DNA from: an uncultured Candidatus Melainabacteria bacterium
Lineage (GTDB): Bacteria; Cyanobacteriota; Vampirovibrionia; Gastranaerophilales; Gastranaerophilaceae
Length of the DNA stretch: 64,000 nucleotides
Direction: 5' to 3'
Assembly: GCA_949841365.1 (NCBI GenBank)
Contig: CATKZI010000001.1
Coordinates: 310,001 to 374,000, forward strand
Below, in pieces: positions 1 to 64,000 of the stretch. A program made the translations under genes and the position numbers. The notes under the pieces were generated by a model. That model saw nothing but the letters and a program-made list of their open reading frames with translations. It did not search any database and was not told the origin of the DNA. Within the stretch, counting starts at the first letter, position 1, and each line of letters begins with the position of its first letter.

Positions 1-1
1 G

Positions 2-445
2 AAAAATACAAATACATTTGCAGATTTGGAATCAGTTAACAGTTTGACTAAACATGCCAAAAAATTTAAACATTTATCAGAAGATACATCAGTTGAAGAA
101 TTAAATAAATTATTAAAAGAAACAAAATTGGACATTGTATTCGGAACTGCGACTAAAGAAAACAAAACATTAATAATTAAAACTGTACAAATAGCAAATC
201 AGGGCGCAATTGATGCTGCTAAACTTGAAAGAAAAGCTCTTATTTTAGAACATGTTGATGTAAAGAAAAAATCTATGAAAGATTTAGCAGCAAATGCTGA
301 TTACGAAACAAAATCAGTTTATAAAGCAATTAAAAAAGCAATCAGAAATACAAACCTGAAAGCTGCAGCTAAATGGGGCGCAATCGGTGCAGGTGTTCTT
401 GGTGCTGTTGGTCTTGGCGTTGGCGCAATGAATAAAAAATCTTAG
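2..445 (+). CDS. Hypothetical protein, 5' end outside window
   Basis: The frame is open from base 2 with no convincing start, so the gene begins upstream of the window; 147 codons are visible. The protein is rich in Lys, Ala, Leu and Glu and looks largely helical. It ends in a Gly/Ala-rich hydrophobic stretch (AIGAGVLGAVGLGVGA) followed by NKKS, which could be a C-terminal membrane anchor or glycine zipper. I recognise no family. Its last four bases overlap the end of the convergent acetyltransferase gene, and no terminator is visible between them. Confidence 0.7.
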   Translation, partial: KNTNTFADLESVNSLTKHAKKFKHLSEDTSVEELNKLLKETKLDIVFGTATKENKTLIIKTVQIANQGAIDAAKLERKALILEHVDVKKKSMKDLAANADYETKSVYKAIKKAIRNTNLKAAAKWGAIGAGVLGAVGLGVGAMNKKS

Positions 446-1455
446 TTTTTCAACGGCAAATATGATTGCGGATAATTATAATCCTCTTTGAACCCGATAT
501 TTCTATACATTTTTAATGCTTGGAAATTGTTGGTTTCGGTTGTCGTATTTACTTCCACAATCGGTTTTTCGCCGTTGTCTGCCCATTCAATCAGTTTTTC
601 AACTGATTTTTTCAAGAGATGTTTTGATAAACCCTTGCCCTGAAAATCTTTTTTAATAGATACAATCGGAATATTTGCAATTGACCCGCCTGTAAGGTTC
701 ATAAAACAAAATCCCACGGGTTCGTCTTTGTATAAAATTATGCTCGTTGCCTCGGGCAAAAATTCCGCGTAAATGTTTTCAACAATTTTTGAAATAATAT
801 CTTTTGTACCCTCAATTGTTTTAAATCTCGGGTCAAAAAGTGCGTCAGCACTGGTTTCAAAACCTTCCTGAACAACTTCTACCGCATCATCAAAGTATTT
901 GTTATCCCATTCAACGACTTTGTAATCTTCCGGTAATTCAGGAATTTCAGCCATTTTCAGGATTTCGCGGGAATTTGTTCCGGACATAAAAAATCTCAAA
1001 ACAGCAATGCCTACAAACTTAAATCCGTACAATGCAATATCGCCGATTAAATCTTTTTGCGCACCGAGCATCGGATAACATACGATTTTGTCAGCTCTTT
1101 CGGATTTGGTAAGCTCAAGAAACTTTTTAACCAAATACATTGCGCGCTCTTGCATATTTTCCATTTTAAAACAATGGATTATGTTAAGCTCAATAGCCTC
1201 TGAAATCGCTGTTGTATATACCAAAAACGCAACGGGAATTGAATCCTCAAACAGAACAAGACAATCTATAAGGTTTTTTTCGACAGCTTCCGTAAAATCC
1301 TCAAATCCCAATGGTTCAAGCTCAAATGAATATTCGTCGATTGCTCTGGTTCTGAAATCTTCGTAAACAGGTGCAAAACCTTTATAATCATTTTTGGTTA
1401 AAAGTCTTGCTTCAAATTTATTATCATCTTTTTCTGCGTGTTGGTAGGGTTGCAT
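442..1455 (-). CDS. Tandem GNAT-family N-acetyltransferase
   Basis: This 337-residue protein looks like two GNAT folds in series, enzymes that move an acetyl group from acetyl-CoA to an amine. The C-terminal half has the clearest acetyl-CoA site: motif A as DFQGKGLSKHLLKK and motif B as ALKMYRNIGF. The N-terminal half (about residues 15-165) keeps a similar strand-helix pattern but no clean motif A, so it may be non-catalytic. The substrate cannot be read from the sequence. The start has an AAAGGAA ribosome binding site. It lies 83 bases downstream of ribBA on the same strand and may be its own unit. Confidence 0.7.
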   Translation of the reverse strand: MQPYQHAEKDDNKFEARLLTKNDYKGFAPVYEDFRTRAIDEYSFELEPLGFEDFTEAVEKNLIDCLVLFEDSIPVAFLVYTTAISEAIELNIIHCFKMENMQERAMYLVKKFLELTKSERADKIVCYPMLGAQKDLIGDIALYGFKFVGIAVLRFFMSGTNSREILKMAEIPELPEDYKVVEWDNKYFDDAVEVVQEGFETSADALFDPRFKTIEGTKDIISKIVENIYAEFLPEATSIILYKDEPVGFCFMNLTGGSIANIPIVSIKKDFQGKGLSKHLLKKSVEKLIEWADNGEKPIVEVNTTTETNNFQALKMYRNIGFKEDYNYPQSYLPLKN

Positions 1456-1538
1456 GTTAATTCCTTTTTTTATCCTCTGTGACGATTTCTTACAAATTTA
1501 CTATATGTTGGTCAGTCACTTCGCTTTGCTCGTTTCCG

Positions 1539-2747
1539 TTAGAATAAATGGTGCATTTTTTCTTTTTTGGTTTCCATATACCGTTGATTGTAGTCATTAA
1601 TATACGGTTCTATTTTAACTATATCATGCACTGTCAATCCGTAACCGTTCAAACCGACGATTTTTTTCGGGTTATTTGTAATGAGGTTAAAATTGTTAAA
1701 TCCCAAATCGAGAATAATCTGTGCGCCCATGCCGTAATCTCTCAAATCAGCTTTGAACCCGAGCGAAAGGTTTGCTTCGACCGTATCTTGTCCGCATTCT
1801 TGAAGCTTGTAGGCTTTAATCTTGTTGATAATTCCGATACCTCTGCCCTCATGGCCTTTCATATAAATCAGCGCGCCTTTGCCGTATTCGTCAATCATTT
1901 TCAGAGCGCTGTGGAGCTGGTAATTGCAGTCACATTTAAGGCTTCCGAAAATGTCGCCCGTCAAACATTCGCTGTGAACGCGGATTAGCGGAATTTTATC
2001 AGAACCGTCATCTTTTACTAATGCAACGCATTCCTGCCCCGTGATTTGGTTCAAGTATCCGTAAATATCAAATTCGCCAAATTGTGTCGGTAAATGCGCT
2101 TCTGCTTCACGGGTAACGATTTTTTCTGATTTCAAACGGTATGCGATAAGTTCTGCAACAGAGATAAATTTAAGTCCGTGTTCTTTTGCAAACGCATAAA
2201 GTTCGTCACGTTTTGCCATGTGACCGTCTTTGCCCATAATTTCACACATCGGGCCTGCGGGTGTGTGTCCGCAAAGTCTTGCCAAATCAACAACGGCTTC
2301 TGTGTGGCCTGTTCTTGTCAAAACTCCGCCTTTTCTTGCAACACAGGGGAACAAATGTCCGGGTCTGCGCAAATCTGACGGTTGAGCGTCGGGTGCAAGA
2401 CAAACTTCAATTGTTTTTGCGCGGTCAAATGCCGAAATTCCCGTTGTTACTCCGAATTTTTCATCAGCGTCAATACTTACCGTAAATGCTGTTTTCATGC
2501 TTTCGGAATTTTGTTCGACCATTTGAGGAAGGTTCATTTTTTCTGCGATTTCGGGTGCTATTGCAAGGCAGATAAGTCCTTTTGCATGCTCTGCCATAAA
2601 TTTTATTATTTCAGGCGTAACCATTTGCCCAGAACAGATTAAGTCGCCTTCGTTTTCTCTGTCCTCATCGTCTGCAACGATAATCATTTTACCGTTTTTA
2701 AAATCTTCTAATGCACTTTCAATACTGTCAAATTTAAAATTATCCAT
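1539..2747 (-). CDS. ribBA: Bifunctional DHBP synthase / GTP cyclohydrolase II
   Basis: This 402-residue enzyme supplies both precursors of riboflavin. The RibB domain (about 1-200) makes 3,4-dihydroxy-2-butanone 4-phosphate from ribulose 5-phosphate and shows the acidic motif DDEDRENEGDL at residues 26-36 and RTGHTEAVVDLARL near 145-158. The RibA domain (about 205-402) opens the GTP ring; its zinc ligands are C261, C272 and C274 (C-x10-C-x-C), followed by the GHEGRGIG loop. Length matches the family. It starts on the base next to the ribE stop codon, so the two are surely co-transcribed in the order ribE-ribBA. Confidence 0.97.
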   Translation of the reverse strand: MDNFKFDSIESALEDFKNGKMIIVADDEDRENEGDLICSGQMVTPEIIKFMAEHAKGLICLAIAPEIAEKMNLPQMVEQNSESMKTAFTVSIDADEKFGVTTGISAFDRAKTIEVCLAPDAQPSDLRRPGHLFPCVARKGGVLTRTGHTEAVVDLARLCGHTPAGPMCEIMGKDGHMAKRDELYAFAKEHGLKFISVAELIAYRLKSEKIVTREAEAHLPTQFGEFDIYGYLNQITGQECVALVKDDGSDKIPLIRVHSECLTGDIFGSLKCDCNYQLHSALKMIDEYGKGALIYMKGHEGRGIGIINKIKAYKLQECGQDTVEANLSLGFKADLRDYGMGAQIILDLGFNNFNLITNNPKKIVGLNGYGLTVHDIVKIEPYINDYNQRYMETKKEKMHHLF

Positions 2748-3335
2748 TTATACAAACCCGTTTTCTTTCAAAAAATCTATTGTAATATCATTATTTTGCG
2801 TTGATAAAAATTTTTCAACATAACGACCCAAAATATCTGTTTCAATGTTCACAAAATCACCTGATTTAAGGTATTGCAAAGTCGTGTTTTCAAGTGTGTG
2901 AGGGATTATTGCCACTTCAAAAATATTTCTGTCTGTTTTGCTTACTGTAAGACTTACCCCGTCAATTGTGACAGAACCCTTGTAAACAACGTATCTTGAA
3001 AGTTCCTGAGGAATTTCAAACCTGCTGTTACCCAAATATTTTGCCGTTCCGTCCACGTGACCTTGAACAATATGCCCGCCCATTCTACTCTGAGGGGTTA
3101 ATGCGCGTTCAAGGTTTACTTTTCCTTTAAATCCTTTTGTAATACGGAGGGTTTCTGCGCTCACATCTGCCGAAAAAGAGTTTGGTTCAAGTGAAACAAC
3201 AGTCTGACAGCAACCGTTAATTGCAATACTGTCGCCGATTTGAGTTCCGTCTAAAACCTTTGAACACTCAACAACAAGTTTTGACCCGTCAAAACTTGTA
3301 ATCTGTCCTATTTCTTCTACAATCCCTGTGAACAT
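2748..3335 (-). CDS. ribE: Riboflavin synthase alpha chain
   Basis: This 195-residue protein dismutates two 6,7-dimethyl-8-ribityllumazine molecules to riboflavin. It has the typical start MFTGIVEEIG and two repeated lumazine-binding barrels (about 1-95 and 96-190), each with a GG-H-x-V-x-GHVDG-like or equivalent turn; the first reads GGHIVQGHVDG. It is the first gene of the ribE-ribBA operon. No FMN riboswitch is possible in the usual place, because the -10 box ends six bases before the ATG. ribH and ribD are not in the window. Confidence 0.96.
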   Translation of the reverse strand: MFTGIVEEIGQITSFDGSKLVVECSKVLDGTQIGDSIAINGCCQTVVSLEPNSFSADVSAETLRITKGFKGKVNLERALTPQSRMGGHIVQGHVDGTAKYLGNSRFEIPQELSRYVVYKGSVTIDGVSLTVSKTDRNIFEVAIIPHTLENTTLQYLKSGDFVNIETDILGRYVEKFLSTQNNDITIDFLKENGFV

Positions 3336-3341
3336 AAATAT

Positions 3342-3347
3342 ATTTTA
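3342..3347 (-). promoter_or_regulatory. -10 box of a predicted leaderless ribE promoter
   Basis: On the minus strand the extended -10 TGCTAAAAT ends six bases (ATATTT) before the ribE ATG. With the usual -10 to start-site distance, transcription would begin at or next to the A of the ATG. There is no Shine-Dalgarno sequence in between. Confidence 0.6.
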
Positions 3348-3418
3348 GCATGAATAAATTGCAATTAAAATATGTTCAATCTATAATATTAATGTTTTTA
3401 AGAACAAAGGAGAAAATT

Positions 3419-4219
3419 ATGTCTAGAAAACCTATTATTGCAGGAAACTGGAAAATGAATTTATGCCAATCAGAAGCTAAATCAGTTTTTGAAGGCGTTA
3501 AAAATTTCGTAAAAGATTATACAGCTCAAGAATTGCCGACAATCGTTATTGCTCCGGTATTCACTTCTATTTCTGCTGTAGAATCTGTTAAATGCAACTG
3601 CGGATGCGGCGGTAACAAAATTTCTATCGCAGGTCAAAACTGCCACTGGGAAAATTCAGGCGCATTTACAGGCGAAATTTCTGTTGAAATGTTGAAAGAT
3701 GCAGGATGTGATTATGTTATCATTGGTCACTCTGAAAGACGTCAATACTTCTCAGAAACTGATGAAATGATTAACAAAAAAGCTAAAGCAATTTTAGCTG
3801 GCGGTTTAATCCCTATCATCTGCTGCGGCGAAACTCTTGAACAAAGAGAAGCAGGCGAAACAGATTCATGGATTGCAGGTCAAATAAGAGCAGCATTAGA
3901 AGGTATTTCATCTGATGATGTTGCAAAATCTGTAATTGCTTACGAACCTATCTGGGCTATCGGTACCGGCAAAACTTGTGATTCAGACGAAGCAAACCGT
4001 GTAATCGCTATGATTAGAAGCGTTGTTAAAGAAGTTTCAGGTGCTGAAGCTGCTGATTCTATCAGAATTCTTTACGGCGGATCTGTTAAACCTTCAACAA
4101 TCGAAGAACAAATGTCAAAATCAGACATCGACGGTGCATTAATCGGCGGTGCTTCTTTGAAAGCTGAAAGCTTAAACGAAATTATTGAAAAAACTATGAA
4201 ATTATCATTAGTTCATTAG
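3419..4219 (+). CDS. tpiA: Triosephosphate isomerase
   Basis: This 266-residue glycolytic enzyme interconverts dihydroxyacetone phosphate and glyceraldehyde 3-phosphate. The substrate-binding lysine lies in AGNWKMN near the start, the catalytic histidine in IIGHSERR and the catalytic glutamate with the mobile loop in YEPIWAIGTGKT; the phosphate loop is LYGGSV. I chose the ATG at 3419 because AAAGGAG lies seven bases upstream; the frame also opens at 3350 but that extension has no ribosome site and no homology. A TATAAT at 3382-3387 is a possible promoter. A short Cys/Gly-rich insert, CNCGCGG, sits near residue 60. Confidence 0.97.
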   Translation: MSRKPIIAGNWKMNLCQSEAKSVFEGVKNFVKDYTAQELPTIVIAPVFTSISAVESVKCNCGCGGNKISIAGQNCHWENSGAFTGEISVEMLKDAGCDYVIIGHSERRQYFSETDEMINKKAKAILAGGLIPIICCGETLEQREAGETDSWIAGQIRAALEGISSDDVAKSVIAYEPIWAIGTGKTCDSDEANRVIAMIRSVVKEVSGAEAADSIRILYGGSVKPSTIEEQMSKSDIDGALIGGASLKAESLNEIIEKTMKLSLVH

Positions 4220-4228
4220 TTTGGTATT

Positions 4229-4254
4229 AAAGAGCGGATTATTCCGCTCTTTTT
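4229..4254 (+). terminator. Intrinsic terminator after tpiA
   Basis: A perfect 10-bp stem, AAAGAGCGGA / TCCGCTCTTT with a TTAT loop, is followed by a T run. It separates tpiA from the yceD-rpmF-fatty acid genes, although readthrough remains possible. Confidence 0.85.
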
Positions 4255-4272
4255 AAAAAAAAGGAGAGTAAG

Positions 4273-4524
4273 ATGGCACAACAATTTAACGCACAAAATA
4301 TAAAAAAAAGAACTTCTGTTTTAGTATTCTTAAAAGGTTCAACAGCACCGTTGGTGTTGTATGTTGAAAACCCCGAAGAACTTTATGCGGAATTGAAACA
4401 GGCAATTAAATCTCCGACAGCGGTTTTGATTGAAAAAGAAACTCAAGGACCGTTGAAAAAAGTTTGCTTTATATCAAATCAGGTTGCATCAATCGCAATT
4501 CAGGAAGAACAATTTGTAGGATAA
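4273..4524 (+). CDS. Conserved-looking small protein of unknown function
   Basis: An 83-residue protein with a good AAAGGAG site before its ATG. It has no signal peptide or cysteine motif. The middle (VLVFLKGSTAPLVLYVENPEELYAELKQAI) alternates strands and a helix and looks like a small alpha/beta domain. I do not recognise the family. Its stop lies two bases before the yceD start, so it is probably translated with yceD and rpmF; a link to ribosome assembly or lipid synthesis is only a guess from position. Confidence 0.75.
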   Translation: MAQQFNAQNIKKRTSVLVFLKGSTAPLVLYVENPEELYAELKQAIKSPTAVLIEKETQGPLKKVCFISNQVASIAIQEEQFVG

Positions 4525-4526
4525 AC

Positions 4527-5009
4527 ATGAAAATTTCTATCGAAGAACTCGAAAATACATCTTCAAAATCCCTTACAATTCATTTTGATGAAAAAATTGA
4601 AGGGTTAAATTGTGTTACTCCGATTGTTTCAGATTTAACAATTTTGTCACTGGGTGACTTTATCGAGATTAAAGGAAATGTTAAGGGAACTTTAATGCTC
4701 GAATGCGATTTGTGTTTGAAAGAATTTGAATACAAACTTGATTTCGATATAGATGAAATGTTTGCGAAAAACGCACTGTTAGAGGATTACGGGCAAGAAA
4801 CAGAGCTCAAAGACGGACAGTTCGTAACCGATTTAGAAGGCGCAGACGAGATTGATATTTATGACTTATTGTATCAATCTGTAATATTAAATTTACCAAA
4901 TAAAAAAGTTTGTGGTATAAATTGTAATGGGGACAAATTTTTGAAAGAAGAAAATTTGTCAGATCCGAGACTGGATGTTTTTAAAAATATCCAAATAAAG
5001 GAAATATAA
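4527..5009 (+). CDS. yceD: YceD/DUF177 family protein
   Basis: A 160-residue member of the YceD (DUF177) family, whose gene nearly always precedes rpmF and whose product is needed for normal 23S rRNA levels in the organisms studied. The diagnostic zinc-type cysteines are visible as CDLCLKEF near residue 60 and CGINC near residue 132, and the end DPRLDVFKNI is typical. The ATG at 4527 follows the previous stop by two bases; an earlier in-frame ATG at 4464 lies inside that gene and lacks a ribosome site. Confidence 0.88.
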   Translation: MKISIEELENTSSKSLTIHFDEKIEGLNCVTPIVSDLTILSLGDFIEIKGNVKGTLMLECDLCLKEFEYKLDFDIDEMFAKNALLEDYGQETELKDGQFVTDLEGADEIDIYDLLYQSVILNLPNKKVCGINCNGDKFLKEENLSDPRLDVFKNIQIKEI

Positions 5010-5039
5010 GTAGTAGAAAAAACATAAAGGAAAAGAAAA

Positions 5040-5348
5040 ATGGCAGTACCTAAGAAAAGAACAGGACATTCCGCTCAAGGACACAGAAGAAGTAACTGGA
5101 AAGCTACAAAACCGGAAACTACTAAATGCCCTAACTGCGGTGAAACAGTATTAACACACACAGTATGTACAGCTTGCGGAACTTACAAAGGACAACCTGT
5201 AAGTTTGAAAGACAGAGTTGAAGAAGTTGCGGTTGAAGAAAAAAAACCTGCAAAAAAATCAACTAAAAAAGCTGTAGAAGAAGTTAAAGCTGAAGAAACA
5301 ACAGAAGAAGTTGTTGAAGAAAAAAAAGAAGAAACTTCTGAAGAATAA
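5040..5348 (+). CDS. rpmF: 50S ribosomal protein L32 with acidic C-terminal tail
   Basis: The first 57 residues are a standard L32: MAVPKKRTGHSAQGHRRS and a zinc ribbon CPNCGE...CTACGTY (C-x2-C and C-x2-C). L32 is usually about 55-65 residues; this one has 102. The extra 45 are a low-complexity tail of E, K, V, A and T (for example KKSTKKAVEEVKAEE). Such tails are seen in some lineages but add nothing known to ribosome function. It is placed between yceD and plsX, the usual order. Confidence 0.97.
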   Translation: MAVPKKRTGHSAQGHRRSNWKATKPETTKCPNCGETVLTHTVCTACGTYKGQPVSLKDRVEEVAVEEKKPAKKSTKKAVEEVKAEETTEEVVEEKKEETSEE

Positions 5349-5356
5349 TTATAGCG

Positions 5357-5382
5357 GTTGAATGGCTTTTGCCATTCAACCT
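5357..5382 (+). terminator. Hairpin between rpmF and plsX
   Basis: Perfect 11-bp stem GGTTGAATGGC / GCCATTCAACC with a TTTT loop, followed by TTTTAT. It is likely a terminator or attenuator that lowers expression of the lipid genes relative to L32. Confidence 0.75.
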
Positions 5383-5417
5383 TTTATACCGTTAACTATT
5401 TTTTTGAGAGGGATAAG

Positions 5418-6473
5418 ATGACAAGAATAGCTATTGATGCAATGGGTGGTGATCATGCTCCATACGAGATTGTAGCAGGTGCTTTGTGGGCAGCTAAAGA
5501 ATATGGTGTTGGTTTAGAATTAGTAGGTAAAATTGATGAAATTAAAAATGTTCTTGAAGTTGTTAAGAACAAAGGCTTTTTGACTGACAAAGGCAGAGCA
5601 GGCAGAAAACATCGTATCAAAATTGATTATAATGATTTAGACATCAAACTTACCAACGCATCAGAAGTTATTGAAATGGGCGAGCCCGTAGGTCAGGCTA
5701 TTCGTAAGAAAAAAGATTCCTCTATTGTAAAGGCTGTGGAAGCAGTAGCTACAGGAAGTTCTGCGGCAGTTGTTGCAGCAGGTTCTACAGGGGCTGCTAT
5801 GGCATCAAGTTTGTTTGGATTAGGCCGCTTGCCGGGAATTGACAGACCTGCAATTGCTGCAACTTTACCTACTATGGATAAACCTATTGTGGTTATTGAT
5901 GCAGGTGCTAACAGCAATTCTACTCCTGAAATGCTTCATCAATTTGCCGTTATGGGTGCTATTTTTTCTGAACATGTTTTAGGGGTTAAAAATCCGAGAA
6001 TCGGTGTTTTAAATATCGGCGAGGAAGAAGGAAAAGGCAACGAACTTGCTAAAAATACTTTTAAATTATTGGAAGAATGCAAAGATAAAATCAATTTCGT
6101 CGGCAACGTAGAAGGTAAAGAGCTTTTCTCTAACGTTTGCGATGTTGTTGTATGTGACGGTTTTGTAGGTAATGTTGCATTGAAAGTTACAGAAGGAACA
6201 GGTTCTGTGCTTTTCAAAATGATTAAATACGAATTCAAAAGCGACTTAATCGGTATGATTTTAGGTTGGTTAGCTAAACCTTTCTTTAGAAGAATATATG
6301 CAAGAATTAACTACGAAGAATTCGGCGGAGCATTGCTTCTCGGTGTTAAAGGTATTACAATTATTTCACACGGCAGAAGTAAAGCTTATGCTATTAAAAA
6401 TGCAGTTCGTGTTGCAAAAGAAGCCGTTGAATCAGGTGTTAACGAAAAAATCGCTAAATTTTATGAGGAATAA
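5418..6473 (+). CDS. plsX: Phosphate acyltransferase PlsX
   Basis: This 351-residue peripheral membrane enzyme makes acyl-phosphate from acyl-ACP for phospholipid synthesis. It begins MTRIAIDAMGGDHAP, the family signature, and has the conserved GSTGAAM, DAGAN and EEFGGALLLGV segments. The ATG at 5418 is preceded by GAGAGGGATAAG; the frame is open further upstream through the hairpin, so that extension is rejected. It heads the run plsX-fabH-fabD-fabG-acpP-fabF. Confidence 0.96.
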   Translation: MTRIAIDAMGGDHAPYEIVAGALWAAKEYGVGLELVGKIDEIKNVLEVVKNKGFLTDKGRAGRKHRIKIDYNDLDIKLTNASEVIEMGEPVGQAIRKKKDSSIVKAVEAVATGSSAAVVAAGSTGAAMASSLFGLGRLPGIDRPAIAATLPTMDKPIVVIDAGANSNSTPEMLHQFAVMGAIFSEHVLGVKNPRIGVLNIGEEEGKGNELAKNTFKLLEECKDKINFVGNVEGKELFSNVCDVVVCDGFVGNVALKVTEGTGSVLFKMIKYEFKSDLIGMILGWLAKPFFRRIYARINYEEFGGALLLGVKGITIISHGRSKAYAIKNAVRVAKEAVESGVNEKIAKFYEE

Positions 6474-6475
6474 AT

Positions 6476-7486
6476 ATGACAGATAAATTAATCCCGCTTA
6501 AAATTGCGGGTGTAGGATACAGTTTACCCGAAACAGTTGTTACAAATGACGACTTAACAAAATTATATGAAACATCTGACGAATGGATTTATACCAGAAC
6601 AGGTATTAAAGAAAGACGCGTTGTTTCAGGCGAACAAAATGCGATTGATTTAGGGCTTGAAGCTTCTCAAAGAGCATTAGAAAAAGCTAATATGAAAGCT
6701 GATGATATCGATTTAATCATTGCAGCATCTTCAGCTCCTCCGGATTTATATCCTGCAATTGCATGCCATATTCATTCAAGATTGGGTATTGAAAAACAAA
6801 TCCCTGCATTTGATATTACAGCTGCATGCTCTGGTTTGATTTATGCTATGAGTATTGCAAAAGCTTACATTTCATCAGGTATGTATAAAAATATTCTGCT
6901 TGTTGCAACAGATAACAACTCAAGACTTGTTGACTGGACTAACAGAGGAACTTCAATTCTTTTTGGCGACGGTGCGGGTGCTATGGTATTAACTCCATCT
7001 GATGACGGTGTTGATGATATTATTGCAATTGATATTACTGCCGATGGTAATTTCGGACATTTAATAGAACTTCCGTTTGACGGTCAAAACTGTCCGTTGG
7101 TTGAACCTAACGAAAAAAGAGAAGCAAAAATTAAAATGAACGGACGCGGTGTTTATACATTTGTTGCAAAAGTTCTTCCTCATTATGTTGAAGAGTTAAT
7201 CCAAAAAGCAGGTATGAATGCTGATGACATTGATTATTTGATTCCTCACCAGGCAAATATCAGAATTATTCAGGCTGTCCAAGAAAGATTAGGATACTCT
7301 GATGACAAAGTTGTTACTAATATCAAATATTACGGTAACACATCAGCGGCATCTATTCCTATCGCATTGGCTGAAAGTGTTGAAAAAGGTAATGTAAAAC
7401 TTGGTTCAACAGCAATTCTTTGCGGATTTGGTGCAGGTATGACACTTGGCGGAGCAATTGTAAGGCTTCGCGAAGGTATTTGTTAA
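6476..7486 (+). CDS. fabH: Beta-ketoacyl-ACP synthase III
   Basis: This 336-residue enzyme starts fatty acid chains by condensing acetyl-CoA with malonyl-ACP. The catalytic triad is visible: Cys in DITAACSGLI, His in PHQANIRI and Asn in GNTSAASIP. The C-terminal GFGAGMTLGGAIVR glycine-rich strand is typical. The ATG follows the plsX stop by two bases and uses a GAGG site within the end of plsX, so translation is probably coupled. Confidence 0.97.
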   Translation: MTDKLIPLKIAGVGYSLPETVVTNDDLTKLYETSDEWIYTRTGIKERRVVSGEQNAIDLGLEASQRALEKANMKADDIDLIIAASSAPPDLYPAIACHIHSRLGIEKQIPAFDITAACSGLIYAMSIAKAYISSGMYKNILLVATDNNSRLVDWTNRGTSILFGDGAGAMVLTPSDDGVDDIIAIDITADGNFGHLIELPFDGQNCPLVEPNEKREAKIKMNGRGVYTFVAKVLPHYVEELIQKAGMNADDIDYLIPHQANIRIIQAVQERLGYSDDKVVTNIKYYGNTSAASIPIALAESVEKGNVKLGSTAILCGFGAGMTLGGAIVRLREGIC

Positions 7487-7509
7487 TTATAAGTATGGAG
7501 TATAAAAAA

Positions 7510-8457
7510 ATGAGTAAAAAAATAGCGTTTCTTTTTCCGGGTCAAGGTTCTCAAGCTGTTGGAATGGGAAAAGATTTGTATGAAAACTTTGAAGCTGCAA
7601 AAAATGTTTTTGACGTGGCTGACAAAGTTTTAGAAAAAAGTATTACAACAATGTGTTTTGAAGGCCCTGAAGATGCCCTAAAACAAACAGTTAACACACA
7701 ACCGTCAATTGTGACAATGTCAATTGCTGCTATGGAAGCTTTCAGAAATGAAATGAATATCGCTCCGGATTATGTTGCAGGACACTCTTTAGGTGAATAT
7801 TGTGCAATGTTTTCTGCAGGCGTAATGAGTTTAGAGAGCACTTTAAAAACAATCCAAAAACGCGCAGATTTAATGGCAGAAACAAAAGGTGGAGCTATGG
7901 CTGCCGTGCTTAACGCATCAGAAGAACAATTGAAAGCAGGATTGGAAGAAGGTTCAAAAGTCGGCTATGTTGATGTTGCAAACTATAACTCACCTGCTCA
8001 AGTAGTAATTACGGGTGATGATAATGCTGTTAAAGTAGCATCTGATTACTTGCTTGCAAACGGTGTAAGACGTATTGTTCCGCTTCCTGTTTCAGGTGCT
8101 TTCCACTCAAAATTCATGGAAAATGCAGGTAAAGAATTTGAAAACTTTGTATCAGATTTAGAATTAAACAATGCATCAATTCCTGTTATTACTAACGTTG
8201 ATGCTATAGAAACAACAGACAGCGCTGATTTCAGAGCAAAAATGCCAAAACAAATTTACTCATCAGTTCACTGGACACAAACTATTGAAAAAATGGTTTC
8301 AAACGGTGTTGAAATATTTATCGAAATCGGACCGGGCAAAGTTCTTGCAGGTTTAAATAAAAAAATTGCACCTGAAGCTAAAGTTTTCAATGTATTTGAT
8401 AAAGTGTCTTTGGATGCAACAGTCGCTTCTTTAAAAGAAGAATTAATGTGTGTATAG
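7510..8457 (+). CDS. fabD: Malonyl-CoA:ACP transacylase
   Basis: This 315-residue enzyme loads malonyl groups on acyl carrier protein. It shows FLFPGQGSQAVGMG at the start, the nucleophile serine in GHSLGEYCA, and the histidine in SGAFHSKFM. I chose the ATG at 7510 because GGAG lies ten bases upstream; an in-frame ATG at 7495 overlaps that site. It lies between fabH and fabG in the same direction. Confidence 0.97.
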   Translation: MSKKIAFLFPGQGSQAVGMGKDLYENFEAAKNVFDVADKVLEKSITTMCFEGPEDALKQTVNTQPSIVTMSIAAMEAFRNEMNIAPDYVAGHSLGEYCAMFSAGVMSLESTLKTIQKRADLMAETKGGAMAAVLNASEEQLKAGLEEGSKVGYVDVANYNSPAQVVITGDDNAVKVASDYLLANGVRRIVPLPVSGAFHSKFMENAGKEFENFVSDLELNNASIPVITNVDAIETTDSADFRAKMPKQIYSSVHWTQTIEKMVSNGVEIFIEIGPGKVLAGLNKKIAPEAKVFNVFDKVSLDATVASLKEELMCV

Positions 8458-8476
8458 AAAATAAGGAGAAAGATTA

Positions 8477-9208
8477 ATGACAGAAAGAAAAATTGCTTTA
8501 ATTACAGGCGGATCTCGCGGTATCGGTTTAGCTTGTGCAAAAGAACTTGCTAAAGCAGGTTGCGATATTATTATCAACGACATTTGCGATGCTGAAAAAG
8601 CACAGCCGGCAATTGATGAAATTAAAGCTTGCGGAGTAAACGCTTATTTCTACAGCTTTGACGTATCAAATTTTGATGCTGTTAAAGAAAATGTTGATAA
8701 AATGATTAAAGAACACGGTAGAATTGACATCTTGTTAAATAACGCAGGTATTACAAGAGACGGTTTATTCTTAAGAATGGATATGAACCAATGGGAAAGC
8801 GTAATTAAAGTTAATTTATCATCAGCTTTCTGTGTAACTAATGCAGTTATTAAATACATGTCAAAAGCTCGTCAAGGTTCTATCATCAATATGTCAAGTA
8901 TTGTAGGCCGTCACGGTAATGCAGGTCAAGCTAACTACTCAGCTTCAAAAGCAGGTTTAATCGGTTTCACTCAAACTCTTGCAAAAGAATTTGGTTCAAG
9001 AAACATCAGAGTAAACGCAGTATGTCCCGGCTTTATCCAAACAGCTATGACAGCAGAATTGCCTAACATTGATGAATACTTGAAAGCAATTCCGATGAAA
9101 CGTCTTGGTACACCTGAAGACATTGCAAAAGTAGTTAAATTCTTAGCATTGGATACAGAATATGTAACAGGTCAAGCAATCGAAGTTGCTGGCGGTTTGA
9201 TGATTTAA
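8477..9208 (+). CDS. fabG: 3-oxoacyl-ACP reductase
   Basis: This 243-residue short-chain dehydrogenase performs the NADPH-dependent first reduction of each elongation cycle. The cofactor loop reads TGGSRGIGLACA, the structural motif NNAGITRD, and the catalytic Ser-Tyr-Lys set is in SSIVGRHGNAGQANYSASKAG. It has an AAGGAG site seven bases or so before the ATG and ends the first part of the fab run, ahead of a terminator-like hairpin. Confidence 0.97.
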   Translation: MTERKIALITGGSRGIGLACAKELAKAGCDIIINDICDAEKAQPAIDEIKACGVNAYFYSFDVSNFDAVKENVDKMIKEHGRIDILLNNAGITRDGLFLRMDMNQWESVIKVNLSSAFCVTNAVIKYMSKARQGSIINMSSIVGRHGNAGQANYSASKAGLIGFTQTLAKEFGSRNIRVNAVCPGFIQTAMTAELPNIDEYLKAIPMKRLGTPEDIAKVVKFLALDTEYVTGQAIEVAGGLMI

Positions 9209-9228
9209 TCTTTTATTGAGAAAGTAGT

Positions 9229-9258
9229 GTGGTGCTTACCTGTCGAGGTATGCACCAC
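9229..9258 (+). terminator. Terminator-like hairpin after fabG
   Basis: Stem GTGGTGC-T-TACC / GGTA-T-GCACCAC with a TGTCGA loop and one T-T mismatch, followed by ATTTTATT. It ends the plsX-fabG unit; acpP has its own promoter just downstream. Confidence 0.75.
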
Positions 9259-9290
9259 ATTTTATTAAATGTAACAATTTCTTAAATCTG

Positions 9291-9319
9291 TTGCAAATTA
9301 ATCTTGTGGAAAGTATAAT
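9291..9319 (+). promoter_or_regulatory. Sigma-70-type promoter of acpP
   Basis: TTGCAA (9291-9296) and TATAAT (9314-9319) are separated by 17 bases. This is the strongest classical promoter in the window and fits the very high demand for acyl carrier protein. Unlike many other genes here, acpP has a leader of about 40 bases with a GAGGA ribosome site. Confidence 0.8.
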
Positions 9320-9366
9320 ATTAGAGAACAATTATTTAGTAATTACAAAACTATGAGGAAAAAAAG

Positions 9367-9597
9367 ATGAGTACATTAGAAAAAGTTAGAAAAGTTGTTG
9401 TAGACCAATTAAGCGTTGATGAAGCTTTAGTTACTCCTGAAGCTAGCTTCACTGCTGACTTGGGCGCTGACTCTTTAGATACAGTTGAATTAGTTATGGC
9501 TTTCGAAGAAGAATTCGGTTGCGAAATTCCTGATGAAGAAGCTGAAAAAATTCAAACTGTTCAAGACGCAGTTAACTACATCGATTCACATAAGTAA
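9367..9597 (+). CDS. acpP: Acyl carrier protein
   Basis: A 76-residue acidic protein that carries growing acyl chains on a phosphopantetheine arm. The attachment serine is in [13 protein letters not shown] and the acidic second helix [15 protein letters not shown] is typical. It has its own promoter and lies directly before fabF. Confidence 0.97.
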
Positions 9598-9625
9598 TTC
9601 ATTATTGAATTGAAGAAAATTATTG

Positions 9626-9660
9626 CGAGGGTGAAAATTGAATATTCAGTTTTACCCTCG
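9626..9660 (+). terminator. Hairpin between acpP and fabF
   Basis: CGAGGGTGAAAA pairs with a TTTTACCCTCG arm around a short loop and is followed by TATTTATT. It probably attenuates transcription so that acpP is made in excess over fabF. Confidence 0.6.
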
Positions 9661-9685
9661 TATTTATTAAAAAGGATAGTAAAAT

Positions 9686-10942
9686 ATGACTAAAAGAAGA
9701 GTTGTAATAACAGGGCTTGGGGCAGTTACGCCTTGCGGTATCGGTACTGATAATTTTTGGAATGCTATGTTGGAAGGTAAAAGCGGCGTTTCTACAATTG
9801 AAAGAATTGATACTGAAAAACAATCTGTAAAAATTGCTGCAGAGATTAAAGATTGTGATTTTAACCCTGAAGATTATATTGATCCGAAAGATGCAAAAAA
9901 AATGGACAGATATACTCAGTTTGCAGTTGTTGCAGCTGATGAAGCAATTGCAGATTCCGGTATTGATGATATTGAAATCGACCCGTATAGAATCGGCGTT
10001 ATCGTTAGTTCTGCAGCAGGCGGTTTCCAAACATTTGAAAAAAGCCACATGGCAATGATTGAAAAAGGACCTACAAAAGCTTCTCCATTCACAGTTCCTA
10101 TGTTGATTGTTGATATGGCATCAGGTCGTATTTCTATGAAGCACGGCTATAAAGGACTTAACAAAGTTGTAGTTTCAGCTTGTGCAACAGGTACACATTC
10201 AATAGGTGATGCATTCCGTTCAATTCAGTATGGTGATGCGGATGTTGTTGTTGCAGGCGGTTGTGAAGCTACAATTACTACATTAGGTATTGGTGCATTT
10301 ACTGCGTGTCGTGCTTTGTCTAAGAGAAATGATGAGCCTCAAAAAGCTTCTCGTCCGTATGATAAAGACAGAGACGGATTTATTATGGGTGAAGGTGCAG
10401 GTGTAATGGTTCTTGAAGAATATGAACACGCTAAAGCACGCGGTGCAAAAATTTATGCAGAAATTGTCGGCTATGGTCAAACTGCTGATGCTCATGATAT
10501 TGTTGCTCCGGATCCTGAAGGTAAAGGTGCATATTATGCGATGAAATTTGCGTTGGATGATGCAGGTGTAAAACCTGAAGAAGTGGATTATATCAATCCG
10601 CACGGTACAAGTACTGGTTTGGGCGATATCGCTGAATCTCAAGCTATTGAGAAAATTTTCGGTGATAAAGAAGCAAATCCGAACTTGCTTGTAAGTTCAA
10701 CAAAAAGTATGCATGGTCACATGTTAGGTGCAACCGGTGCTGTTGAAACAATTGTTTGTGTTAAAACAATTACAGACGGCAAAGTTCCGCCGACAATTAA
10801 CTTAGATAACCAAGATGAACATGTAGCAAATCTTGATTATGTTCCACATAAAGCGAGAGATAAAAAAGTGCGTGTAGCCTTAACAAACTCATTTGGTTTT
10901 GGCGGACACAATGCTTCACTGGTTCTAAGAGAAGTTAAATAA
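9686..10942 (+). CDS. fabF: Beta-ketoacyl-ACP synthase II
   Basis: This 418-residue condensing enzyme elongates acyl-ACP with malonyl-ACP. The Cys-His-His triad is visible: Cys in SACATGTHSI, His in NPHGTSTGLGD and His in KSMHGHMLGATG; the end SFGFGGHNASLV is the family signature. It starts after an AAAGGATAG site and closes the fatty acid cluster at a strong terminator. Confidence 0.97.
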   Translation: MTKRRVVITGLGAVTPCGIGTDNFWNAMLEGKSGVSTIERIDTEKQSVKIAAEIKDCDFNPEDYIDPKDAKKMDRYTQFAVVAADEAIADSGIDDIEIDPYRIGVIVSSAAGGFQTFEKSHMAMIEKGPTKASPFTVPMLIVDMASGRISMKHGYKGLNKVVVSACATGTHSIGDAFRSIQYGDADVVVAGGCEATITTLGIGAFTACRALSKRNDEPQKASRPYDKDRDGFIMGEGAGVMVLEEYEHAKARGAKIYAEIVGYGQTADAHDIVAPDPEGKGAYYAMKFALDDAGVKPEEVDYINPHGTSTGLGDIAESQAIEKIFGDKEANPNLLVSSTKSMHGHMLGATGAVETIVCVKTITDGKVPPTINLDNQDEHVANLDYVPHKARDKKVRVALTNSFGFGGHNASLVLREVK

Positions 10943-10945
10943 TTT

Positions 10946-10970
10946 AAAAGCTCCCGAAAGGGAGCTTTTT
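10946..10970. terminator. Bidirectional terminator between fabF and the helicase gene
   Basis: Stem AAAAGCTCCC / GGGAGCTTTT with a GAAA loop, T run on the + side and A run on the left, so it can serve both convergent genes. The helicase stop codon lies at its edge. Confidence 0.85.
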
Positions 10971-13900
10971 TATTGTTCAATCAACACTCTGTCAAGGCAA
11001 GCTTTTGGCGAGTAATGCCATTCGCGGTAAGTTATACGTTTAACTTTGTAGCCTGAACGTTCAATGATTGCCTGCTTTTTCATGTTTGAAATGCGGTCTG
11101 AATGTTTGTCCTCAACGCCGTCGATTTCAACTACAAATTTGTCATCAACAAGTAGGTCGGCGCTTAAGCCTGCAATGTCTGCGCCTGCAGTGACTTTGTG
11201 GTCAAGTTCGCGGATTTTTTCTGCAACTTCACGTTCAAGCGGGTTTTTGTAGATATTTTCGTCAATTTCGCCTGATAATAGAGCTTCTTTACGGTTTTGA
11301 TATTCCTGCATGAAGGAAACGTAGTTTCTGAAATGACCTTCGGGAAGTTCGCGCGGGTTACGTGATACAAAGTTTATAACCCTGTTTCGTCCGCGGGTGA
11401 TTGCGACGTTAAAGAGGTTTGGTTTTTGCATAAACATCAAACTTTGAACGTAACTGTTGTCTGCAATTGCCCAAGAAATCATCATAATATCGCGCTCATC
11501 CCCTTGGAATGTGTGCGCTGTACCGATTTCTATCTGGTGTTTTTTAATCATATAGTCAGACAGAACTTTTGAAACAGAAATTTTCAACTGTTCAACCTGT
11601 GCTCTGAACGGTGAAATTATGCCGACAGATACTGGGTTGTTGGGGTTTTTGCGTTCATCTTCAATGATTATTTCGTGTAATCTTTTGACTAACGCTTCGA
11701 TTTCGGGAAGGTTTCTTGTAGCATCAAAGTCTACTTTGCCATCTAAAACTTCTACAAGCTCAAGGACTTTTTCGTCATTATTGTCTTTTCTCATGACACG
11801 AATTCTGTCATTGTAGAATTCATGGTTTGAGAAGTTGATAATCGGCGGTAAGCTTCTGAAATGTTCGTCAAGCATGACAGAATTCATTGAGTAATAATCC
11901 GCTAAATCAAACATTGAATTTGTTCTGAAACTCCACATCAAACGGTATTTGTCGGGGATTCCGTATTGGCTTAAGAATGATTGTTCTTTTGCTTTTTCAA
12001 GGAACGATAAATGCGGAAGCTGTTTGTCGTCGCCTACGATTACGGCTTTTTTCGCTCTGAATAAAATAGGGAAACAGCTTGCAATATCGCATTGAGAAGC
12101 TTCATCAATAATTGCAACGTCGAACATACCGGGTTTTAAAGGCAATGAGTCCGATACTGCGTAAGTTGTTACGCACCAGCATGGGAAGGCTTCCAATAGC
12201 GGTTTGAAGTCTTCTTCTTCCAATATGTTGGTTTGCAGACGTTTTCTTGTTGTAACAAGAGATTTGGCATGGACTTTCAGCCTTCTGCGTTTGTTTTCGT
12301 CGCGCAAGAGTTCTTTCAAAGCTTCACGGCGTTTGTTTTTCAAGATATTTACGGCAAGTGTTTTTTGCTTGCGTTTCATTGTGCGAATTTGTTCCGAGAG
12401 TACATGGAGATTGCCTGTTTTTTGAATTTCAGATTCAATACGTCGCAAATTATATTCAAAGTTGGCAAATTCTACTTCTTGTTTTAGTCTGCCGAGAGTT
12501 TCAAAATTCACGTCAAATTCTTTGAGATTAAGGATTTTTTTCAACTGTCCCAAACTTGTGAAATTTGCGATTTTTGCGACAAATCCCGCTTTTTCCATGT
12601 TGTGTTCAAGAACTTTTATAATGCCTGCGATTATATCAATTTCGCCTTTTTTGAGTGAAGTTTTGATGTATTCGCGTTTACCGAGGAGTTTTTCCTGCTC
12701 CTCAACATCTTGCAGTTTGTCGTGCCAGTCTTTTTCAAGCTTAATTATGGTTTCTGATTTGTTTTCCATGTTTTTAAGCATATCGAGGTGGTCTTTCATA
12801 TCTTTTGTATCCAAAAGAAGCATGTCCTCAACACCATCATCCAGAGCGGGTTGTGAAAGCAAATTATTTAATTCCTCGCTTAATTGACGTTGATAATTCA
12901 AACGTCCCGCGCGAAGCGCCATGTGAGATGCGCCGAGGTCGTTTAAACGTTCTGCAACAACGTCAACCGCTTTGTCCATACGAGAGGCAACAAGAACGGT
13001 TTTGCCATTTGCGACAAGGTGGGCAACGAGGTTTACGATTGTCTGGGATTTACCTGTTCCGGGTGGCCCTTGAACTGCGACAAACTTGCTGTTATCAATA
13101 TTTTTAACTACCTGTAACTGGCTGTCACTTAAAGAAAGCGGAGTTATCGGGTAAAAATCCGTAATTTTATTCAAATCCTTTACTGGAACTGATTTTTCTT
13201 TGCTTTGCGCATATTCTTCGTTGATTATGCTCAATGCGGTTTCGCGGTAAATTCCTGACGGTTTTTCTGCGATTTGAGTAAGTTCATGCAAAACCCCTGC
13301 GGTTACTGACGGGCGTTTTGTCAGGATAATTGCGCTTTGATAAGTTACGGCGACTTTTTCGAGTTTAACTTTTTGTTTTTCGCGCTCTGTTTCTTCTTCC
13401 TCAATGATTTCTTCAAAGTTTTCGCCGTCAACTTTTTCCTTGTAGAAAGTTTTTGAAACGTTATCGTCTTCTTTAAAATCCCCGATATTTTCGGCAATTT
13501 CAAGATCGGGAACGAGCGATTTAAGTGTGGTTAGGAATACGTCAAGTTTTTCTTGTGTAATCGGAAGATCGGGAACTACGTCCAAAATTCCTTCTAAAAG
13601 CAAATCAACTTCATCCTCATCATCATTTTTGCGCATCAAAGCTGCAAGTGCACCGGTGTTTAGCGAGAGAACTTCTTCTTGCGCAAAACAGTTGATATTT
13701 ACGCCGTTTCTTTCCAATTTGCAGGGCATATACAAAAGCGGGGTTAAAAACTCGTTTGCCTTTTTGGATTTTGAGCTTTTGCCGACCAAAAACAAATAAC
13801 CGTAAATAAGATATTTGTCTTTTTGACCCAAATCGCTCTGTATCATAAGTTCTGTCAATTTCGGGTCGCTTCCGTCAAGCGGTAAGTATTCAGCGCCTGA

Positions 13901-14080
13901 TGAGAAAAGTTTTTCCTCGCCTTGCAGAAAAATCCATTTGTTATCCTTGTCGCCTTTCAGGTTTCTGAAAGTCGAGCTTTTTACTTCCTCTCTCACGCAG
14001 TCGTGAAGGTATTGGCTTAATTTTTTTATAAAACTTTGATTGAATGCTGAATTTATAGCGCGTGACGCTTCCTGTAACAT
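10970..14080 (-). CDS. Superfamily I DNA/RNA helicase with C-terminal Vsr/DUF559-like nuclease domain
   Basis: This 1036-residue protein has an SF1 (Dna2/NAM7-like) helicase core: Walker A GPPGTGKSQT near residue 340, Walker B DEASQCD near 655, GDDKQLPHL, the late motifs TAHTFQGDERD and NVAITRGRNRV. A coiled, charged region lies between motifs I and II. The last 90 residues resemble a Vsr/DUF559-type PD-(D/E)XK fold, with LSADLLVDDKFVVEIDG. Fusions of this type occur in bacterial genomes, some in defence loci, but the role is not established. Start has an AGGAG site. It is divergent from the CCA-enzyme gene. Confidence 0.85.
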   Translation of the reverse strand: MLQEASRAINSAFNQSFIKKLSQYLHDCVREEVKSSTFRNLKGDKDNKWIFLQGEEKLFSSGAEYLPLDGSDPKLTELMIQSDLGQKDKYLIYGYLFLVGKSSKSKKANEFLTPLLYMPCKLERNGVNINCFAQEEVLSLNTGALAALMRKNDDEDEVDLLLEGILDVVPDLPITQEKLDVFLTTLKSLVPDLEIAENIGDFKEDDNVSKTFYKEKVDGENFEEIIEEEETEREKQKVKLEKVAVTYQSAIILTKRPSVTAGVLHELTQIAEKPSGIYRETALSIINEEYAQSKEKSVPVKDLNKITDFYPITPLSLSDSQLQVVKNIDNSKFVAVQGPPGTGKSQTIVNLVAHLVANGKTVLVASRMDKAVDVVAERLNDLGASHMALRAGRLNYQRQLSEELNNLLSQPALDDGVEDMLLLDTKDMKDHLDMLKNMENKSETIIKLEKDWHDKLQDVEEQEKLLGKREYIKTSLKKGEIDIIAGIIKVLEHNMEKAGFVAKIANFTSLGQLKKILNLKEFDVNFETLGRLKQEVEFANFEYNLRRIESEIQKTGNLHVLSEQIRTMKRKQKTLAVNILKNKRREALKELLRDENKRRRLKVHAKSLVTTRKRLQTNILEEEDFKPLLEAFPCWCVTTYAVSDSLPLKPGMFDVAIIDEASQCDIASCFPILFRAKKAVIVGDDKQLPHLSFLEKAKEQSFLSQYGIPDKYRLMWSFRTNSMFDLADYYSMNSVMLDEHFRSLPPIINFSNHEFYNDRIRVMRKDNNDEKVLELVEVLDGKVDFDATRNLPEIEALVKRLHEIIIEDERKNPNNPVSVGIISPFRAQVEQLKISVSKVLSDYMIKKHQIEIGTAHTFQGDERDIMMISWAIADNSYVQSLMFMQKPNLFNVAITRGRNRVINFVSRNPRELPEGHFRNYVSFMQEYQNRKEALLSGEIDENIYKNPLEREVAEKIRELDHKVTAGADIAGLSADLLVDDKFVVEIDGVEDKHSDRISNMKKQAIIERSGYKVKRITYREWHYSPKACLDRVLIEQ

Positions 14081-14116
14081 GTGTTTACTCCTATTCCATT
14101 TTCTACTATTTTACGC

Positions 14117-14122
14117 TAAAAT
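14117..14122 (+). promoter_or_regulatory. -10 box of a predicted leaderless promoter
   Basis: TAAAAT ends seven bases before the ATG at 14130, and there is no ribosome binding site. Confidence 0.5.
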
Positions 14123-14129
14123 CCTTGTT

Positions 14130-15197
14130 ATGAACATCATCAATATAAAGGATAAAAATCTGTTTTATATCGGCGGAGTTGTGCGCGACGAGATTTTGGG
14201 GCGCAAATCGTTTGATATTGACATTACTTATGTTGGAAATGCGATAGAGTATTGTTCAAGGTTTGGTGATGTTATTAGAGTTAATCCCGATTTCGGAACT
14301 GTTCGTGTGAAGGTTGACGGGCAGGAAGTTGATTTTGCATCAACACGTTCGGAAAGTTATCCGCGCAAAGGTCATTTGCCTGTTGTTGATAAAATCGGGT
14401 GTTCTTTGAAAGATGATGTTTTGCGCCGGGATTTTACGATAAATGCGCTTGCCAAAAATACTTTGACAGGCGAAATTATTGATTATACAGGCGGGTTAGA
14501 TGATTTAAAAAACAAAAAATTAAGAGTTTTGCATGACGGAAGTTTTATTGATGATCCGACAAGGATTATCCGCGCTCTAAAGTTTTCGGTACGTTTCGGG
14601 TTTGAACTTGACGAGCATACAAAGCAGTTGCAGGATGAATATTTGAGCGCAGTTAATTATGATATGAGCTATAAACGCGTGAAAAAAGAATTGGTTGAAA
14701 CATTTAATCTTAATTCACAGCTTGCGTTTGAAAAATTTGTAAATGAAGGAATATACAAGCTTTTGACAGATAAGGTTCAGGTGTCTGATGTGAATATTCA
14801 AAGGCTTATATCCGATTACGGTGCAGAAATGCCGTGGATTGTTTATGCGGGTGTGTTTGACCTGTCGCGTCTGCCATTAACTAAAATTGAGCAAAAAATT
14901 CTTGACGATGTTCCCAAAAAACTTGATGGTGATTTTGAACTTTACAAAGCATTTGAAAATGCACGTATTGAAACAGTTCTTTTATACGCATTAAAAGATG
15001 AGGCGGGTGCAAGACATTATCTTGATGATTTACGCAAAATAAAAATTTCTGTTACGGGCAAGGATTTGCAAGGTTTAGGGATTAAGCCCTCGCCTAAGTA
15101 TCAAGAAATTTTTGATATGCTCTTGAGGGAAAAATTAGCAAACCTCGAGATGACAAAAGAGGATGAAATTAAATTTATAACGAATTTATTTTCTTAA
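14130..15197 (+). CDS. Class II CCA tRNA nucleotidyltransferase / poly(A) polymerase family
   Basis: A 355-residue nucleotidyltransferase that probably adds or repairs the CCA end of tRNA. The head domain has GGVVRDEILG, the metal-binding DIDIT and RRDFTINALA; the neck motif is DDPTRIIRALKFSVRFGF. The tRNA gene in this window lacks an encoded CCA, which makes such an enzyme necessary. Sequence alone does not separate a full CCA-adding enzyme from a CC- or A-adding one. I chose the ATG at 14130, seven bases after a -10 box; an upstream extension would read into the divergent promoter. Its end overlaps the convergent TPR gene by 23 bases. Confidence 0.88.
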   Translation: MNIINIKDKNLFYIGGVVRDEILGRKSFDIDITYVGNAIEYCSRFGDVIRVNPDFGTVRVKVDGQEVDFASTRSESYPRKGHLPVVDKIGCSLKDDVLRRDFTINALAKNTLTGEIIDYTGGLDDLKNKKLRVLHDGSFIDDPTRIIRALKFSVRFGFELDEHTKQLQDEYLSAVNYDMSYKRVKKELVETFNLNSQLAFEKFVNEGIYKLLTDKVQVSDVNIQRLISDYGAEMPWIVYAGVFDLSRLPLTKIEQKILDDVPKKLDGDFELYKAFENARIETVLLYALKDEAGARHYLDDLRKIKISVTGKDLQGLGIKPSPKYQEIFDMLLREKLANLEMTKEDEIKFITNLFS

Positions 15198-15741
15198 CCG
15201 TTTCTTTTATATACTGTTTCACTGCAGGTGTAATCAACAAATCGGGTTCTGTCATGGTGAATTCATCCAAAATGATTACGCCGCGTTTCAAATCTCCGCT
15301 TTCAATATACAATAATCCCAACATTATCTTGTTCAAGGGGTTTTCATTATTGCTGTATTCAGCCATTTTCTCAGAAACAAGTCCGAGTGCTTTATAACAT
15401 TTAGCCAAATCTTTATGATACTTAAAATTCAATCCGAATTGTTTCAGAGCATCTTCATAAGGCTGTTGTGCCATTTCAGGATGTCCTATTGCCATATAAG
15501 CATCGCCTATATTGTTGTAATAAACCGCAGTGCCCTGAGTGTCGGGGTTTAGGCTTATTGCAATCTTAAACTCCTGTATTGCAGCATAGTAGCAATGCTC
15601 GTTCATATAGCGAAGCCCCATGTTGTTATGCAGATATGCGTTTTTTGCAGCATCAATTTTATAAACATCAGGCATTTTGTAGCCTGATGTGAAAAAGCTT
15701 AAAAGTATTAACGATATAAGAACAAGTTTTTTATAATTCAA
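15175..15741 (-). CDS. Secreted or membrane-anchored TPR protein
   Basis: A 188-residue protein with a signal peptide or anchor (KKLVLISLILLSFFTSG) followed by TPR-like helical repeats, the best around NNMGLRYMNEHCYYAAIQEF and NNIGDAYMAIGHPEMAQQPY. TPR domains bind other proteins; a partner is unknown. The start appears to be TTG at 15741, with AAGGA seven bases upstream inside the preceding gene. It overlaps that gene by 11 bases, so it is co-translated with the metal-hydrolase. Confidence 0.75.
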   Translation of the reverse strand: MNYKKLVLISLILLSFFTSGYKMPDVYKIDAAKNAYLHNNMGLRYMNEHCYYAAIQEFKIAISLNPDTQGTAVYYNNIGDAYMAIGHPEMAQQPYEDALKQFGLNFKYHKDLAKCYKALGLVSEKMAEYSNNENPLNKIMLGLLYIESGDLKRGVIILDEFTMTEPDLLITPAVKQYIKETVKKINSL

Positions 15742-16657
15742 TCTCTAATCCTTCGTATGCAAGAATTATATTTTCATCAGTTTTATAATGTTCTTTAATG
15801 GTGTTTAACTTATTGTCATCATAAGACGGGTCAAAGTGGAAGAAAACAAGTTTTTCGGCATTTGCTTGTTTTTTGCTTTCAACTGCCATTTCAAAAGTTG
15901 AATGTCCGTAACCCTGTTTTGGCGCAAATGTATCCAAGTAATCTTCTGTTGTATATTGTGCGTCATGGATTAGAAGGTTGCAGTTGCGTGCAAAGTTTGC
16001 AAGTTTTTTATCTCCGCCTTCATAGCTTTCTTTGTCTGTTGCATATACAAGAACTTTTTCCTTATAAGCTATTTTATATATTAAAACACCTTCCTGCGGG
16101 TGAGCGTAAGAGCGGTAGCAGGTGATTAAAACATCATCGCCTTCAACTTTTGCATCGTTTTCGTTTTCGATACGTTTGATAATCGGAGGTTGACCGTGTC
16201 TTAAAATTATACCTTCCGTTTCATTTAAGTCTTTAATATTAAGGTTTCCTGCAATGTCACCCAAATCAAGCGGGAATGATTCCCCAAAAAGCAATCCTGC
16301 AAGTTCGTCTGACAGGCTCTCATTGTAGTTTACGTTTCCGAAAACATCAATCTGCGATGAGGGAATATGGAGCGGTCTGAAAAAAGTAAAACCTTGAAGG
16401 TGGTCTTGGTGAATATGCGAAATCAAAACAGTTGCATTAATCGGTGTTCTCTCTGACGGGTTGATGCCTGATGAGATGTATTTTCCCAAAAGTTCGTTTC
16501 CGATATTGATTAAGCCTGTTCCCGCATCAAGAATTATCAAATGCCCGTTGACATTAACCTCTACGCAGGATGTATTTCCGCCGTATTGGAGAAAATCTTT
16601 ATCAGCTATGGGATAACTCCCTCTTACACCTCTGAATTTTACTTTGAATTCGCTCAT
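15731..16657 (-). CDS. Metallo-beta-lactamase fold hydrolase
   Basis: A 308-residue MBL-fold protein with the metal motif SHIHQDHLQG (HxHxDH), LILDAGTG before it, and later ligands in LIHDAQYT and HSTFEMA plus FFHFDPSY. It resembles the group of cytosolic MBL proteins related to ribonuclease Z and cyclic nucleotide phosphodiesterases (GVRGSYP start). The substrate is unknown. No signal peptide. It is the middle gene of a run of four minus-strand genes (TPR, phosphoesterase, this one, TPR). Confidence 0.85.
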   Translation of the reverse strand: MSEFKVKFRGVRGSYPIADKDFLQYGGNTSCVEVNVNGHLIILDAGTGLINIGNELLGKYISSGINPSERTPINATVLISHIHQDHLQGFTFFRPLHIPSSQIDVFGNVNYNESLSDELAGLLFGESFPLDLGDIAGNLNIKDLNETEGIILRHGQPPIIKRIENENDAKVEGDDVLITCYRSYAHPQEGVLIYKIAYKEKVLVYATDKESYEGGDKKLANFARNCNLLIHDAQYTTEDYLDTFAPKQGYGHSTFEMAVESKKQANAEKLVFFHFDPSYDDNKLNTIKEHYKTDENIILAYEGLEIEL

Positions 16658-16661
16658 ATTT

Positions 16662-17630
16662 TTAATTCCTCTTAATTGTTATTACTGCATTTCTATCTTT
16701 TTCTTCACCCATATAGAAATTTGATGAGAATATCAACAGTTTTGCAAGTTTTTGAACATCTTTCAGTCTTGTTTCTTTATCCTGAATATCAATTACAACT
16801 TTGTTTCTGTAGTTGTTGATTGTAATCATTCTGAATGCGTTCGGATAAGTTACCATTGCAGGACAACTTACGTATACAATATTTTCTTTTTGAGTAATTT
16901 TTGCAACGTGGTAATGTCCTTGAAATACCGCAATAGGGTTTTTATATTTATTAAGGATTTCCTCAACTTTGTCAGCATCTTCCAATCTGTGGTTAGGGCT
17001 GTTGAAAGGCTCAATAATCGGTACATGCATAAATATCAGTATAGTATCTTTAGGCGAATTTTTAATTTCATTATCAAGCCACTCAAGTTGAGTTTCTCCT
17101 ATCCTGCCGTTTGAAGTTAAGCGGTCGCGGATAATACTGTCCAGTACAATTGCTTTGTAGCCTTTTTGCGGGACGAATGAATAATATGTTTTTTCAAATT
17201 TGTAATTTTTGTTGTATTTGTTTACAAGCTCCATATATAATTTTGGATTCAGGTATCCGCCAAACATTGTGTCGTGGTTGCCGAACGAGAAATACCATGG
17301 CGCATTAATTTTTTCCGTATGTGGTAAAAATGCACTCAATTCTTTTTCAAACGGTTTGTCTATCAAATCGCCCGTAAACATTACAAAATTAACGTTTGGG
17401 GTTTCGTTAATCTGCGCAATTGCATCATCAAGTAATTCTCCCGAACGTCCAATCATTTTATAGGTTGTGTTATCTGTACCCGTATAAAAATGTGTGTCAC
17501 TCAGTTGTGCAAACTTAAGGCTTGATGTACTGCTGTAGCATTGCACGCCCAAAAACATTACACCTGCCAATAATATTGATATTGACCAGTTCTTAATTGT
17601 ATTCATTATAGAGTTCTCTTTTCTTTTCAT
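16662..17630 (-). CDS. Secreted calcineurin-like metallophosphoesterase
   Basis: The 322-residue protein has all metallophosphoesterase motifs in order: DTHFYTG, GDLIDKP, GNHDTMFGG, FMHVPIIE and GHYHVAK. These bind two metal ions and hydrolyse phosphoesters. A hydrophobic N-terminus (ISILLAGVMFLGVQCYSS) suggests export. The ATG at 17630 overlaps the preceding stop as ATGA; the internal ATG at 17606 would give a cleaner signal peptide, so the start is uncertain. Confidence 0.85.
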   Translation of the reverse strand: MKRKENSIMNTIKNWSISILLAGVMFLGVQCYSSTSSLKFAQLSDTHFYTGTDNTTYKMIGRSGELLDDAIAQINETPNVNFVMFTGDLIDKPFEKELSAFLPHTEKINAPWYFSFGNHDTMFGGYLNPKLYMELVNKYNKNYKFEKTYYSFVPQKGYKAIVLDSIIRDRLTSNGRIGETQLEWLDNEIKNSPKDTILIFMHVPIIEPFNSPNHRLEDADKVEEILNKYKNPIAVFQGHYHVAKITQKENIVYVSCPAMVTYPNAFRMITINNYRNKVVIDIQDKETRLKDVQKLAKLLIFSSNFYMGEEKDRNAVITIKRN

Positions 17631-18508
17631 CTTTTTTCCAGTATTTGTTTTATATCATTATAAGTTGAATTCAAAGTTTTATCATCATCAGAGAGTATGA
17701 TTGCTTTATCGAGATTTAAAAGTGCGTTTTTGTAATCTTTTTGCGCATAATCACAAAGACCAATTAATTTATAAACTTCCGAGGTTTGAACATTTCTTGA
17801 AAGAATATTTAATTTTTCTCTCGCATCATCGTAATCCCCTTTGTAATAAAGAATTTTTGCTTCAATAAGAAGGTATGAAATATTTTCCTCAATTTTTAAG
17901 GCTTTTTTAATATCGTCATAAGCATCGCTTAAATAATTCATATTCATATAACAGTCTGCACGAAGTGCGTATGCAATATCGGAATTTTTGTTATATGTCA
18001 GGTATTTGTTCAGTGCATCCGCTGCGTTTTGGAACTGTTTATTATCAAGATATGCTTTGCCCAATCCCAAATAACTTTGTGAATAATTCGGCTTTAGTTC
18101 TATTGCTTTTTGATAATAAAAAATTGATTTGTCTAAATCATTTTCTCTGTAATATTCTGCCAGAAAATAATTTGCCCAAAAATCGTTTGGCATACTTGAC
18201 AGTGTATCCAGTTGTTTTTTTCTGTCACCTGACTTTTTAAAAGAAAAAGCTTTGCTTAAAGTTTGGTTCACAGATGTCAAATAAGATTGAATTTCAGGGT
18301 TTTGGATGCGTAAAAGTGTATTTTTTAACTCTTTTGCTTCCGTGTTATTCGGTTCAATCTGTAAAATTTTATTTATATAAACAATTGCATCTTCATATTT
18401 GCCATATGTACAATAGTTTGTTGCAATGTCCATATAGTCCTCGGTAAGCTCGTTTGCACTTACGGGAATACATAAAAACATCAAAAATAATAAAAGCGCT
18501 TTCTTCAT
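17627..18508 (-). CDS. Secreted TPR-repeat protein
   Basis: A 293-residue protein with a signal peptide (KKALLLFLMFLCIPVSA) and at least five TPR units, for example YEDAIVYINKILQIEPNN, DLDKSIFYYQKAIELKPNYS and KNALLNLDKAIILSDD. It probably scaffolds proteins in the cell envelope. It leads the four-gene run and is preceded by a -10 box that ends six bases before the ATG. Confidence 0.8.
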   Translation of the reverse strand: MKKALLLFLMFLCIPVSANELTEDYMDIATNYCTYGKYEDAIVYINKILQIEPNNTEAKELKNTLLRIQNPEIQSYLTSVNQTLSKAFSFKKSGDRKKQLDTLSSMPNDFWANYFLAEYYRENDLDKSIFYYQKAIELKPNYSQSYLGLGKAYLDNKQFQNAADALNKYLTYNKNSDIAYALRADCYMNMNYLSDAYDDIKKALKIEENISYLLIEAKILYYKGDYDDAREKLNILSRNVQTSEVYKLIGLCDYAQKDYKNALLNLDKAIILSDDDKTLNSTYNDIKQILEKR

Positions 18509-18514
18509 ATTTGA

Positions 18515-18520
18515 ATTATA
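18515..18520 (-). promoter_or_regulatory. -10 box of a predicted leaderless promoter
   Basis: Minus strand: extended -10 TGGTATAAT ends six bases (TCAAAT) before the ATG of the TPR gene. It lies back to back with the box at 18533-18538, so this 36-base gap drives two divergent units. Confidence 0.6.
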
Positions 18521-18532
18521 CCATAATTATTA

Positions 18533-18538
18533 TATAAT
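18533..18538 (+). promoter_or_regulatory. -10 box of a predicted leaderless promoter
   Basis: TATAAT ends six bases (GAGTTT) before the ATG at 18545; no ribosome site is present. Confidence 0.55.
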
Positions 18539-18544
18539 GAGTTT

Positions 18545-19084
18545 ATGGAAAATTTTAAAAACCATATGAAACCGTTTGGTATGATAAAAAAAACAATTGC
18601 TAAAGATCCTATGGCGCCCAAATATATCAAACCTGACGGAACAAAAGTTATTGAGCAGGAAAACGAATTTGGTTTGACTGTTTACGAAATGTGTCCTGAT
18701 TGTACCTTGATTTCAAGAACTTATGACAAACAGGAACGGCTTTTTGTCGATTACATCAGACGCAGAAACCTTGAAATCGGACATCGTTATGATGAATACG
18801 GCAATGTGGTTTATGAGTTTAATTCGCTTTATGACGAGCATAACGTCCTTGCCCGCAAAACAGAAATTGAATTTGATTATTATGATAACGGAGTAAAGTC
18901 GCGAGAATTTACAAAAATAAGCGATTCTCAAATTCAGACAGAAATTTTGTATGACGAAAAAGGAAATCGCACAACAAAAATTGAACACCGCGGAGCAGTG
19001 AAAACATATTTTGATGAAAATGACAAACCGTTCAAGCGTGAAATTGACCGCGGTTCGGGCGGAATTATCACGGAAGAACTTTAA
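18545..19084 (+). CDS. Hypothetical protein with weak YD/MORN-like repeats
   Basis: A 179-residue hydrophilic protein without signal peptide. Segments such as [25 protein letters not shown] and [13 protein letters not shown] resemble the strand repeats of YD-repeat or YwqK/MORN-type proteins, but too weakly to assign a family. Its stop overlaps the end of thrC by four bases. Confidence 0.6.
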
Positions 19085-20133
19085 ATATTCATTGCCCTTA
19101 AAATATCTGTCATATCAGCAGATGTCTTTTTGATGTCTGAATTTGCAAATTTAATCGCATTATCAGGATCTTTCAAGCCATTTCCTGTCAAGATACAAAC
19201 GATTTTTGAGCCTTCTTTGATTTGATCTTTAACCTTAATCAAGCCTGCAACAGATGCGGCACTTGCAGGTTCTGCAAATACGCCTTCACATGATGCGATA
19301 AGTTTATATGCTTTTGCAATTTCATCATCGGTTACAAAATTAATCATACCGTTGCTTTCATCACGCGCAGCTTCTGCAAATTTCCAGCTTGCAGGATTTC
19401 CGATACGAATTGCTGTTGCAAGTGTTTCGGGTTTATAAATTCTTTCTCCTTTAACGATTGCGGCAGCTCCTTCTGCTTCAAACCCCATCATTTTCGGTAA
19501 CGCTGGGATTTTGCCAAGGTTGTAAAATTCTTTGTAACCTTTCCAATAAGCTGTTATGTTTCCTGCGTTACCTACAGGGATAAAGTGGTAATCAGGAGCC
19601 TGCCCGAGAGCGTTGCAAATCTCAAACGCACCTGTTTTTTGACCTTCAATTCTATACGGGTTAACAGAATTTACAAGGGTAATCGGATAGTTGTCGGAAA
19701 TTTTTCTGACCATTTCAAGAGCTTCGTCAAAATTGCCTTGAATTGCAATGATTTCCGCCCCGTACATCATTGCTTGAGAAAGCTTGCCGAGTGCAATATA
19801 TCCGTCAGGGATTAATACAAAAGTTCTCATTCCTGCTTTAGCGCCATATGCAGCGGCTGATGCTGAAGTGTTGCCTGTTGAGGCACAAATGATTGCGCCT
19901 GAACCTGCTTCTTTAGCTTTTGAAACAGCCATTGTCATTCCGCGGTCTTTAAAACTTCCTGTAGGGTTGCATCCTTCAAATTTCAAATAAATTTCAGCAT
20001 CAACTCCGATTTTTTTTGCAAGATTTTCGCACTTGATTAACGGAGTGTTACCTTCGTTTAGTGTTACAACCGGAGTGTTGTCTGATACCGGTAAATATTC
20101 TCTGAATGTGTTTATTAATCCTTGATAGTACAT
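19081..20133 (-). CDS. thrC: Threonine synthase
   Basis: This 350-residue PLP enzyme converts O-phosphohomoserine to threonine. The PLP lysine is in [12 protein letters not shown], the cofactor phosphate loop in [14 protein letters not shown], and the start [10 protein letters not shown] is typical of the short bacterial form. An AAAGGAAAA site precedes the ATG. It lies 17 bases after hom on the same strand and forms the hom-thrC operon; thrB is not in the window. Confidence 0.95.
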
Positions 20134-20150
20134 AAAATTTTCCTTTATTT

Positions 20151-21419
20151 TTACACCTGAACTCTAATCAGGCTGTTAACTTTATTTCCGTCTTGTTCAA
20201 TTAATCTAATTGCATTCTGCATTGATGCTTCTGATGCAATCTCGGTGATTACGGTAATCTCTGCTGTGTTGTCATCAGAAATGCGTTTTTGAACAATACT
20301 TGCAAGGCTTATATTGTTTTGTGCGCAAATCGTTCCGATTTTGCCGATTACACCCATGTTATTGTTTGCCGTAATTGACAGGTAATATTTGTTTTCAGTT
20401 TGTGAAATGTCAATCATATTGGCATCTTCTTCATCTTTGCATCTCATCATAGGCAGGATGTAATCTGATTTTCCGAGTTCGGCACAAATTGCCAAAATGT
20501 CGCCGACAACAGAACTTGCAGTCGGAAACTCTCCCGCTCCGGGACCTGAAAGTGTAATACTTCCGACAGGGTGACCGCTAAGGTGAACCGCATTGGTTAC
20601 ATAATCAATGTGTGCAAGAGTTGTTTTTTTAGAAACAAGCATCGGATGAACTCTTACATCCGCATTACCCTGTTCGTCAATTTTACCTGATGCAATAAGT
20701 TTAATTTTGTATCCCAAATCGTTTGCAGCTTTCATATCGGCTGAACGAATTTTTGTGATACCTTCTCTATAAATATTTTCGATTTTAATTCTTTTATGGA
20801 AAGTAATTGTTGCAAGAGTTGCGATTTTATACGCAGCATCAAACCCTTCAACATCACCTGTCGGGTCAGCTTCGGCATAACCTAATTCCTGCGCTTCTTT
20901 TAAAACATCTTCGTATGACGCTCCGTCAACGTCCATTTTTGTCAAAATGTAGTTTGTTGTGCCGTTTACGATTGCTTCAATTTTATTGATTTTGTTGCCT
21001 GCAAGAATTGTTTTGATAGGCATAATCAATGGAATACCGCCAGCAATAGCTGCTTCATACAAAATTACTTTGTTATTTTTTTCGGCAATTTCAAAAAGTT
21101 CTTCTCCGCGTTTTGCAAGAAGCTCTTTGTTAGCTGTTACAATATGTTTTCCGTTTTCTATTGCAGTTTTAATCAAATCAAATGCAGGGTTTAATCCGCC
21201 GACCAATTCTGCTACAATATTAATTTCAGGGTCGTTGACGACATCATACGGATTGTCCGTTAGAATTGAATTATCAAGCCCTTCAATATTGCGCGGTTTG
21301 TTGATATTTCTTACCGCAATTTTTACAACTTCTATATAATCAAAGTTTTTTAAAGTTTTAAATACGCCTGAACCAACTGTTCCAAGCCCTATAAGTCCGA
21401 TTTTAATTTTCTTTTCCAT
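20151..21419 (-). CDS. hom: Homoserine dehydrogenase with C-terminal ACT domain
   Basis: This 422-residue enzyme reduces aspartate semialdehyde to homoserine. The N-terminal Rossmann motif is [12 protein letters not shown], the catalytic core has [10 protein letters not shown] and [11 protein letters not shown], and the last 75 residues form an ACT domain ([19 protein letters not shown]) that in relatives binds threonine for feedback control. It is the first gene of hom-thrC. Confidence 0.96.
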
Positions 21420-21425
21420 AAAGGA

Positions 21426-21431
21426 ATTATA
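21426..21431 (-). promoter_or_regulatory. -10 box of a predicted leaderless hom promoter
   Basis: Minus strand: extended -10 TGATATAAT ends six bases (TCCTTT) before the hom ATG. It overlaps the 3' end of the next gene upstream. Confidence 0.6.
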
Positions 21432-21705
21432 TCATAAAAAATTTTTTGACAGAATTTAAAATATCGGAAATTAATTTTGCTAAAGAGAAGTTTTCTTCGG
21501 GCATTTCGGGTTCTTTGTCAAAGCTGAAAATATCTTCGTCATGTTTTTTCATAAAAATATTTTCGTCTAAATATTTTTTTTCTTCTTCTTTTTTCTTTCT
21601 GCCCTGCGCCATGTAACCTAAGTTACCGCCGCCGCCGTCATTTTGCATAGATGCGGCTGCTTTGATTACAGGCTTTGTGCTCAAAACGTTTACATCGAAA
21701 CTCAT
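21427..21705 (-). CDS. Small hypothetical protein
   Basis: A 92-residue protein starting MSFDVNVLSTKPVIKAA with an AAGGAT site upstream. It has a Gly-rich patch (NDGGGGNLGYM), a basic-acidic run RKKKEEEKKY and an amphipathic C-terminal helix LAKLISDILNSVKKFFMI. No family is recognised. Its stop lies within the hom promoter region. Confidence 0.6.
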   Translation of the reverse strand: MSFDVNVLSTKPVIKAAASMQNDGGGGNLGYMAQGRKKKEEEKKYLDENIFMKKHDEDIFSFDKEPEMPEENFSLAKLISDILNSVKKFFMI

Positions 21706-21793
21706 GACTTTAATCCTTATATTTTTCCCTTATATATATAAAGTATATTCCATGAAGAAATGTTACAATTTTTGGGAATTTGTAAAGAAAAAT

Positions 21794-22384
21794 TTACAAT
21801 TCGTTAAACCTTAATACACTCTGACATTTGAACCCGATTTCATATAAATCGCGCTTGCGTACCGCTGACATTATGTCAGGACGAAATTCGGGAGTGTTAG
21901 GGGTTAGGATAAATTCTACAATATTGTTTTCTTCGTCATAGTTAAGGTGAATTTTTTTTATGAGGTTTAGATGTCCTCTGTCCAAACCGTCTGAAATTTT
22001 TAGGATGCCTGCAAGTTTTTTTACGATTTTTCTCTCTTTTTTATCAAGTGTGTTATAAATTTCGTGTTCATCTTTATCCGGCAGTCCCCCGCGGTGGTAT
22101 CTGCAGATACAGCCGATAATTTTTTCTTCCTGCACCGTAAATCCTGCAAGTCCATGTTCAATAACCATTTCCATGCTGTGTTTGTTGTGACCTTTGGAAT
22201 CTATATAATAGCCGATGTCATGCAAAAGTGCGCCCGCTTCCAAATATTTTCGGAATTTGTCAGGCATTTCGCAAACCTTTTCGCTCGTTTCATCAAAAAT
22301 CATCATCGCCAATCTTCTCACTTCCAACGGGTGCGATGAGCTTTTTGAAAATTTGTTAAGCATCTCTTGTGCAGACAGTTTCAT
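21794..22384 (-). CDS. HD-domain phosphohydrolase, Ppx/GppA C-terminal type
   Basis: About 196 residues from the ATG at 22384. The HD metal motif is visible as LLHDIGYYID, with a later HNKHSMEM and CRYHRGGLPD, and SDGLDRGH. This pattern matches the HD domain found at the C-terminus of some exopolyphosphatase/guanosine pentaphosphatase proteins, here standing alone. Substrate unknown. A TAAAAT lies 11 bases before this ATG. A longer frame from a TTG at 22405 starts inside that promoter and is less likely. Confidence 0.75.
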   Translation of the reverse strand: MKLSAQEMLNKFSKSSSHPLEVRRLAMMIFDETSEKVCEMPDKFRKYLEAGALLHDIGYYIDSKGHNKHSMEMVIEHGLAGFTVQEEKIIGCICRYHRGGLPDKDEHEIYNTLDKKERKIVKKLAGILKISDGLDRGHLNLIKKIHLNYDEENNIVEFILTPNTPEFRPDIMSAVRKRDLYEIGFKCQSVLRFNEL

Positions 22385-22433
22385 AGTTACCGTTAATTTT
22401 AGCAAAAAAATGGATTGAATACAATATTTTTGA

Positions 22434-22439
22434 TATTAT
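22434..22439 (+). promoter_or_regulatory. -10 box of a predicted leaderless promoter
   Basis: Extended -10 TGATATTAT ends seven bases before the ATG of the GGDEF gene at 22447. Confidence 0.5.
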
Positions 22440-22446
22440 AGAAATT

Positions 22447-23094
22447 ATGGAAACTAATTTTGAAATCCCGTCTGATGTATTGGATGAAATCCAAAATAAT
22501 ATTCAGAATATTATAGAAAGTTTTGATATTCCCGAAGCAAACAAATTGGATGTCATAAAAAAGATTAATTTTATGTACACTCAGACAAAACAAATGTCTG
22601 TGACTGACGCTCTTACAGGACTTTTTAACCGCAGACATTTTGAGGCGGAATTTGAACGCGAATATAAAAGAGCAAAGCGTTATAATAATGATTTAAGTCT
22701 TGCAATAATTGATATTGATTTTTTCAAAAAGATTAATGATACATACGGACATTCTTGCGGTGATTACGTTTTGAAAGAATGTGCATATTTGATTGCGCAA
22801 AATTTCCGCCAGACAGATACCGTGTTCAGATACGGTGGAGAGGAGTTTGCGGTAATTCTTACGGAAACTTCTGCAAAAACCGCTTGTGTTCCGCTGGAAA
22901 GACTTCGCAGATTATTTGAAAATCATCAGTTTAAATTTAACGGTGAGGTTTTCAAGGTTACTTTAAGTATCGGAGTAAGTTCGAATACAAGTTTTGACAC
23001 ATATATTGAAATGTTTGATGATGCCGACAAGGCTGTGTATGATGCGAAAAACAGCGGGCGTAATATGGTCAGACAGGCAATAGAAAAAATTTAG
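22447..23094 (+). CDS. Diguanylate cyclase (GGDEF domain)
   Basis: A 215-residue soluble protein that makes cyclic di-GMP from two GTP. After about 50 helical residues it has DALTGLFNRRHFE, the metal-binding DIDFFKKINDTYGH, and the active loop RYGGEEF. The inhibitory I-site RQTD lies five residues before GGEEF, so product feedback is expected. There is no membrane segment and no recognisable sensor, so the input signal is unknown. Confidence 0.93.
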   Translation: METNFEIPSDVLDEIQNNIQNIIESFDIPEANKLDVIKKINFMYTQTKQMSVTDALTGLFNRRHFEAEFEREYKRAKRYNNDLSLAIIDIDFFKKINDTYGHSCGDYVLKECAYLIAQNFRQTDTVFRYGGEEFAVILTETSAKTACVPLERLRRLFENHQFKFNGEVFKVTLSIGVSSNTSFDTYIEMFDDADKAVYDAKNSGRNMVRQAIEKI

Positions 23095-23115
23095 GTTAAA
23101 AGATAGGATTTAATT

Positions 23116-23463
23116 ATGATTAAAAATATTTGTAAATTGTTGATTATGGTGTTTATGCTGACAGGTGTTGTTTCTGCGGAAGAATATACACAGGTTCGGG
23201 CAGAACATATTTTGGTTAAAACAGCTGTTGAAGCACAGCAGATTAAAAAAGAAATTGATAACGGCGGTGATTTTGAATATTATGCAAGAATATATTCAAT
23301 GTGCCCGTCAGGAAGAAACGGCGGGGATTTGGGATATTTCGGCCGCGGACAAATGGTAAAAGAATTTGAAAAAACAGCTTTTAATCTTCCTGTAGGTCAG
23401 GTTTCCAATCCTGTATACAGTCAATTTGGCTGGCATTTGATTAAAGTTTTGGACAAGAGATAA
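23116..23463 (+). CDS. Exported parvulin-type peptidyl-prolyl isomerase
   Basis: A 115-residue protein with a signal peptide (KLLIMVFMLTGVVSA) followed by one parvulin domain: RAEHILVKT, CPSGRNGGDLGYFGRGQMV, FEKTAFNLPVGQVSNPV and FGWHLIKVLD. It should help fold exported proteins outside the cytoplasmic membrane. It is very short for the family and has no other domain. Starts after an AGGA site 22 bases after the GGDEF gene. Confidence 0.9.
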   Translation: MIKNICKLLIMVFMLTGVVSAEEYTQVRAEHILVKTAVEAQQIKKEIDNGGDFEYYARIYSMCPSGRNGGDLGYFGRGQMVKEFEKTAFNLPVGQVSNPVYSQFGWHLIKVLDKR

Positions 23464-23496
23464 TTTTAATAATATTGACTTAATTTGAGTTTAATG

Positions 23497-23524
23497 TTAG
23501 GCTTATCCTTGAGGGTAAGCCTAA
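23497..23524 (+). terminator. Hairpin after the parvulin gene
   Basis: TTAGGCTTATCC pairs with GGGTAAGCCTAA (one wobble) around a TTGA loop. The T run after it is poor, so it is either a weak terminator or a structured leader for the small ORF that follows. Confidence 0.55.
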
Positions 23525-23589
23525 ATAATTATCCTGCTTTCAGGTCACGAACTTAAAATTTGTTGAAACTTTGAAAGGGGGTGATAAAG

Positions 23590-23661
23590 TTGGAATTCAG
23601 AATTACTGAAAAAGCGCTACTGCTTATCTTACTGATAATAATAGCGCTATTATTCCACTAA
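23590..23661 (+). CDS. Possible 23-residue membrane microprotein
   Basis: A TTG codon at 23590 follows a very strong ribosome site, AAAGGGGGTG, at good spacing and opens a 23-residue frame: MEFRITEKALLLILLIIIALLFH. After a short charged start it is a single hydrophobic helix. It is flanked by a hairpin on each side. The layout resembles small hydrophobic proteins such as type I toxins or membrane regulators, but no family is recognised. An in-frame GTG at 23581 is too close to the ribosome site. Confidence 0.5.
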   Translation: MEFRITEKALLLILLIIIALLFH

Positions 23662-23665
23662 ATAG

Positions 23666-23700
23666 GGGCTTTTAAAGTGCGGACTGCAATCCGCACGCCC
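23666..23700 (+). terminator. Terminator after the microprotein frame
   Basis: Stem GTGCGGA / TCCGCAC with a CTGCAA loop, enclosed by GGGC...GCCC, followed by TTATCTTTATT. Confidence 0.6.
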
Positions 23701-23721
23701 TTATCTTTATTATAACTCGTT

Positions 23722-23934
23722 TTATAAAAATTTCAAGTGTTTAAGAAATAGAAAACTGATATTGGCTCTATTGTGGGCTTTTAATTTTTGCATGATTGAA
23801 TGAATATGTGCTTTGACTGTACAAATATGTATATTTATATGTTCGACTATTTGTTTATTTGTGTAGCCGTGTGTTATTAATTCTGCTACTTCAAATTCTC
23901 TTTTGGTCAATTTACAAATGTTGTTGTCAGGCAT
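23722..23934 (-). CDS. LuxR/GerE-type HTH protein, HTH only
   Basis: From the ATG at 23934 (AGGAAC ten bases upstream, TATAAT further up) the product has 70 residues. It is almost only a LuxR-type helix-turn-helix: LTKREFEVAELITHGYTNKQ and VKAHIHSIMQKL. There is no receiver or ligand domain, so it resembles GerE-like stand-alone regulators. The frame is open further upstream, but that stretch would overlap the divergent XRE gene. Confidence 0.7.
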   Translation of the reverse strand: MPDNNICKLTKREFEVAELITHGYTNKQIVEHINIHICTVKAHIHSIMQKLKAHNRANISFLFLKHLKFL

Positions 23935-24020
23935 AGTATTGTAGTTCCTAAATCTAAAATTATACTTGTTAATGAGAATATTATACATGCAGATGATTAG
24001 AAAACAACCATATAAAAGTT

Positions 24021-24026
24021 TATTAT
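24021..24026 (+). promoter_or_regulatory. -10 box of a predicted leaderless promoter
   Basis: TATTAT ends six bases (TTTGAT) before the ATG at 24033. Confidence 0.45.
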
Positions 24027-24032
24027 TTTGAT

Positions 24033-24251
24033 ATGGGTAGAAATAAAGATTTACGTGAACAATTTGGTAAAAAGTTGGCATATATAAGGAAGAGAAGAAA
24101 TTTGTCTCAAATACAGCTAGCTGAAATTGTTAATAAAAATTTTAATTATATAAGCAGAATTGAATGTGGAAAAGCTAATATTACAATGAAAGTTTTACAA
24201 TTGTTAGCAGATGCTCTTGATGTGGATGCAAAAGAATTATTTGAATTTTAA
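24033..24251 (+). CDS. XRE-family HTH regulator
   Basis: A 72-residue protein made of one Cro/C1-type helix-turn-helix: IRKRRNLSQIQLAEIVNKN and YISRIECGKANITMKVLQLL, ending VDAKELFEF. It is close in design to the regulator at 63276 in the accessory island. It probably binds its own promoter region or that of the divergent LuxR-type gene. Confidence 0.85.
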   Translation: MGRNKDLREQFGKKLAYIRKRRNLSQIQLAEIVNKNFNYISRIECGKANITMKVLQLLADALDVDAKELFEF

Positions 24252-24275
24252 AAAAGACCGCTTAGCCGGTCTTTT
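24252..24275. terminator. Bidirectional terminator
   Basis: Stem AAAAGACCG / CGGTCTTTT with a CTTAGC loop between two convergent genes. Confidence 0.8.
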
Positions 24276-24277
24276 CA

Positions 24278-24619
24278 CTATTTTTGTTCTTGAACAGGCG
24301 GTTGTTGAGCTTGTTGCAATTTTTGCAATTTCTTTTGAAGCTTAATCATTTTCTTAATTGCTCTTGCTTCGCCTACAGGTTTGTTAAATTCTTCAGGATT
24401 GATTGTTGCCATTTTTTCCCAGCATCCCGGTACGTTTGATTTATCTGAACAAATGCAGTTTCTCCATGTTTCACCTGTCTTTTTGTCAACAAGGATTGTC
24501 AACATATTTGGAGCTGTTACTACTTCGTATCTGTCTTTTGATGATTTAACACCGATTTCTGCAAATGTTGCACCTAAAATTAAAACCAACAAGGCTACGA
24601 TTACAATATTTTCTTTCAT
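24278..24619 (-). CDS. Membrane-anchored or secreted hypothetical protein
   Basis: A 113-residue protein with an N-terminal hydrophobic helix (IVIVALLVLILGATFAE), a small domain with KTGETWRNCICSD and CWEKM (three cysteines), and a Gln/Lys-rich coiled tail (KKLQKLQQAQQPP). I do not recognise the family. The start has an AGAGGG site. Confidence 0.6.
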   Translation of the reverse strand: MKENIVIVALLVLILGATFAEIGVKSSKDRYEVVTAPNMLTILVDKKTGETWRNCICSDKSNVPGCWEKMATINPEEFNKPVGEARAIKKMIKLQKKLQKLQQAQQPPVQEQK

Positions 24620-24715
24620 AAAACCCTCTCTTTTTTTATAACATGTGTATTATACAAGCGGGCAATGTAAAATGTCAAACCAAAATTTAAAATGGTAACA
24701 GAAAGGAAAAGGGAT

Positions 24716-25063
24716 ATGATTTTACTTTTAAGATGGATACTTTTTACGTTAGCCATAATGTTTGTGGCTTGGCTTGTTCCGGGTATAGGGGTAGAAAACT
24801 TTCAAAGTGCAATGCTGGTTACTGTAATAATGGCGCTTATAAACATTTTTATAAGACCGCTCATTGTATTTATTACTCTGCCGATTAATATTTTAACACT
24901 CGGTATTTTCACCCTTGTTATCAATGCACTTTTGTTTATGCTTGCGGGATATTTAGCTCCCGGATTTTTTGTCGACGGATTTTTGCCGGCTTTTCTGGGT
25001 TCTGTTGTCTTGTCATTTTTGGGACTTATTATCAATATGGTTACAATCCCAAAAGCAGAATAA
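24716..25063 (+). CDS. Phage holin 4 / YvlD-like membrane protein
   Basis: A 115-residue protein with about four membrane helices: LLRWILFTLAIMFVAWLVPG, LVTVIMALINIFIRPLI, ILTLGIFTLVINALLFML and FLGSVVLSFLGLIINM. The pattern NIFIRPLIVFITLPINILTLGIFTLVINA, split by helices, is the hallmark of the YvlD family (holin superfamily 4), which is chromosomal and not tied to lysis. The ATG at 24716 follows AAAGGAAAAGGG; a start at 24692 precedes that site. Confidence 0.85.
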   Translation: MILLLRWILFTLAIMFVAWLVPGIGVENFQSAMLVTVIMALINIFIRPLIVFITLPINILTLGIFTLVINALLFMLAGYLAPGFFVDGFLPAFLGSVVLSFLGLIINMVTIPKAE

Positions 25064-25083
25064 AAGCTCCGAAAGGAGCTTTT
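25062..25083 (+). terminator. Intrinsic terminator
   Basis: Stem AAAAGCTCC / GGAGCTTTT with a GAAA loop and T run. The next promoter's -10 box begins nine bases further. Confidence 0.85.
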
Positions 25084-25091
25084 TTTTATGC

Positions 25092-25097
25092 TAAAAT
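25092..25097 (+). promoter_or_regulatory. -10 box of a predicted leaderless promoter
   Basis: Extended -10 TGCTAAAAT ends six bases (CAACTT) before the ATG at 25104. The preceding terminator ends so close that a leader is barely possible. Confidence 0.65.
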
Positions 25098-25103
25098 CAA
25101 CTT

Positions 25104-26108
25104 ATGAAAGCTTTAATCTGCAACGATAATAAAATTGAAATGGTTGAAAAACCAATACCTGAAATTCAATCTGATAAAGATGCTGTTATAAAAGTTAAAG
25201 TATCTTCTATTTGTACGAGTGATTTGCATATAATCAACGGCTCTGTCCCGTTTGCAAAAAATGGTGTAGTGCTCGGTCATGAATTTGTTGGGGAAGTTTT
25301 TGAAGTCGGGAACGGCGTTAAGAATTTTAAAAAAGGCGACAGAGTTTCTGTCAACTGTGAAACCTTTTGCGGAGAATGTTTTTTTTGTAAACGCGGGTTT
25401 GTTAATAACTGTGTAAATGGCGGGTGGATGCTCGGATGCAGGATTGACGGCTGTCAGGCTGAATATGTTCGAGTACCTTATGCGGATAACGGGTTGACAA
25501 AATTGCCCGATAATGTCAGTTATGAACAGGCTTTATTTGTTGGTGATATTTTATCAAGCGGGTATTGGGGTGCTGAACTATGTGAGATTAAAGGCGGTGA
25601 GACTGTGGCAGTAATTGGCGCAGGACCTGTGGGTTTGTGTGCTATGCAGTGTGCAAAATTTTTCGGTACCGAAAAAGTTATTGCAATTGATATTAATTCA
25701 CAAAGACTTGAACTTGCACAAAAACTGGGATTTGCTGATGAAATTGTCAATCCTCAAATAAATAATCTGCCTGATAATATGGATTGTGTTATTGAATGTG
25801 CAGGCGGTGAAAATACATTTGAAACGGCTTGGAAAATTGCACGTCCTAATGCAATAGTTGCTCTGGTTGCAATGTATGAAAAAAATCAGATTTTGCCTTT
25901 ACCGCAAATGTACGGCAAAAATTTGACCTTTAAAACAGGTGGTGTTGATGCCGTACATTGTAAAAAGCTTGTTGAATTAATCTCCAACGGTAATTTAAAT
26001 ACAGATTTTTTAATTACGCATAAATTCCCGTTTGAAAATATTACAGATGCTTATAAACTGTTTGAAAATAAGAGCGATAATTGTTTAAAAATAGCTGTTA
26101 TATCTTGA
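25104..26108 (+). CDS. Zinc-dependent alcohol dehydrogenase (MDR family)
   Basis: A 334-residue medium-chain dehydrogenase. The catalytic zinc ligands are in SSICTSDLH and LGHEFVGEV, the structural zinc is held by CGECFFCKRGFVNNC, and the NAD(P) loop is AVIGAGPVGLCAMQCAK. The substrate cannot be read with certainty; similarity is to sorbitol/threonine/short-chain alcohol dehydrogenases. Its end overlaps the convergent cupin gene by 11 bases. Confidence 0.9.
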   Translation: MKALICNDNKIEMVEKPIPEIQSDKDAVIKVKVSSICTSDLHIINGSVPFAKNGVVLGHEFVGEVFEVGNGVKNFKKGDRVSVNCETFCGECFFCKRGFVNNCVNGGWMLGCRIDGCQAEYVRVPYADNGLTKLPDNVSYEQALFVGDILSSGYWGAELCEIKGGETVAVIGAGPVGLCAMQCAKFFGTEKVIAIDINSQRLELAQKLGFADEIVNPQINNLPDNMDCVIECAGGENTFETAWKIARPNAIVALVAMYEKNQILPLPQMYGKNLTFKTGGVDAVHCKKLVELISNGNLNTDFLITHKFPFENITDAYKLFENKSDNCLKIAVIS

Positions 26109-26403
26109 TTACAAAGAATTTACTGTCTTTTAAAGCAACAACTTTATGTTGTTTGTCTTTTTTGAATAATAAAATTTCACCTTTATCAATTTTAAATTTT
26201 TCAGCATCAAAGTGAAGTTCTATTTCACCATCTATAACATAAGCTGCTGCGTTACAAGTTGATGTGTGCGTATCGATTACTGCATCTTTTTTTAGTGCAA
26301 TGAGATTTAAACTGCTGTCATTGTTTGATAACAAAACTTCTTTTTCAAATTCGGCATCTTTCAAATCAACGATATCTTTTACTTTTAGAACATTAAAAAA
26401 CAT
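26098..26403 (-). CDS. Small cupin-domain protein
   Basis: A 101-residue single cupin barrel. The first motif is altered (IDTHTSTCNAAAYVIDGEIELHF) and the second is KGEILLFKKDKQHKVVAL, so some metal ligands remain (H, E, H). It may bind a small ligand or act as a sensor. A good AAAGGAGG site precedes the ATG. Convergent with the dehydrogenase gene. Confidence 0.75.
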   Translation of the reverse strand: MFFNVLKVKDIVDLKDAEFEKEVLLSNNDSSLNLIALKKDAVIDTHTSTCNAAAYVIDGEIELHFDAEKFKIDKGEILLFKKDKQHKVVALKDSKFFVIKI

Positions 26404-26560
26404 TTTTCCTCCTTTATATTATTATTAAAGCGTTAAGTTATACTTTTGACATTCTACAAGGCGGTTAAATAATCTATTTTTTTTAATACCGTATCAGGTG
26501 ATAAAAATTTTGATAAAAGTAATTATATTGACTAAAAAAATGAACATTAATGTTTTGTTT

Positions 26561-26623
26561 TCAATTCTCAGCATAACCGGATAAAGTGAATAATAACAAA
26601 AATATTAAAACTAAAATCTTTTT
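26561..26623 (-). pseudogene. Possible remnant of a signal peptide
   Basis: In the 246-base gap before the tRNA, the minus strand encodes KKILVLIFLLLFTLSGYAEN and then a stop. This looks like a signal peptide with its cleavage site, and an AAGGAG site lies upstream, but there is no start codon and an in-frame TAA directly before the first Lys. It is probably the decayed start of a lost secreted protein. I see nothing else in the gap. Confidence 0.3.
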
Positions 26624-26649
26624 TTATATAACTCCTTAAGATAAAAAAA

Positions 26650-26723
<74 letters not shown>

Positions 26724-26822
26724 AAATCGTATTTAATTTACATTCCATATATTAACATAAAAATTTTTTCTTGCAAGAGGAAATTTTCCACTTATAATGA
26801 TTAGTGAAAGGAGTTTGTTAAT

Positions 26823-27583
26823 ATGAAAATGATTTATCGACTTGTCGGGGGGGGGGCACTCATAGCGTAACTCCTGCACGCTTGGGGTTTACTTTGGCTG
26901 AGGTATTGATTACTCTTGGTATTATTGGTGTCGTTGCTGCAATGACTATGCCTACACTAATGGCAAGCACTCAGAAAAAAGAATTACAAACTGGTCTGCA
27001 AAAAGCTTATTCAACTTTGAGTCAGGCGCTTATGATGTATGAGAATGATAACGGCTGGCCTGTCACATCATCTTTAGGTTATAACCAATTGAAACCTATC
27101 TTGATGAAATATATTAATACTGCTAAAGATTGCGGTAAAGGAACTGAAACTACCAATTTAGCTTGTATGCCAAATAAAGCGTATGTATCTGATCCTGACA
27201 ATTATAAAGATATTTATAAAACTTTTAACGGTAGAAGTAATATTAACTATTCAGCTTTTGATGACGGACAATTTGTGATGAATGACAATATGTTTGTAAT
27301 GATTGAAAATGCATATATTCCGGGGAATGCTAATACTTTACCTAACTTATGGATTTCAGTTGATGTAAACGGGTTTCATAAAAGGCCTAATCGTCTCGGG
27401 CAGGATTTGTTTATGTTTCAAATTATGGATGACGGTGCACTTTTGCCAATGGGTGCTCAGGGTACAAGGTTTTATAGTGAAACGGATGCTAATTGTTCAA
27501 GAACATCAACTAATAATATGAATGGTGCGGGGTGTACGGTAAAAGCATTGAATGATGAAAGTTTTTGGAAAGGTATGCCTTAA
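26823..27583 (+). CDS. Type IV pilin-like protein, frame broken at a G10 tract (phase-variable candidate)
   Basis: An ATG at 26823 with a strong AAAGGAG site starts a frame that runs MKMIYRLVGGG and stops at 26868 because the G tract at 26847-26856 has ten bases. With eleven (or eight) G the frame runs into a complete prepilin: LGFTLAEVLITLGIIG, with the G-F cleavage site and Glu at +5, then about 220 residues with late cysteines. Pilin-like proteins of this class form type IV pili or secretion pseudopili after cleavage by prepilin peptidase. In this assembly the gene is off. A TTG at 26882 keeps the second frame open but has no ribosome site. Confidence 0.8.
26847..26856 (+). repeat. G10 homopolymer tract in the prepilin gene
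   Basis: Ten G after ACTTGTC and before CA. It lies at codons 9-12 of the prepilin leader. Adding one base restores the full frame. Confidence 0.9.
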
Positions 27584-27627
27584 CAGTTATTTTTATTGTA
27601 TAATTTTCTTATAGAAAAGAGGAAATT

Positions 27628-30213
27628 ATGCTAAGCGGAAATGAAATTAGAAAATTATATTTAGATTACTTTAAAGATAAACATCAGCATACTGTGGTTG
27701 AAAGTTCAAGTCTTGTGCCTGACAACCCGACAGTACTTTTAACAACTGCCGGTATGTTGCAGTTTTTACCGATATTTTTGGGGATTGTAAAATCTCCGTA
27801 TGATCCTGCAAGAGCAACTTCTTGCCAAAAATGCGCAAGAGCGGGCGGAAAAGATTCTGATATTGAAAACGTAGGAAGAACTCCACGCCACCATACATTC
27901 TTTGAAATGCTCGGAAACTTCTCTTTCGGCGATTATTATAAAAAAGAAATTATTCCTTGGGCTTGGGAATTTGTTACCGAAGTTTTGAAATTGGATAAAG
28001 ACAGACTTTGGATTACTATTTTTGAAACAGATGACGAAGCTTATGATATCTGGAGAAGCGTTGGTGTTCCTGCAGAAAGAATTAAACGCAAAGGCAAAAA
28101 AGATAACTTCTGGGGACCTCCGGGGGCTTCGGGTTCTTGCGGACCTTGTTCTGAAATTCACTATGATTTGGGTGAAGATTTAAAATGTTCACCGGATTGC
28201 GGTATTGATACCTGCGAATGCGACAGATGGGTTGAGATTTGGAACTTGGTATTTACAGAACTTTATCAGGATGAAGAAGGCAACCAGTCACCTTTGGAAA
28301 GCAAAAACGTTGATACAGGCATGGGCTTGGAGCGTATTACAATGGTATGTCAGGGTGTTCGTTCAACTTTTGAAACAGACTTGTTAAAATCGATTATGGA
28401 TAAAGTTTGTGAAATGAGCGGTGTTCCTTACAAAAAATCCGAAAAAACAGATATTTCGCTTCGTATTATCACAGACCACGCAAGATGTGTAACATTCTTG
28501 ATTTCTGACGGTGTAATCCCCGGTAATGAAGGCAGAAGTTACGTTTTGAGAATGATTTTGCGCCGTGCTTTGCGTCACGGAAAAATCTTGGGAATGGATT
28601 TGCCGTTCTTGTATAAACTTGTTGATATAGTTGTTGAACATTACGGCGAAGCTTATCCGGATTTGGTTAAGAATAAGGCAAAAATTGTTGATACAATTAA
28701 AAAGGAAGAAGAACGTTTTGCAAAAACTCTTGACAGAGGTTACAAAATGCTTGACGAATTTATCGACAATAAGAAAGATATTGACGGTGAAAGCGCGTTC
28801 AAACTTTATGATACATTCGGCTTTCCGTTTGAATTGACAAAAGAAATCGCGGAAGAAAACGGTTTGAATGTTGACGAAGCAGGCTACAAACAGGCTATGC
28901 AGGAACAAAAAGACCGTGCAAAAGCTGCAACTGCAAAAATTTCAGTTACAGGCGATATCAAATATGCAAAAATTGAGGACGAAGTAGGTTCAACCGAGTT
29001 TGTCGGATATACGGAAAACGAATGTGATGCAAAAATCCTTGCTACAGTTGAGGGCGACGGATATGTTGATATTGTTTTGGACAAAACACCTTTCTACGCT
29101 GAATGCGGCGGTCAGACAGGTGACAGTGGTGTTATTGAAAACGATAATTTGAAAGCGGAAGTTTTAACAACATTTAAGGTAAACAAACTTGTTGTACATC
29201 GTTCAAAAGTTATCAACGGAGAAATTACAATCGGAGAAGCTGTTAAGGCGAAAATTGATGTTGCCCGCAGAGAAGAAATAAGACTTCATCACTCATCAGC
29301 TCACTTGTTGCAATCAGCTTTAATTAAGGTTCTTGGTGATGAAGTTCATCAGGCTGGTTCGCAGGTTGAAGAAAACAGAATGCGTTTTGACTTTACATTT
29401 TCACGTGCTATGACGCCTGAAGAAATCTTTAAAACAGAAGCTATTGTAAATAAATGGATTGCCGAAGGACTTGAAATTACGACTGAAGAAATGGATATTG
29501 AACAGGCAAAATTGACAGGTGCGACAGCATTGTTCGGTGAAAAATACGAAGATGTTGTAAGAGTTGTTTCAATGGGCAATGTTTCAAAAGAATTCTGTGC
29601 GGGAACTCACGCAAGAAATACAGGCGACCTTCGTTTGTTGAAAATTGTTTCAGAGGGTGCAATTGCGGCAGGTACAAGACGTATTGAAGTTGTTGTGGGT
29701 AAATCTGCATTTGAATTTATGAATGCAAAAGTTAAAGAAATCGACAAATTGTCTTTGATGTTCAAAGTTCATTATGATGAAGTTACAGAACGTGTTCAAA
29801 AGCTTCAGGATGAAAATCGCGAACTTACTAAACAGCTTGAAAAATTGAAAGAAGAAAATTCAAGAGCTAAATTTGCAACATTCTTGTCAAAAGCTCAAGA
29901 TATCGAAGGCGGAAAACTCTTTATTACAAAAATTGAAAATGTTGACGGCAATGCGATTAAAACAGGTATTGAGTTTATGTCACAAAAATTGGGTGAAAGC
30001 ATAATTGTTTTGGCTTCTGAAAAGACAGTCGCAGTAAAAGTTTCAGACAGTTTTGTTAAAAAAGGTGTTAACGCAGGCAAAATTGTTGGCGAAATTGCAA
30101 GAGCAACGGGTGCAAACGGCGGCGGACGTCCAAATTTTGCACAAGGCGGTGTAAAAGATGCCTCAAAACTTGATGAGGTTCTTGCAAAAGTTGAAGAGGA
30201 ACTAAAAAATTGA
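27628..30213 (+). CDS. alaS: Alanyl-tRNA synthetase
   Basis: This 861-residue enzyme charges tRNA-Ala. The class II core is clear ([43 protein letters not shown]). The editing domain that clears Ser/Gly-tRNA has HHSSAHLL and [11 protein letters not shown] as zinc-binding motifs, and a DHHA1-type end [11 protein letters not shown]. Length and domain order are normal. It starts after a GAGG site and is coupled to dut. Confidence 0.98.
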
Positions 30214-30647
30214 CAGTATTAAAAATTGAAAGATTAGAACACAATAAGTTTTTGCCAGAATATAAAACAGAGGGTGCGGCAGGAATGGACTTGTGTGCGG
30301 CAATTGCTGAACCCGTTACACTTAAACCGCTTGAAAGAACGTTAATTCCGACAGGTTTGAAAATTGAACTTGAACACGGGTATGAAGCTCAAATTAGACC
30401 GCGTTCGGGACTTTCTATCAAGCATGGAATTACGTTGATTAACTGTGTCGGAACGATTGATGAGGATTACAGGGGTGAGGTTTGCGTGCCTGTGGTTAAT
30501 CTTTCAAACGAAACTTATACAATTCAGCCTGATGAAAGAATTGCGCAAATGGTTATTGCACGTGTTGAGCAGGCAGAAATTAAGGTTGCTGTTGAACTGA
30601 CACAAACCTCGCGCGGTGACGGCGGTTTTGGTTCTACAGGCAAATAA
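30210..30647 (+). CDS. dut: dUTP diphosphatase
   Basis: This 145-residue enzyme removes dUTP and makes dUMP for dTTP synthesis. All five trimeric dUTPase motifs are visible: [43 protein letters not shown] and [10 protein letters not shown]. The start codon is TTG at 30210, overlapping the alaS stop (TTGA), with GAGGAA upstream; no ATG is available before motif 1. Confidence 0.97.
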
Positions 30648-30670
30648 AAAGAGCCGAAAGGCTCTTTTTT
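30646..30670 (+). terminator. Intrinsic terminator after dut
   Basis: Stem AAAAAGAGCC / GGCTCTTTTT with a GAAA loop and T run. Confidence 0.87.
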
Positions 30671-30695
30671 AATATCGAGGAAATTTGAGGAATAA

Positions 30696-30842
30696 TTATT
30701 TTTGAGGGTTAAAGACTGAAATATCTTTCAAGTCTTTTAACGCAAAATTTGTATTGATATCCGTTATAGAATTTGATTTTTCATTATTTTGTTTTGTCCA
30801 GTAATCCGCAGGTAATTGCGGATATTTAATTTCGTTTCCCAT
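30696..30842 (-). CDS. Possible 48-residue protein
   Basis: The minus strand holds an ATG-led frame, MGNEIKYPQLPADYWTKQNN, 48 residues in all and ending FNPQK. Composition and codon choice look like local genes and no other gene covers this gap. There is no clear ribosome site, and a weak -10-like TATACA lies four bases before the ATG. No signal peptide and no known family. Confidence 0.4.
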   Translation of the reverse strand: MGNEIKYPQLPADYWTKQNNEKSNSITDINTNFALKDLKDISVFNPQK

Positions 30843-30894
30843 ATTCTGTATAACGGCATTTTTGCAGAAAACTTTGATTTTATGTTAACTTTTG

Positions 30895-33111
30895 TTACAA
30901 ACGTTTAATTGTAAGAAGCATGTCATTCGGTACGAAGTAATCTTTTACACCGTAGTTTGCGTTTACAAATAAAAATTCTACTGTTTCATCATGGTCAATA
31001 TTAATATCATCAAAAGGTATGCTGATATCTACGAATTTATCATAGACTGTTTGAATATTTTTTGGCGATGCAATTGCCCAGAGGTTATTTGGAATTGCTT
31101 TTACAAGTCTTACGAGGTTAATTTCATTTTCATAAATTGAAACTTGAAGTTCGTTGTGGAATTTTTCTTTGCAAATCGGCAGAATGCTTTCGTTTTTTTG
31201 AATAATTCTGATGGGCGACAGTGACTGTTTTTTATCTCTGTTTCGCATATAGATGTACATTTGGTTAACCTGTTTTGATAAAATATTATCTTTAATATAT
31301 TCGTTAATGTAACATCTGATATAGAGGTTATCTTTGTCATAACCAAAACAGATTTTGTCGTAGAACTTATCCTCTTTGAGAACAGGTCCGTCAGGAATTT
31401 TTATACATCCCGCATTAAGCCAGCTCCCGTCATCATGGTCTTTTCCGTCAAGAATCGGAGTGAATTCACCTTTCGGGTATCTTGAAGGTTTTGCGATTGC
31501 CGATAAAAGCGGCGTGTCAAGATATTCGGGGGTTTCTAAATCCAAATACCGATAGATATTTTTTAAGTGTTCTCTGAAAAGGTAATCAAAAATATTGTCA
31601 CGTCCCGAGTCGTTTGGCTCACCGTACCACCAGAACCAGTCAGAACCCTCGCAGATAAACAGTTCGCGTCTTGCAGTTTCAATGTTTGGATTTAGCGGAT
31701 TTTTTTTGACGTAAGCCGAAAAATCATCTCTAACTTGTTTTAAATATCTCCAAGCAAGATTTTTTAACGGTTCATCAATCCAGAGTTTAAAGTTTCTGTT
31801 GACCCATGAACCTGAACATATTTTGTTTAAAGGTTTTTGGGTATCTTTTTCAAGGTAGTCACTTATTAAGACTGTTTCTAAAGTTTCATCTTCTTCAATA
31901 AGTTTATAAAGAGTGTTTAAGAAAACTGCACCGTCTGCAGAATATCTTTCCCAACAGTTTTCGCCGTCCATTGCAATTGTCAAAAGGTGGTTGTTGTCAG
32001 GTGAAGAAAGCAGTTTGCTTTGAGCAACTTTAATTCTGTCATACAAATCATTAGCTGCACCTTGAGGAGTGTGGTTAGGATATTCAAAACTTATAAGGCT
32101 CGGGATAAGTGAATCTCTGAAAATAATTTTTGTATCATTGTAGTTGTAAGTTTTGAATAAGTGATACGGGTCTTCCATGTGTCCTCTGAAATCTCTTGCG
32201 AATTCAAAGTTTATTGATTCCGATAAAATCCCCTCATCAGAAACCGTCCAATTTATGCCCAATTCTTTAAACATATTCATAACTTTTGAGCTTATGCAAT
32301 GTTCTGACGGCCAAATACCTTTCGGGCGTTTGCCGAAAATTTCTTCAATTCTGTCAAGTGCTGATTTTGTCTGCATTCTTGCATCAAGTTCCATTTTTAA
32401 ATTATCAGGAAGTTCACTTGTTGACGATTTTTTCACGCTGTTAATATCGAGCAGAATAGGCAAAATCGGATGGTAATAAGGACTTGTTGTAATTTCAATT
32501 TTTCCTTTTTCAAGACATTTTTTGTAAGCAGGAATAATGTGTCTGATGATATCTCTTTGAATATCAATGATTTTAATTCTGTCTTGAATTGTGTAATTTT
32601 TTCCTTTTTTAAACAGTTTTTTTAATTCGGGATATTTATTTTTATAAATCGGGTCAGACCAAACAAGGTTGAAAAGTGCTGTTAAATCCGCATATTCCTG
32701 ATCCGTAAAAATACTTATATCATTACCGGAGCTTGCCTGATATTTTTGATAAAGTCTGTTATATTCAGCGTTTGGCAAAATCATAGAGTGATAATTTGCA
32801 TCAAAAAAGTTATTTATAATAAATTCTTTATCATCATCGGTTAAATTTTTTGTGATAGTAATTCTTGAATGAATATCATGCAGTCCGTTTTCGCCGTAAT
32901 CAATTAAAGCATCAAGAAGAACCGGAACAAGGTTAAAGTTTAATTTAAGGTTTTTAAACTTATCAACAATTGTCACCATATCAAGGTAGTCTTTAACGGC
33001 ATGCAGTCTGACCCATGGCATTAAATAATCACCCCGAGGTGTTAATTGATAAACGGGCTGGTGCATGTGCCAATAGAATGCAATCGATAACTTTTTGTTT
33101 TGACTCATCAT
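30895..33111 (-). CDS. Glycoside hydrolase family 57 protein
   Basis: A 738-residue GH57-type protein (alpha-amylase, 4-alpha-glucanotransferase or amylopullulanase group). It opens with YWHMHQPVYQ, the first GH57 signature, and has the acidic GIWPSEHCIS (nucleophile region) and AMDGENCWERY. The C-terminal 180 residues are beta-rich and may bind carbohydrate. No signal peptide, so it probably acts on cytoplasmic glycogen-like glucan. The start is MMSQ at 33111 or the next ATG at 33108; no good ribosome site separates them. Confidence 0.85.
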   Translation of the reverse strand: MMSQNKKLSIAFYWHMHQPVYQLTPRGDYLMPWVRLHAVKDYLDMVTIVDKFKNLKLNFNLVPVLLDALIDYGENGLHDIHSRITITKNLTDDDKEFIINNFFDANYHSMILPNAEYNRLYQKYQASSGNDISIFTDQEYADLTALFNLVWSDPIYKNKYPELKKLFKKGKNYTIQDRIKIIDIQRDIIRHIIPAYKKCLEKGKIEITTSPYYHPILPILLDINSVKKSSTSELPDNLKMELDARMQTKSALDRIEEIFGKRPKGIWPSEHCISSKVMNMFKELGINWTVSDEGILSESINFEFARDFRGHMEDPYHLFKTYNYNDTKIIFRDSLIPSLISFEYPNHTPQGAANDLYDRIKVAQSKLLSSPDNNHLLTIAMDGENCWERYSADGAVFLNTLYKLIEEDETLETVLISDYLEKDTQKPLNKICSGSWVNRNFKLWIDEPLKNLAWRYLKQVRDDFSAYVKKNPLNPNIETARRELFICEGSDWFWWYGEPNDSGRDNIFDYLFREHLKNIYRYLDLETPEYLDTPLLSAIAKPSRYPKGEFTPILDGKDHDDGSWLNAGCIKIPDGPVLKEDKFYDKICFGYDKDNLYIRCYINEYIKDNILSKQVNQMYIYMRNRDKKQSLSPIRIIQKNESILPICKEKFHNELQVSIYENEINLVRLVKAIPNNLWAIASPKNIQTVYDKFVDISIPFDDINIDHDETVEFLFVNANYGVKDYFVPNDMLLTIKRL

Positions 33112-33179
33112 TATACTTCTGATTGTAACAAAAATTTGTTTAAATAGCAAAAAATATTTTTATAAGTTTTCATGTGCGT

Positions 33180-34226
33180 ATGAAAATAAATTCTGTAAAT
33201 AATTTTTGTTTTAATCTTCCTCAATATCGGGGGGGGGGCACCTCTGCGCAAAATATACAAAATCGAGGGTTTGATTACAGTTTAACTGAAACTATCGGCA
33301 GAAGTCAGGTAAATTTTACAGGTAAAAAAGATAAAATATATCAAGAATATGACAGAATGTTTATTGATACTGTTGCTCAAAATTTGAGATTGTCAGATGA
33401 AGATAAACAAAGACTTACTGATAATATAAATACTTTTCTAAAAGCTAACGGATATAAATCGCTTGAAGCCATAGCAGGTGATAAAAATTATGAGCTGCAA
33501 GCTGATTTTATTTCTGAATTAGGTGATGATATATGCCAATCTGATTTTGATTATAATATTCTGTCAGATACTTTTCAGGAAAGAATGTACTATGACGGTC
33601 AATATAATCCCGAAGTAGATTTATATGAAAAGGATTATGAAGTCTTTGACCATATTTTAGATAAATATGATATGAATGTTGATAGAAAAGCTGAAATTTT
33701 TGATGTGCTAAAAATGCATGCTGATTGCTTGGGCGGTGAAACTGTTTTTGATTTGTTTAAACCGGAAAATAAACCGTCAGTTTTAATGGATTTGGTCAAA
33801 GAGCAATTACAGCTTGATGATGATTTAGCTACAAACTTACTTATAGATTTTGGGTTGATGGCACAAAAAGATGATGAAGCTCGTCGGGAAGGAATTTATC
33901 CCTGGAAAATGACTGCTTTGATGAATGAGCAGGCAAAAGATGAAGCAATAGCCTGTGAAATAATCGGTGAATATGATTTGGAAGGCGATGAATTCTATGA
34001 AGGTGATATAGAGGATGACGACGAATTTGACGATGATGATGAAGTTGAAGACTCAAAAAGCACTATGGAAGAAATTGCCGAACAACTCAACAGACGCCGT
34101 GATGGTGTGAGTGTTGAACAGATTTCTTATGAGCTTATGGAAAAATACGATTTGCCGTCGGAAGCCTATGAATTCATAAAAAATACTATTTATAAATATG
34201 ATTCTGAAGAATTGGCTGATGATTAA
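33180..34226 (+). CDS. Acidic hypothetical protein with an in-frame G10 tract
   Basis: A 348-residue protein starting MKINSVNNFCFNLPQYR. The G10 tract at 33229-33238 encodes R17-G-G-G and is in frame here. A SQVNFTGKK motif follows near residue 45; this kind of short N-terminal NFTGK segment is shared by many proteins of the suspected lineage, by my recollection only. The middle is helical and acidic, with a very acidic run near residue 280 (EDDDEFDDDDEVED). I do not recognise a domain. Gaining or losing one G would stop translation within about 20 codons. Start chosen at ATG 33180; a GTG six bases earlier is possible. Confidence 0.65.
   Translation: MKINSVNNFCFNLPQYRGGGTSAQNIQNRGFDYSLTETIGRSQVNFTGKKDKIYQEYDRMFIDTVAQNLRLSDEDKQRLTDNINTFLKANGYKSLEAIAGDKNYELQADFISELGDDICQSDFDYNILSDTFQERMYYDGQYNPEVDLYEKDYEVFDHILDKYDMNVDRKAEIFDVLKMHADCLGGETVFDLFKPENKPSVLMDLVKEQLQLDDDLATNLLIDFGLMAQKDDEARREGIYPWKMTALMNEQAKDEAIACEIIGEYDLEGDEFYEGDIEDDDEFDDDDEVEDSKSTMEEIAEQLNRRRDGVSVEQISYELMEKYDLPSEAYEFIKNTIYKYDSEELADD
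33229..33238 (+). repeat. G10 homopolymer tract, in frame
   Basis: Ten G after ATATC and before CACC, at codons 17-20. Eleven or nine G both lead to early stop codons. Confidence 0.9.
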
Positions 34227-34495
34227 ACATTGTGCATGTTATCAAAAATTTCTTTGCGCTGAACCCAAATTTCCAAACCGAGTTTTTCGCCTGTTTGAGT
34301 TAAAGCATCTTTGATTTCTTTGAAACTGCTTTTTGATGCCGAAATATTACACAGCATAAACATTACAAAATGTCCCTGCATCAATGTTTGTTTGATATCT
34401 TCAATATTAACTTCATGTTCAGCAAGTACGTTAACAACCGCTGCTACAATACCGATTTTATCTACGCCTTGTACCGTAATAATTATCTGTGACAT
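34223..34495 (-). CDS. ACT-domain protein (UPF0237-like)
   Basis: A 90-residue single ACT domain: IIITVQGVDKIGIVAAVVNVLAEHEVNI, split by turns, then LMQGHFVMFMLCNI. ACT domains bind amino acids or act as regulatory subunits. In many genomes this family is next to a DUF711 protein; that gene is absent here. It lies just downstream of the alanine symporter on the same strand and may be co-transcribed. Confidence 0.85.
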   Translation of the reverse strand: MSQIIITVQGVDKIGIVAAVVNVLAEHEVNIEDIKQTLMQGHFVMFMLCNISASKSSFKEIKDALTQTGEKLGLEIWVQRKEIFDNMHNV

Positions 34496-34509
34496 TATTT
34501 AGCCCTTTT

Positions 34510-36024
34510 TTATTTCATTCCTACTAATTTACCAATACTATGTCTTTTACAGTAATCTTTAAAGTCTGCATTAATTTCAGGTGACAACAAATATAATGCA
34601 ATAATGTTAGGAACAGACATTGCAATCATCATAGCGTCTGTAATATTGATTACTGATGCAACGTTCATTGCAGAACCTACAACGATGAATAAACAGTAAA
34701 TCACGTCGAATGACAAATTACGTTTGTGACCTTCACCAACTAAGAATGTCCACGCTTTTTGTCCGTAGTATGCCCAAGAAATCAATGTTGATAAAGCGAA
34801 AAGAATTACAACAACCGATAAAATATATGGGAAGAACGAAATTACTGATTGGAAAGCTGAACTTGCAAGTTCAATACCTGAAATTTGTCCGACCTGTGTT
34901 TGATCCAAAATTCCCGAAAATACAATTGCGAATGAAGTTAACAAGCATAAAATACCTGTTAATAAAGTTTCTAATAATGCTACAAAACCTTGCGAAATCG
35001 GTTCATTAGTTTTAACAGTTGCATAAGCAATAGCAGCAGCACCTGTACCTGCTTCATTTGACTGAACCGAACGTCTTAAACCTATGATAATTGTTCCGAA
35101 AACACCACCCGCTACAGCATGCGGCGAGAATGCTTCTCTGATAATTAAAGCAATTGCATGCGGAATATGAACGAAGTTTGCAAGGATTACAATCAAACCT
35201 GCACCGATATATAAAAAGCACATTGCTGGAACTAGTATTGTTGTAATTTTAGAAATACTTTTGATACCGTCAACAACAGCAAGCCAAACCAGAACTGCGA
35301 TTATAACCCCGAACACCCACGCATAACCGTTCATGAAACTGTGTTCTCCGCCTGTAATTAATATAAGCTGGTGAGCAGACTGGTTGATTTGAATCATGTT
35401 TCCGCCTGTAATAGCACCGCCGATACAAAGAACAGCGAAAATTGCAGACAATGGCTGACCTAACCATCTCATTTTTTTGCGTGTCAAACCGTGAGCGATA
35501 TAGTGCATCGGACCGCCCGATACAGTACCGTCAAGGTTGAAACGTCTGTATTTAACGGCTAATGATGCTTCGATAAATTTGATAGACATTCCTAAAAACG
35601 CACCTGCAAAAATCCAGAATGCAGCACCCGGGCCGCCTATTGAAATCGAAATTGCAACACCGGCGATACTTCCGATACCGATAGTTCCCGACAATGCTGT
35701 AGCAAGTGCCTGAAATGATGAAACTTCACCGTTTGAATCATCAGAGTTCTTATCGGCAGGTTTTGCAACAACATCAATTGCATGTTTCAAGCCCCAGACA
35801 GAAACTCCTTTGAAAAATATTGTAAAAAATATACCTGCGAACAAAATCCAGAAAATGATAATCGGTACATTTGACCCGAAGAAATTAACAGGATAAAAAA
35901 TCACATTCGCCACTGCATCTGATACGGGCGCAATGTGTTTATCCATAAACGCATCCACATTAAAAGCAAAAGCTTGCTGGATGTTAAATAAAAGTGTCAA
36001 AAGTACGATTAAAAATTTGTTCAT
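34510..36024 (-). CDS. Sodium:alanine symporter family protein (AGCS)
   Basis: A 504-residue transporter with about ten membrane helices. The family signature GTIGIGSIAGVAISISIGGPG is visible in two parts around residues 125-145, followed by FIEASLAVKYR and SGGPMHYI, and NEAGTGAAAIAYA. It should bring alanine or glycine in with sodium. The N-terminus (KFLIVLLTLLFNIQQAFA) resembles a signal peptide, which some family members have. I chose the ATG at 36024 because AAAGGA precedes it; the longer frame has no support. Confidence 0.93.
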   Translation of the reverse strand: MNKFLIVLLTLLFNIQQAFAFNVDAFMDKHIAPVSDAVANVIFYPVNFFGSNVPIIIFWILFAGIFFTIFFKGVSVWGLKHAIDVVAKPADKNSDDSNGEVSSFQALATALSGTIGIGSIAGVAISISIGGPGAAFWIFAGAFLGMSIKFIEASLAVKYRRFNLDGTVSGGPMHYIAHGLTRKKMRWLGQPLSAIFAVLCIGGAITGGNMIQINQSAHQLILITGGEHSFMNGYAWVFGVIIAVLVWLAVVDGIKSISKITTILVPAMCFLYIGAGLIVILANFVHIPHAIALIIREAFSPHAVAGGVFGTIIIGLRRSVQSNEAGTGAAAIAYATVKTNEPISQGFVALLETLLTGILCLLTSFAIVFSGILDQTQVGQISGIELASSAFQSVISFFPYILSVVVILFALSTLISWAYYGQKAWTFLVGEGHKRNLSFDVIYCLFIVVGSAMNVASVINITDAMMIAMSVPNIIALYLLSPEINADFKDYCKRHSIGKLVGMK

Positions 36025-36094
36025 AAAAATCCTTTCAAGGGTAAAACCAACTTTTATAATTGTAGCAGAAACATGAAAAACAAGAGTCAAATGG

Positions 36095-37129
36095 TTACAA
36101 AATCTTAAAGATTTGTTGCAAATAGTTATCTGCGCAACTTTGGGGCGTGAGTGTGCTGATAGTGGTGAAAGCTTTCTTGCGCAAGGCTTTGCGCTCATCA
36201 AGAGTCAGAGAATTTATCTTATCAAGGGTTTGTTTAATATTTTCAGGTTCTGTCAAAAATCCGTTTTCGCCGTCGATTATAATTCCGTCTATGCCGTCAT
36301 TTTTTGTGCAGACGGTAATACAGCCTTGCGACATGGCTTCTAAGTAAACCATACCAAAAGTTTCGCCTATACTCGGCAGAATAAAAACATCTGCTTTGCG
36401 CATCTCATCCAATACTTTTTCTTGCGGAAGCCGGCCTGTAAAAGTTACGTTTTTATCAAGTTTTTCAAGACTTTTGCGAAGTTTTCCGCCGCCGATTACG
36501 GTCAGCTCGTAATTTCCTTTGCAGGCTTTTATTACTTTATCAATATTTTTACGTTTTTTAAAGTTTGCACAGGTTAAAACTTTGATTTTATCGTGGTTTT
36601 CACGTGCTATTTGTTGTGGCGCGGAAATCCCAGATGGCGCGACAAAAGTTTTTCCTTTGAATTCGGGAAAAAGTTTCAGCAGCTTTTTTTGTATTACATA
36701 AGAGCGGCAGGCAATAACTTTTGCATTTGTTAATGCAGTTTTCAGCCGTTTTTTAAAATGGAATTTATATAAAGGATTTGTCAAAACTTCCAAATCAGAA
36801 TTGTGTATCCCTGCAACAAACGGCACTCCCAGTTTATCGGCATATAAAATTCCCGACGGCATGTGCGCGATTACGAGGTCGTATTCTTTATTTATCGGCG
36901 GAATTTCCCAAAACGGCGTCCAAAAATTAAGGTTTAAGACATTTCCATATTGACCTGATTTGTAAAACGGTTTTCCGCGCAAAAAAGAGTTCAATATGAA
37001 ATTCGGTTTTATAACATCAACCTCGTGCCCTGCCTTTTGCCATTCCGTGACAAAAGACAAAAGTGTCCGCGGAGTTGTTTTTTCACTTTCTTTTACGGGA
37101 TATAAATCTGTTATAAAAAGAATTTTCAT
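36095..37129 (-). CDS. GT4-type glycosyltransferase
   Basis: A 344-residue GT-B fold enzyme. It begins KILFITDLYPV and contains APSGI, FTGRLPQEKV and the donor-site segment ILPSIGETFGMVYLEAMSQG with the E-x7-E pattern of family 4. It probably adds a sugar to a lipid or surface glycan; donor and acceptor are unknown. The ATG at 37129 is set by a -10 box six bases upstream. Confidence 0.88.
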   Translation of the reverse strand: MKILFITDLYPVKESEKTTPRTLLSFVTEWQKAGHEVDVIKPNFILNSFLRGKPFYKSGQYGNVLNLNFWTPFWEIPPINKEYDLVIAHMPSGILYADKLGVPFVAGIHNSDLEVLTNPLYKFHFKKRLKTALTNAKVIACRSYVIQKKLLKLFPEFKGKTFVAPSGISAPQQIARENHDKIKVLTCANFKKRKNIDKVIKACKGNYELTVIGGGKLRKSLEKLDKNVTFTGRLPQEKVLDEMRKADVFILPSIGETFGMVYLEAMSQGCITVCTKNDGIDGIIIDGENGFLTEPENIKQTLDKINSLTLDERKALRKKAFTTISTLTPQSCADNYLQQIFKIL

Positions 37130-37135
37130 AAATGA

Positions 37136-37141
37136 ATTATA
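37136..37141 (-). promoter_or_regulatory. -10 box of a predicted leaderless promoter
   Basis: Minus strand: GGGCTATAAT ends six bases (TCATTT) before the GT4 ATG. The divergent gene at 37188 has the same arrangement. Confidence 0.6.
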
Positions 37142-37175
37142 GCCCAATCAGCTTGTCTTGTAAATCTTTTTGGGT

Positions 37176-37181
37176 TATGAT
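37176..37181 (+). promoter_or_regulatory. -10-like box of a predicted leaderless promoter
   Basis: TATGAT ends six bases (GCTGTT) before the ATG at 37188. The G makes it a weaker match than the others. Confidence 0.4.
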
Positions 37182-37187
37182 GCTGTT

Positions 37188-37667
37188 ATGGACTACAAAC
37201 ACTATCTAAATCAGGGAATACAGGAAACAAACGAGGGTAAGTTTGATGAAGCTTTGCATTCATTGAGCCGTGCGGTTGGGTTAAAGCCTGACAGTGCGGT
37301 TGCTTATTTTTCGCTGGCAATTGTTTATCATAATATGAATGAGCTGACTTCCGCTTATGATAATTATTCAAAAGCGATTGAGTTTGCTCCTGATATGATT
37401 GATGCTTATTTCAACCGCGCTCAGGTGATTTTGCTTGAGGAAAACAAGGGCGAAATCAGACTTAATATGGCTTTAAATGATTTTCAAAAAGCGGCTGAAT
37501 TAGACCCGAAATTTATTGATGCGTTTTATTATTCTGCGGTTGTTCAAAAGAAACTGGGGGATTACAAAGGTGCTTTGGAAAACCTTGACAAGGCACTGGC
37601 AATCGACCCGAACGCCGTATATTCAAGAGCATTGAAAAAACTTATTTTACAGAAGTATATTAAATAG
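37188..37667 (+). CDS. TPR-repeat protein
   Basis: A 159-residue cytoplasmic protein made of four TPR units: FDEALHSLSRAVGLKPDS, LTSAYDNYSKAIEFAPDM, a third ending AAELDPKF, and YKGALENLDKALAIDPNA. It likely acts as an adaptor. The end overlaps convergent nagZ by 21 bases. Start at 37188 fits the -10 box; a TTG upstream is less likely. Confidence 0.85.
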   Translation: MDYKHYLNQGIQETNEGKFDEALHSLSRAVGLKPDSAVAYFSLAIVYHNMNELTSAYDNYSKAIEFAPDMIDAYFNRAQVILLEENKGEIRLNMALNDFQKAAELDPKFIDAFYYSAVVQKKLGDYKGALENLDKALAIDPNAVYSRALKKLILQKYIK

Positions 37668-38591
37668 TTTTTTCAGTTTGATTATTTTTTCGTAAGACTT
37701 TTCAATATTTTCTTGAAGTTCTTTGTCGGTTTTGGCTTTTTTTGCGATTTTTTCGATTATCTCGATTGTTTCGGAAGTTGAGTTTCTGTAGATAAACATG
37801 TTTAATCCCGCGCGGATACCTTTCTCACAGGCATCAGCAATATCAGCACCTGCCATTATCATATCATCTGATATTGCAATCCCGTCAAAGCCCAATCCGC
37901 GCAAATATGAAATTGCGTTTTTGCTCAAACTTGTCGGGATAACCTCTTTTTCAAAACATGTGCAGTGTAAATGTGCCACCATAACCATTTCGATTGTTTT
38001 TGCACACGCTCTGAAAGGTTCAATATGCTCCTGCATTTCATCAAGTGACAAATCAATTTTTGGCAGGGTTAAGTGGCTGTCTGCGTTTGCATCACCGTGT
38101 CCGGGAAAATGCTTTACGCAGGGGATAATCCCGTTTTCGCGATATATTTGAGAAACGATTTTTTCGCACTTGATAACTTCTTTTGCGTTATCGGAAAATG
38201 CGCGCTCGCCGATTATCGGGTTGTTTGGATTTGTGTTTACGTCTATACAGGGGGCAAAATTCAAGTTTATGCCATAACTTTTGAGTTCCTGCGCAATTGC
38301 TTTTGTCTGTTCTTTTAAAATCCCTTTTGAATGAGCGTATTTTGCAGACAAATATTTTTTACCGTTATGAATATTTTCTGTACGTTCAACCCTTCCGCCT
38401 TCCTGATCGATTGACAAAAACGGAGGAATAAGCGACTGTGCTTTAATATCCTCAATCAAAGCGCGAAATTGTTCTGCGGATTGAATATCTTTCGTAAAAA
38501 AGATTATTCCGCCCAAACCCTCTTTGAGAGCTTGTTCATAACCGCCGCCGTCACAGCCTAAAATAAACATCTGGTATAATTTTTGTTTCAT
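37647..38591 (-). CDS. nagZ: Glycoside hydrolase family 3, beta-N-acetylhexosaminidase
   Basis: A 314-residue GH3 enzyme of the NagZ group, which removes N-acetylglucosamine during peptidoglycan recycling. The hallmark KHFPGHGDANADSH carries the acid/base histidine, the nucleophile aspartate is in AISDDMIMAG, and IDQEGGRVERT is typical. No signal peptide, consistent with cytoplasmic recycling. The ATG at 38591 overlaps the preceding stop as ATGA; an upstream extension is rejected. Confidence 0.92.
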   Translation of the reverse strand: MKQKLYQMFILGCDGGGYEQALKEGLGGIIFFTKDIQSAEQFRALIEDIKAQSLIPPFLSIDQEGGRVERTENIHNGKKYLSAKYAHSKGILKEQTKAIAQELKSYGINLNFAPCIDVNTNPNNPIIGERAFSDNAKEVIKCEKIVSQIYRENGIIPCVKHFPGHGDANADSHLTLPKIDLSLDEMQEHIEPFRACAKTIEMVMVAHLHCTCFEKEVIPTSLSKNAISYLRGLGFDGIAISDDMIMAGADIADACEKGIRAGLNMFIYRNSTSETIEIIEKIAKKAKTDKELQENIEKSYEKIIKLKKLFNILL

Positions 38592-39154
38592 AAAATTTGT
38601 CCTGCAAGCGGTAATAATTCGCTCAATTTCCCGTTTTCGCAAACTTTTTCAATTTCTTTGTTAATTGCTTCCAAATCCGCAGGAATTTTCAATGACTGAG
38701 GAATTTTAATATCATTTGTGGTTTGAGTTTTTACAAAACCCTCATTAACCTTCAAAAACTCTCTGTAATTTTCAAGTATTTTTGAGGAAGTTTCATCTAA
38801 AACAAACTCTTGTCCCGCGTAATATTTTGCATCTTTTTTAAGCTGTTCAATATATTCGATAATAAAATCAACTTCCGAAAGGCTTTCCTTTTCGTCATAT
38901 TCACCGCCGAAACAAAGATTATTCAAAATTTTTGCATCATCAAACTGTTTTATATAAATTGCCCAAAGCATGCATCCGAGATAAAATCCGATGTAAGTTT
39001 TCAATAATGATTGAATTTTCGGATAAAACATTTTGAAATGTTGTTTTTTTTGATTAAAATTTCTGAATTGTCCGAGTGTATTGTAAACATATTCAATATT
39101 CGGAACAAATGCTGACATGTGCTGAATAAATCCGGGGTCAAATTTTACTTCCAT
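38588..39154 (-). CDS. Hypothetical protein
   Basis: A 188-residue soluble, helical protein without recognisable motifs; hydrophobic stretch YIGFYLGCMLWAIYI is near residue 55 and could be a buried helix. It sits between the lipase-like gene and nagZ, overlapping both ends by a few bases, so the three form an operon. It has an AAAGGA site. Confidence 0.6.
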   Translation of the reverse strand: MEVKFDPGFIQHMSAFVPNIEYVYNTLGQFRNFNQKKQHFKMFYPKIQSLLKTYIGFYLGCMLWAIYIKQFDDAKILNNLCFGGEYDEKESLSEVDFIIEYIEQLKKDAKYYAGQEFVLDETSSKILENYREFLKVNEGFVKTQTTNDIKIPQSLKIPADLEAINKEIEKVCENGKLSELLPLAGQIL

Positions 39155-40277
39155 TTTCTAATCCTTTCCTGCCTTCAATAAAAGCTTTTACAACAGCGTT
39201 TGAAAATGCCCTTTTAGAGCTCCAGTATGATGTGTGAGCGGACATAAACGAACGTTTTGACCAAACGCTTGAATTATCGTACACGAAACCTTTCGGTTCA
39301 TTAAATTTTAAGTTCATGACTTTTTCCATTTCGTCTAATGTTAAATTCCTGCTTGTTGGAAATCCCAGAGGGTCTTCGCGATAGTTAACCGTAATAAAGA
39401 ACAAACCCTGTTCTATAATATATTTCATCATTAACTTGTTGTAATAATTAAGTTCGTAATCAGGGTCGGCTAGGTCTGAATAAAACAACACAAGAGGACT
39501 TGCATAGTTTACAACACCTTGAAGTGTGTCAGCAGGTGCGCAGGCTGTTTTTGTGGTTTCTTTTATTTTTAAATAATTTTTTTCAAGGTCATCATCGGAG
39601 TTTTTGAACAAAAGACGACCGTCTTCTGATACAACTCCTATTCCTGCTTTTGAAAGCGCGGAGATACATGTATTTTCTGTCGGATGTTCTTTTACAAATT
39701 TGCGCACATTGTCGCTTACGTTAATAACGTTGAACAAATCTTCGACATTAATATATCTCAGCTTGTTGAACATATATTCATAAGTAATAAAAGTTCCCGC
39801 AGAATAACCGTAGAGAACTACTTTATTGCCCTTTTCAGCCTCTTTGATTACAACATCGTTTAAATCATCAAGGATTGGGAGCATATTATGCTGTTTTTGA
39901 ACCCAAATTGCATCATGCAGACACGATGCCAGTACGGAACGAACGGTATATGCTAATGTCGGACAAAAAGCTTTTGTCAAATCAAGCTGTTTTTTTACAA
40001 ATTCCAAATCTTTCTTACTTTTGTCACCCCAGAAGAAAATAACGGGTTCTTCGTTAATTTTATATTCGGGATTGTTTGCAAAAAATGCGCTGATATCAGG
40101 ATTTTTTTCAAATTTTTGTTTAAGTGTCGGATGAAGCTTTTTTATCCCTGTTTCAAACCAGTTTCGAGATTTCTCGTCATTGTTATTTGAACCGTTAATA
40201 TATAAAAAGCTTACCCCTGCAAAACATACGTTTTGTAATAAAACCAGCCCTAAAATTATCCCTAAAATCTTTTTCAT
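39138..40277 (-). CDS. Exported alpha/beta-hydrolase-like protein
   Basis: A 379-residue protein with a signal peptide (KKILGIILGLVLLQNVCFA) and a nucleophile elbow VVLYGYSAGTFITYEY (G-x-S-x-G). The first strand SFLYINGSNN could form the oxyanion region. Aspartate and histidine partners cannot be placed with certainty. It may be a lipase or esterase of the cell envelope. First gene of the operon with the 188-residue protein and nagZ. Confidence 0.65.
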   Translation of the reverse strand: MKKILGIILGLVLLQNVCFAGVSFLYINGSNNNDEKSRNWFETGIKKLHPTLKQKFEKNPDISAFFANNPEYKINEEPVIFFWGDKSKKDLEFVKKQLDLTKAFCPTLAYTVRSVLASCLHDAIWVQKQHNMLPILDDLNDVVIKEAEKGNKVVLYGYSAGTFITYEYMFNKLRYINVEDLFNVINVSDNVRKFVKEHPTENTCISALSKAGIGVVSEDGRLLFKNSDDDLEKNYLKIKETTKTACAPADTLQGVVNYASPLVLFYSDLADPDYELNYYNKLMMKYIIEQGLFFITVNYREDPLGFPTSRNLTLDEMEKVMNLKFNEPKGFVYDNSSVWSKRSFMSAHTSYWSSKRAFSNAVVKAFIEGRKGLENGSKI

Positions 40278-40283
40278 AAATAT

Positions 40284-40289
40284 ATTTTA
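40284..40289 (-). promoter_or_regulatory. -10 box of a predicted leaderless promoter
   Basis: Minus strand: extended -10 TGCTAAAAT ends six bases (ATATTT) before the ATG at 40277. The last 16 bases up to the ATG are identical to those before ribE. Confidence 0.6.
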
Positions 40290-40296
40290 GCATAAA

Positions 40297-40316
40297 AAAG
40301 AGGCTTTCGCCTCTTT
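40297..40316 (-). terminator. Terminator after the aquaporin gene
   Basis: Stem AAAGAGGC / GCCTCTTT with a four-base loop, followed on the minus strand by a T run. Confidence 0.8.
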
Positions 40317-40319
40317 AAT

Positions 40320-40946
40320 TTAATCATTTGAAGTTATTTTATAAATCCCGCCTGCGAGCGCTCCGCCTGCAAGGTTTGCAAGAGCTGTGATGCACACTGT
40401 TTTGCATAAAGCTGTTCCCATAGTCATTAAACCTAACGCTACAGCGGGGTTGAATGCTCCAAAACATGTTCCTGCAGTTGCAAAAGCACCCGCAGTTACT
40501 GTCGCACCGATTGCTAGTCCGTAGAATGAATTTCCTTCATTATCACGTGAAGTTGCTGTATGCAGTACAACATAGCAAAGTGCAAATGTAAATAAGATTT
40601 CGCAGATTACGAGTGCGGTTGTATTAAATTGGGTTTGCATTTCAGCAGGCTGAACAACTACAAGATAAGTGACTAAAAGTCCTGCCAAACCACCGCCTAA
40701 AAGCTGTGCAACCCAGTATGGTAAAATATCACGCCAGGGCAGTGCACCACGGATTGCGCAAGCCAAAGATACTGCAGGATTGTAATGTCCGCCTGAAACA
40801 TGACCGCCTGCATAAACCATTACCATTAAAATAAAACCGATTGCGATTGCAGGAATTACACCGCTTCCGTTTGAAAATACCGTACAGCCTACTGTCAAAA
40901 TTAAAAAGAATGTACCGATAAATTCAACTAACATTTTTTTTAACAT
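40320..40946 (-). CDS. Aquaporin / MIP-family channel
   Basis: A 208-residue channel with six membrane helices and two half-helix NPA loops, GGHYNPAVSLA and GAFNPAVALG, the hallmark of the family. It passes water or small neutral solutes; the selectivity residues were not resolved, so AqpZ-type versus glycerol-type is open. Strong AAAGGAGG site. Single-gene unit. Confidence 0.93.
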   Translation of the reverse strand: MLKKMLVEFIGTFFLILTVGCTVFSNGSGVIPAIAIGFILMVMVYAGGHVSGGHYNPAVSLACAIRGALPWRDILPYWVAQLLGGGLAGLLVTYLVVVQPAEMQTQFNTTALVICEILFTFALCYVVLHTATSRDNEGNSFYGLAIGATVTAGAFATAGTCFGAFNPAVALGLMTMGTALCKTVCITALANLAGGALAGGIYKITSND

Positions 40947-41010
40947 ATAAAGCCTCCTTTTGGATTTATACTAACATATATGAATTTTTCTTGCAATTGC
41001 TGATTTGTGC

Positions 41011-41016
41011 TATAAT
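41011..41016 (+). promoter_or_regulatory. -10 box of a predicted leaderless promoter
   Basis: Extended -10 TGCTATAAT ends six bases (all T) before the ATG at 41023. No ribosome site. Confidence 0.65.
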
Positions 41017-41022
41017 TTTTTT

Positions 41023-41691
41023 ATGTTTTATTTTGATGAAGTTAACGGAAAAAAAGTTTTAAAAAGTACGGTGTTGGATGGTGTTAATCATTTTTTTACA
41101 ACACGCGGATATGCGTTGAGTGATGTTGTGTCAGGCGAACTTGTTCATCCGACGCAAACCCATACATCTCATATTGAAGTTGCACAAATCGGTAGATCGG
41201 ATTATCCCGATACTGACGGAATGATTTTGGCAAATAAAGAACAAACGCTTTATTTAAACTTTGCAGATTGCACGCCGTTAATTTTTTATGATTTTGATAA
41301 GAAAATCGGTGCGGTATCTCACGCAGGCTGGCGCGGAACTGCAGGAATGATTGGGGTTAAGACTGTCGAAAAAATGAGAGATGAATTCGGTTGTAAAAAT
41401 ATCAAATGCGCAATCGGCCCTGCAATCGGTTTTTGCTGTTATAATGTCGGTGAAGATGTACACAGACAGCTTATGGCGACTGTGAAAAATTCTGACGGAC
41501 TTTTCGAAATTCGAAGTGGTGAGATTTTTGTTGACCTCAAAAATATTAATAAACGCCAGCTTGAAGAAGCGGGGTTGAAAGAAATTGATGTTTGTCCTTA
41601 TTGTACGGTCTGCAACAATGACTTGTTCTACTCGTACCGCAAAGAAAACGGTACAAAAAACCGTCACTGTGCAGTTTTAAAGTTGTCATAA
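41023..41691 (+). CDS. YfiH/PgeF family polyphenol oxidase or purine nucleoside phosphorylase
   Basis: A 222-residue member of the YfiH (laccase-domain) family. Members act on purine nucleosides or, in E. coli, correct peptidoglycan composition; the older name is multicopper polyphenol oxidase. Signatures are QTHTSHI, NFADCTPL, SHAGWRGT and the cysteine in GPAIGFCCYNVG. Start at ATG 41023 is fixed by the -10 box; a TTG at 41005 would overlap it. Its end overlaps the convergent prepilin gene by six bases. Confidence 0.9.
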   Translation: MFYFDEVNGKKVLKSTVLDGVNHFFTTRGYALSDVVSGELVHPTQTHTSHIEVAQIGRSDYPDTDGMILANKEQTLYLNFADCTPLIFYDFDKKIGAVSHAGWRGTAGMIGVKTVEKMRDEFGCKNIKCAIGPAIGFCCYNVGEDVHRQLMATVKNSDGLFEIRSGEIFVDLKNINKRQLEEAGLKEIDVCPYCTVCNNDLFYSYRKENGTKNRHCAVLKLS

Positions 41692-42324
41692 TTTTCGCGG
41701 ATAATTTTTTGGAATATGCCAGCTGTTTCGTTGAATAAGTAAACTGCAATACCAGCCTGAAGTTTTACATTCATCATATAAACTCTCTTCGGTTATATTC
41801 GTAAAATATGCATAATTTGCAAAAACGCCTTTTTCGACATAGTTTTTAGAGATTTTTCCTTTAGGGTCGAACATAAATACAAAAGAGTTTGTACCGTCGT
41901 TTCTTTCTTTATTATCTGTGACAAATCTCATATATGTTCCTGCATATACCACATAAGTTCCATCGGTAAAATATAAATATAATGATGAACTTCCGTCTTG
42001 TTTTATTTCTTTGACATTTTGCATATATTGTTTAAGGTACTTATCATACATTTCCTGAGGAGTATTCCATTCCCAATCTTTTGCGGGCCCGTTGTCAACT
42101 TCTGCCATTTTAACAACTTGATTTATTGTAGTAAAAAATTTTCTTAATTTTGTTTCAACTACTTTTTTTCTATGATTTTGAATAAGTGTCGGCATAGTCA
42201 TTGCCGCAACAACCCCGATAATTCCTAGTGTTATTAGCACTTCTGCCAAAGTAAATCCAACATGACCAATTTTTTTCGGAATGACTACGTGCGTAGCACC
42301 TGCCAAGGTAAAACCTTTTTTCAT
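41686..42324 (-). CDS. Type IV pilin-like protein with a duplicated leader
   Basis: A 212-residue prepilin. The leader reads MKKGFTLAGATHVVIPKK, IGHV, then GFTLAEVLITLGI, so the GFTLA segment occurs twice with a 14-residue insert between. Only the second copy has Glu at +5 after the G-F cleavage site and leads into the hydrophobic helix, so it is the likely processing site. The mature part is about 185 residues with two cysteines near the end (DECKTSGWYCS). It lacks a G tract and is in frame. An AAGGAG site precedes the ATG. Confidence 0.85.
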   Translation of the reverse strand: MKKGFTLAGATHVVIPKKIGHVGFTLAEVLITLGIIGVVAAMTMPTLIQNHRKKVVETKLRKFFTTINQVVKMAEVDNGPAKDWEWNTPQEMYDKYLKQYMQNVKEIKQDGSSSLYLYFTDGTYVVYAGTYMRFVTDNKERNDGTNSFVFMFDPKGKISKNYVEKGVFANYAYFTNITEESLYDECKTSGWYCSLLIQRNSWHIPKNYPRKL

Positions 42325-42339
42325 GCTTTCTCCTTAATG

Positions 42340-42363
42340 TTTTATCTTAAATATAAGATAAAA
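42340..42363. promoter_or_regulatory. Perfect palindrome upstream of the prepilin gene
   Basis: TTTTATCTTA and TAAGATAAAA form a 10-bp perfect inverted repeat around AATA, 16 bases before the prepilin ATG. It could be a repressor operator or an mRNA hairpin that covers the start region. Confidence 0.45.
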
Positions 42364-42454
42364 GTCTTATATTTCTATTAAAAACTATCATGTTATCTCA
42401 TATTTGTCAATATTTGCTCAAAAAACGTATAATTATCTCAAATAAGAGGGAATT

Positions 42455-42667
42455 ATGTCGTCAAAGGAAGAACTTAAAATTCTTATTATGCGGGAAGCAT
42501 TAACTGTTAAAAAATTGGCTGATATGTTGTGCGAAAAAACGGGCAGACGTTATACGCAAAGAAGTTTGCAGAATAAAATTTCTTTGAGTTCTTTAAATTT
42601 TGATGAAATGGAAGAGATTGCGGATTTACTGGGTTATACAATTAAAATTGAAAAAAAGGTTAAATAA
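42455..42667 (+). CDS. Small HTH-like protein
   Basis: A 70-residue protein, LKILIMREALTVKKLADML and QRSLQNKISLSSLNFDEMEE then IADLLGYTIKI. The helix order matches small XRE/LLM-type DNA-binding proteins that act on their own or as phage-like regulators. It has an AGAGGG site and is divergent from the prepilin, which it might control. Its end overlaps pabA by eight bases. Confidence 0.7.
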   Translation: MSSKEELKILIMREALTVKKLADMLCEKTGRRYTQRSLQNKISLSSLNFDEMEEIADLLGYTIKIEKKVK

Positions 42668-43214
42668 TATTCAAGAAGTTATTTAAAAGTTCGTGTCCGT
42701 ATTGTGTCAGAATTGCCTCGGGATGGAATTGAACCCCGTAAACAGGCAGTGTTTCGTGCTCGATTGCCATAATTGTGCCATCTGAGGTTTTAGCAGTAAC
42801 TTTCAATGGCACATTTTTGACTTCCAGAGAGTGATATCTTGTGACTTCAAACCCTTGAGGCAAGCCTTTAAACAGTTTGCTTTGCTCATCAAAAAAGATT
42901 TTTGAGGTTTTGCCGTGGGTCGGGTTTGGGCTTTTGACAACTTTTCCGTCGAAAAATTGTGCGATACATTGATGCCCCAGACAAATCCCTAAAATCTTTT
43001 TGGTTTTATAAAACTCTTTTATAACATCCGTAGAAATTCCTGCAGTGTCAGGGTTTCCTGCTCCGGGGGAGATTATTATGCTGTTAAAGTCAATTTGTTT
43101 TAATTCGTCGGTTGTGATTTTGTCATTTTCAAACACTTTCGGCTCGACTCCAAGCTCCTGCAGGTATTGGACGATGTTATAAGTAAAAGAATCGTAATTA
43201 TCAATTAAAATCAT
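42660..43214 (-). CDS. pabA: Aminodeoxychorismate/anthranilate synthase, glutaminase subunit
   Basis: A 184-residue class I glutamine amidotransferase that frees ammonia for its partner. It shows DNYDSFTYN, SPGAGNPD, the nucleophile cysteine in GICLGHQCIA and the His-Glu pair in VQFHPEAIL. Its ATG overlaps the stop of the pabB-pabC fusion gene (ATGA), so it serves 4-aminobenzoate and thus folate synthesis. A second role in tryptophan synthesis cannot be excluded. Confidence 0.93.
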   Translation of the reverse strand: MILIDNYDSFTYNIVQYLQELGVEPKVFENDKITTDELKQIDFNSIIISPGAGNPDTAGISTDVIKEFYKTKKILGICLGHQCIAQFFDGKVVKSPNPTHGKTSKIFFDEQSKLFKGLPQGFEVTRYHSLEVKNVPLKVTAKTSDGTIMAIEHETLPVYGVQFHPEAILTQYGHELLNNFLNII

Positions 43215-44800
43215 AAGTGCACCTCAACAGCTCCGCGCACCGAGTTTACGCAGAAAATCTTTTCAGCGTTTAGTAAGTCTGATTTGTAGAGAATTTTTTC
43301 GGTTACGTTTTTCATTTGGCGTTTGTAAATTCCGTCCAAAAGTCCGCAGGAAACAGGCGGGGTGTAAAGTTTTCCGTTGATTTGCAAAACGATATTGCTT
43401 CTTGCACCTTCCGTCAGTTCGCCTTTTTCGTTGAAAAATATTTCATCATAGAATTTGTCAAAGTTTTGATAGGTGTCATAAAACCATGGGCGGTAAGTGG
43501 TTTTGTGGTACATAAATTCATTTTGACTGTTTATTGTAATTGGCGAAATCCTTATCTTATTTGTTTTTGAAGGGGTAAGCGGTTTGTATTCATATTCAAA
43601 CTTATCTCTGAAAAGCACACGCAAAATCCCGTCTTTTTCGGGTTTTATGTCGGGTTTTTCAAATTTGAACCCGAAATGTTCGGCGCTTTTTTTCATTCTT
43701 TCAAAGTGTTCATTTTCAAACAGCATTTTGCCGTTTTCGACTTTTATGGTTTCGACAAGCTGAAAGTTTTCGTTGAGGAATTTGGTTTTTGTGAGAGTTT
43801 CTTCCCATTCGTCTTGAATATCGGAATCCCAGACGATTGCTCCGCCGACGCGGTATTTGAAGTTGCCTGATTGTTTTTGCAAAATTCTTATCGGAACGCT
43901 GAAAGTTGTTTCGTTAGGCGAAATCACACCGATTGCACCGCAATATATTCCGCGCGAACCTTTTTCCACCTTGTCGATTATGCGCATTGTACTGATTTTT
44001 GGCGCACCTGTGATAGATCCGCAGGGGAAAATCGCTTTGAAAATATCGTAAAGTTTTACACCATCTTTTAGGTCAGCTTCAATTTGAGAAGTCATTTGGT
44101 GAAGTGTTTTGTGGGTTTCTACCTCAAACAGTTTGGAAACTTTTACCGAACCTGTTTTTGCAATTCTGCCGAGGTCGTTTCTTAATAAATCAACTATCAT
44201 TACGTTTTCGGCGCGGTTTTTCTCATCGTTTTGCAGAAATTTAATATCTTCTTCAATATTTTCAGTGCGTTTAACAGTTCCTTTCATTGGTTTGGTCACA
44301 ATGTGATTGTCTTTCAGGGTGAAAAACAGTTCGGGAGAGAATGAAAGCACTGTGTCATAGTCATTTTTCAAGAAAAAATTGTACGGAGTTTTTTGTTTTT
44401 GCAAAAGATATTCAAAAAGTTCAAAATCATCTCCGTCATAACAAATTTCAAAATCGTATGTGTAATTAACCTCGTAGGTGTTGCCGTTTGCGATTTCATC
44501 TTTAATTTGGCGGATTGCGTTTGAATATTCTGTAAAACTTACGAGCGGTTTTGTAACAATTTTCGGCGAAAATGGCAAAATTTTACATTTGTGCTCTTTA
44601 TAATCCTTGAAAACTTCAAAATACAAAAGCGGTAAATCGGAGCAGTCACAGTTAAAAGCCTCATAGCGCAGATAACCCGCAAGGAAAAATTTGTTTTTTA
44701 ACTGTTCTATCTGTTCAAAAGCATCAATAAGTTCAAACTTGTTAAAAGCCTTAATTACCTTAACGGGATTTGTAAAAAGTTTATCGCCAAAGATTATCAT
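43211..44800 (-). CDS. pabB: PabB-PabC fusion: aminodeoxychorismate synthase and lyase
   Basis: A 529-residue fusion. Residues about 1-325 are the chorismate-binding synthase: PMKGTVKRT, CGSITGAPKISTMRII, GIYCGAIGVISP and VGGAIVWDSD. The rest is a class IV aminotransferase-like lyase that releases 4-aminobenzoate, with ELTEGARSNIVLQI and GLLDGIYKRQM; its PLP lysine should be the first Lys of the KTTYRP region. The first domain is shorter than typical PabB (the N-terminal part is reduced), as in other fused forms. With pabA it makes the complete route from chorismate. Confidence 0.92.
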   Translation of the reverse strand: MIIFGDKLFTNPVKVIKAFNKFELIDAFEQIEQLKNKFFLAGYLRYEAFNCDCSDLPLLYFEVFKDYKEHKCKILPFSPKIVTKPLVSFTEYSNAIRQIKDEIANGNTYEVNYTYDFEICYDGDDFELFEYLLQKQKTPYNFFLKNDYDTVLSFSPELFFTLKDNHIVTKPMKGTVKRTENIEEDIKFLQNDEKNRAENVMIVDLLRNDLGRIAKTGSVKVSKLFEVETHKTLHQMTSQIEADLKDGVKLYDIFKAIFPCGSITGAPKISTMRIIDKVEKGSRGIYCGAIGVISPNETTFSVPIRILQKQSGNFKYRVGGAIVWDSDIQDEWEETLTKTKFLNENFQLVETIKVENGKMLFENEHFERMKKSAEHFGFKFEKPDIKPEKDGILRVLFRDKFEYEYKPLTPSKTNKIRISPITINSQNEFMYHKTTYRPWFYDTYQNFDKFYDEIFFNEKGELTEGARSNIVLQINGKLYTPPVSCGLLDGIYKRQMKNVTEKILYKSDLLNAEKIFCVNSVRGAVEVHL

Positions 44801-44807
44801 ACGTACA

Positions 44808-44813
44808 ATAATA
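44808..44813 (-). promoter_or_regulatory. -10 box of a predicted leaderless promoter
   Basis: Minus strand: extended -10 TGTTATTAT ends seven bases before the pabB ATG at 44800. Confidence 0.5.
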
Positions 44814-44828
44814 ACATAGGAATAGAAA

Positions 44829-45092
44829 ATGAAAAAATTTGCAATTGTTTTAGTTTTAATTATGATTTGTGCAATCCCTGCATCTTCTGCGACTTGCAGA
44901 AACGGACGTATGACAATTTATCATAATGATAAATACGGCTATTATCCGAACAATCACGTTTATACAAACAATTCATATCCTAATAACCATATTTATAATA
45001 ACGGTGACAAACCTAAACCGGTTTATACATATAAGCCGATTACCAATAGACCCGCAGTAACACAAAGACCGACAACAGGAGTTATTCGTTAA
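44829..45092 (+). CDS. Small secreted Tyr/Asn/Pro-rich protein
   Basis: An 87-residue protein with a signal peptide (KKFAIVLVLIMICAIPASSA). The mature part is low-complexity with repeated YPNNHVYTNN / YPNNHIYNNG units and a Pro/Thr tail. It may be a structural surface peptide. No family recognised. Confidence 0.6.
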   Translation: MKKFAIVLVLIMICAIPASSATCRNGRMTIYHNDKYGYYPNNHVYTNNSYPNNHIYNNGDKPKPVYTYKPITNRPAVTQRPTTGVIR

Positions 45093-45161
45093 CGTAATAT
45101 AGCTTAACAAGGCAGGCAATTTTTTTGTGTACTTGGTTTTTAATATACTATAGGGGAAAAT

Positions 45162-45401
45162 ATGAAAAAACTTTTAATTTTAACATTTGTGCTTATTGCA
45201 GGAATATTTGCGCCTGTATTTGCAGATACAATGAATTACACAATCAGACAAGTTGGTAATGAAATGGTAATTGTACCTTATGGTTCGGAATTACCAATAA
45301 TGCAAAAATCAATTTATAAAATTGAAGTTCATCCGACAAAAATGCCTTTCTATTCGGGTAAAAAATTACCGCGCGGAAAGAACAAAATCTGTTTTGCCTA
45401 A
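45162..45401 (+). CDS. Small secreted protein
   Basis: A 79-residue protein with a signal peptide (KKLLILTFVLIAGIFAPVFA) and a mature part of 59 residues, DTMNYTIRQVGNEMVIVPYG and a basic end KKLPRGKNKI. A GGGG ribosome site precedes the ATG. Its end overlaps the convergent secreted-protein gene by four bases. Function unknown. Confidence 0.6.
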   Translation: MKKLLILTFVLIAGIFAPVFADTMNYTIRQVGNEMVIVPYGSELPIMQKSIYKIEVHPTKMPFYSGKKLPRGKNKICFA

Positions 45402-45721
45402 AGCCCCATATACATATTTTGCATGCCGTTTTGAATACCCTGTTGAAGCATCATATTTGAGCTGTCGTAGTTTTTGGGGAATTGGTTGTATGTCATAGGA
45501 GTTTTGCCGTCATTTGCGGGAGTAATATTGTCCATATCGTGAACGGATTTCTTTTTCATAAGTTCTGCTCTCGGGTCATTTTGAGAATTTAAACGCGGAT
45601 ACATCGGGCGTACTGTTGATTTATTATAGTAGCCTGAAAAAGTGTTTTGCGGTGTCATGTTAATATCTTCAGCCATTGCGGGAAGGCTTAATAATGCAAG
45701 TAAAAGAACAAGTTTTCTCAT
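45398..45721 (-). CDS. Small secreted Met/Asn-rich protein
   Basis: A 107-residue protein with a signal peptide (RKLVLLLALLSLPAMA). The mature part is Met, Asn and Gln rich (SNMMLQQGIQNGMQNMYMG) and hydrophilic. AAAGGAG precedes the ATG. No family recognised. Confidence 0.6.
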   Translation of the reverse strand: MRKLVLLLALLSLPAMAEDINMTPQNTFSGYYNKSTVRPMYPRLNSQNDPRAELMKKKSVHDMDNITPANDGKTPMTYNQFPKNYDSSNMMLQQGIQNGMQNMYMGL

Positions 45722-45767
45722 AATTTCTCCTTTTTTTATTATAATAGCAGAAAACTGCTTTTTCTGC

Positions 45768-45773
45768 TATAAT
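45768..45773 (+). promoter_or_regulatory. -10 box of a predicted leaderless promoter
   Basis: Extended -10 TGCTATAAT ends six bases (GTTTTT) before the ATG at 45780. Confidence 0.65.
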
Positions 45774-45779
45774 GTTTTT

Positions 45780-47390
45780 ATGGATTTAGGTTTGGAAATT
45801 AAAGGTTCAAAATTAATTGTTAAATGGGCTGATGTCAAAGCTGACTGCTACAGAGTATTTTTGAAAAATGACGGAAATTTTTGCGAATGTGCCAGAGTTT
45901 CAGGCGAAAATCAAATAAGACTTTCGCTTGTTCCTTATGGTGACGGCGAGTGCTTTGTCGTTGCAGTAAAAGACGGATTGATTATTGACAAATCTTCAAT
46001 ACGTCAGTTTACTTTCGATACTATTGATGTTGTGAGCCGTTTTGAAGGTGAAAATGAGGTTAAATTTTTCTATAGTAAATACGACGGTGCGCAAGGTTAC
46101 AGGTTGTATAAAAGCGAAACTGAGCAAGGGTTTGGCGGGTGTAAAAATTCTGATGCCGAATTTGTTTCTATAGAAAAATCCGAAAATACGGAATATAAGA
46201 TTAAACCGTTTGTAAAAAGTGATGAGGGCAGAACTTTTCTTGCATCATCCAATGCTTTCAAACCCGCTGATAACGCGTTTAAATCAGTCACCGTATACAA
46301 ATCTTTCAATTATAATCTCTTTTTGTCATGGAATTACGGCGGATATGCTGACGGGTTTGAGGTTTACAGTGAAAATTCCAAAACTCCGATTTTTGAAACC
46401 AATGACGGATTAAGACATTATCTTGAACTTTTTGATTACAAAGGTACAACAAAATTTATTGTAAAAGCCTTTGTAAACACTCCAAACGGCAGATTAACCG
46501 TTGCGCAATCAAAACCTGCGGGATTGAGTATCAGAAAATACGAAAAGCCTCAAGTATCCTTGATTATACCGGCTTATAATGCAAAAGATTATATTGCGCG
46601 TAGTATTGACAGCGCGCTTGCATCAGACTTTGCAAACCTTGAAATTGTTATTGTTAACGACGGAAGCACGGATGATACTCAAAAAATTATTGACTGGTAT
46701 GACAAAAATTATGAAAATGTTGTATCAATTCAAAAAGAAAACGGTGGTGTTGCAGATACAAGAAACGTCGGTATAGAGGCGGCAAAAGGCGATTATATCG
46801 CATTTATGGACAACGATGATTTAATCCGTCCGAATATGATTAGTTCGTTATATGAAACAATTACCAAAAACGAATGTGATGTTGCAATTGCTCCGCTTTA
46901 CAGGATTACGGACAAAGGCTACAGTGTCCACTGTGATTTGCCGTTTATGGAAGATGTCGGGCATGATATCGACAAGTATTTGGAGATTATGTACACTCCG
47001 GGTTATTACAACTGCGCGATTTGGAATAAACTTTACAGAGCTTCTATGGTTAAGGAGCATCCGTTAGGAAAACTTAAATATGAAGATGTTTCATGGACAC
47101 CTTGTATTTTGTCTTATGCTGAAAAATTCTGTTTCTTAAATACTCCGTTTTACGAGTGGGACAGAAAAACACGTCCCGAAACTTTTGGGGATGTATTGGC
47201 ACGTCAACCTGAAAGTGAGCTTTTTGAACACAGAAAACAGGCAATGTTATTCTTTGTTCAAAACGGAAATCCGCAAAAGCGCGAGTATATGAAAAGAATT
47301 GCCAAACGCAGGCTGGAGCGGTATGCGAAAAATTCCGATAACCCTGCATACAGAGATTTAATGGAGAAGATTGATGCCGGAAAATACTAA
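45780..47390 (+). CDS. GT2 glycosyltransferase with N-terminal fibronectin III-like domains
   Basis: A 536-residue protein. Residues 1-255 look like two or three beta-sandwich repeats of the fibronectin III type (for example LFLSWNYGGYADGFEVYSEN). Residues 256-500 are a family 2 glycosyltransferase: SLIIPAYNAKDYIARSIDSA, IVIVNDGSTDDT, GGVADTRNVGIEAAKGDYI and FMDNDD. No signal peptide, so the Fn3-like part is cytoplasmic, which is unusual. It heads the surface-glycan region. Start at ATG 45780 is set by the -10 box. Confidence 0.85.
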   Translation: MDLGLEIKGSKLIVKWADVKADCYRVFLKNDGNFCECARVSGENQIRLSLVPYGDGECFVVAVKDGLIIDKSSIRQFTFDTIDVVSRFEGENEVKFFYSKYDGAQGYRLYKSETEQGFGGCKNSDAEFVSIEKSENTEYKIKPFVKSDEGRTFLASSNAFKPADNAFKSVTVYKSFNYNLFLSWNYGGYADGFEVYSENSKTPIFETNDGLRHYLELFDYKGTTKFIVKAFVNTPNGRLTVAQSKPAGLSIRKYEKPQVSLIIPAYNAKDYIARSIDSALASDFANLEIVIVNDGSTDDTQKIIDWYDKNYENVVSIQKENGGVADTRNVGIEAAKGDYIAFMDNDDLIRPNMISSLYETITKNECDVAIAPLYRITDKGYSVHCDLPFMEDVGHDIDKYLEIMYTPGYYNCAIWNKLYRASMVKEHPLGKLKYEDVSWTPCILSYAEKFCFLNTPFYEWDRKTRPETFGDVLARQPESELFEHRKQAMLFFVQNGNPQKREYMKRIAKRRLERYAKNSDNPAYRDLMEKIDAGKY

Positions 47391-47952
47391 TATCAGTAAT
47401 TATATGTTTTATATGGCTTATTTGAACAGAAAACTCGGAGGGTTTTTTGAAAAACAAGCTCCTTATATCAAGTGTAAAAAAGGCTGTGCAAAATGCTGTC
47501 AAAACGGCGAGTATCCGTTTTCCAAAATAGAATTTGATTATTTAATGGTCGGATTTTTACAACTCCCTGTTGAAATGCAGGAAAAAATTATGGCTAAAGT
47601 TAAAAAGATTAAGGAAGCAAAATCTGAAACTTATGAATGTCCGTTTTTGTTTAATAATGCTTGTTCTGTTTATGAGTTTCGCGGGATTATCTGCAGAAGT
47701 TTCGGGCTTATGTCAATAAACAATGAGGGCGGGCTGTCGAAAATTCCTTTCTGTGCATTTGAAGGTTTGAATTATTCAAACGTAATTGACCCGAAAACCA
47801 AAATCGTTTCGCAGGAAAAATTTGACAAACTCGGTGTGAAAGAAGAACCGCTTGCCTATAATGTAAGTTATTCATTCCTGACAAGTGATGAGATTGAAAA
47901 GAATTTTGAAATAGAATTTGGTGAGAAAAAACCGCTTATTAGTTGGTTTTAA
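47374..47952 (+). CDS. YkgJ-family cysteine cluster protein
   Basis: A 192-residue protein with the metal-binding cluster CKKGCAKCCQNG (C-x3-C-x2-CC) near residue 35 and later cysteines in CPFLFNNACSVYEFRGIICR. The family is thought to bind zinc or an iron-sulfur cluster; function is poorly known. It overlaps the GT2 gene by 17 bases and uses a GGAG site inside it, so it is co-translated. Confidence 0.85.
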   Translation: MPENTNISNYMFYMAYLNRKLGGFFEKQAPYIKCKKGCAKCCQNGEYPFSKIEFDYLMVGFLQLPVEMQEKIMAKVKKIKEAKSETYECPFLFNNACSVYEFRGIICRSFGLMSINNEGGLSKIPFCAFEGLNYSNVIDPKTKIVSQEKFDKLGVKEEPLAYNVSYSFLTSDEIEKNFEIEFGEKKPLISWF

Positions 47953-49588
47953 TATCATTGATAATTTTTTCTCTCAAGCCTTCATAGTGGTCTAAAACTC
48001 TGTTCAAATCTTTCAAAAAGAGGTTATCGCCATGATCATTTATTTTTGTCAGACAAGGACCGCCTTTTGTTGTTTTAATTTCTTTGGGTTTTGCAATATT
48101 TTTGTCTACGACGTTAATTCTTACATTATTCATAACAGCCATCAGCCAAAACCAAATATCATCATTGGTTGGAGATAATTTTGTAAATAATTCGCTGTTT
48201 GTTATATCTTTGTATAAAATATGCGGCGGATATAAAACTCCTCCATGACCTGCCAGTTTATTTGCAAATGAAGGTTTTTTGTATCCTTTAGCTGCAATTC
48301 CGTCAAGTTCATTGTTTTTAGTTATATACATTTTTGTTGTTCTGTGGCATTGTATAAGGTTAGGATTTTTCTCATACCCTGCCCATAAACGTTTAATAAG
48401 ATTTTTGTCATAAATCAAATCATCATCAACAGTTATAATAATATCATCGGGATATTCTTTAAGTGTCGGAATAAATTTGTTATATGGTTTGAAATTTTCT
48501 TTATTCCAATTAATTACAAGACCTTGCTCCCTTAGTTTTAAAAGGCTTTCAGGCAAGTCATTTTCTTTATTCGGAAATTCATTTTCCGCCAATTGCAGAA
48601 TTATTTTATCCGGTTTCATTGTCTGATTAAGGATAGAATTTATTGTAATATGCAATGTCGGAATTCTGAACGGGAAAGATGTCAGAGAAACAATAATTTG
48701 CGGACGCGGCAGTTTTAACATATCGCCCCAAACTCTGTTATAGCTTGACGGGATGAATTTATCCACACCGCTGCATGATGTGAAAGTTATTTCACCAAAA
48801 TAGATTTTTCCGTCAACGTTGTAGAAATCTATTCTTGCCAAACTGAAATCTTTAGCCAAAATTTCTGCAAGTTCAAACATTTTGTCAAGGTTTTCGGGCG
48901 GCGGCACCTGTTCTTTAGAATTTGGATAACTCAACAAGAACGGCTGTAATTCCCATTTTGTATTGTAAATATTTTCTGTTCTTTTTGAAAATCTTCCCTG
49001 ATCAATCCAAATATATTGAGGTTTACCGTTGAAGCACATAATTTTATAATCATTTAATTCATTATTGCTGTCTTCAATGTAAGCTTCTGCAATTATTTTT
49101 GGTTCAATATCCTTGTAATGCAGTTCAAGTCCGCCGTTTTGTGCGTAATTTCTTTTCATCCATTTGTTGATTTTTTTACGTGCATCTTTTTTGTCCATTT
49201 TGGATTTATCTTTGACAATATAGTTGTATGCACATCCGTGATTACATTTGAGCACAAATCTATCCGGCAGTTTGTCAAAATCAATATCATCAAATTTATC
49301 CCAAACGCCTAAAAGAGGAATAAGGTATTCTTCTCCAATCTTTTCTTTAACCCAATCTCTAACTAAGTATTTATCTGCAAGACGGGTTTTTATGGGTGTG
49401 CTGTCGTAAAGTTTCAGCCATTGAATTTTTTCATTAAAAGTTTTTGGGTCATACAGATTGAGAATTTGACCTGTTTTTTTGAAAAACCAAACTTTCAAAT
49501 AAAGTTTAAGTTTATCTAACGGTGTATCTAACGGTAATCTGACTTTAATTCCCAATAATGTTGCTAATAAACCCAAATAATAATTCAT
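47939..49588 (-). CDS. TupA-like ATP-grasp fused to a glycosyltransferase-like domain
   Basis: A 549-residue two-domain protein. Residues 30-310 match the TupA-like ATP-grasp family found in surface polysaccharide loci: FNEKIQWLKLYDSTPIKTRL, LPDRFVLKCNHGCAYN and GEITFTSCSG. Residues 312-549 are a GT-like domain: IIVSLTSFPFRIPTLHITIN, IIITVDDDLIYDKNLI and PTNDDIWFWLM. The fusion probably modifies a glycan, perhaps adding an amino acid or other group and a sugar. It is a paralogue of the two modules upstream, but intact in one gene and without a C tract. Confidence 0.75.
   Translation of the reverse strand: MNYYLGLLATLLGIKVRLPLDTPLDKLKLYLKVWFFKKTGQILNLYDPKTFNEKIQWLKLYDSTPIKTRLADKYLVRDWVKEKIGEEYLIPLLGVWDKFDDIDFDKLPDRFVLKCNHGCAYNYIVKDKSKMDKKDARKKINKWMKRNYAQNGGLELHYKDIEPKIIAEAYIEDSNNELNDYKIMCFNGKPQYIWIDQGRFSKRTENIYNTKWELQPFLLSYPNSKEQVPPPENLDKMFELAEILAKDFSLARIDFYNVDGKIYFGEITFTSCSGVDKFIPSSYNRVWGDMLKLPRPQIIVSLTSFPFRIPTLHITINSILNQTMKPDKIILQLAENEFPNKENDLPESLLKLREQGLVINWNKENFKPYNKFIPTLKEYPDDIIITVDDDLIYDKNLIKRLWAGYEKNPNLIQCHRTTKMYITKNNELDGIAAKGYKKPSFANKLAGHGGVLYPPHILYKDITNSELFTKLSPTNDDIWFWLMAVMNNVRINVVDKNIAKPKEIKTTKGGPCLTKINDHGDNLFLKDLNRVLDHYEGLREKIINDIKTN
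49231..49450 (-). repeat. Direct repeat copy 1 within the TupA-like module
   Basis: This 220-base segment is nearly identical, with scattered single mismatches, to 51081-51300, 1850 bases away in the same direction. Both encode the start of the ATP-grasp domain. Recombination between them would delete the region between and exchange modules. Confidence 0.8.
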
Positions 49589-49657
49589 ATATTCTCCCTA
49601 TTCTCTAAACCTCTTGGGACAAGGTTAGCATAACTATACTATCTGCGCAACCGTTTG

Positions 49658-50543
49658 TTAAGTTTGATTCATATCAGTAATAATTTTTTCCTTTAGACCT
49701 TCATAGTGATTAAGAACTCTGTTTAAATCTTTAAAAAATAATTTTTCGCCCTGATCATTTATATTAGTAAGGCAAGGACCATTTTTTGTTGAAGATATTG
49801 TTCTTGGAAAAGGAATATTTTTGTTTATTATGTTGATTTTTGTACCGTTTAAAACTGCCATAAGCCAGAACCAAATGTCATCATTGGTTGGTGCAAGCGT
49901 TGTGAATAATTTTTCATCAGTAACATCTTTATAAAGAGTGTTTGGCGGATATAATACTCCTCCGCATCCTACTAATTTATTTGCAAATGACGGATTTTTA
50001 TACCATTTAACAGCTTCAACATTGAATTCACCGTTTTCTTTTAAAGAAAATTTTGTTGTCCTGTGGCAATGAATAAGCTTGGGATTTTTCTCATAAGCTT
50101 TCCATAACAATTTTACGAGGTTTTTGTCATATATAAAATCGTCATCAACAGTTATGATAATATCATTCGGGTATTGCTTAAGTGTCGGGATTAATTTTTT
50201 ATATGATTTTATGTTACCTTTGTTCCAACTTATAGTCAGTCCGAATTTTTGTAAATTTAAAAGATTTTCAGGTAAATCTTTTTCTTTATTTGGAAAATCA
50301 TCTTCAGATAATTGTAAAATTACCATATTTGGTTTTTTAGTCTGACATAATAAAGAACTGATAGTAATATGCAATGTTTTAATTCTGGCAGGAAAGGATG
50401 TTAGAGATATTATTAAAATGGGGGGGGGGGCAACTTTCTATGCCTGATTTTTTAACTATAGGTGCAATATTATATTTAAATTTTAGTCCGCAAATATGTA
50501 TAATTCTTTTATCATCCAGTTTTTCTTTATAAAATAATTTCAT
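49658..50543 (-). CDS. Glycosyltransferase-like protein, frame broken at a C11 tract (phase-variable candidate)
   Basis: Translation from the ATG at 50543 (AAGGAG site) gives a 37-residue linker-like start with HICGLKFKYN, then C38 and prolines, and stops at 50379 because the C tract has eleven bases. With ten C the frame continues into ILIISLTSFPARIKTLHITI and a full GT-like domain, 294 residues, ending EKIITDMNQT. That domain is a close paralogue of the C-terminal half of the gene at 47939-49588. So the gene is off by one base here. Its start overlaps the upstream gene by 17 bases. Confidence 0.8.
50420..50430 (-). repeat. C11 (G11 on +) homopolymer tract in the GT-like gene
   Basis: Eleven G on the + strand after AAAAT and before CAACT. 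It begins at codon 38 (TGC then C). Ten C would be in frame. Confidence 0.9.
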
Positions 50544-52293
50544 TTTTCTCCTTAGATGGTAATTCCAACATGTCACCCAAAATTCTGTTATATTTTGATG
50601 GTATAAATTCTTCTGTACCGCTGCCCGAAGTAAAAGTCATTTCGCCAAAATAAATTTTTCCGTCAACATTATAAAAGTCTACTCTTACCAAATTTAAATC
50701 TTTAGATAAGATTTTCGCCAATTCAACCATTTTTTCAAGATTTTCAGGTGGTAAAATTTCTTTTTTGGTATTTTTCCAGGTTATTAAAAATGGCTGTAAT
50801 TCCCATTTTGTGTTGTATAAATTTCTTCTGTGGTCATCAAATCTGCCTTGATCAATCCAGATAAATTCGGGTTTACCGTTAAAACATAAAAATTTGTAAT
50901 CATTTAATTCTTTATTACTGTCTTCAATATAACTTTCAGCAATAATTTTAGGGATGATATCTTTATAATGTATTTCTAAGCCATGCTTATAAGCAAAATT
51001 TTCTTTCATCCATTTGTTGATTTTTTTGCGAGCTTCTTTTTTATTAAATTTTGACTTGTCTTTTACAATTATATTATATGCACATCCGTGATTGCACTTA
51101 AGTACAAATCTATCCGGCAGTTTGTCAAAATCAATATCATCAAACTTATCCCAAACGCCTAAAAGAGGAATAAGGTATTCTTCTCCGATTTTCTCTTTAA
51201 CCCATTCTCTAACCAGATATTTATCTGCGAGTTTGGTTTTTAACGGTGTGCTGTCGTAAAGTTTCAGCCATTGAATTTTTTCGTTAAAGGTTTTTGGATT
51301 TTCTAAATTTAAAACTTGACCTGTTGCTCTGAAAAACCAAGACTTAAGATATGCTTCATACTTGTCGGGGGGGGGGCATTTCTGAGTTCTTATTTTTATT
51401 TTAAATCCGAATATTTTTATTATTACGTGAATGATGTCCTTTTGGATATCAAAAAGTTTACCTATTCTGTATTGTGCAGGCAAAAATTTGTCCATTTGCT
51501 CCGCATAGTAATCTTTTTGTGTTTTATCACATAGTTTAAGCTCAAATTTGAAACCTCTGCGGGCACATTTGTAAAACTCTTTGTGCCATTGCTTCATTTT
51601 GTTGTGTTTCTCCAGTAAATCTTTCAATGCAGAGAATGCTTCTAAAACGCAATATGTATATTTTCCTCTGGAACTTGATAAACAGCCCGAGTGTGATATT
51701 CTGTAGGTTACAAGTGCATCAGGTATGCTGACAATTGAAGATGCGAGAATTGCTGACGCATAATTGAAGTATACATCATTGCAAACTTTTGTTTCCTGAC
51801 ACCTTATACCATTATCTTTAATAAGACTTGCTTTATATAATTTTGTAAATAAGGGTACAGGATGTATCTTAAAAATGTTATCTGTTTTCTTGCGTTTTTT
51901 AGATGGTTTTTTTAGTTCATTTGTTGCTTCGTCAAAATATTGGCATTTGCATAAACAAATATCGGCATCACCGATTGAAGTCAGTAATTTTTCTAAAGCA
52001 TTTGGTTCTATATAATCATCGCTGTCTAAAAAATATAAATACTCACAGTTAGAATTTTCGATTCCGGTATTTCTGGCTTTTCCTGCTCCGCTGTTTTCCT
52101 GGTTAATAATTTTTATTCTGTTATCTTTTGCTTGGTATTCTTGCAGAATATTTAATGAATTATCGGTAGAGCCGTCATTAACGCAAATTATTTCAATATC
52201 TTTTAATGTTTGATTAATTACACTTTCTAAACATTGTTCTAAATATTTTTCCGTATTGTATACCGGTATGATTACTGATACTCTACCCATCAA
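50527..52293 (-). CDS. GT2 glycosyltransferase fused to TupA-like ATP-grasp through a C10 tract
   Basis: A 588-residue fusion. Residues 5-290 are a GT2 enzyme: VSVIIPVYNTEKYLEQCLES, ICVNDGSTDNS, SGAGKARNTGIENS and FLDSDDYIEP. A linker IIKIFGFKIKIRTQK leads to C306-P-P-P, encoded by TGC plus a C10 tract, and then the TupA-like ATP-grasp domain: FNEKIQWLKLYDSTPLKTKL, RFVLKCNHGCAYN and GEMTFTSGSG. The tract is in frame. Nine or eleven C would give the GT2 domain alone. An AAGGAG site precedes the ATG. Confidence 0.82.
   Translation of the reverse strand: MMGRVSVIIPVYNTEKYLEQCLESVINQTLKDIEIICVNDGSTDNSLNILQEYQAKDNRIKIINQENSGAGKARNTGIENSNCEYLYFLDSDDYIEPNALEKLLTSIGDADICLCKCQYFDEATNELKKPSKKRKKTDNIFKIHPVPLFTKLYKASLIKDNGIRCQETKVCNDVYFNYASAILASSIVSIPDALVTYRISHSGCLSSSRGKYTYCVLEAFSALKDLLEKHNKMKQWHKEFYKCARRGFKFELKLCDKTQKDYYAEQMDKFLPAQYRIGKLFDIQKDIIHVIIKIFGFKIKIRTQKCPPPDKYEAYLKSWFFRATGQVLNLENPKTFNEKIQWLKLYDSTPLKTKLADKYLVREWVKEKIGEEYLIPLLGVWDKFDDIDFDKLPDRFVLKCNHGCAYNIIVKDKSKFNKKEARKKINKWMKENFAYKHGLEIHYKDIIPKIIAESYIEDSNKELNDYKFLCFNGKPEFIWIDQGRFDDHRRNLYNTKWELQPFLITWKNTKKEILPPENLEKMVELAKILSKDLNLVRVDFYNVDGKIYFGEMTFTSGSGTEEFIPSKYNRILGDMLELPSKEKNEIIL
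51081..51300 (-). repeat. Direct repeat copy 2 within the TupA-like module
   Basis: Partner of 49231-49450. The similarity ends about 65 bases before the C10 tract, where the two proteins diverge into different linkers. Confidence 0.8.
51367..51376 (-). repeat. C10 (G10 on +) homopolymer tract, in frame
   Basis: Ten G on the + strand after ACTTGTC and before CA. The 19 bases ACTTGTC-G10-CA are identical to those at 26840-26858, although the coding strand is the opposite one. Confidence 0.9.
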
Positions 52294-52367
52294 AAACTTT
52301 CTCCTTAATTCCAGTAACTATGATAACATAAATACGTACAAGAAAGGGTAATATAAAGATTTGTTAA

Positions 52368-53174
52368 TTACAGATAACATTTAGGTTCTGAACCTGCAAC
52401 TCCTGCATAGAGTTCTACATATTCTTTTGCCGGACTTGATTCTATTTTTGTTAAGAGTACTTCTTCTATCTGGAAGAAACCGACTTCGCCCGTCATTTCA
52501 ATATCAATCCTGATTGGACGTCTTTCGCCGTGGTGAATTCCGATACGGGTTATGGCGTTTGCAGAATATTTGTGAATATCTCCGACTTTTGGTGTTGTAT
52601 TTATTGCCATAGGAATACGCGCTCTGCCTTTTGTCATATCGCATCCGTCTGCAATAAGGATTATACCTGCCTCTACAGAGTGAATTTTTCTTGATGACAT
52701 ATGACCGATAATCGCTTCTATTGCAAGAGATTTGATTATTGTCCTGCGGTGCAGATCATCAGGCAAAATGTGCATTAAAGTTCTTTCAATAATCGGTTTT
52801 GCAAGAGTTACGGACATTTCCTCATGTCCCTGTCTGCCTATCATCATACCCAAATCATGCATAAGACCTGCAATGATTATGGCGCACATACTATCCTCAA
52901 ATGTACCGATTTCCTCTTTTTCAAGCGAAGTTTTAATTCCGCTGCTCTGTAAAATATTGAGCATTTTGATTGCATTGGCGCAAACCTGACGCATGTGGAC
53001 AGGTCCGTGGTCATTGTAACCCAATCTTTTTATAGAAACATTGTTTGCATAATCCTGCATTTCCTGCAATTCTTCATCATTAAAAAGGTAGTTTACCAGT
53101 TCAAGACAAAGCGGACTGTTTTCAAGTCTTTTTGTTATTTTTGATTCCAGTGAAAGTTCTTTAACAGATTTCAT
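52368..53174 (-). CDS. HD-domain phosphohydrolase
   Basis: A 268-residue cytoplasmic protein with HD metal ligands in GYNDHGPVHMRQV and IAGLMHDLGMMIGRQGHEE, and a later DGCDMTKGR. Such enzymes cleave phosphate from nucleotides or cyclic dinucleotides; the substrate is unknown. The C-terminal part RPIRIDIEMTGEVGFFQIEE looks like an extra beta domain. AGAGG ribosome site. Confidence 0.82.
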   Translation of the reverse strand: MKSVKELSLESKITKRLENSPLCLELVNYLFNDEELQEMQDYANNVSIKRLGYNDHGPVHMRQVCANAIKMLNILQSSGIKTSLEKEEIGTFEDSMCAIIIAGLMHDLGMMIGRQGHEEMSVTLAKPIIERTLMHILPDDLHRRTIIKSLAIEAIIGHMSSRKIHSVEAGIILIADGCDMTKGRARIPMAINTTPKVGDIHKYSANAITRIGIHHGERRPIRIDIEMTGEVGFFQIEEVLLTKIESSPAKEYVELYAGVAGSEPKCYL

Positions 53175-53234
53175 AATTTTAAACCTCTTAATAATATTAT
53201 TGCCCGATAAATTGATTTTGTAAACCGTTTATGA

Positions 53235-53240
53235 TTAAAT
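53235..53240 (+). promoter_or_regulatory. -10-like box of a predicted leaderless promoter
   Basis: Extended -10 TGATTAAAT ends six bases before the ATG at 53247. The hexamer TTAAAT is a weaker match. Confidence 0.4.
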
Positions 53241-53246
53241 TATTGT

Positions 53247-54377
53247 ATGTTTATACTTGAAAACCCCTACGTATCAAAATTAATGCTTGAAACAATGCAG
53301 AAAAATCAGTTTGAGGTTCTGGACAATTCCGTTGCCCGTGAATTTGATTATGACCTTAATCTTGTAAAAAGAAGTTGTGATAAAATTTATTCTAATTCCG
53401 AAAACTCAATTGACTGGGTTTTAAATAATAATTCGGAAGTTGCAAGGCTTATTAATATCTGCAAAAACAAATATGAATTCAGAAAAGCTCTGAAATCAGT
53501 TTATCCGAATTTCTTTTTTGATGAAATTACCGATTTGGATAAAGCTGATATTTCAGATTATCCCGAACAATTTATCATCAAGCCGTCTGTGGGTTTTTTG
53601 AGTATGGGTGTTCATAAGGTTTCGTCACATTCTCAGTGGAAAAATGTTGTTGAACGGTTGAAATCGGAAGTTCGCGATTTTGCAAGCAACTTCCCTGAAG
53701 CTGTTTTAAGCTCTTCAAGCTTTATTGTTGAGGAAATTCTCAAAGGTGATGAATTTGCGGTAGATGCATATTATGACGACAACGGAAAACCTGTTATTTT
53801 AAATATTTTTCAACATCCTTTTGTGAGCGAAGATGATGTAAGCGACAGGGCATATATTACATCAAAAGAGATTATTGAAGAAAACCTTGAACAATTCCAA
53901 AACGTTCTTGAAAATATCGGAAAAGCTCTTAATATGCGGAATTTCCCGATACATATTGAACTTATAAAGGGCAAAGAAATTGTGCCTGTAGAAATTAATC
54001 CTATGAGGTTTGCGGGCTGGTGTACAACTGACCTTGCTTATTATGCTTACGGAATTAATATTTACGAGTATTTTCAAAATAATCTTAAACCTGATTGGAG
54101 TAAAATTCAGGGCGGTAAAATATACTATTTTGCAATGGCGGAAACTCCTCAGGATATTGAAAAAGATAAAATCAATTTTGATTATGATGCTTTAGAAAAA
54201 AGTTTTTCAAAAATTTTAGATTTCAGAAAAATAAATTACCTTGAAAAACCGCTTTTTGCAATAATTTTCGGTGAAGCTCAAGATATGAATGAAATCAATA
54301 GGATTTTGCAGCTTGATATGAAAGATTTTATCAGCACTCGTTTATGTGAACAAGAGCCATCTCAAGCACTGTCTTAA
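53247..54377 (+). CDS. ATP-grasp ligase-like protein
   Basis: A 376-residue protein with an ATP-grasp core: FIIKPSVGFLSMGVHKV (nucleotide lysine), VEEILKGDEFAVDAYYDDNG and the metal site VPVEINPMRFAG. Members join a carboxylate to an amine with ATP. The substrate is unknown. Its last 47 bases overlap the convergent CadC-like gene. Confidence 0.8.
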   Translation: MFILENPYVSKLMLETMQKNQFEVLDNSVAREFDYDLNLVKRSCDKIYSNSENSIDWVLNNNSEVARLINICKNKYEFRKALKSVYPNFFFDEITDLDKADISDYPEQFIIKPSVGFLSMGVHKVSSHSQWKNVVERLKSEVRDFASNFPEAVLSSSSFIVEEILKGDEFAVDAYYDDNGKPVILNIFQHPFVSEDDVSDRAYITSKEIIEENLEQFQNVLENIGKALNMRNFPIHIELIKGKEIVPVEINPMRFAGWCTTDLAYYAYGINIYEYFQNNLKPDWSKIQGGKIYYFAMAETPQDIEKDKINFDYDALEKSFSKILDFRKINYLEKPLFAIIFGEAQDMNEINRILQLDMKDFISTRLCEQEPSQALS

Positions 54378-54684
54378 TATGGTCATCATCCAGAGAATAG
54401 TAAACATTCTTTCCTGCTCTGCGGGATTTAACAAGTTTTGCATCTTTCAGTGTTTTAAGCTGATGCGACACCGCGGATTTTGTCATATTCAAAACAACCG
54501 CAAGGTCGCATACGCACATTTCTCCGCCGTCCAAAGCCCATAATAATCTTAATCTTGTGCAGTCGCCCATAACTTTAAAAAAATCGGCGGTATTATCAAA
54601 TACATTTTTAGAATGCATTTTATTTTTAGTTTTTTCAACCAGTTCGATATTCAAAGCTTCGCAGTCAGTTTGTTTTACAGCCAT
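54331..54684 (-). CDS. ArsR/SmtB-family metal-responsive repressor (CadC-like)
   Basis: A 117-residue winged-helix repressor. The metal-sensing ELCVC-type box is present as GEMCVCDLAVVLN, the recognition helix is SAVSHQLKTLKDAKLV, and the end DDDHIKTVLEMALVHINEC has the D-x-H...H pattern of the alpha-5 zinc site. It should bind the two TTGAAT-N4-ATTCAA sites beside its gene and release them on Cd, Pb or Zn. Divergent from the P-type ATPase it most likely controls. Confidence 0.92.
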   Translation of the reverse strand: MAVKQTDCEALNIELVEKTKNKMHSKNVFDNTADFFKVMGDCTRLRLLWALDGGEMCVCDLAVVLNMTKSAVSHQLKTLKDAKLVKSRRAGKNVYYSLDDDHIKTVLEMALVHINEC

Positions 54685-54690
54685 AATTTT

Positions 54691-54696
54691 ATTATA
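54691..54696 (-). promoter_or_regulatory. -10 box of the repressor gene, predicted leaderless
   Basis: Minus strand: extended -10 TGATATAAT ends six bases (AAAATT) before the ATG at 54684. The operator at 54703-54718 covers its -35 and spacer region, so autorepression is likely. Confidence 0.65.
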
Positions 54697-54702
54697 TCAT
54701 AA

Positions 54703-54718
54703 TTGAATATTTATTCAA
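54703..54718. promoter_or_regulatory. Operator 1 for the ArsR-type repressor
   Basis: TTGAAT-ATTT-ATTCAA, a perfect 6-4-6 inverted repeat, identical in both arms to operator 2. Matches the general form of CadC/ArsR sites. Confidence 0.7.
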
Positions 54719-54745
54719 CTATTGTTAATTTTTGTGTCTTTAGGG

Positions 54746-54774
54746 TTGAAGTTGAACGAGTAATCAACTATAAT
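54746..54774 (+). promoter_or_regulatory. Promoter of the P-type ATPase gene
   Basis: TTGAAG (54746-54751) and TATAAT (54769-54774) with a 17-base spacer. The mRNA would have a leader of about 30 bases with an AAGGAG site, and operator 2 lies directly after the start site. Confidence 0.65.
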
Positions 54775-54778
54775 ATAA

Positions 54779-54794
54779 TTGAATGGATATTCAA
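54779..54794. promoter_or_regulatory. Operator 2 for the ArsR-type repressor
   Basis: TTGAAT-GGAT-ATTCAA, the same 6-4-6 repeat as operator 1, between the -10 box and the ribosome site of the ATPase gene. A bound repressor would block the polymerase. Confidence 0.7.
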
Positions 54795-54809
54795 CTATAA
54801 GGAGTTTTT

Positions 54810-56420
54810 ATGTGCGAACATCATCACCACCACAGACAAATATTTGACGAGAAATTCTTGATGGGTATTGCGATATTCGGGGCAATATGTTTGTGTGAGT
54901 ATTTTGAGGCTATTGCAGTATTTGTTTTGTATAATCTCGGGGAATTTTTGCAGGATAAAGCGGTTGAAAAATCGAAAAAATCAATTTCGGAACTTATGGA
55001 TTTGAGACCTGACAGTGCAAATGTTCTTGTCGGAAGTGAAATTGTTGCCAAATCTCCCGAAGATGTTTGTGTCGGCGATATTATTGTTGTTAAAACAGGT
55101 GAAAAGATTGCGCTTGACGGTGTTGTAAGTGACGGGTTTGCATTCCTTGACACTTCTGCTTTGACAGGCGAAGCTTTGCCGAAAGAGGTTAAGATTAATG
55201 ATGAAGTTTTGAGCGGATGTGTTGTGACAAACGGGGTTTTGAAAATAAAAGTTACCAAAACATTTGAGCAGTCTGCGGTTTCTCAAATTCTTGAACTCGT
55301 TGAACATTCGGGGGCTAAAAAATCTAAGACCGAAAATTTTATAACAAAATTTGCAAGAATTTATACACCGATAGTTATTTTATTGGCACTACTTATTGCA
55401 TTTATCCCGCCTTTATTTTTGCATGCCGGTTTTAGTGAATGGATTAAGAGGGCATTGACTCTGCTTGTAATTTCGTGCCCTTGTGCGCTTGTAATTTCAG
55501 TACCTCTCGGATTTTTTGCAGGGTTAGGCGAAGCATCAAGAAACGGTATTTTGATTAAGGGAAGCAAGTATATTGAGGCTTTGGCAAAAGCTGAAACCGT
55601 TGTTTTTGACAAGACGGGAACGCTTACTAAAGGTAATTTTACGGTTGAAGAAGTTGTTTCAATAAACGGCGAAGATATATTAAAGCTTGCAGCGAGCGTG
55701 GAAAAGTATTCAAATCACCCGATTGCAAAATCAATCAGATATGACGGCGAATTGTTTGAGGTTTCTGATGTATCGGAAATTGCAGGATACGGGGTAAAAG
55801 CCAAAATCGGCGATGATGAAATCTTTGTCGGCAAAAATGGTGAAAACGCCGTCAGTGTTTTGAAAAACGATGTATTAATCGGTTATATTACTTTGAGTGA
55901 CGAACTTAAAAACAATGCCGAAAAAACAATTTTAGAGCTTAAAAATACGGTTATGCTGTCCGGAGATACGGATGAAAATGTTCAAAAATTTGCCAAAAAA
56001 CTCGGTATAACACATGCGTTTTCAAAACTCCTTCCGCAGGATAAGGTCAAAAAACTTGAGGAAATTATTGCAAATTCCTCAGGCACAGTTCTCTTTGTGG
56101 GTGACGGTATCAATGATGCGCCTGCCTTAAGGCTTGCAGATGTCGGAATTTCAATGGGCGGTCTGGGTTCTGACAGTGCAATTGAAGCATCTGATGTTGT
56201 GATTATGAATGACGACCCTTACAAAGTTGTTACGGGAATTAAAATTGCGCAAAAAACCTTAAATATTGTAAAACAAAATATTGCCTTTGCAATTTCCGTA
56301 AAAGTTATATTTTTACTTTTAGGCACATTCGGGTTTATGACGATGTGGGGTGCGATTTTTGCAGATGTCGGCGTAACTTTACTTGCCGTTTTAAATTCAC
56401 TTAGAGCAATGAAAAGATAA
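54810..56420 (+). CDS. Heavy-metal P1B-type ATPase, short form without the first two helices
   Basis: A 536-residue metal exporter of the CadA/ZntA type. It has the TGE loop in ALTGEALPKE, the metal-site CPC in VISCPCALVISVP (about residue 222), the phosphorylated aspartate in VFDKTGTLTKG (about 266), HP in NHPIAKS and GDGINDAPAL. The protein begins CEHHHHHRQIFDEKFLMGIA, which is where the third helix of normal family members starts, so the class-specific helix pair and the metal-binding domain are missing; a His-rich end replaces them. Usual length is over 600. The start has an AAGGAG site and no homologous codons lie upstream, so this is a real short form or a truncation that was kept. Confidence 0.88.
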   Translation: MCEHHHHHRQIFDEKFLMGIAIFGAICLCEYFEAIAVFVLYNLGEFLQDKAVEKSKKSISELMDLRPDSANVLVGSEIVAKSPEDVCVGDIIVVKTGEKIALDGVVSDGFAFLDTSALTGEALPKEVKINDEVLSGCVVTNGVLKIKVTKTFEQSAVSQILELVEHSGAKKSKTENFITKFARIYTPIVILLALLIAFIPPLFLHAGFSEWIKRALTLLVISCPCALVISVPLGFFAGLGEASRNGILIKGSKYIEALAKAETVVFDKTGTLTKGNFTVEEVVSINGEDILKLAASVEKYSNHPIAKSIRYDGELFEVSDVSEIAGYGVKAKIGDDEIFVGKNGENAVSVLKNDVLIGYITLSDELKNNAEKTILELKNTVMLSGDTDENVQKFAKKLGITHAFSKLLPQDKVKKLEEIIANSSGTVLFVGDGINDAPALRLADVGISMGGLGSDSAIEASDVVIMNDDPYKVVTGIKIAQKTLNIVKQNIAFAISVKVIFLLLGTFGFMTMWGAIFADVGVTLLAVLNSLRAMKR

Positions 56421-56424
56421 ATAT

Positions 56425-56444
56425 GGTGGAGACGAGGGGAGTTG
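56425..56444 (-). other. tmRNA 3'-end match, possible attachment site
   Basis: On the minus strand the 20 bases AACTCCCCTCGTCTCCACCA match the T-arm side and CCA end of a bacterial tmRNA (ssrA) gene. The rest of ssrA is absent next to it. Such short 3' copies are left when an element integrates into ssrA, and the genes to the right are accessory. Confidence 0.45.
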
Positions 56445-56591
56445 TCTTGGATTTGCTCCGCGCTCACAGAGTTTCGCCAAAGTTGCTACGCAACAAAAGG
56501 CTCAATCTGTTCGCTATCCGGACTCACTTTGTTTCGTCCGTCCGCAAATCCGCTGAACCCCAAAATAGAGTTCTCCACCAAACTCATCAAA

Positions 56592-56630
56592 CCATAATAA
56601 AGGACATAATAAGTATGTCCTTTATTATGG
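56592..56630. terminator. Long perfect hairpin (17-bp stem)
   Basis: CCATAATAAAGGACATA and TATGTCCTTTATTATGG pair perfectly around a five-base loop. It may terminate transcription from the P-type ATPase side or be an end structure of the island. Confidence 0.55.
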
Positions 56631-56770
56631 TGGAGCGAACAGTCTGACAAGCAAGAGGCTCGGTTGAGTTTCCCTGATAATAACGAATTTACTGGGAATT
56701 TTCAAGATTTTACAGAGATTTATTCAAAATTGCATTGTCAAACTCGAGATATATTAACGATTTTTACCAC

Positions 56771-56798
56771 AATTCCCTAAAGTATAAAACAGGGAATT
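56771..56798 (-). terminator. Hairpin downstream of the HEPN-like gene
   Basis: AATTCCCT and AGGGAATT form an 8-bp stem around a 12-base loop. No strong T run, so a weak terminator at best. Confidence 0.4.
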
Positions 56799-56819
56799 AG
56801 CAGGGAAATAGTGATTTAC

Positions 56820-57743
56820 TTACACTGCAATTTTTTCATTAACTTCATCATCGGTTTTTATAGAGTCAAGAAATTCTATAATTAAAAAGGCTCTAATTAC
56901 GTTATGAATTGAACCATATTCGACTTCTTCACCGTGTAATATTTTATTTCTGCAAAAATCTGATTTAACAGGAATTGCTGTTTTTGTGTATTGAAATAAA
57001 ATATCAGCCAAAAGTTCTCTTGCGGGATTAGTATACTTTTCATTTTTCATATTTTTAATAGTATTCTTTAATTTATCTTTGTCTTTGGAGCCAAGAATAT
57101 CAACCCAAATGCCATCAATTTGAGCAATTAAAACTGGCAAAATTGTATTTGCAGCAGTTTTCCGACTATTATGCTTTAAAACTTTAATACAATCTTCTAA
57201 TATTACAATTCTTTTAGGATTTATTTTATCATTATCATGAAGATTATTCACAATATCAGAAGCCATTTCCCATTTTTTATGTGAAAAAAGTTTTAATAAA
57301 AGTTTATCTATTTCTTTTGCTCTATTGTTACTCTCTTTTGTATTATTTAAATATTCTAATAAATCTGAATAAATATTTATAGGTAATGTCAACGGTAATA
57401 AATAATTATATTCAGCTAATATGGAACATATTTCATCCATACTTCTAAAAAGTTGTTTTATATTATCTTGAAACCCAATAAACTTTTCTGCAATATGACT
57501 AATTTGAGGAATATACAAGTTTGGAATTTTTGTAATTCTTATATAATTATTTAGTTTATATATCTGATGCATATGATTGGTTAAGTTTTTAAAAGCAGAA
57601 AATGTTTTAACAGAATTGGATATAATTTTTGATGCATTTTTGATTGCATTCAGAGTATTTGTAGTTTCAGATATAGACTTTATGGAAAGGCTTAAGTCTT
57701 TACTTAGTAAACAAATTGTACCGTTTGTAATTTTATTTTTCAT
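56820..57743 (-). CDS. Hypothetical protein with a C-terminal HEPN-like motif
   Basis: A 307-residue, Lys/Ile/Asn-rich, mostly helical protein. Near the C-terminus it has RNKILHGEEVEYGSIHNVIR followed by a helix AFLIIEFLDSI. The R-x4-H pattern with a following helix is that of HEPN domains, many of which are RNases in toxin or defence systems. The rest is not recognised. The base composition is more AT-rich than the core genes to the left. Whether it is active cannot be told. Confidence 0.6.
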   Translation of the reverse strand: MKNKITNGTICLLSKDLSLSIKSISETTNTLNAIKNASKIISNSVKTFSAFKNLTNHMHQIYKLNNYIRITKIPNLYIPQISHIAEKFIGFQDNIKQLFRSMDEICSILAEYNYLLPLTLPINIYSDLLEYLNNTKESNNRAKEIDKLLLKLFSHKKWEMASDIVNNLHDNDKINPKRIVILEDCIKVLKHNSRKTAANTILPVLIAQIDGIWVDILGSKDKDKLKNTIKNMKNEKYTNPARELLADILFQYTKTAIPVKSDFCRNKILHGEEVEYGSIHNVIRAFLIIEFLDSIKTDDEVNEKIAV

Positions 57744-57781
57744 ATATAAAGAATAACATAAAATCTAAAGGTGTTTTACTC

Positions 57782-57810
57782 TTGACAAAATGTCTGCTAT
57801 GGAGTACACT
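57782..57810 (+). promoter_or_regulatory. Promoter of the toxin-antitoxin pair, leaderless
   Basis: TTGACA (57782-57787), 17 bases, then TACACT (57805-57810), then six bases to the ATG at 57817. A consensus -35 with a leaderless start. Confidence 0.65.
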
Positions 57811-57816
57811 ATTGAT

Positions 57817-58140
57817 ATGGAACAACGAATTATTAAAATTGCTCAACTTGCAAATGATAAAACTCCATTTATTGAATGGATGAATTCGTTGGATAAAGTT
57901 ACTAAAGCCAGAGTTCAAAGTAGATTAACCAGATTATTAGAAAATAATTTTGGTGATCATAAAAAGATTGACAATGAAATATCTGAACTTCGATTAAAAT
58001 TTGCTTCCGGTTATCGGATTTATTACACAGAAATTGATAATATAATTGTCTTACTTATAAATGGTGGGGATAAATCTACTCAATCAAAAGATATTGAAAA
58101 AGCTAAAAGTATACTTCAAGAATGGAGAAACTTACAATGA
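57817..58140 (+). CDS. RelE-superfamily toxin, HI1419/addiction-module killer type
   Basis: A 107-residue protein of the family of addiction-module killer proteins (TIGR02683-like, RelE/HigB fold). Typical segments are FIEWMNSLDKVTKARVQSRL, EISELRLKFASGYRIYYTE and VLLINGGDKSTQSKDIEKAK. Relatives cut mRNA on the ribosome. The ATG at 57817 is set by the promoter; an earlier in-frame ATG at 57790 lies within it. The antitoxin gene follows and overlaps as ATGA. Confidence 0.9.
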   Translation: MEQRIIKIAQLANDKTPFIEWMNSLDKVTKARVQSRLTRLLENNFGDHKKIDNEISELRLKFASGYRIYYTEIDNIIVLLINGGDKSTQSKDIEKAKSILQEWRNLQ

Positions 58141-58442
58141 AAGAATTAAAACATACACTAGATTTAGAAAATTATATAGTTAGCGATTTAAAATCTGATG
58201 AGGATATTAAACTATATTTGAATGCAAGTTTGAAAGATTATCTTGAAGATGGAGATTTTAATTCATTTTATCGTGCATTAGAAATCGTTATCAAAGCGAA
58301 AGATACAATTTCTGGGTTTGCGCAGAAAGTTGGAATGTCAAGAACTCATCTTTATAGTATTTTTAAATCCGAAAAAGAACCTAAATTCTCTACCATTGTT
58401 AGAATTTTTCAAGAATTAGGTTATGAACTGGAAGTAGCATAA
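58137..58442 (+). CDS. HTH antitoxin of the HI1420 type
   Basis: A 101-residue antitoxin (TIGR02684-like) with an XRE helix-turn-helix: SGFAQKVGMSRTHLYSIFKS and FSTIVRIFQELGYELEVA. It should bind the toxin and repress the shared promoter. GGAG lies nine bases before the ATG at 58137; a start at 58122 is less likely. Toxin before antitoxin is the normal order for this family. Confidence 0.9.
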   Translation: MKELKHTLDLENYIVSDLKSDEDIKLYLNASLKDYLEDGDFNSFYRALEIVIKAKDTISGFAQKVGMSRTHLYSIFKSEKEPKFSTIVRIFQELGYELEVA

Positions 58443-58443
58443 G

Positions 58444-59418
58444 TTATTTTATGTTATTAAAAACATCAGAAAGGTATTGTTTGTAGTAATTTTTCAATTC
58501 GATAGGCTTTTTGATTTGAACTTTGCCGCCCCATTTGAATAATTCATGGCAGATTGCGTATTTCCCTCCGCAAGTAAATTTTACCTGAACATTACCGTTA
58601 TCAAGTTGTTTCATTTTTTGTGTCGGGTGGAAATGATAATTTAAAACGTCTTCTGCTACTGATTTATCAAATTCAAGAGTAATATTTAGCGGTTCTTCCT
58701 GATAAATTGAAAACGAATTTTTGCAATATTCTGTTAGTGAAAAGTTTTCATCCTTCAAATAATATTCATCTAAAATCTCAAGATTAGAAATTTTATCAAC
58801 TTTATAAAGACGTAAATCATTAACATATTCATTAAAGCCGACAAGATAATGTTTATCTGAAATAATCAGCCCATAAGGATTTAATGTAATTCGACGGTTT
58901 CCTTTATCGGTTGGATAGTCAAATTGCACTTTCTTGTAAGCAATCATTGAATTACGTAACTTCTCCATTGTTTTAGATTTAACCAGTGGTCTTGAATATT
59001 GTCGAACTGCAAACCCTTCTGATTCCATTATTGCTTCAATATCTGTTTGAATTGATTGAAATTTCCTTCGAGGGGTTAGAGCCTTAATTTTTTCAATCAA
59101 TTCATTTATAACCTTTTTTCTGCTTTCATCCTGAGTAAGTTGACTTAAAAATATCAAATTAGCCAATTCCATAGCATTAAAAGAAATCAAGAAATTCATT
59201 GTACCTTTGACAAATCGCCAGCGTTTTTTCTTATCAGAAGTTGGAACTTCTTCAACTTTTTCAGGAAACATATCAAATAAAAGAGATTTCATTCTTTCAG
59301 CTGACCTGCGTGAACATTCAAAATGCTCCTGAATATCATCAATGCACAACCCACAATAACTGTTTTGAAACATCATCGCAAGTTCTATAATTTCTTCTGC
59401 TTTATTTAATCGTGACAT
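58444..59418 (-). CDS. WYL-domain transcriptional regulator
   Basis: A 324-residue regulator: N-terminal helix-turn-helix (CIDDIQEHFECSRRSAERMK), central WYL domain with NPYGLIISDKHYLVGFNEY and RLYKVDKISNLEI, and a C-terminal WCX-like part. WYL proteins bind nucleic acid or nucleotide ligands and often control phage-defence genes. It overlaps the end of the preceding nuclease-like gene by 17 bases with an AAGGA site inside it, so the two are co-expressed. Confidence 0.9.
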   Translation of the reverse strand: MSRLNKAEEIIELAMMFQNSYCGLCIDDIQEHFECSRRSAERMKSLLFDMFPEKVEEVPTSDKKKRWRFVKGTMNFLISFNAMELANLIFLSQLTQDESRKKVINELIEKIKALTPRRKFQSIQTDIEAIMESEGFAVRQYSRPLVKSKTMEKLRNSMIAYKKVQFDYPTDKGNRRITLNPYGLIISDKHYLVGFNEYVNDLRLYKVDKISNLEILDEYYLKDENFSLTEYCKNSFSIYQEEPLNITLEFDKSVAEDVLNYHFHPTQKMKQLDNGNVQVKFTCGGKYAICHELFKWGGKVQIKKPIELKNYYKQYLSDVFNNIK

Positions 59419-60523
59419 TTTTATTCCTTATAGGTTCTATATAAAAATATATCAACTCTAAATCGTGTACAACTTTTTCTGATAATTCTTTTACAGAATA
59501 TTCAGATATATCTATTTTTTTATACAAATACATTTCAGATTCATTACTGTAACCATTCCACTTGCCAAAATTTTCCTGTTCAAAAAGCCAACCATAATTA
59601 TCATTTAAATACTTAGAAGCTAGAAGTTTATTTCTCCCATTGTTTTGACTTATTATACCACATTGCTCCTTATGCAATCCCGCACAATATCGATATTCGT
59701 TTCCCCACAAACTTACGCCCAGATAACACAATTCTTGTCGTTTATTTTCATCTTTATCCCAAGCACCCGGAAAATAAAATAAGATATCACTAAAAACTTT
59801 TAAAACCTGACTGCAATCAATACGAATATTGTCGATAAATTCTGAATATTGAAATTTATCTAATGCGATTTGCGTAAGTTTTGTCATAAAAGCTCGTTCA
59901 AAAGTTTTTGTAAAATTGATTTTTGATAATTTTTTTTGAATATCTTCATCTTTTATAACAGCCCATAAATCTTTAATTTTATCATTTTCATTAACAGAGA
60001 TGTTTTTATTAAATTGATTTAACAAATACAAAAAATCAATATAATCATTAATTAGAAACCAATCATTACCCTTAAACATAGATGCAGGCTGACTAAAAAA
60101 GACTTTGCTCATACGTGTATACAAAGTTTCATACGAAATATATTCCTCTAAATCAAATAATGTTGATTTAAACAAAGGTTTAAAATAGCTTATTAGAACA
60201 ACTTTCTTTTTTTCTGTTTTGATTTTTTCATAATATTTTTCTAATTGTTCCTTATTGGGTGTTAATTTGAATTTATTTTCAATAATTATATATTCATCAT
60301 TAATTTTAATTAACAAATCAAAATTATATTTTTCTCTAAAAACTTTAACCTCACTTCTTCCATCATATTTTGGATAAAATATAGGTGTAAATATTTTTGG
60401 ATATTTTCTCAACATCCAAGCCCAAATATTACTATAAAATAATTCTTTTGAAGTTAAAGACATTGCAAACATAGCATTATTTGATAATTCATCTATTATT
60501 TTAAGAATTTTATTTTTATTCAT
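59402..60523 (-). CDS. PD-(D/E)XK nuclease-like protein C
   Basis: A 373-residue protein. After ELFYSNIWAWMLRKYP the nuclease core is visible: EVKVFREKYNFDLLIKI and EYIIIENKFKLTPNKEQLEK, giving the D...E-x-K triad. This is the pattern of the PDDEXK_4-type family. The C-terminal half is not recognised. It has an AAAAGGA site after a terminator hairpin, so it starts its own unit together with the WYL gene. Confidence 0.75.
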   Translation of the reverse strand: MNKNKILKIIDELSNNAMFAMSLTSKELFYSNIWAWMLRKYPKIFTPIFYPKYDGRSEVKVFREKYNFDLLIKINDEYIIIENKFKLTPNKEQLEKYYEKIKTEKKKVVLISYFKPLFKSTLFDLEEYISYETLYTRMSKVFFSQPASMFKGNDWFLINDYIDFLYLLNQFNKNISVNENDKIKDLWAVIKDEDIQKKLSKINFTKTFERAFMTKLTQIALDKFQYSEFIDNIRIDCSQVLKVFSDILFYFPGAWDKDENKRQELCYLGVSLWGNEYRYCAGLHKEQCGIISQNNGRNKLLASKYLNDNYGWLFEQENFGKWNGYSNESEMYLYKKIDISEYSVKELSEKVVHDLELIYFYIEPIRNKNVTIK

Positions 60524-60569
60524 TTTATTCCTTTTAATATTTTATCCTTATAATAATATAATAAAACGA

Positions 60570-60594
60570 AACTGCGTCATTTAGTGACGCAGTT
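60570..60594 (-). terminator. Hairpin between two nuclease-like genes
   Basis: AACTGCGTCA / TGACGCAGTT, a perfect 10-bp stem with a five-base loop, followed on the minus strand by TTTCGTTTTATT. It ends the unit of the 411-residue protein. Its core GTCA-N5-TGAC occurs again at 63196-63208. Confidence 0.75.
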
Positions 60595-60610
60595 CAATAG
60601 AATATGAAAA

Positions 60611-61846
60611 TTATTTTTCAGGTACCCAAGAATTGAGAGCCTCTCTTAATGCATTAATATAGCCTGAATTTTCTAAATTTGTTTTGATTTTTTCTTTTAT
60701 TTCTTCTACATTTTCACAATTTAAGTATTCTTCGGGTGTCAAAAGATTAAATAGAACTCTGCTTGGAGTATATTCTTCATCTTCTCTAATAAAATAAATT
60801 TTATCTTTGATATTTTTATTCATTTCTTTTGTTATATGTTGAATTAACGATTTTTTCTCATCAGAATTTATTTTGAATTTGTCTTTGCCTGAACCTATCA
60901 GTACCTCAAGAAATAATCCATCCATACCCCAGGCATAGCCCCAGCAATTAAGATGGACAACTGCATAATTTTCACTATTTACAGAAAAATGACTTTTATT
61001 GTTTATGTTATTTGGCAAGAATACGAATCCGTACTTTTCTTGTTTCATATCAATTATGTCATTTCTTTCATTTAGAACTTCTTCTAATATAGATAAAACA
61101 CAAGTTCTTGGATTTCCGTACTGAACAATTAAATCAATAGCAGATTTATTCTCACCATATATTTTTCTACATAAATCTATAATTTCTCTATCAATTTCGC
61201 CCATAATATTCCTTTCTACCATTCTTTTATAATGTTCAATAAATATCTTTACATCATCATTAAGTAAACAACCGTATTGTTTCATTAAGTTGTTAATTGC
61301 TTTTAAAATGTCGCTGTAATTTATTCTTATATACCCTTTGTAATCTTCGCAAGGTGAATACTTATGAGGGGTTAAAAACAGAAAGATTTTGTATTTATAA
61401 TCTTTGTATTTATCGTGGTTTAAAATATAGTTTCTATAGTCTTCTAATTGATTACACCCCTCACCCGACCAGACTTTATTTTCTATAACGCATACCAATT
61501 TATTACTTGGACAGTCTATAAATATGTCCATTCTTCTACCGTCATTAGCCATTTCCTCTAATGTAATTTTGGCATCAGTTAAATCTTTCAATAGTATCTC
61601 TACCAAACATGTATTATTTCGTAATGCAATTTTTAATAGTTCCTTAAGAAAGCAATCCATTAAATTATGACTTTCGAAGGGTGTTAAAAGCCAACCTAAA
61701 AAGTTAGAGTGTTTAACTTCATTGTTTTGTAATTTTAACGCTTGAAAAAGGTTAAATTCCTTATTAGACTTTGTTTGTAATTCTGCCAAATCATCTGAAG
61801 TCAATAATTGTAGTAATGCTTGCTTTTGTTCAATTAAATTTGTCAT
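60611..61846 (-). CDS. PD-(D/E)XK nuclease-like protein B
   Basis: A 411-residue protein of the PDDEXK_4 type. It starts with FNLFQALKLQNNEVKHSNFL, the usual HSxFLxWLL-type entry (GWLLTPF), and has the catalytic pattern GRRMDIFIDCPS then VCVIENKVWSGEGCNQLEDY (D and E-x-K). The C-terminal half is unknown and contains HLNCWGYAWGMDG. The ATG overlaps the stop of the 56-residue gene upstream (ATGA), so translation is coupled. Confidence 0.82.
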   Translation of the reverse strand: MTNLIEQKQALLQLLTSDDLAELQTKSNKEFNLFQALKLQNNEVKHSNFLGWLLTPFESHNLMDCFLKELLKIALRNNTCLVEILLKDLTDAKITLEEMANDGRRMDIFIDCPSNKLVCVIENKVWSGEGCNQLEDYRNYILNHDKYKDYKYKIFLFLTPHKYSPCEDYKGYIRINYSDILKAINNLMKQYGCLLNDDVKIFIEHYKRMVERNIMGEIDREIIDLCRKIYGENKSAIDLIVQYGNPRTCVLSILEEVLNERNDIIDMKQEKYGFVFLPNNINNKSHFSVNSENYAVVHLNCWGYAWGMDGLFLEVLIGSGKDKFKINSDEKKSLIQHITKEMNKNIKDKIYFIREDEEYTPSRVLFNLLTPEEYLNCENVEEIKEKIKTNLENSGYINALREALNSWVPEK

Positions 61847-62013
61847 CTTATCTCCTTATTCGTAGTTGGGCGTATGTACCAAGATTTAAAAGTTCCTTTG
61901 TACATTGCTTCAATCATCTTACTAGCTTCCATTGTATTTCTTGCTGTAACCTCAACAAGTATGGGATGTGGATATGTTGTAACATAAATTTTTGCATAAA
62001 ATTTTTCTGCCAT
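61843..62013 (-). CDS. Small protein (56 residues) between two nuclease-like genes
   Basis: This short gene has an AAAGGAG site and the frame MAEKFYAKIYVTTYPHPILV, then EVTARNTMEASKMIEAMYKG, ending NKEIR. It looks like a beta-hairpin followed by one helix, a layout of small proteins that accompany mobile elements. Its stop overlaps the start of the 411-residue protein. The 15 bases CGAAAGGAGTTAATT before its ATG are identical to those before the ATG at 63151. Function unknown. Confidence 0.75.
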   Translation of the reverse strand: MAEKFYAKIYVTTYPHPILVEVTARNTMEASKMIEAMYKGTFKSWYIRPTTNKEIR

Positions 62014-62041
62014 AATTAACTCCTTTCGTTTGTCATCAAAA

Positions 62042-63151
62042 TTAAAGTTCCAATGGTTCTATATCAACTTCTTCTAAAAGTTGATTTGTTTCTTGTAAAT
62101 TAATATTTTGAATAATCTTTAATATTGGAACTATATTTTCATTTAGTCTTAAAACATCTTTGTTTATTTGTTTAGCAATTTCTTCATAAGATATTTCTTG
62201 CAATTCTTTTCCAAAATGTTTATCCATTTGAAAATACCTGTATATAAAATCAGGATTATAGCCGCAAAATTCTTTATATAGTGTGTTTCGTTTTGTATCT
62301 TGAGTATCGTTAAACCAATATCCATTATAAAACAATTCGCTTGCTATTTTTTCTCGAGTATCTGCTGAAACATTTGGTATATTCATAAAATATCTATACT
62401 GATTATTTTCAATTTGAATACCTATACTTATTTGAGATATTTCAAGTGTTTTTACAACATCAATAGTGCCTTTTTTATTATGAAAGCTATGACCTATGTA
62501 TATATCATTTCGATTCAACTTTTGTTTGATATAGCTTGCAAATTCGGAAGTTCTCCATTTTACATAAATATCTTTTAACCCGATTTCATCAAGTTTATTT
62601 TCTTCGTAAAAATCGTATTTTTGTAAAGAAGTTTTCGGAAAGGCTTTTACAAGTTGAGTTACAACATTTATATAATCTTCAATTAAATATTTGTCATAAT
62701 CGTTTTTGTACGAAAATTTATCCTTCATTTTTTCTGCAAGGTCAGAATAATCAAGATAATTCCAAGGTTTAGGCAGCACAAGTTTGGGTGCTAATGATAA
62801 AAGTATAAATCGTGTATTTTTACCAACAAAACATTCTTGATATCTGCTTAATTGTTCCTCTGTCGGGAATGATTTAAGTTTATTTTCAATAACTATATAC
62901 TCTGTATCATCTCCTGTTTTAACAGTAATTAACATATCAAGTATGTTGTTTTTGCCATAGTTTACCTGTGTCTCAACTTTTATTTCAACTTTATCAATAT
63001 AATGTACGCCAGTTAAAATTTCTAAGAATTCGTGTTTATAATTATTTCCTAACCAAGACAAAAAACAAGTATGAAAGTTTTCTAAAGAACACATTGACAT
63101 GTTGTATATTGGGGAACTTAGTAAATTCCATTCTCTTTCATTAGTAACCAT
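62042..63151 (-). CDS. PD-(D/E)XK nuclease-like protein A
   Basis: A 369-residue protein. SLENFHTCFLSWLGNNYKHE leads to the core NILDMLITVKTGDDTEYIV and IENKLKSFPTEEQLSRYQE, again D...E-x-K. This block aligns well with protein C (59402-60523), so the two are paralogues with unlike C-terminal halves. First gene of the unit A - small protein - B. AAAGGAG site. Confidence 0.78.
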   Translation of the reverse strand: MVTNEREWNLLSSPIYNMSMCSLENFHTCFLSWLGNNYKHEFLEILTGVHYIDKVEIKVETQVNYGKNNILDMLITVKTGDDTEYIVIENKLKSFPTEEQLSRYQECFVGKNTRFILLSLAPKLVLPKPWNYLDYSDLAEKMKDKFSYKNDYDKYLIEDYINVVTQLVKAFPKTSLQKYDFYEENKLDEIGLKDIYVKWRTSEFASYIKQKLNRNDIYIGHSFHNKKGTIDVVKTLEISQISIGIQIENNQYRYFMNIPNVSADTREKIASELFYNGYWFNDTQDTKRNTLYKEFCGYNPDFIYRYFQMDKHFGKELQEISYEEIAKQINKDVLRLNENIVPILKIIQNINLQETNQLLEEVDIEPLEL

Positions 63152-63195
63152 AATTAACTCCTTTCGTTTTTAACAACACTTTAGCATAAGTCTAT

Positions 63196-63208
63196 GTCAT
63201 TTACTGAC
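63196..63208. promoter_or_regulatory. GTCA-N5-TGAC palindrome between the XRE gene and nuclease A
   Basis: GTCA-TTTAC-TGAC lies in the divergent control region, upstream of the -10-like sequence of the nuclease unit. The same form with TTTAG is the core of the hairpin at 60570-60594. A likely binding site for the neighbouring XRE regulator. Confidence 0.4.
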
Positions 63209-63275
63209 GTAACAATTTTTGTTTGTTAGACTATGGGTCTATACTGTATTGTCTTGAGTATAGCACAATTAAGGT

Positions 63276-63491
63276 ATGAATAGTGATATCTGCAAGTTAT
63301 TTGCAACAAAACTACAAGAAATAAGAAAAGCAAAAAAGTTTACTAAAAGTAAGTTATCGGAACTTGCGGATGTAGATATTTCATATATTGGAAAAATCGA
63401 ACGAGGAGAGAAATTCCCTAACCTCAAAACGATTGCAAAACTTGCAGAAGCATTAGAAGTCCCCGTTAAAGATTTGTTTGATTTTGAATAA
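63276..63491 (+). CDS. XRE-family HTH regulator
   Basis: A 71-residue single-domain repressor: LQEIRKAKKFTKSKLSELAD, ISYIGKIERGEKFPNLKTIA and VPVKDLFDFE. It is a paralogue in design of the regulator at 24033. It lies divergent from the nuclease A unit and most likely represses it. Its stop is directly next to the rtcB stop. A CACAAT-like box ends six bases before the ATG. Confidence 0.88.
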   Translation: MNSDICKLFATKLQEIRKAKKFTKSKLSELADVDISYIGKIERGEKFPNLKTIAKLAEALEVPVKDLFDFE

Positions 63492-64000
63492 TTATTCCTC
63501 AGCCTTAAAGTTATATAGTGGTTTCAAGTGGTCTATAATTTCAGCTGTCGGTTCAATTGATTTGATTATATCGTTGCAATTTTTATAAGCCATTGGGGCT
63601 TCATCAAGTGTTGATATTGAAACACAGCTTGAATAAATGTTTTTCATTTGTTTTTTATAGTCTTTCATTGTTAATTGGTCCTTTGCCTGAGTTCTGGATA
63701 AAGCTCTGCCTGCACCATGTGGAGCAGAGTTATTCCAATCAGAATTACCTTTTCCTATACAAATCAATGAGCCATCTGCCATATTAAGTGGGATTAAAAC
63801 TTTTTCGCCTGCATAACAAGAAATTGCACCTTTTCTAATAATATTATCTTCGCCAATATAATTGTGGATTGTTTCAAATTCCTCAACTGATTTCCAACCC
63901 ATACCGTTTAAAATCTCATGAGCTATTACAAGCCTGTTATAATATGCATATTCTCTGCAAACTTTTGTACAATCTAAATACTTTTGTGCGTTTTCACCCG
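63492..64000 (-). CDS. rtcB: RNA-splicing ligase RtcB, C-terminal part
   Basis: The frame is open to the window edge, so only the last 168 residues or so are seen. They match the RtcB C-terminus: ENAQKYLDCTKVCREYAYYN, IRKGAISCYAGEKVLIPLNM, CIGKGNSDWNNSAPHGAGRA (with the GMP-accepting histidine region HGAGR), TLDEAPMAYKN and LKPLYNFKAEE. RtcB joins 2',3'-cyclic phosphate and 5'-OH RNA ends and repairs RNA cut by toxins. Its neighbours here are the XRE gene and nuclease-like genes. Confidence 0.95.
   Translation of the reverse strand, partial: GENAQKYLDCTKVCREYAYYNRLVIAHEILNGMGWKSVEEFETIHNYIGEDNIIRKGAISCYAGEKVLIPLNMADGSLICIGKGNSDWNNSAPHGAGRALSRTQAKDQLTMKDYKKQMKNIYSSCVSISTLDEAPMAYKNCNDIIKSIEPTAEIIDHLKPLYNFKAEE

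Follow-up and report, generated by a model that had tools for sequence, protein, structure and literature searches.

The pilin gene considered here lies in a window of 64,000 nucleotides, by which the whole stretch of DNA that was analysed is meant. It is flanked by a tRNA-Arg gene on the minus strand (26649-26724) and by alaS (27628-30213), the latter identified by its own sequence and by how strongly the neighbour is conserved. Direct reading of the sequence bears out an earlier, sequence-only reading, according to which a well-signalled prepilin gene is one base out of frame at a tract of ten G: the ATG at 26823 opens a frame that is closed after 15 codons by TAA at 26868-26870. One extra G gives a complete prepilin, as had also been proposed, in an open frame of 253 amino acids that reads MKMIYRLVGGGGTHSVTPARLG and, beyond the cleavage site, FTLAEVLITLGIIGVV, with Gly preceding the cleavage site and Glu at +5. 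The features of this gene and the other tracts in the window are:

26771-26798, plus strand: promoter-like TTGCAA-16-TATAAT, weakly indicated (a scan of the region gave 7 such sites against 5.1 in shuffles, near chance)
26807-26813, plus strand: ribosome-binding site AAAGGAG, read directly
26823-26870, plus strand: ATG and short frame, 15 codons and then a stop when the tract is G10, read directly
26847-26856, plus strand: G10 tract in the context TC-G10-CA, the proposed switch; read directly, with the same length and register in the syntenic ortholog of the related genome G028
26857-26887, plus strand: remainder of the prepilin leader in the frame for eleven G, with Gly last; identical in G028 up to 26878
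26888-27583, plus strand: mature pilin FTLAEVLITLG..., open until the stop codon (sequence, dN/dS, profiles, structure model)
33229-33238, plus strand: second G10 tract, in an uncharacterised gene of 350 amino acids, in frame at ten; the ten bases in G028 are GAGATAGGGG
50420-50430, plus strand: G11 tract within a minus-strand glycosyltransferase-like gene (50576-49658), closed at 11 and open at 10
51367-51376, plus strand: G10 tract within a minus-strand glycosyltransferase / TupA-like ATP-grasp gene whose frame is open at ten

Runs of at least eight G give 13 overlapping matches, located in the four window tracts, against 0.08 matches expected; three of these tracts, at 33229, 50420 and 51367, were missing from the sequence-only reading. 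The G028 copy of the glycosyltransferase-like gene at 50420-50430 carries G10 with an altered flank and, as assembled, is out of frame too. For the tract at 33229, an insertion of G10 into an empty site was considered and rejected, this tract being the sole one outside pilin leaders with a clear tract-free counterpart: in G028 this counterpart is equal in length and has substitutions, without an insertion.

The product of the restored frame has what is expected of a prepilin, namely a leader, a Gly-Phe cleavage motif, Glu at +5 and a long N-terminal helix, the motif and the helix also being found at the N-terminus of the structure model (pLDDT 86, pTM 0.82). The NCBIfam profiles for GspG and ComGE match below their cut-offs, and PDB profile matches over the helix comprise GspG, PilE, PilA and geopilin chains. 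For the head, no match was found in Pfam, nor did the structure model give a PDB fold match at an E value of 0.001. Pilus-type ATPases are encoded in the same genome, which contains four T2SSE matches over the cut-off for the PilB/GspE family.

The tract is one of many. In its own genome (G000; 1,691,348 bases in 19 contigs) there are 50 tracts of at least eight G, 42 of them exactly G10, and most are located close to pilin gene starts. The relatives that were found among GTDB contigs are Gastranaerophilales, with Candidatus Scatousia among the named matches, and the comparison included one genome per species, all of them consensus assemblies and most or all metagenomic. Across the genus about 2,080 tracts occur in 33 genomes, of which 32 are positive (range 0 to 179 per genome); 78% of the tracts are exactly ten long and 7% eleven, and in the stretches of G026 even 41 of 43 have ten, the stretches analysed having been taken around listed tracts. 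Outside the genus, the motif CG10CA is sporadic. Pilin matches number 62 in the own genome and up to 200 first-look candidates in others. Similarly built prepilin genes would range from dozens to probably more than a hundred per genome. The numbers of pilins and tracts are correlated across the genus (Spearman 0.72), with G021 and G029 as exceptions that have more than 100 pilin candidates each yet fewer than 10 tracts. A genome-wide signal resembling KOPS or Chi is unlikely because the tract count follows the pilin count and several congeners are nearly devoid of tracts. A separate observation is that several contigs start within about 150 bases of a tract (C1:10 and C4:133 of G000; C89, C128 and C143 of G029; C80, C91 and C119 of G013; C71 and C72 of G021), as if assembly graphs fork at tracts.

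What sets the pilins apart is the register of the tract. In the own genome, 39 pilins have the tract after the start codon and ahead of the cleavage site; 22 of them read it as G and 17 as C, and in 35 of the 39 the frame is of the n = 2 mod 3 class, which is closed at ten. The same class accounts for 26 of 37 pilins in G028, 7 of 11 in G011, 26 of 30 in G004, 26 of 26 in G026 and 3 of 3 in G031; over the six genomes, 123 of the 146 tract-bearing prepilins, sense and antisense together, need one base beyond ten. Some 87% of tract-bearing prepilins are off in the assemblies, and the number that are on, 19 of 122, is lower than the expected one third (p 8e-6, with kinship ignored). Registers that need one extra base outnumber those that need one fewer by 99 to 5, which is more than being off at ten requires and may be explained by shared descent. 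Among tract genes other than pilins, on the contrary, 19 of 25 with a clear frame are open at ten (Fisher p 7e-8, ignoring kinship and with starts chosen automatically), and this contrast speaks most strongly for selection on the register. Pilins that are open at ten do exist (L008, L009, L010), and G002 (loci L277-L296) deviates, with tracts of 9-15, other flanks, the leader MKKITISALNPSGGG, registers 0 and 2, and 3 of 8 pilins on. A start codon downstream of the tract was rejected as a general explanation because leaders read by eye have no ATG, GTG or TTG in the pilin frame between tract and cleavage site, except in the window gene, which has no ATG between tract and pilin body and offers TTG at 26882 as its only candidate. 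The description of the window gene as a pilin caught in the off state proved too narrow, G10 and off being the usual condition of nearly all tract-bearing pilins of the genus.

Pilin genes that are off are intact and under purifying selection, with dN/dS around 0.1. Eight tract-bearing pairs from G000 and G028, taken as reciprocal best hits at a protein identity of 67% or more, gave values of 0.09-0.15, and the window gene has 0.11 against its ortholog. In G028 that ortholog occupies the same place and has the same G10 in the same closed register, with about 38 bases around the tract identical within an alignment of 81%; the syntenic pilin adjacent to alaS in G002 has G12 and is open. Tract lengths range from 8 to 13 in G000, G028, G011 and G004 and from 9 to 15 in G002, ten being strongly favoured. 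Among homologous tracts, 7 of 29 pairs differ by one or two bases and 22 are equal, against 19.6 expected, and such near-independent lengths would be as expected under fast length turnover. The suggestion that relatives should differ in tract length is therefore supported by some homologs but not by the G028 ortholog of the window gene. Two loci of the own genome, L077 (C6:121198) and L098 (C4:122338), have interrupted tracts with a total of ten (CCCCTCCCCC and GGGGGTGGGG, respectively), intact bodies and closed frames, which would fit recently locked-off copies. The tract of L094 is also interrupted and its frame is open. A close pilin relative that lacks a tract, L049 (G011:C32), has the leader MRQKA and a stop codon near its C-terminus.

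Pilin leaders also carry a short palindrome, GCTACGYRCGTAGY, which is present in the window at 42284-42297 and in L027, L034, L042, L079, L111 and L115; in some of these FTLAE is duplicated on both sides, as with a small mobile repeat inserted in frame. Inserted leader repeats encode LSKSPSLESLF...VAGQAARLG or SRLTRHIG, apparently a single repeat read in both orientations, and are carried by L005, L009, L015, L037, L010, L034 and many loci of G028.

The long tracts are a discrete class, since runs of six to eight G are nearly absent. The 0.6 Mb of sampled stretches contain on their G strand 2443 G3 runs, 440 G4, 64 G5 and 3 G6 but no G7, followed by 3 G8, 10 G9, 80 G10 and 10 G11. At lengths of nine or more there are 105 runs on the G strand and 0 on the opposite strand, in stretches that were chosen partly around tracts and oriented by them, a majority orientation that favours the strand contrast. 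Without majority orientation, adjacent tracts on a contig still share their strand in three genomes (p 6e-8 to 1e-10 or lower). The genome of the window shows a single flip of the tract strand, located between 259.6 and 297.9 kb of contig 1. This interval includes dnaN, which was recognised by eye, at about 272-273 kb, and GC skew shifts there from largely negative values to mixed or positive ones, as expected near an origin. Because the single flip coincides with dnaN and the change in skew, the G of long tracts in the sampled stretches is read as lying on the leading strand, regardless of gene direction. The lock is near-complete rather than absolute, with a few opposite tracts in G004 and G002. 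The tracts are not the tail of a general skew of G runs, as only 55-65% of runs of 3-5 are on the leading strand and the rare runs of 6-8 are unbiased, whereas all runs of at least nine in these stretches are leading. Of 194 runs, 164 are preceded and 178 followed by C, and the TC and CA borders are common to sense pilins, antisense pilins and other genes.

We consider a translational slipped-strand phase-variation locus, with the G10 tract as its switch, to be the likely explanation, and this locus to be part of a genus-wide set of prepilins that rests off. In each prepilin the short leader contains a homopolymer tract, placed after the start codon and ahead of the cleavage site, and slipped-strand replication would alter the length of this tract by one base. 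At the usual length of ten the gene is out of frame, and at 11 (or 8) in frame, so that most pilins would be off in most cells, a small and changing subset would be on, and each cell would obtain a sparse, random pilus repertoire. Other tract genes, glycosyltransferases among them, mostly have the opposite register and are on at ten. Slippage in vivo, expression following it and a benefit to the cell are steps that we infer. Phase variation would explain the position of the tract, the off state of genes with a selected body and the near-independent lengths of homologs: a homopolymer inside the reading frame decides whether the full pilin frame is open, its length varies between relatives, and the gene stays intact and under selection while off. 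The proposal of phase variation in the sequence-only reading is strengthened to this extent by the conserved window gene, the differing homologs and the lack of a downstream ATG, but the picture of one gene caught off is too narrow, the syntenic G028 ortholog being G10 and off as well. Against phase variation count the presence of MutS in 32 of the 33 genomes, which should damp slippage and which also disposes of absent mismatch repair as an explanation, tract lengths that are more uniform than in Campylobacter, and the interrupted yet closed L077 and L098. The exact ten, the strand lock and the TC-G10-CA context go beyond ordinary phase variation and are left unaccounted for by it, the lock and the borders requiring an additional cause. 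Orientation-dependent instability would be our guess for the lock.

The near-constant ten and the single register that needs one extra base, seen in sense as well as antisense genes, could also be understood if the DNA were fixed at G10 and the in-frame product were made as a small share through programmed recoding, by slippage of RNA polymerase or -1 ribosomal frameshifting. The selection on bodies whose frame is closed at ten fits this as well. Nevertheless, we regard recoding as unlikely. The slippery run is neither pure nor of fixed length across the family, as homologs include lengths of 9, 11, 12 and 13, interrupted tracts remain closed, some pilins (L008, L009, L010) are open at ten, and the same run leaves the frame of non-pilin genes open at that length. 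Moreover, G and C runs alike would need to recode in one direction, although slips at the proline codon CCC are usually of the +1 kind.

A further possibility is that TC-G10-CA is primarily a replication or recombination element of the DNA, serving as a joint for the exchange of promoter-leader cassettes among pilin bodies, with the effect on the frame being secondary; this would bear a loose resemblance to the pilin variation of Neisseria that starts from a G4. The strand lock in both gene orientations, the C borders that are shared with non-pilin genes and the gap at runs of 6-8 would suit such an element. In addition, pilins of the own genome with unrelated bodies are similar from the promoter up to the tract, where the similarity ends, which raises the possibility of leader exchange at the tract, and related bodies occur with a G or a C leader. 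However, upstream and body similarity are correlated in G004 (Mantel r 0.27 and 0.67), a slowly evolving 5' end joined to fast-evolving bodies would give the same picture, and the closed pilins and open other genes at ten are left unexplained. We hold this account to be rather improbable, and would judge with similar reserve a combination in which TC-G10-CA is both a default-off frame switch and a cassette-swap joint among dozens to more than 100 pilin bodies, so that each cell would bear a sparse and combinatorial coat of pili. Least credible is an artefact, with true tracts of G11 miscalled, or decay of the genes: the genomes are consensus assemblies and some contigs end at tracts, such as C1:10 and C4:133 of the own genome, but G10 recurs over many genomes with contig names (NODE, k127/k141, idba) that indicate several assemblers, G11 and longer were called elsewhere, the off bodies are intact at a dN/dS of about 0.1, and an assembly error at G10, a danger that had been pointed out at the outset, is largely contradicted by other genes, whose frames are intact with G10 and would be disrupted if tracts were uniformly undercalled.

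The closest tested case to phase-variable prepilins is the pilus switch of Bifidobacterium breve UCC2003, in which the sortase-pilus loci bbr_0113 and bbr_1889 switch by G-tract slippage (PMC9187656). In culture, one locus was 37% G11, 59% G12 and 3% G10, and the in-frame G10 was about 30% in mice; in-frame lengths are a minority in culture that rises in the mouse gut (PMC9187656). The likeness comprises a gut commensal, a short and well-signalled upstream frame, a G10/G11 tract and a pilin that is out of frame as annotated (PMC9187656). The Campylobacter phasome is similar in that the surface genes of an AT-rich gut bacterium contain numerous poly-G tracts of 9-10, with 53% of the tracts having nine and 26% ten (PMC6321876). 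Mutation hotspots of the GnT type, at which G runs are extended (T to G) mainly on the leading strand (PMC12344412), share the leading-strand preference and could help to build or purify G tracts; they might contribute to the tracts described here. Those hotspots are not a switch but a bias in substitutions, described for short runs, and leave the gap at 6-8, the peak at ten and the C borders unaccounted for. While B. breve is an actinobacterium with two loci for sortase pili and measured switching, the present set consists of dozens of type IV-like prepilins with G or C on the coding strand, strand-locked, of uniform length and with predicted switching. In Neisseria gonorrhoeae, antigenic variation of pilE is G4-dependent, and a single expressed locus takes up sequence from silent copies. 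Here, too, a G-rich DNA element is tied to pilin diversity in one orientation, but the pilin genes are numerous and complete, and each has a start of its own.

Among the papers searched, none combined Gastranaerophilales with phase variation. If switching is confirmed, this would be, judging from that search, the first phase-variable pilin set in gut-dwelling non-photosynthetic relatives of cyanobacteria, and an unusually large one. If true, a commensal with a small genome would vary its surface structure with one repeated DNA device that rests off. The strand lock in both gene orientations makes it testable how the direction of replication decides where hypermutable G runs persist.
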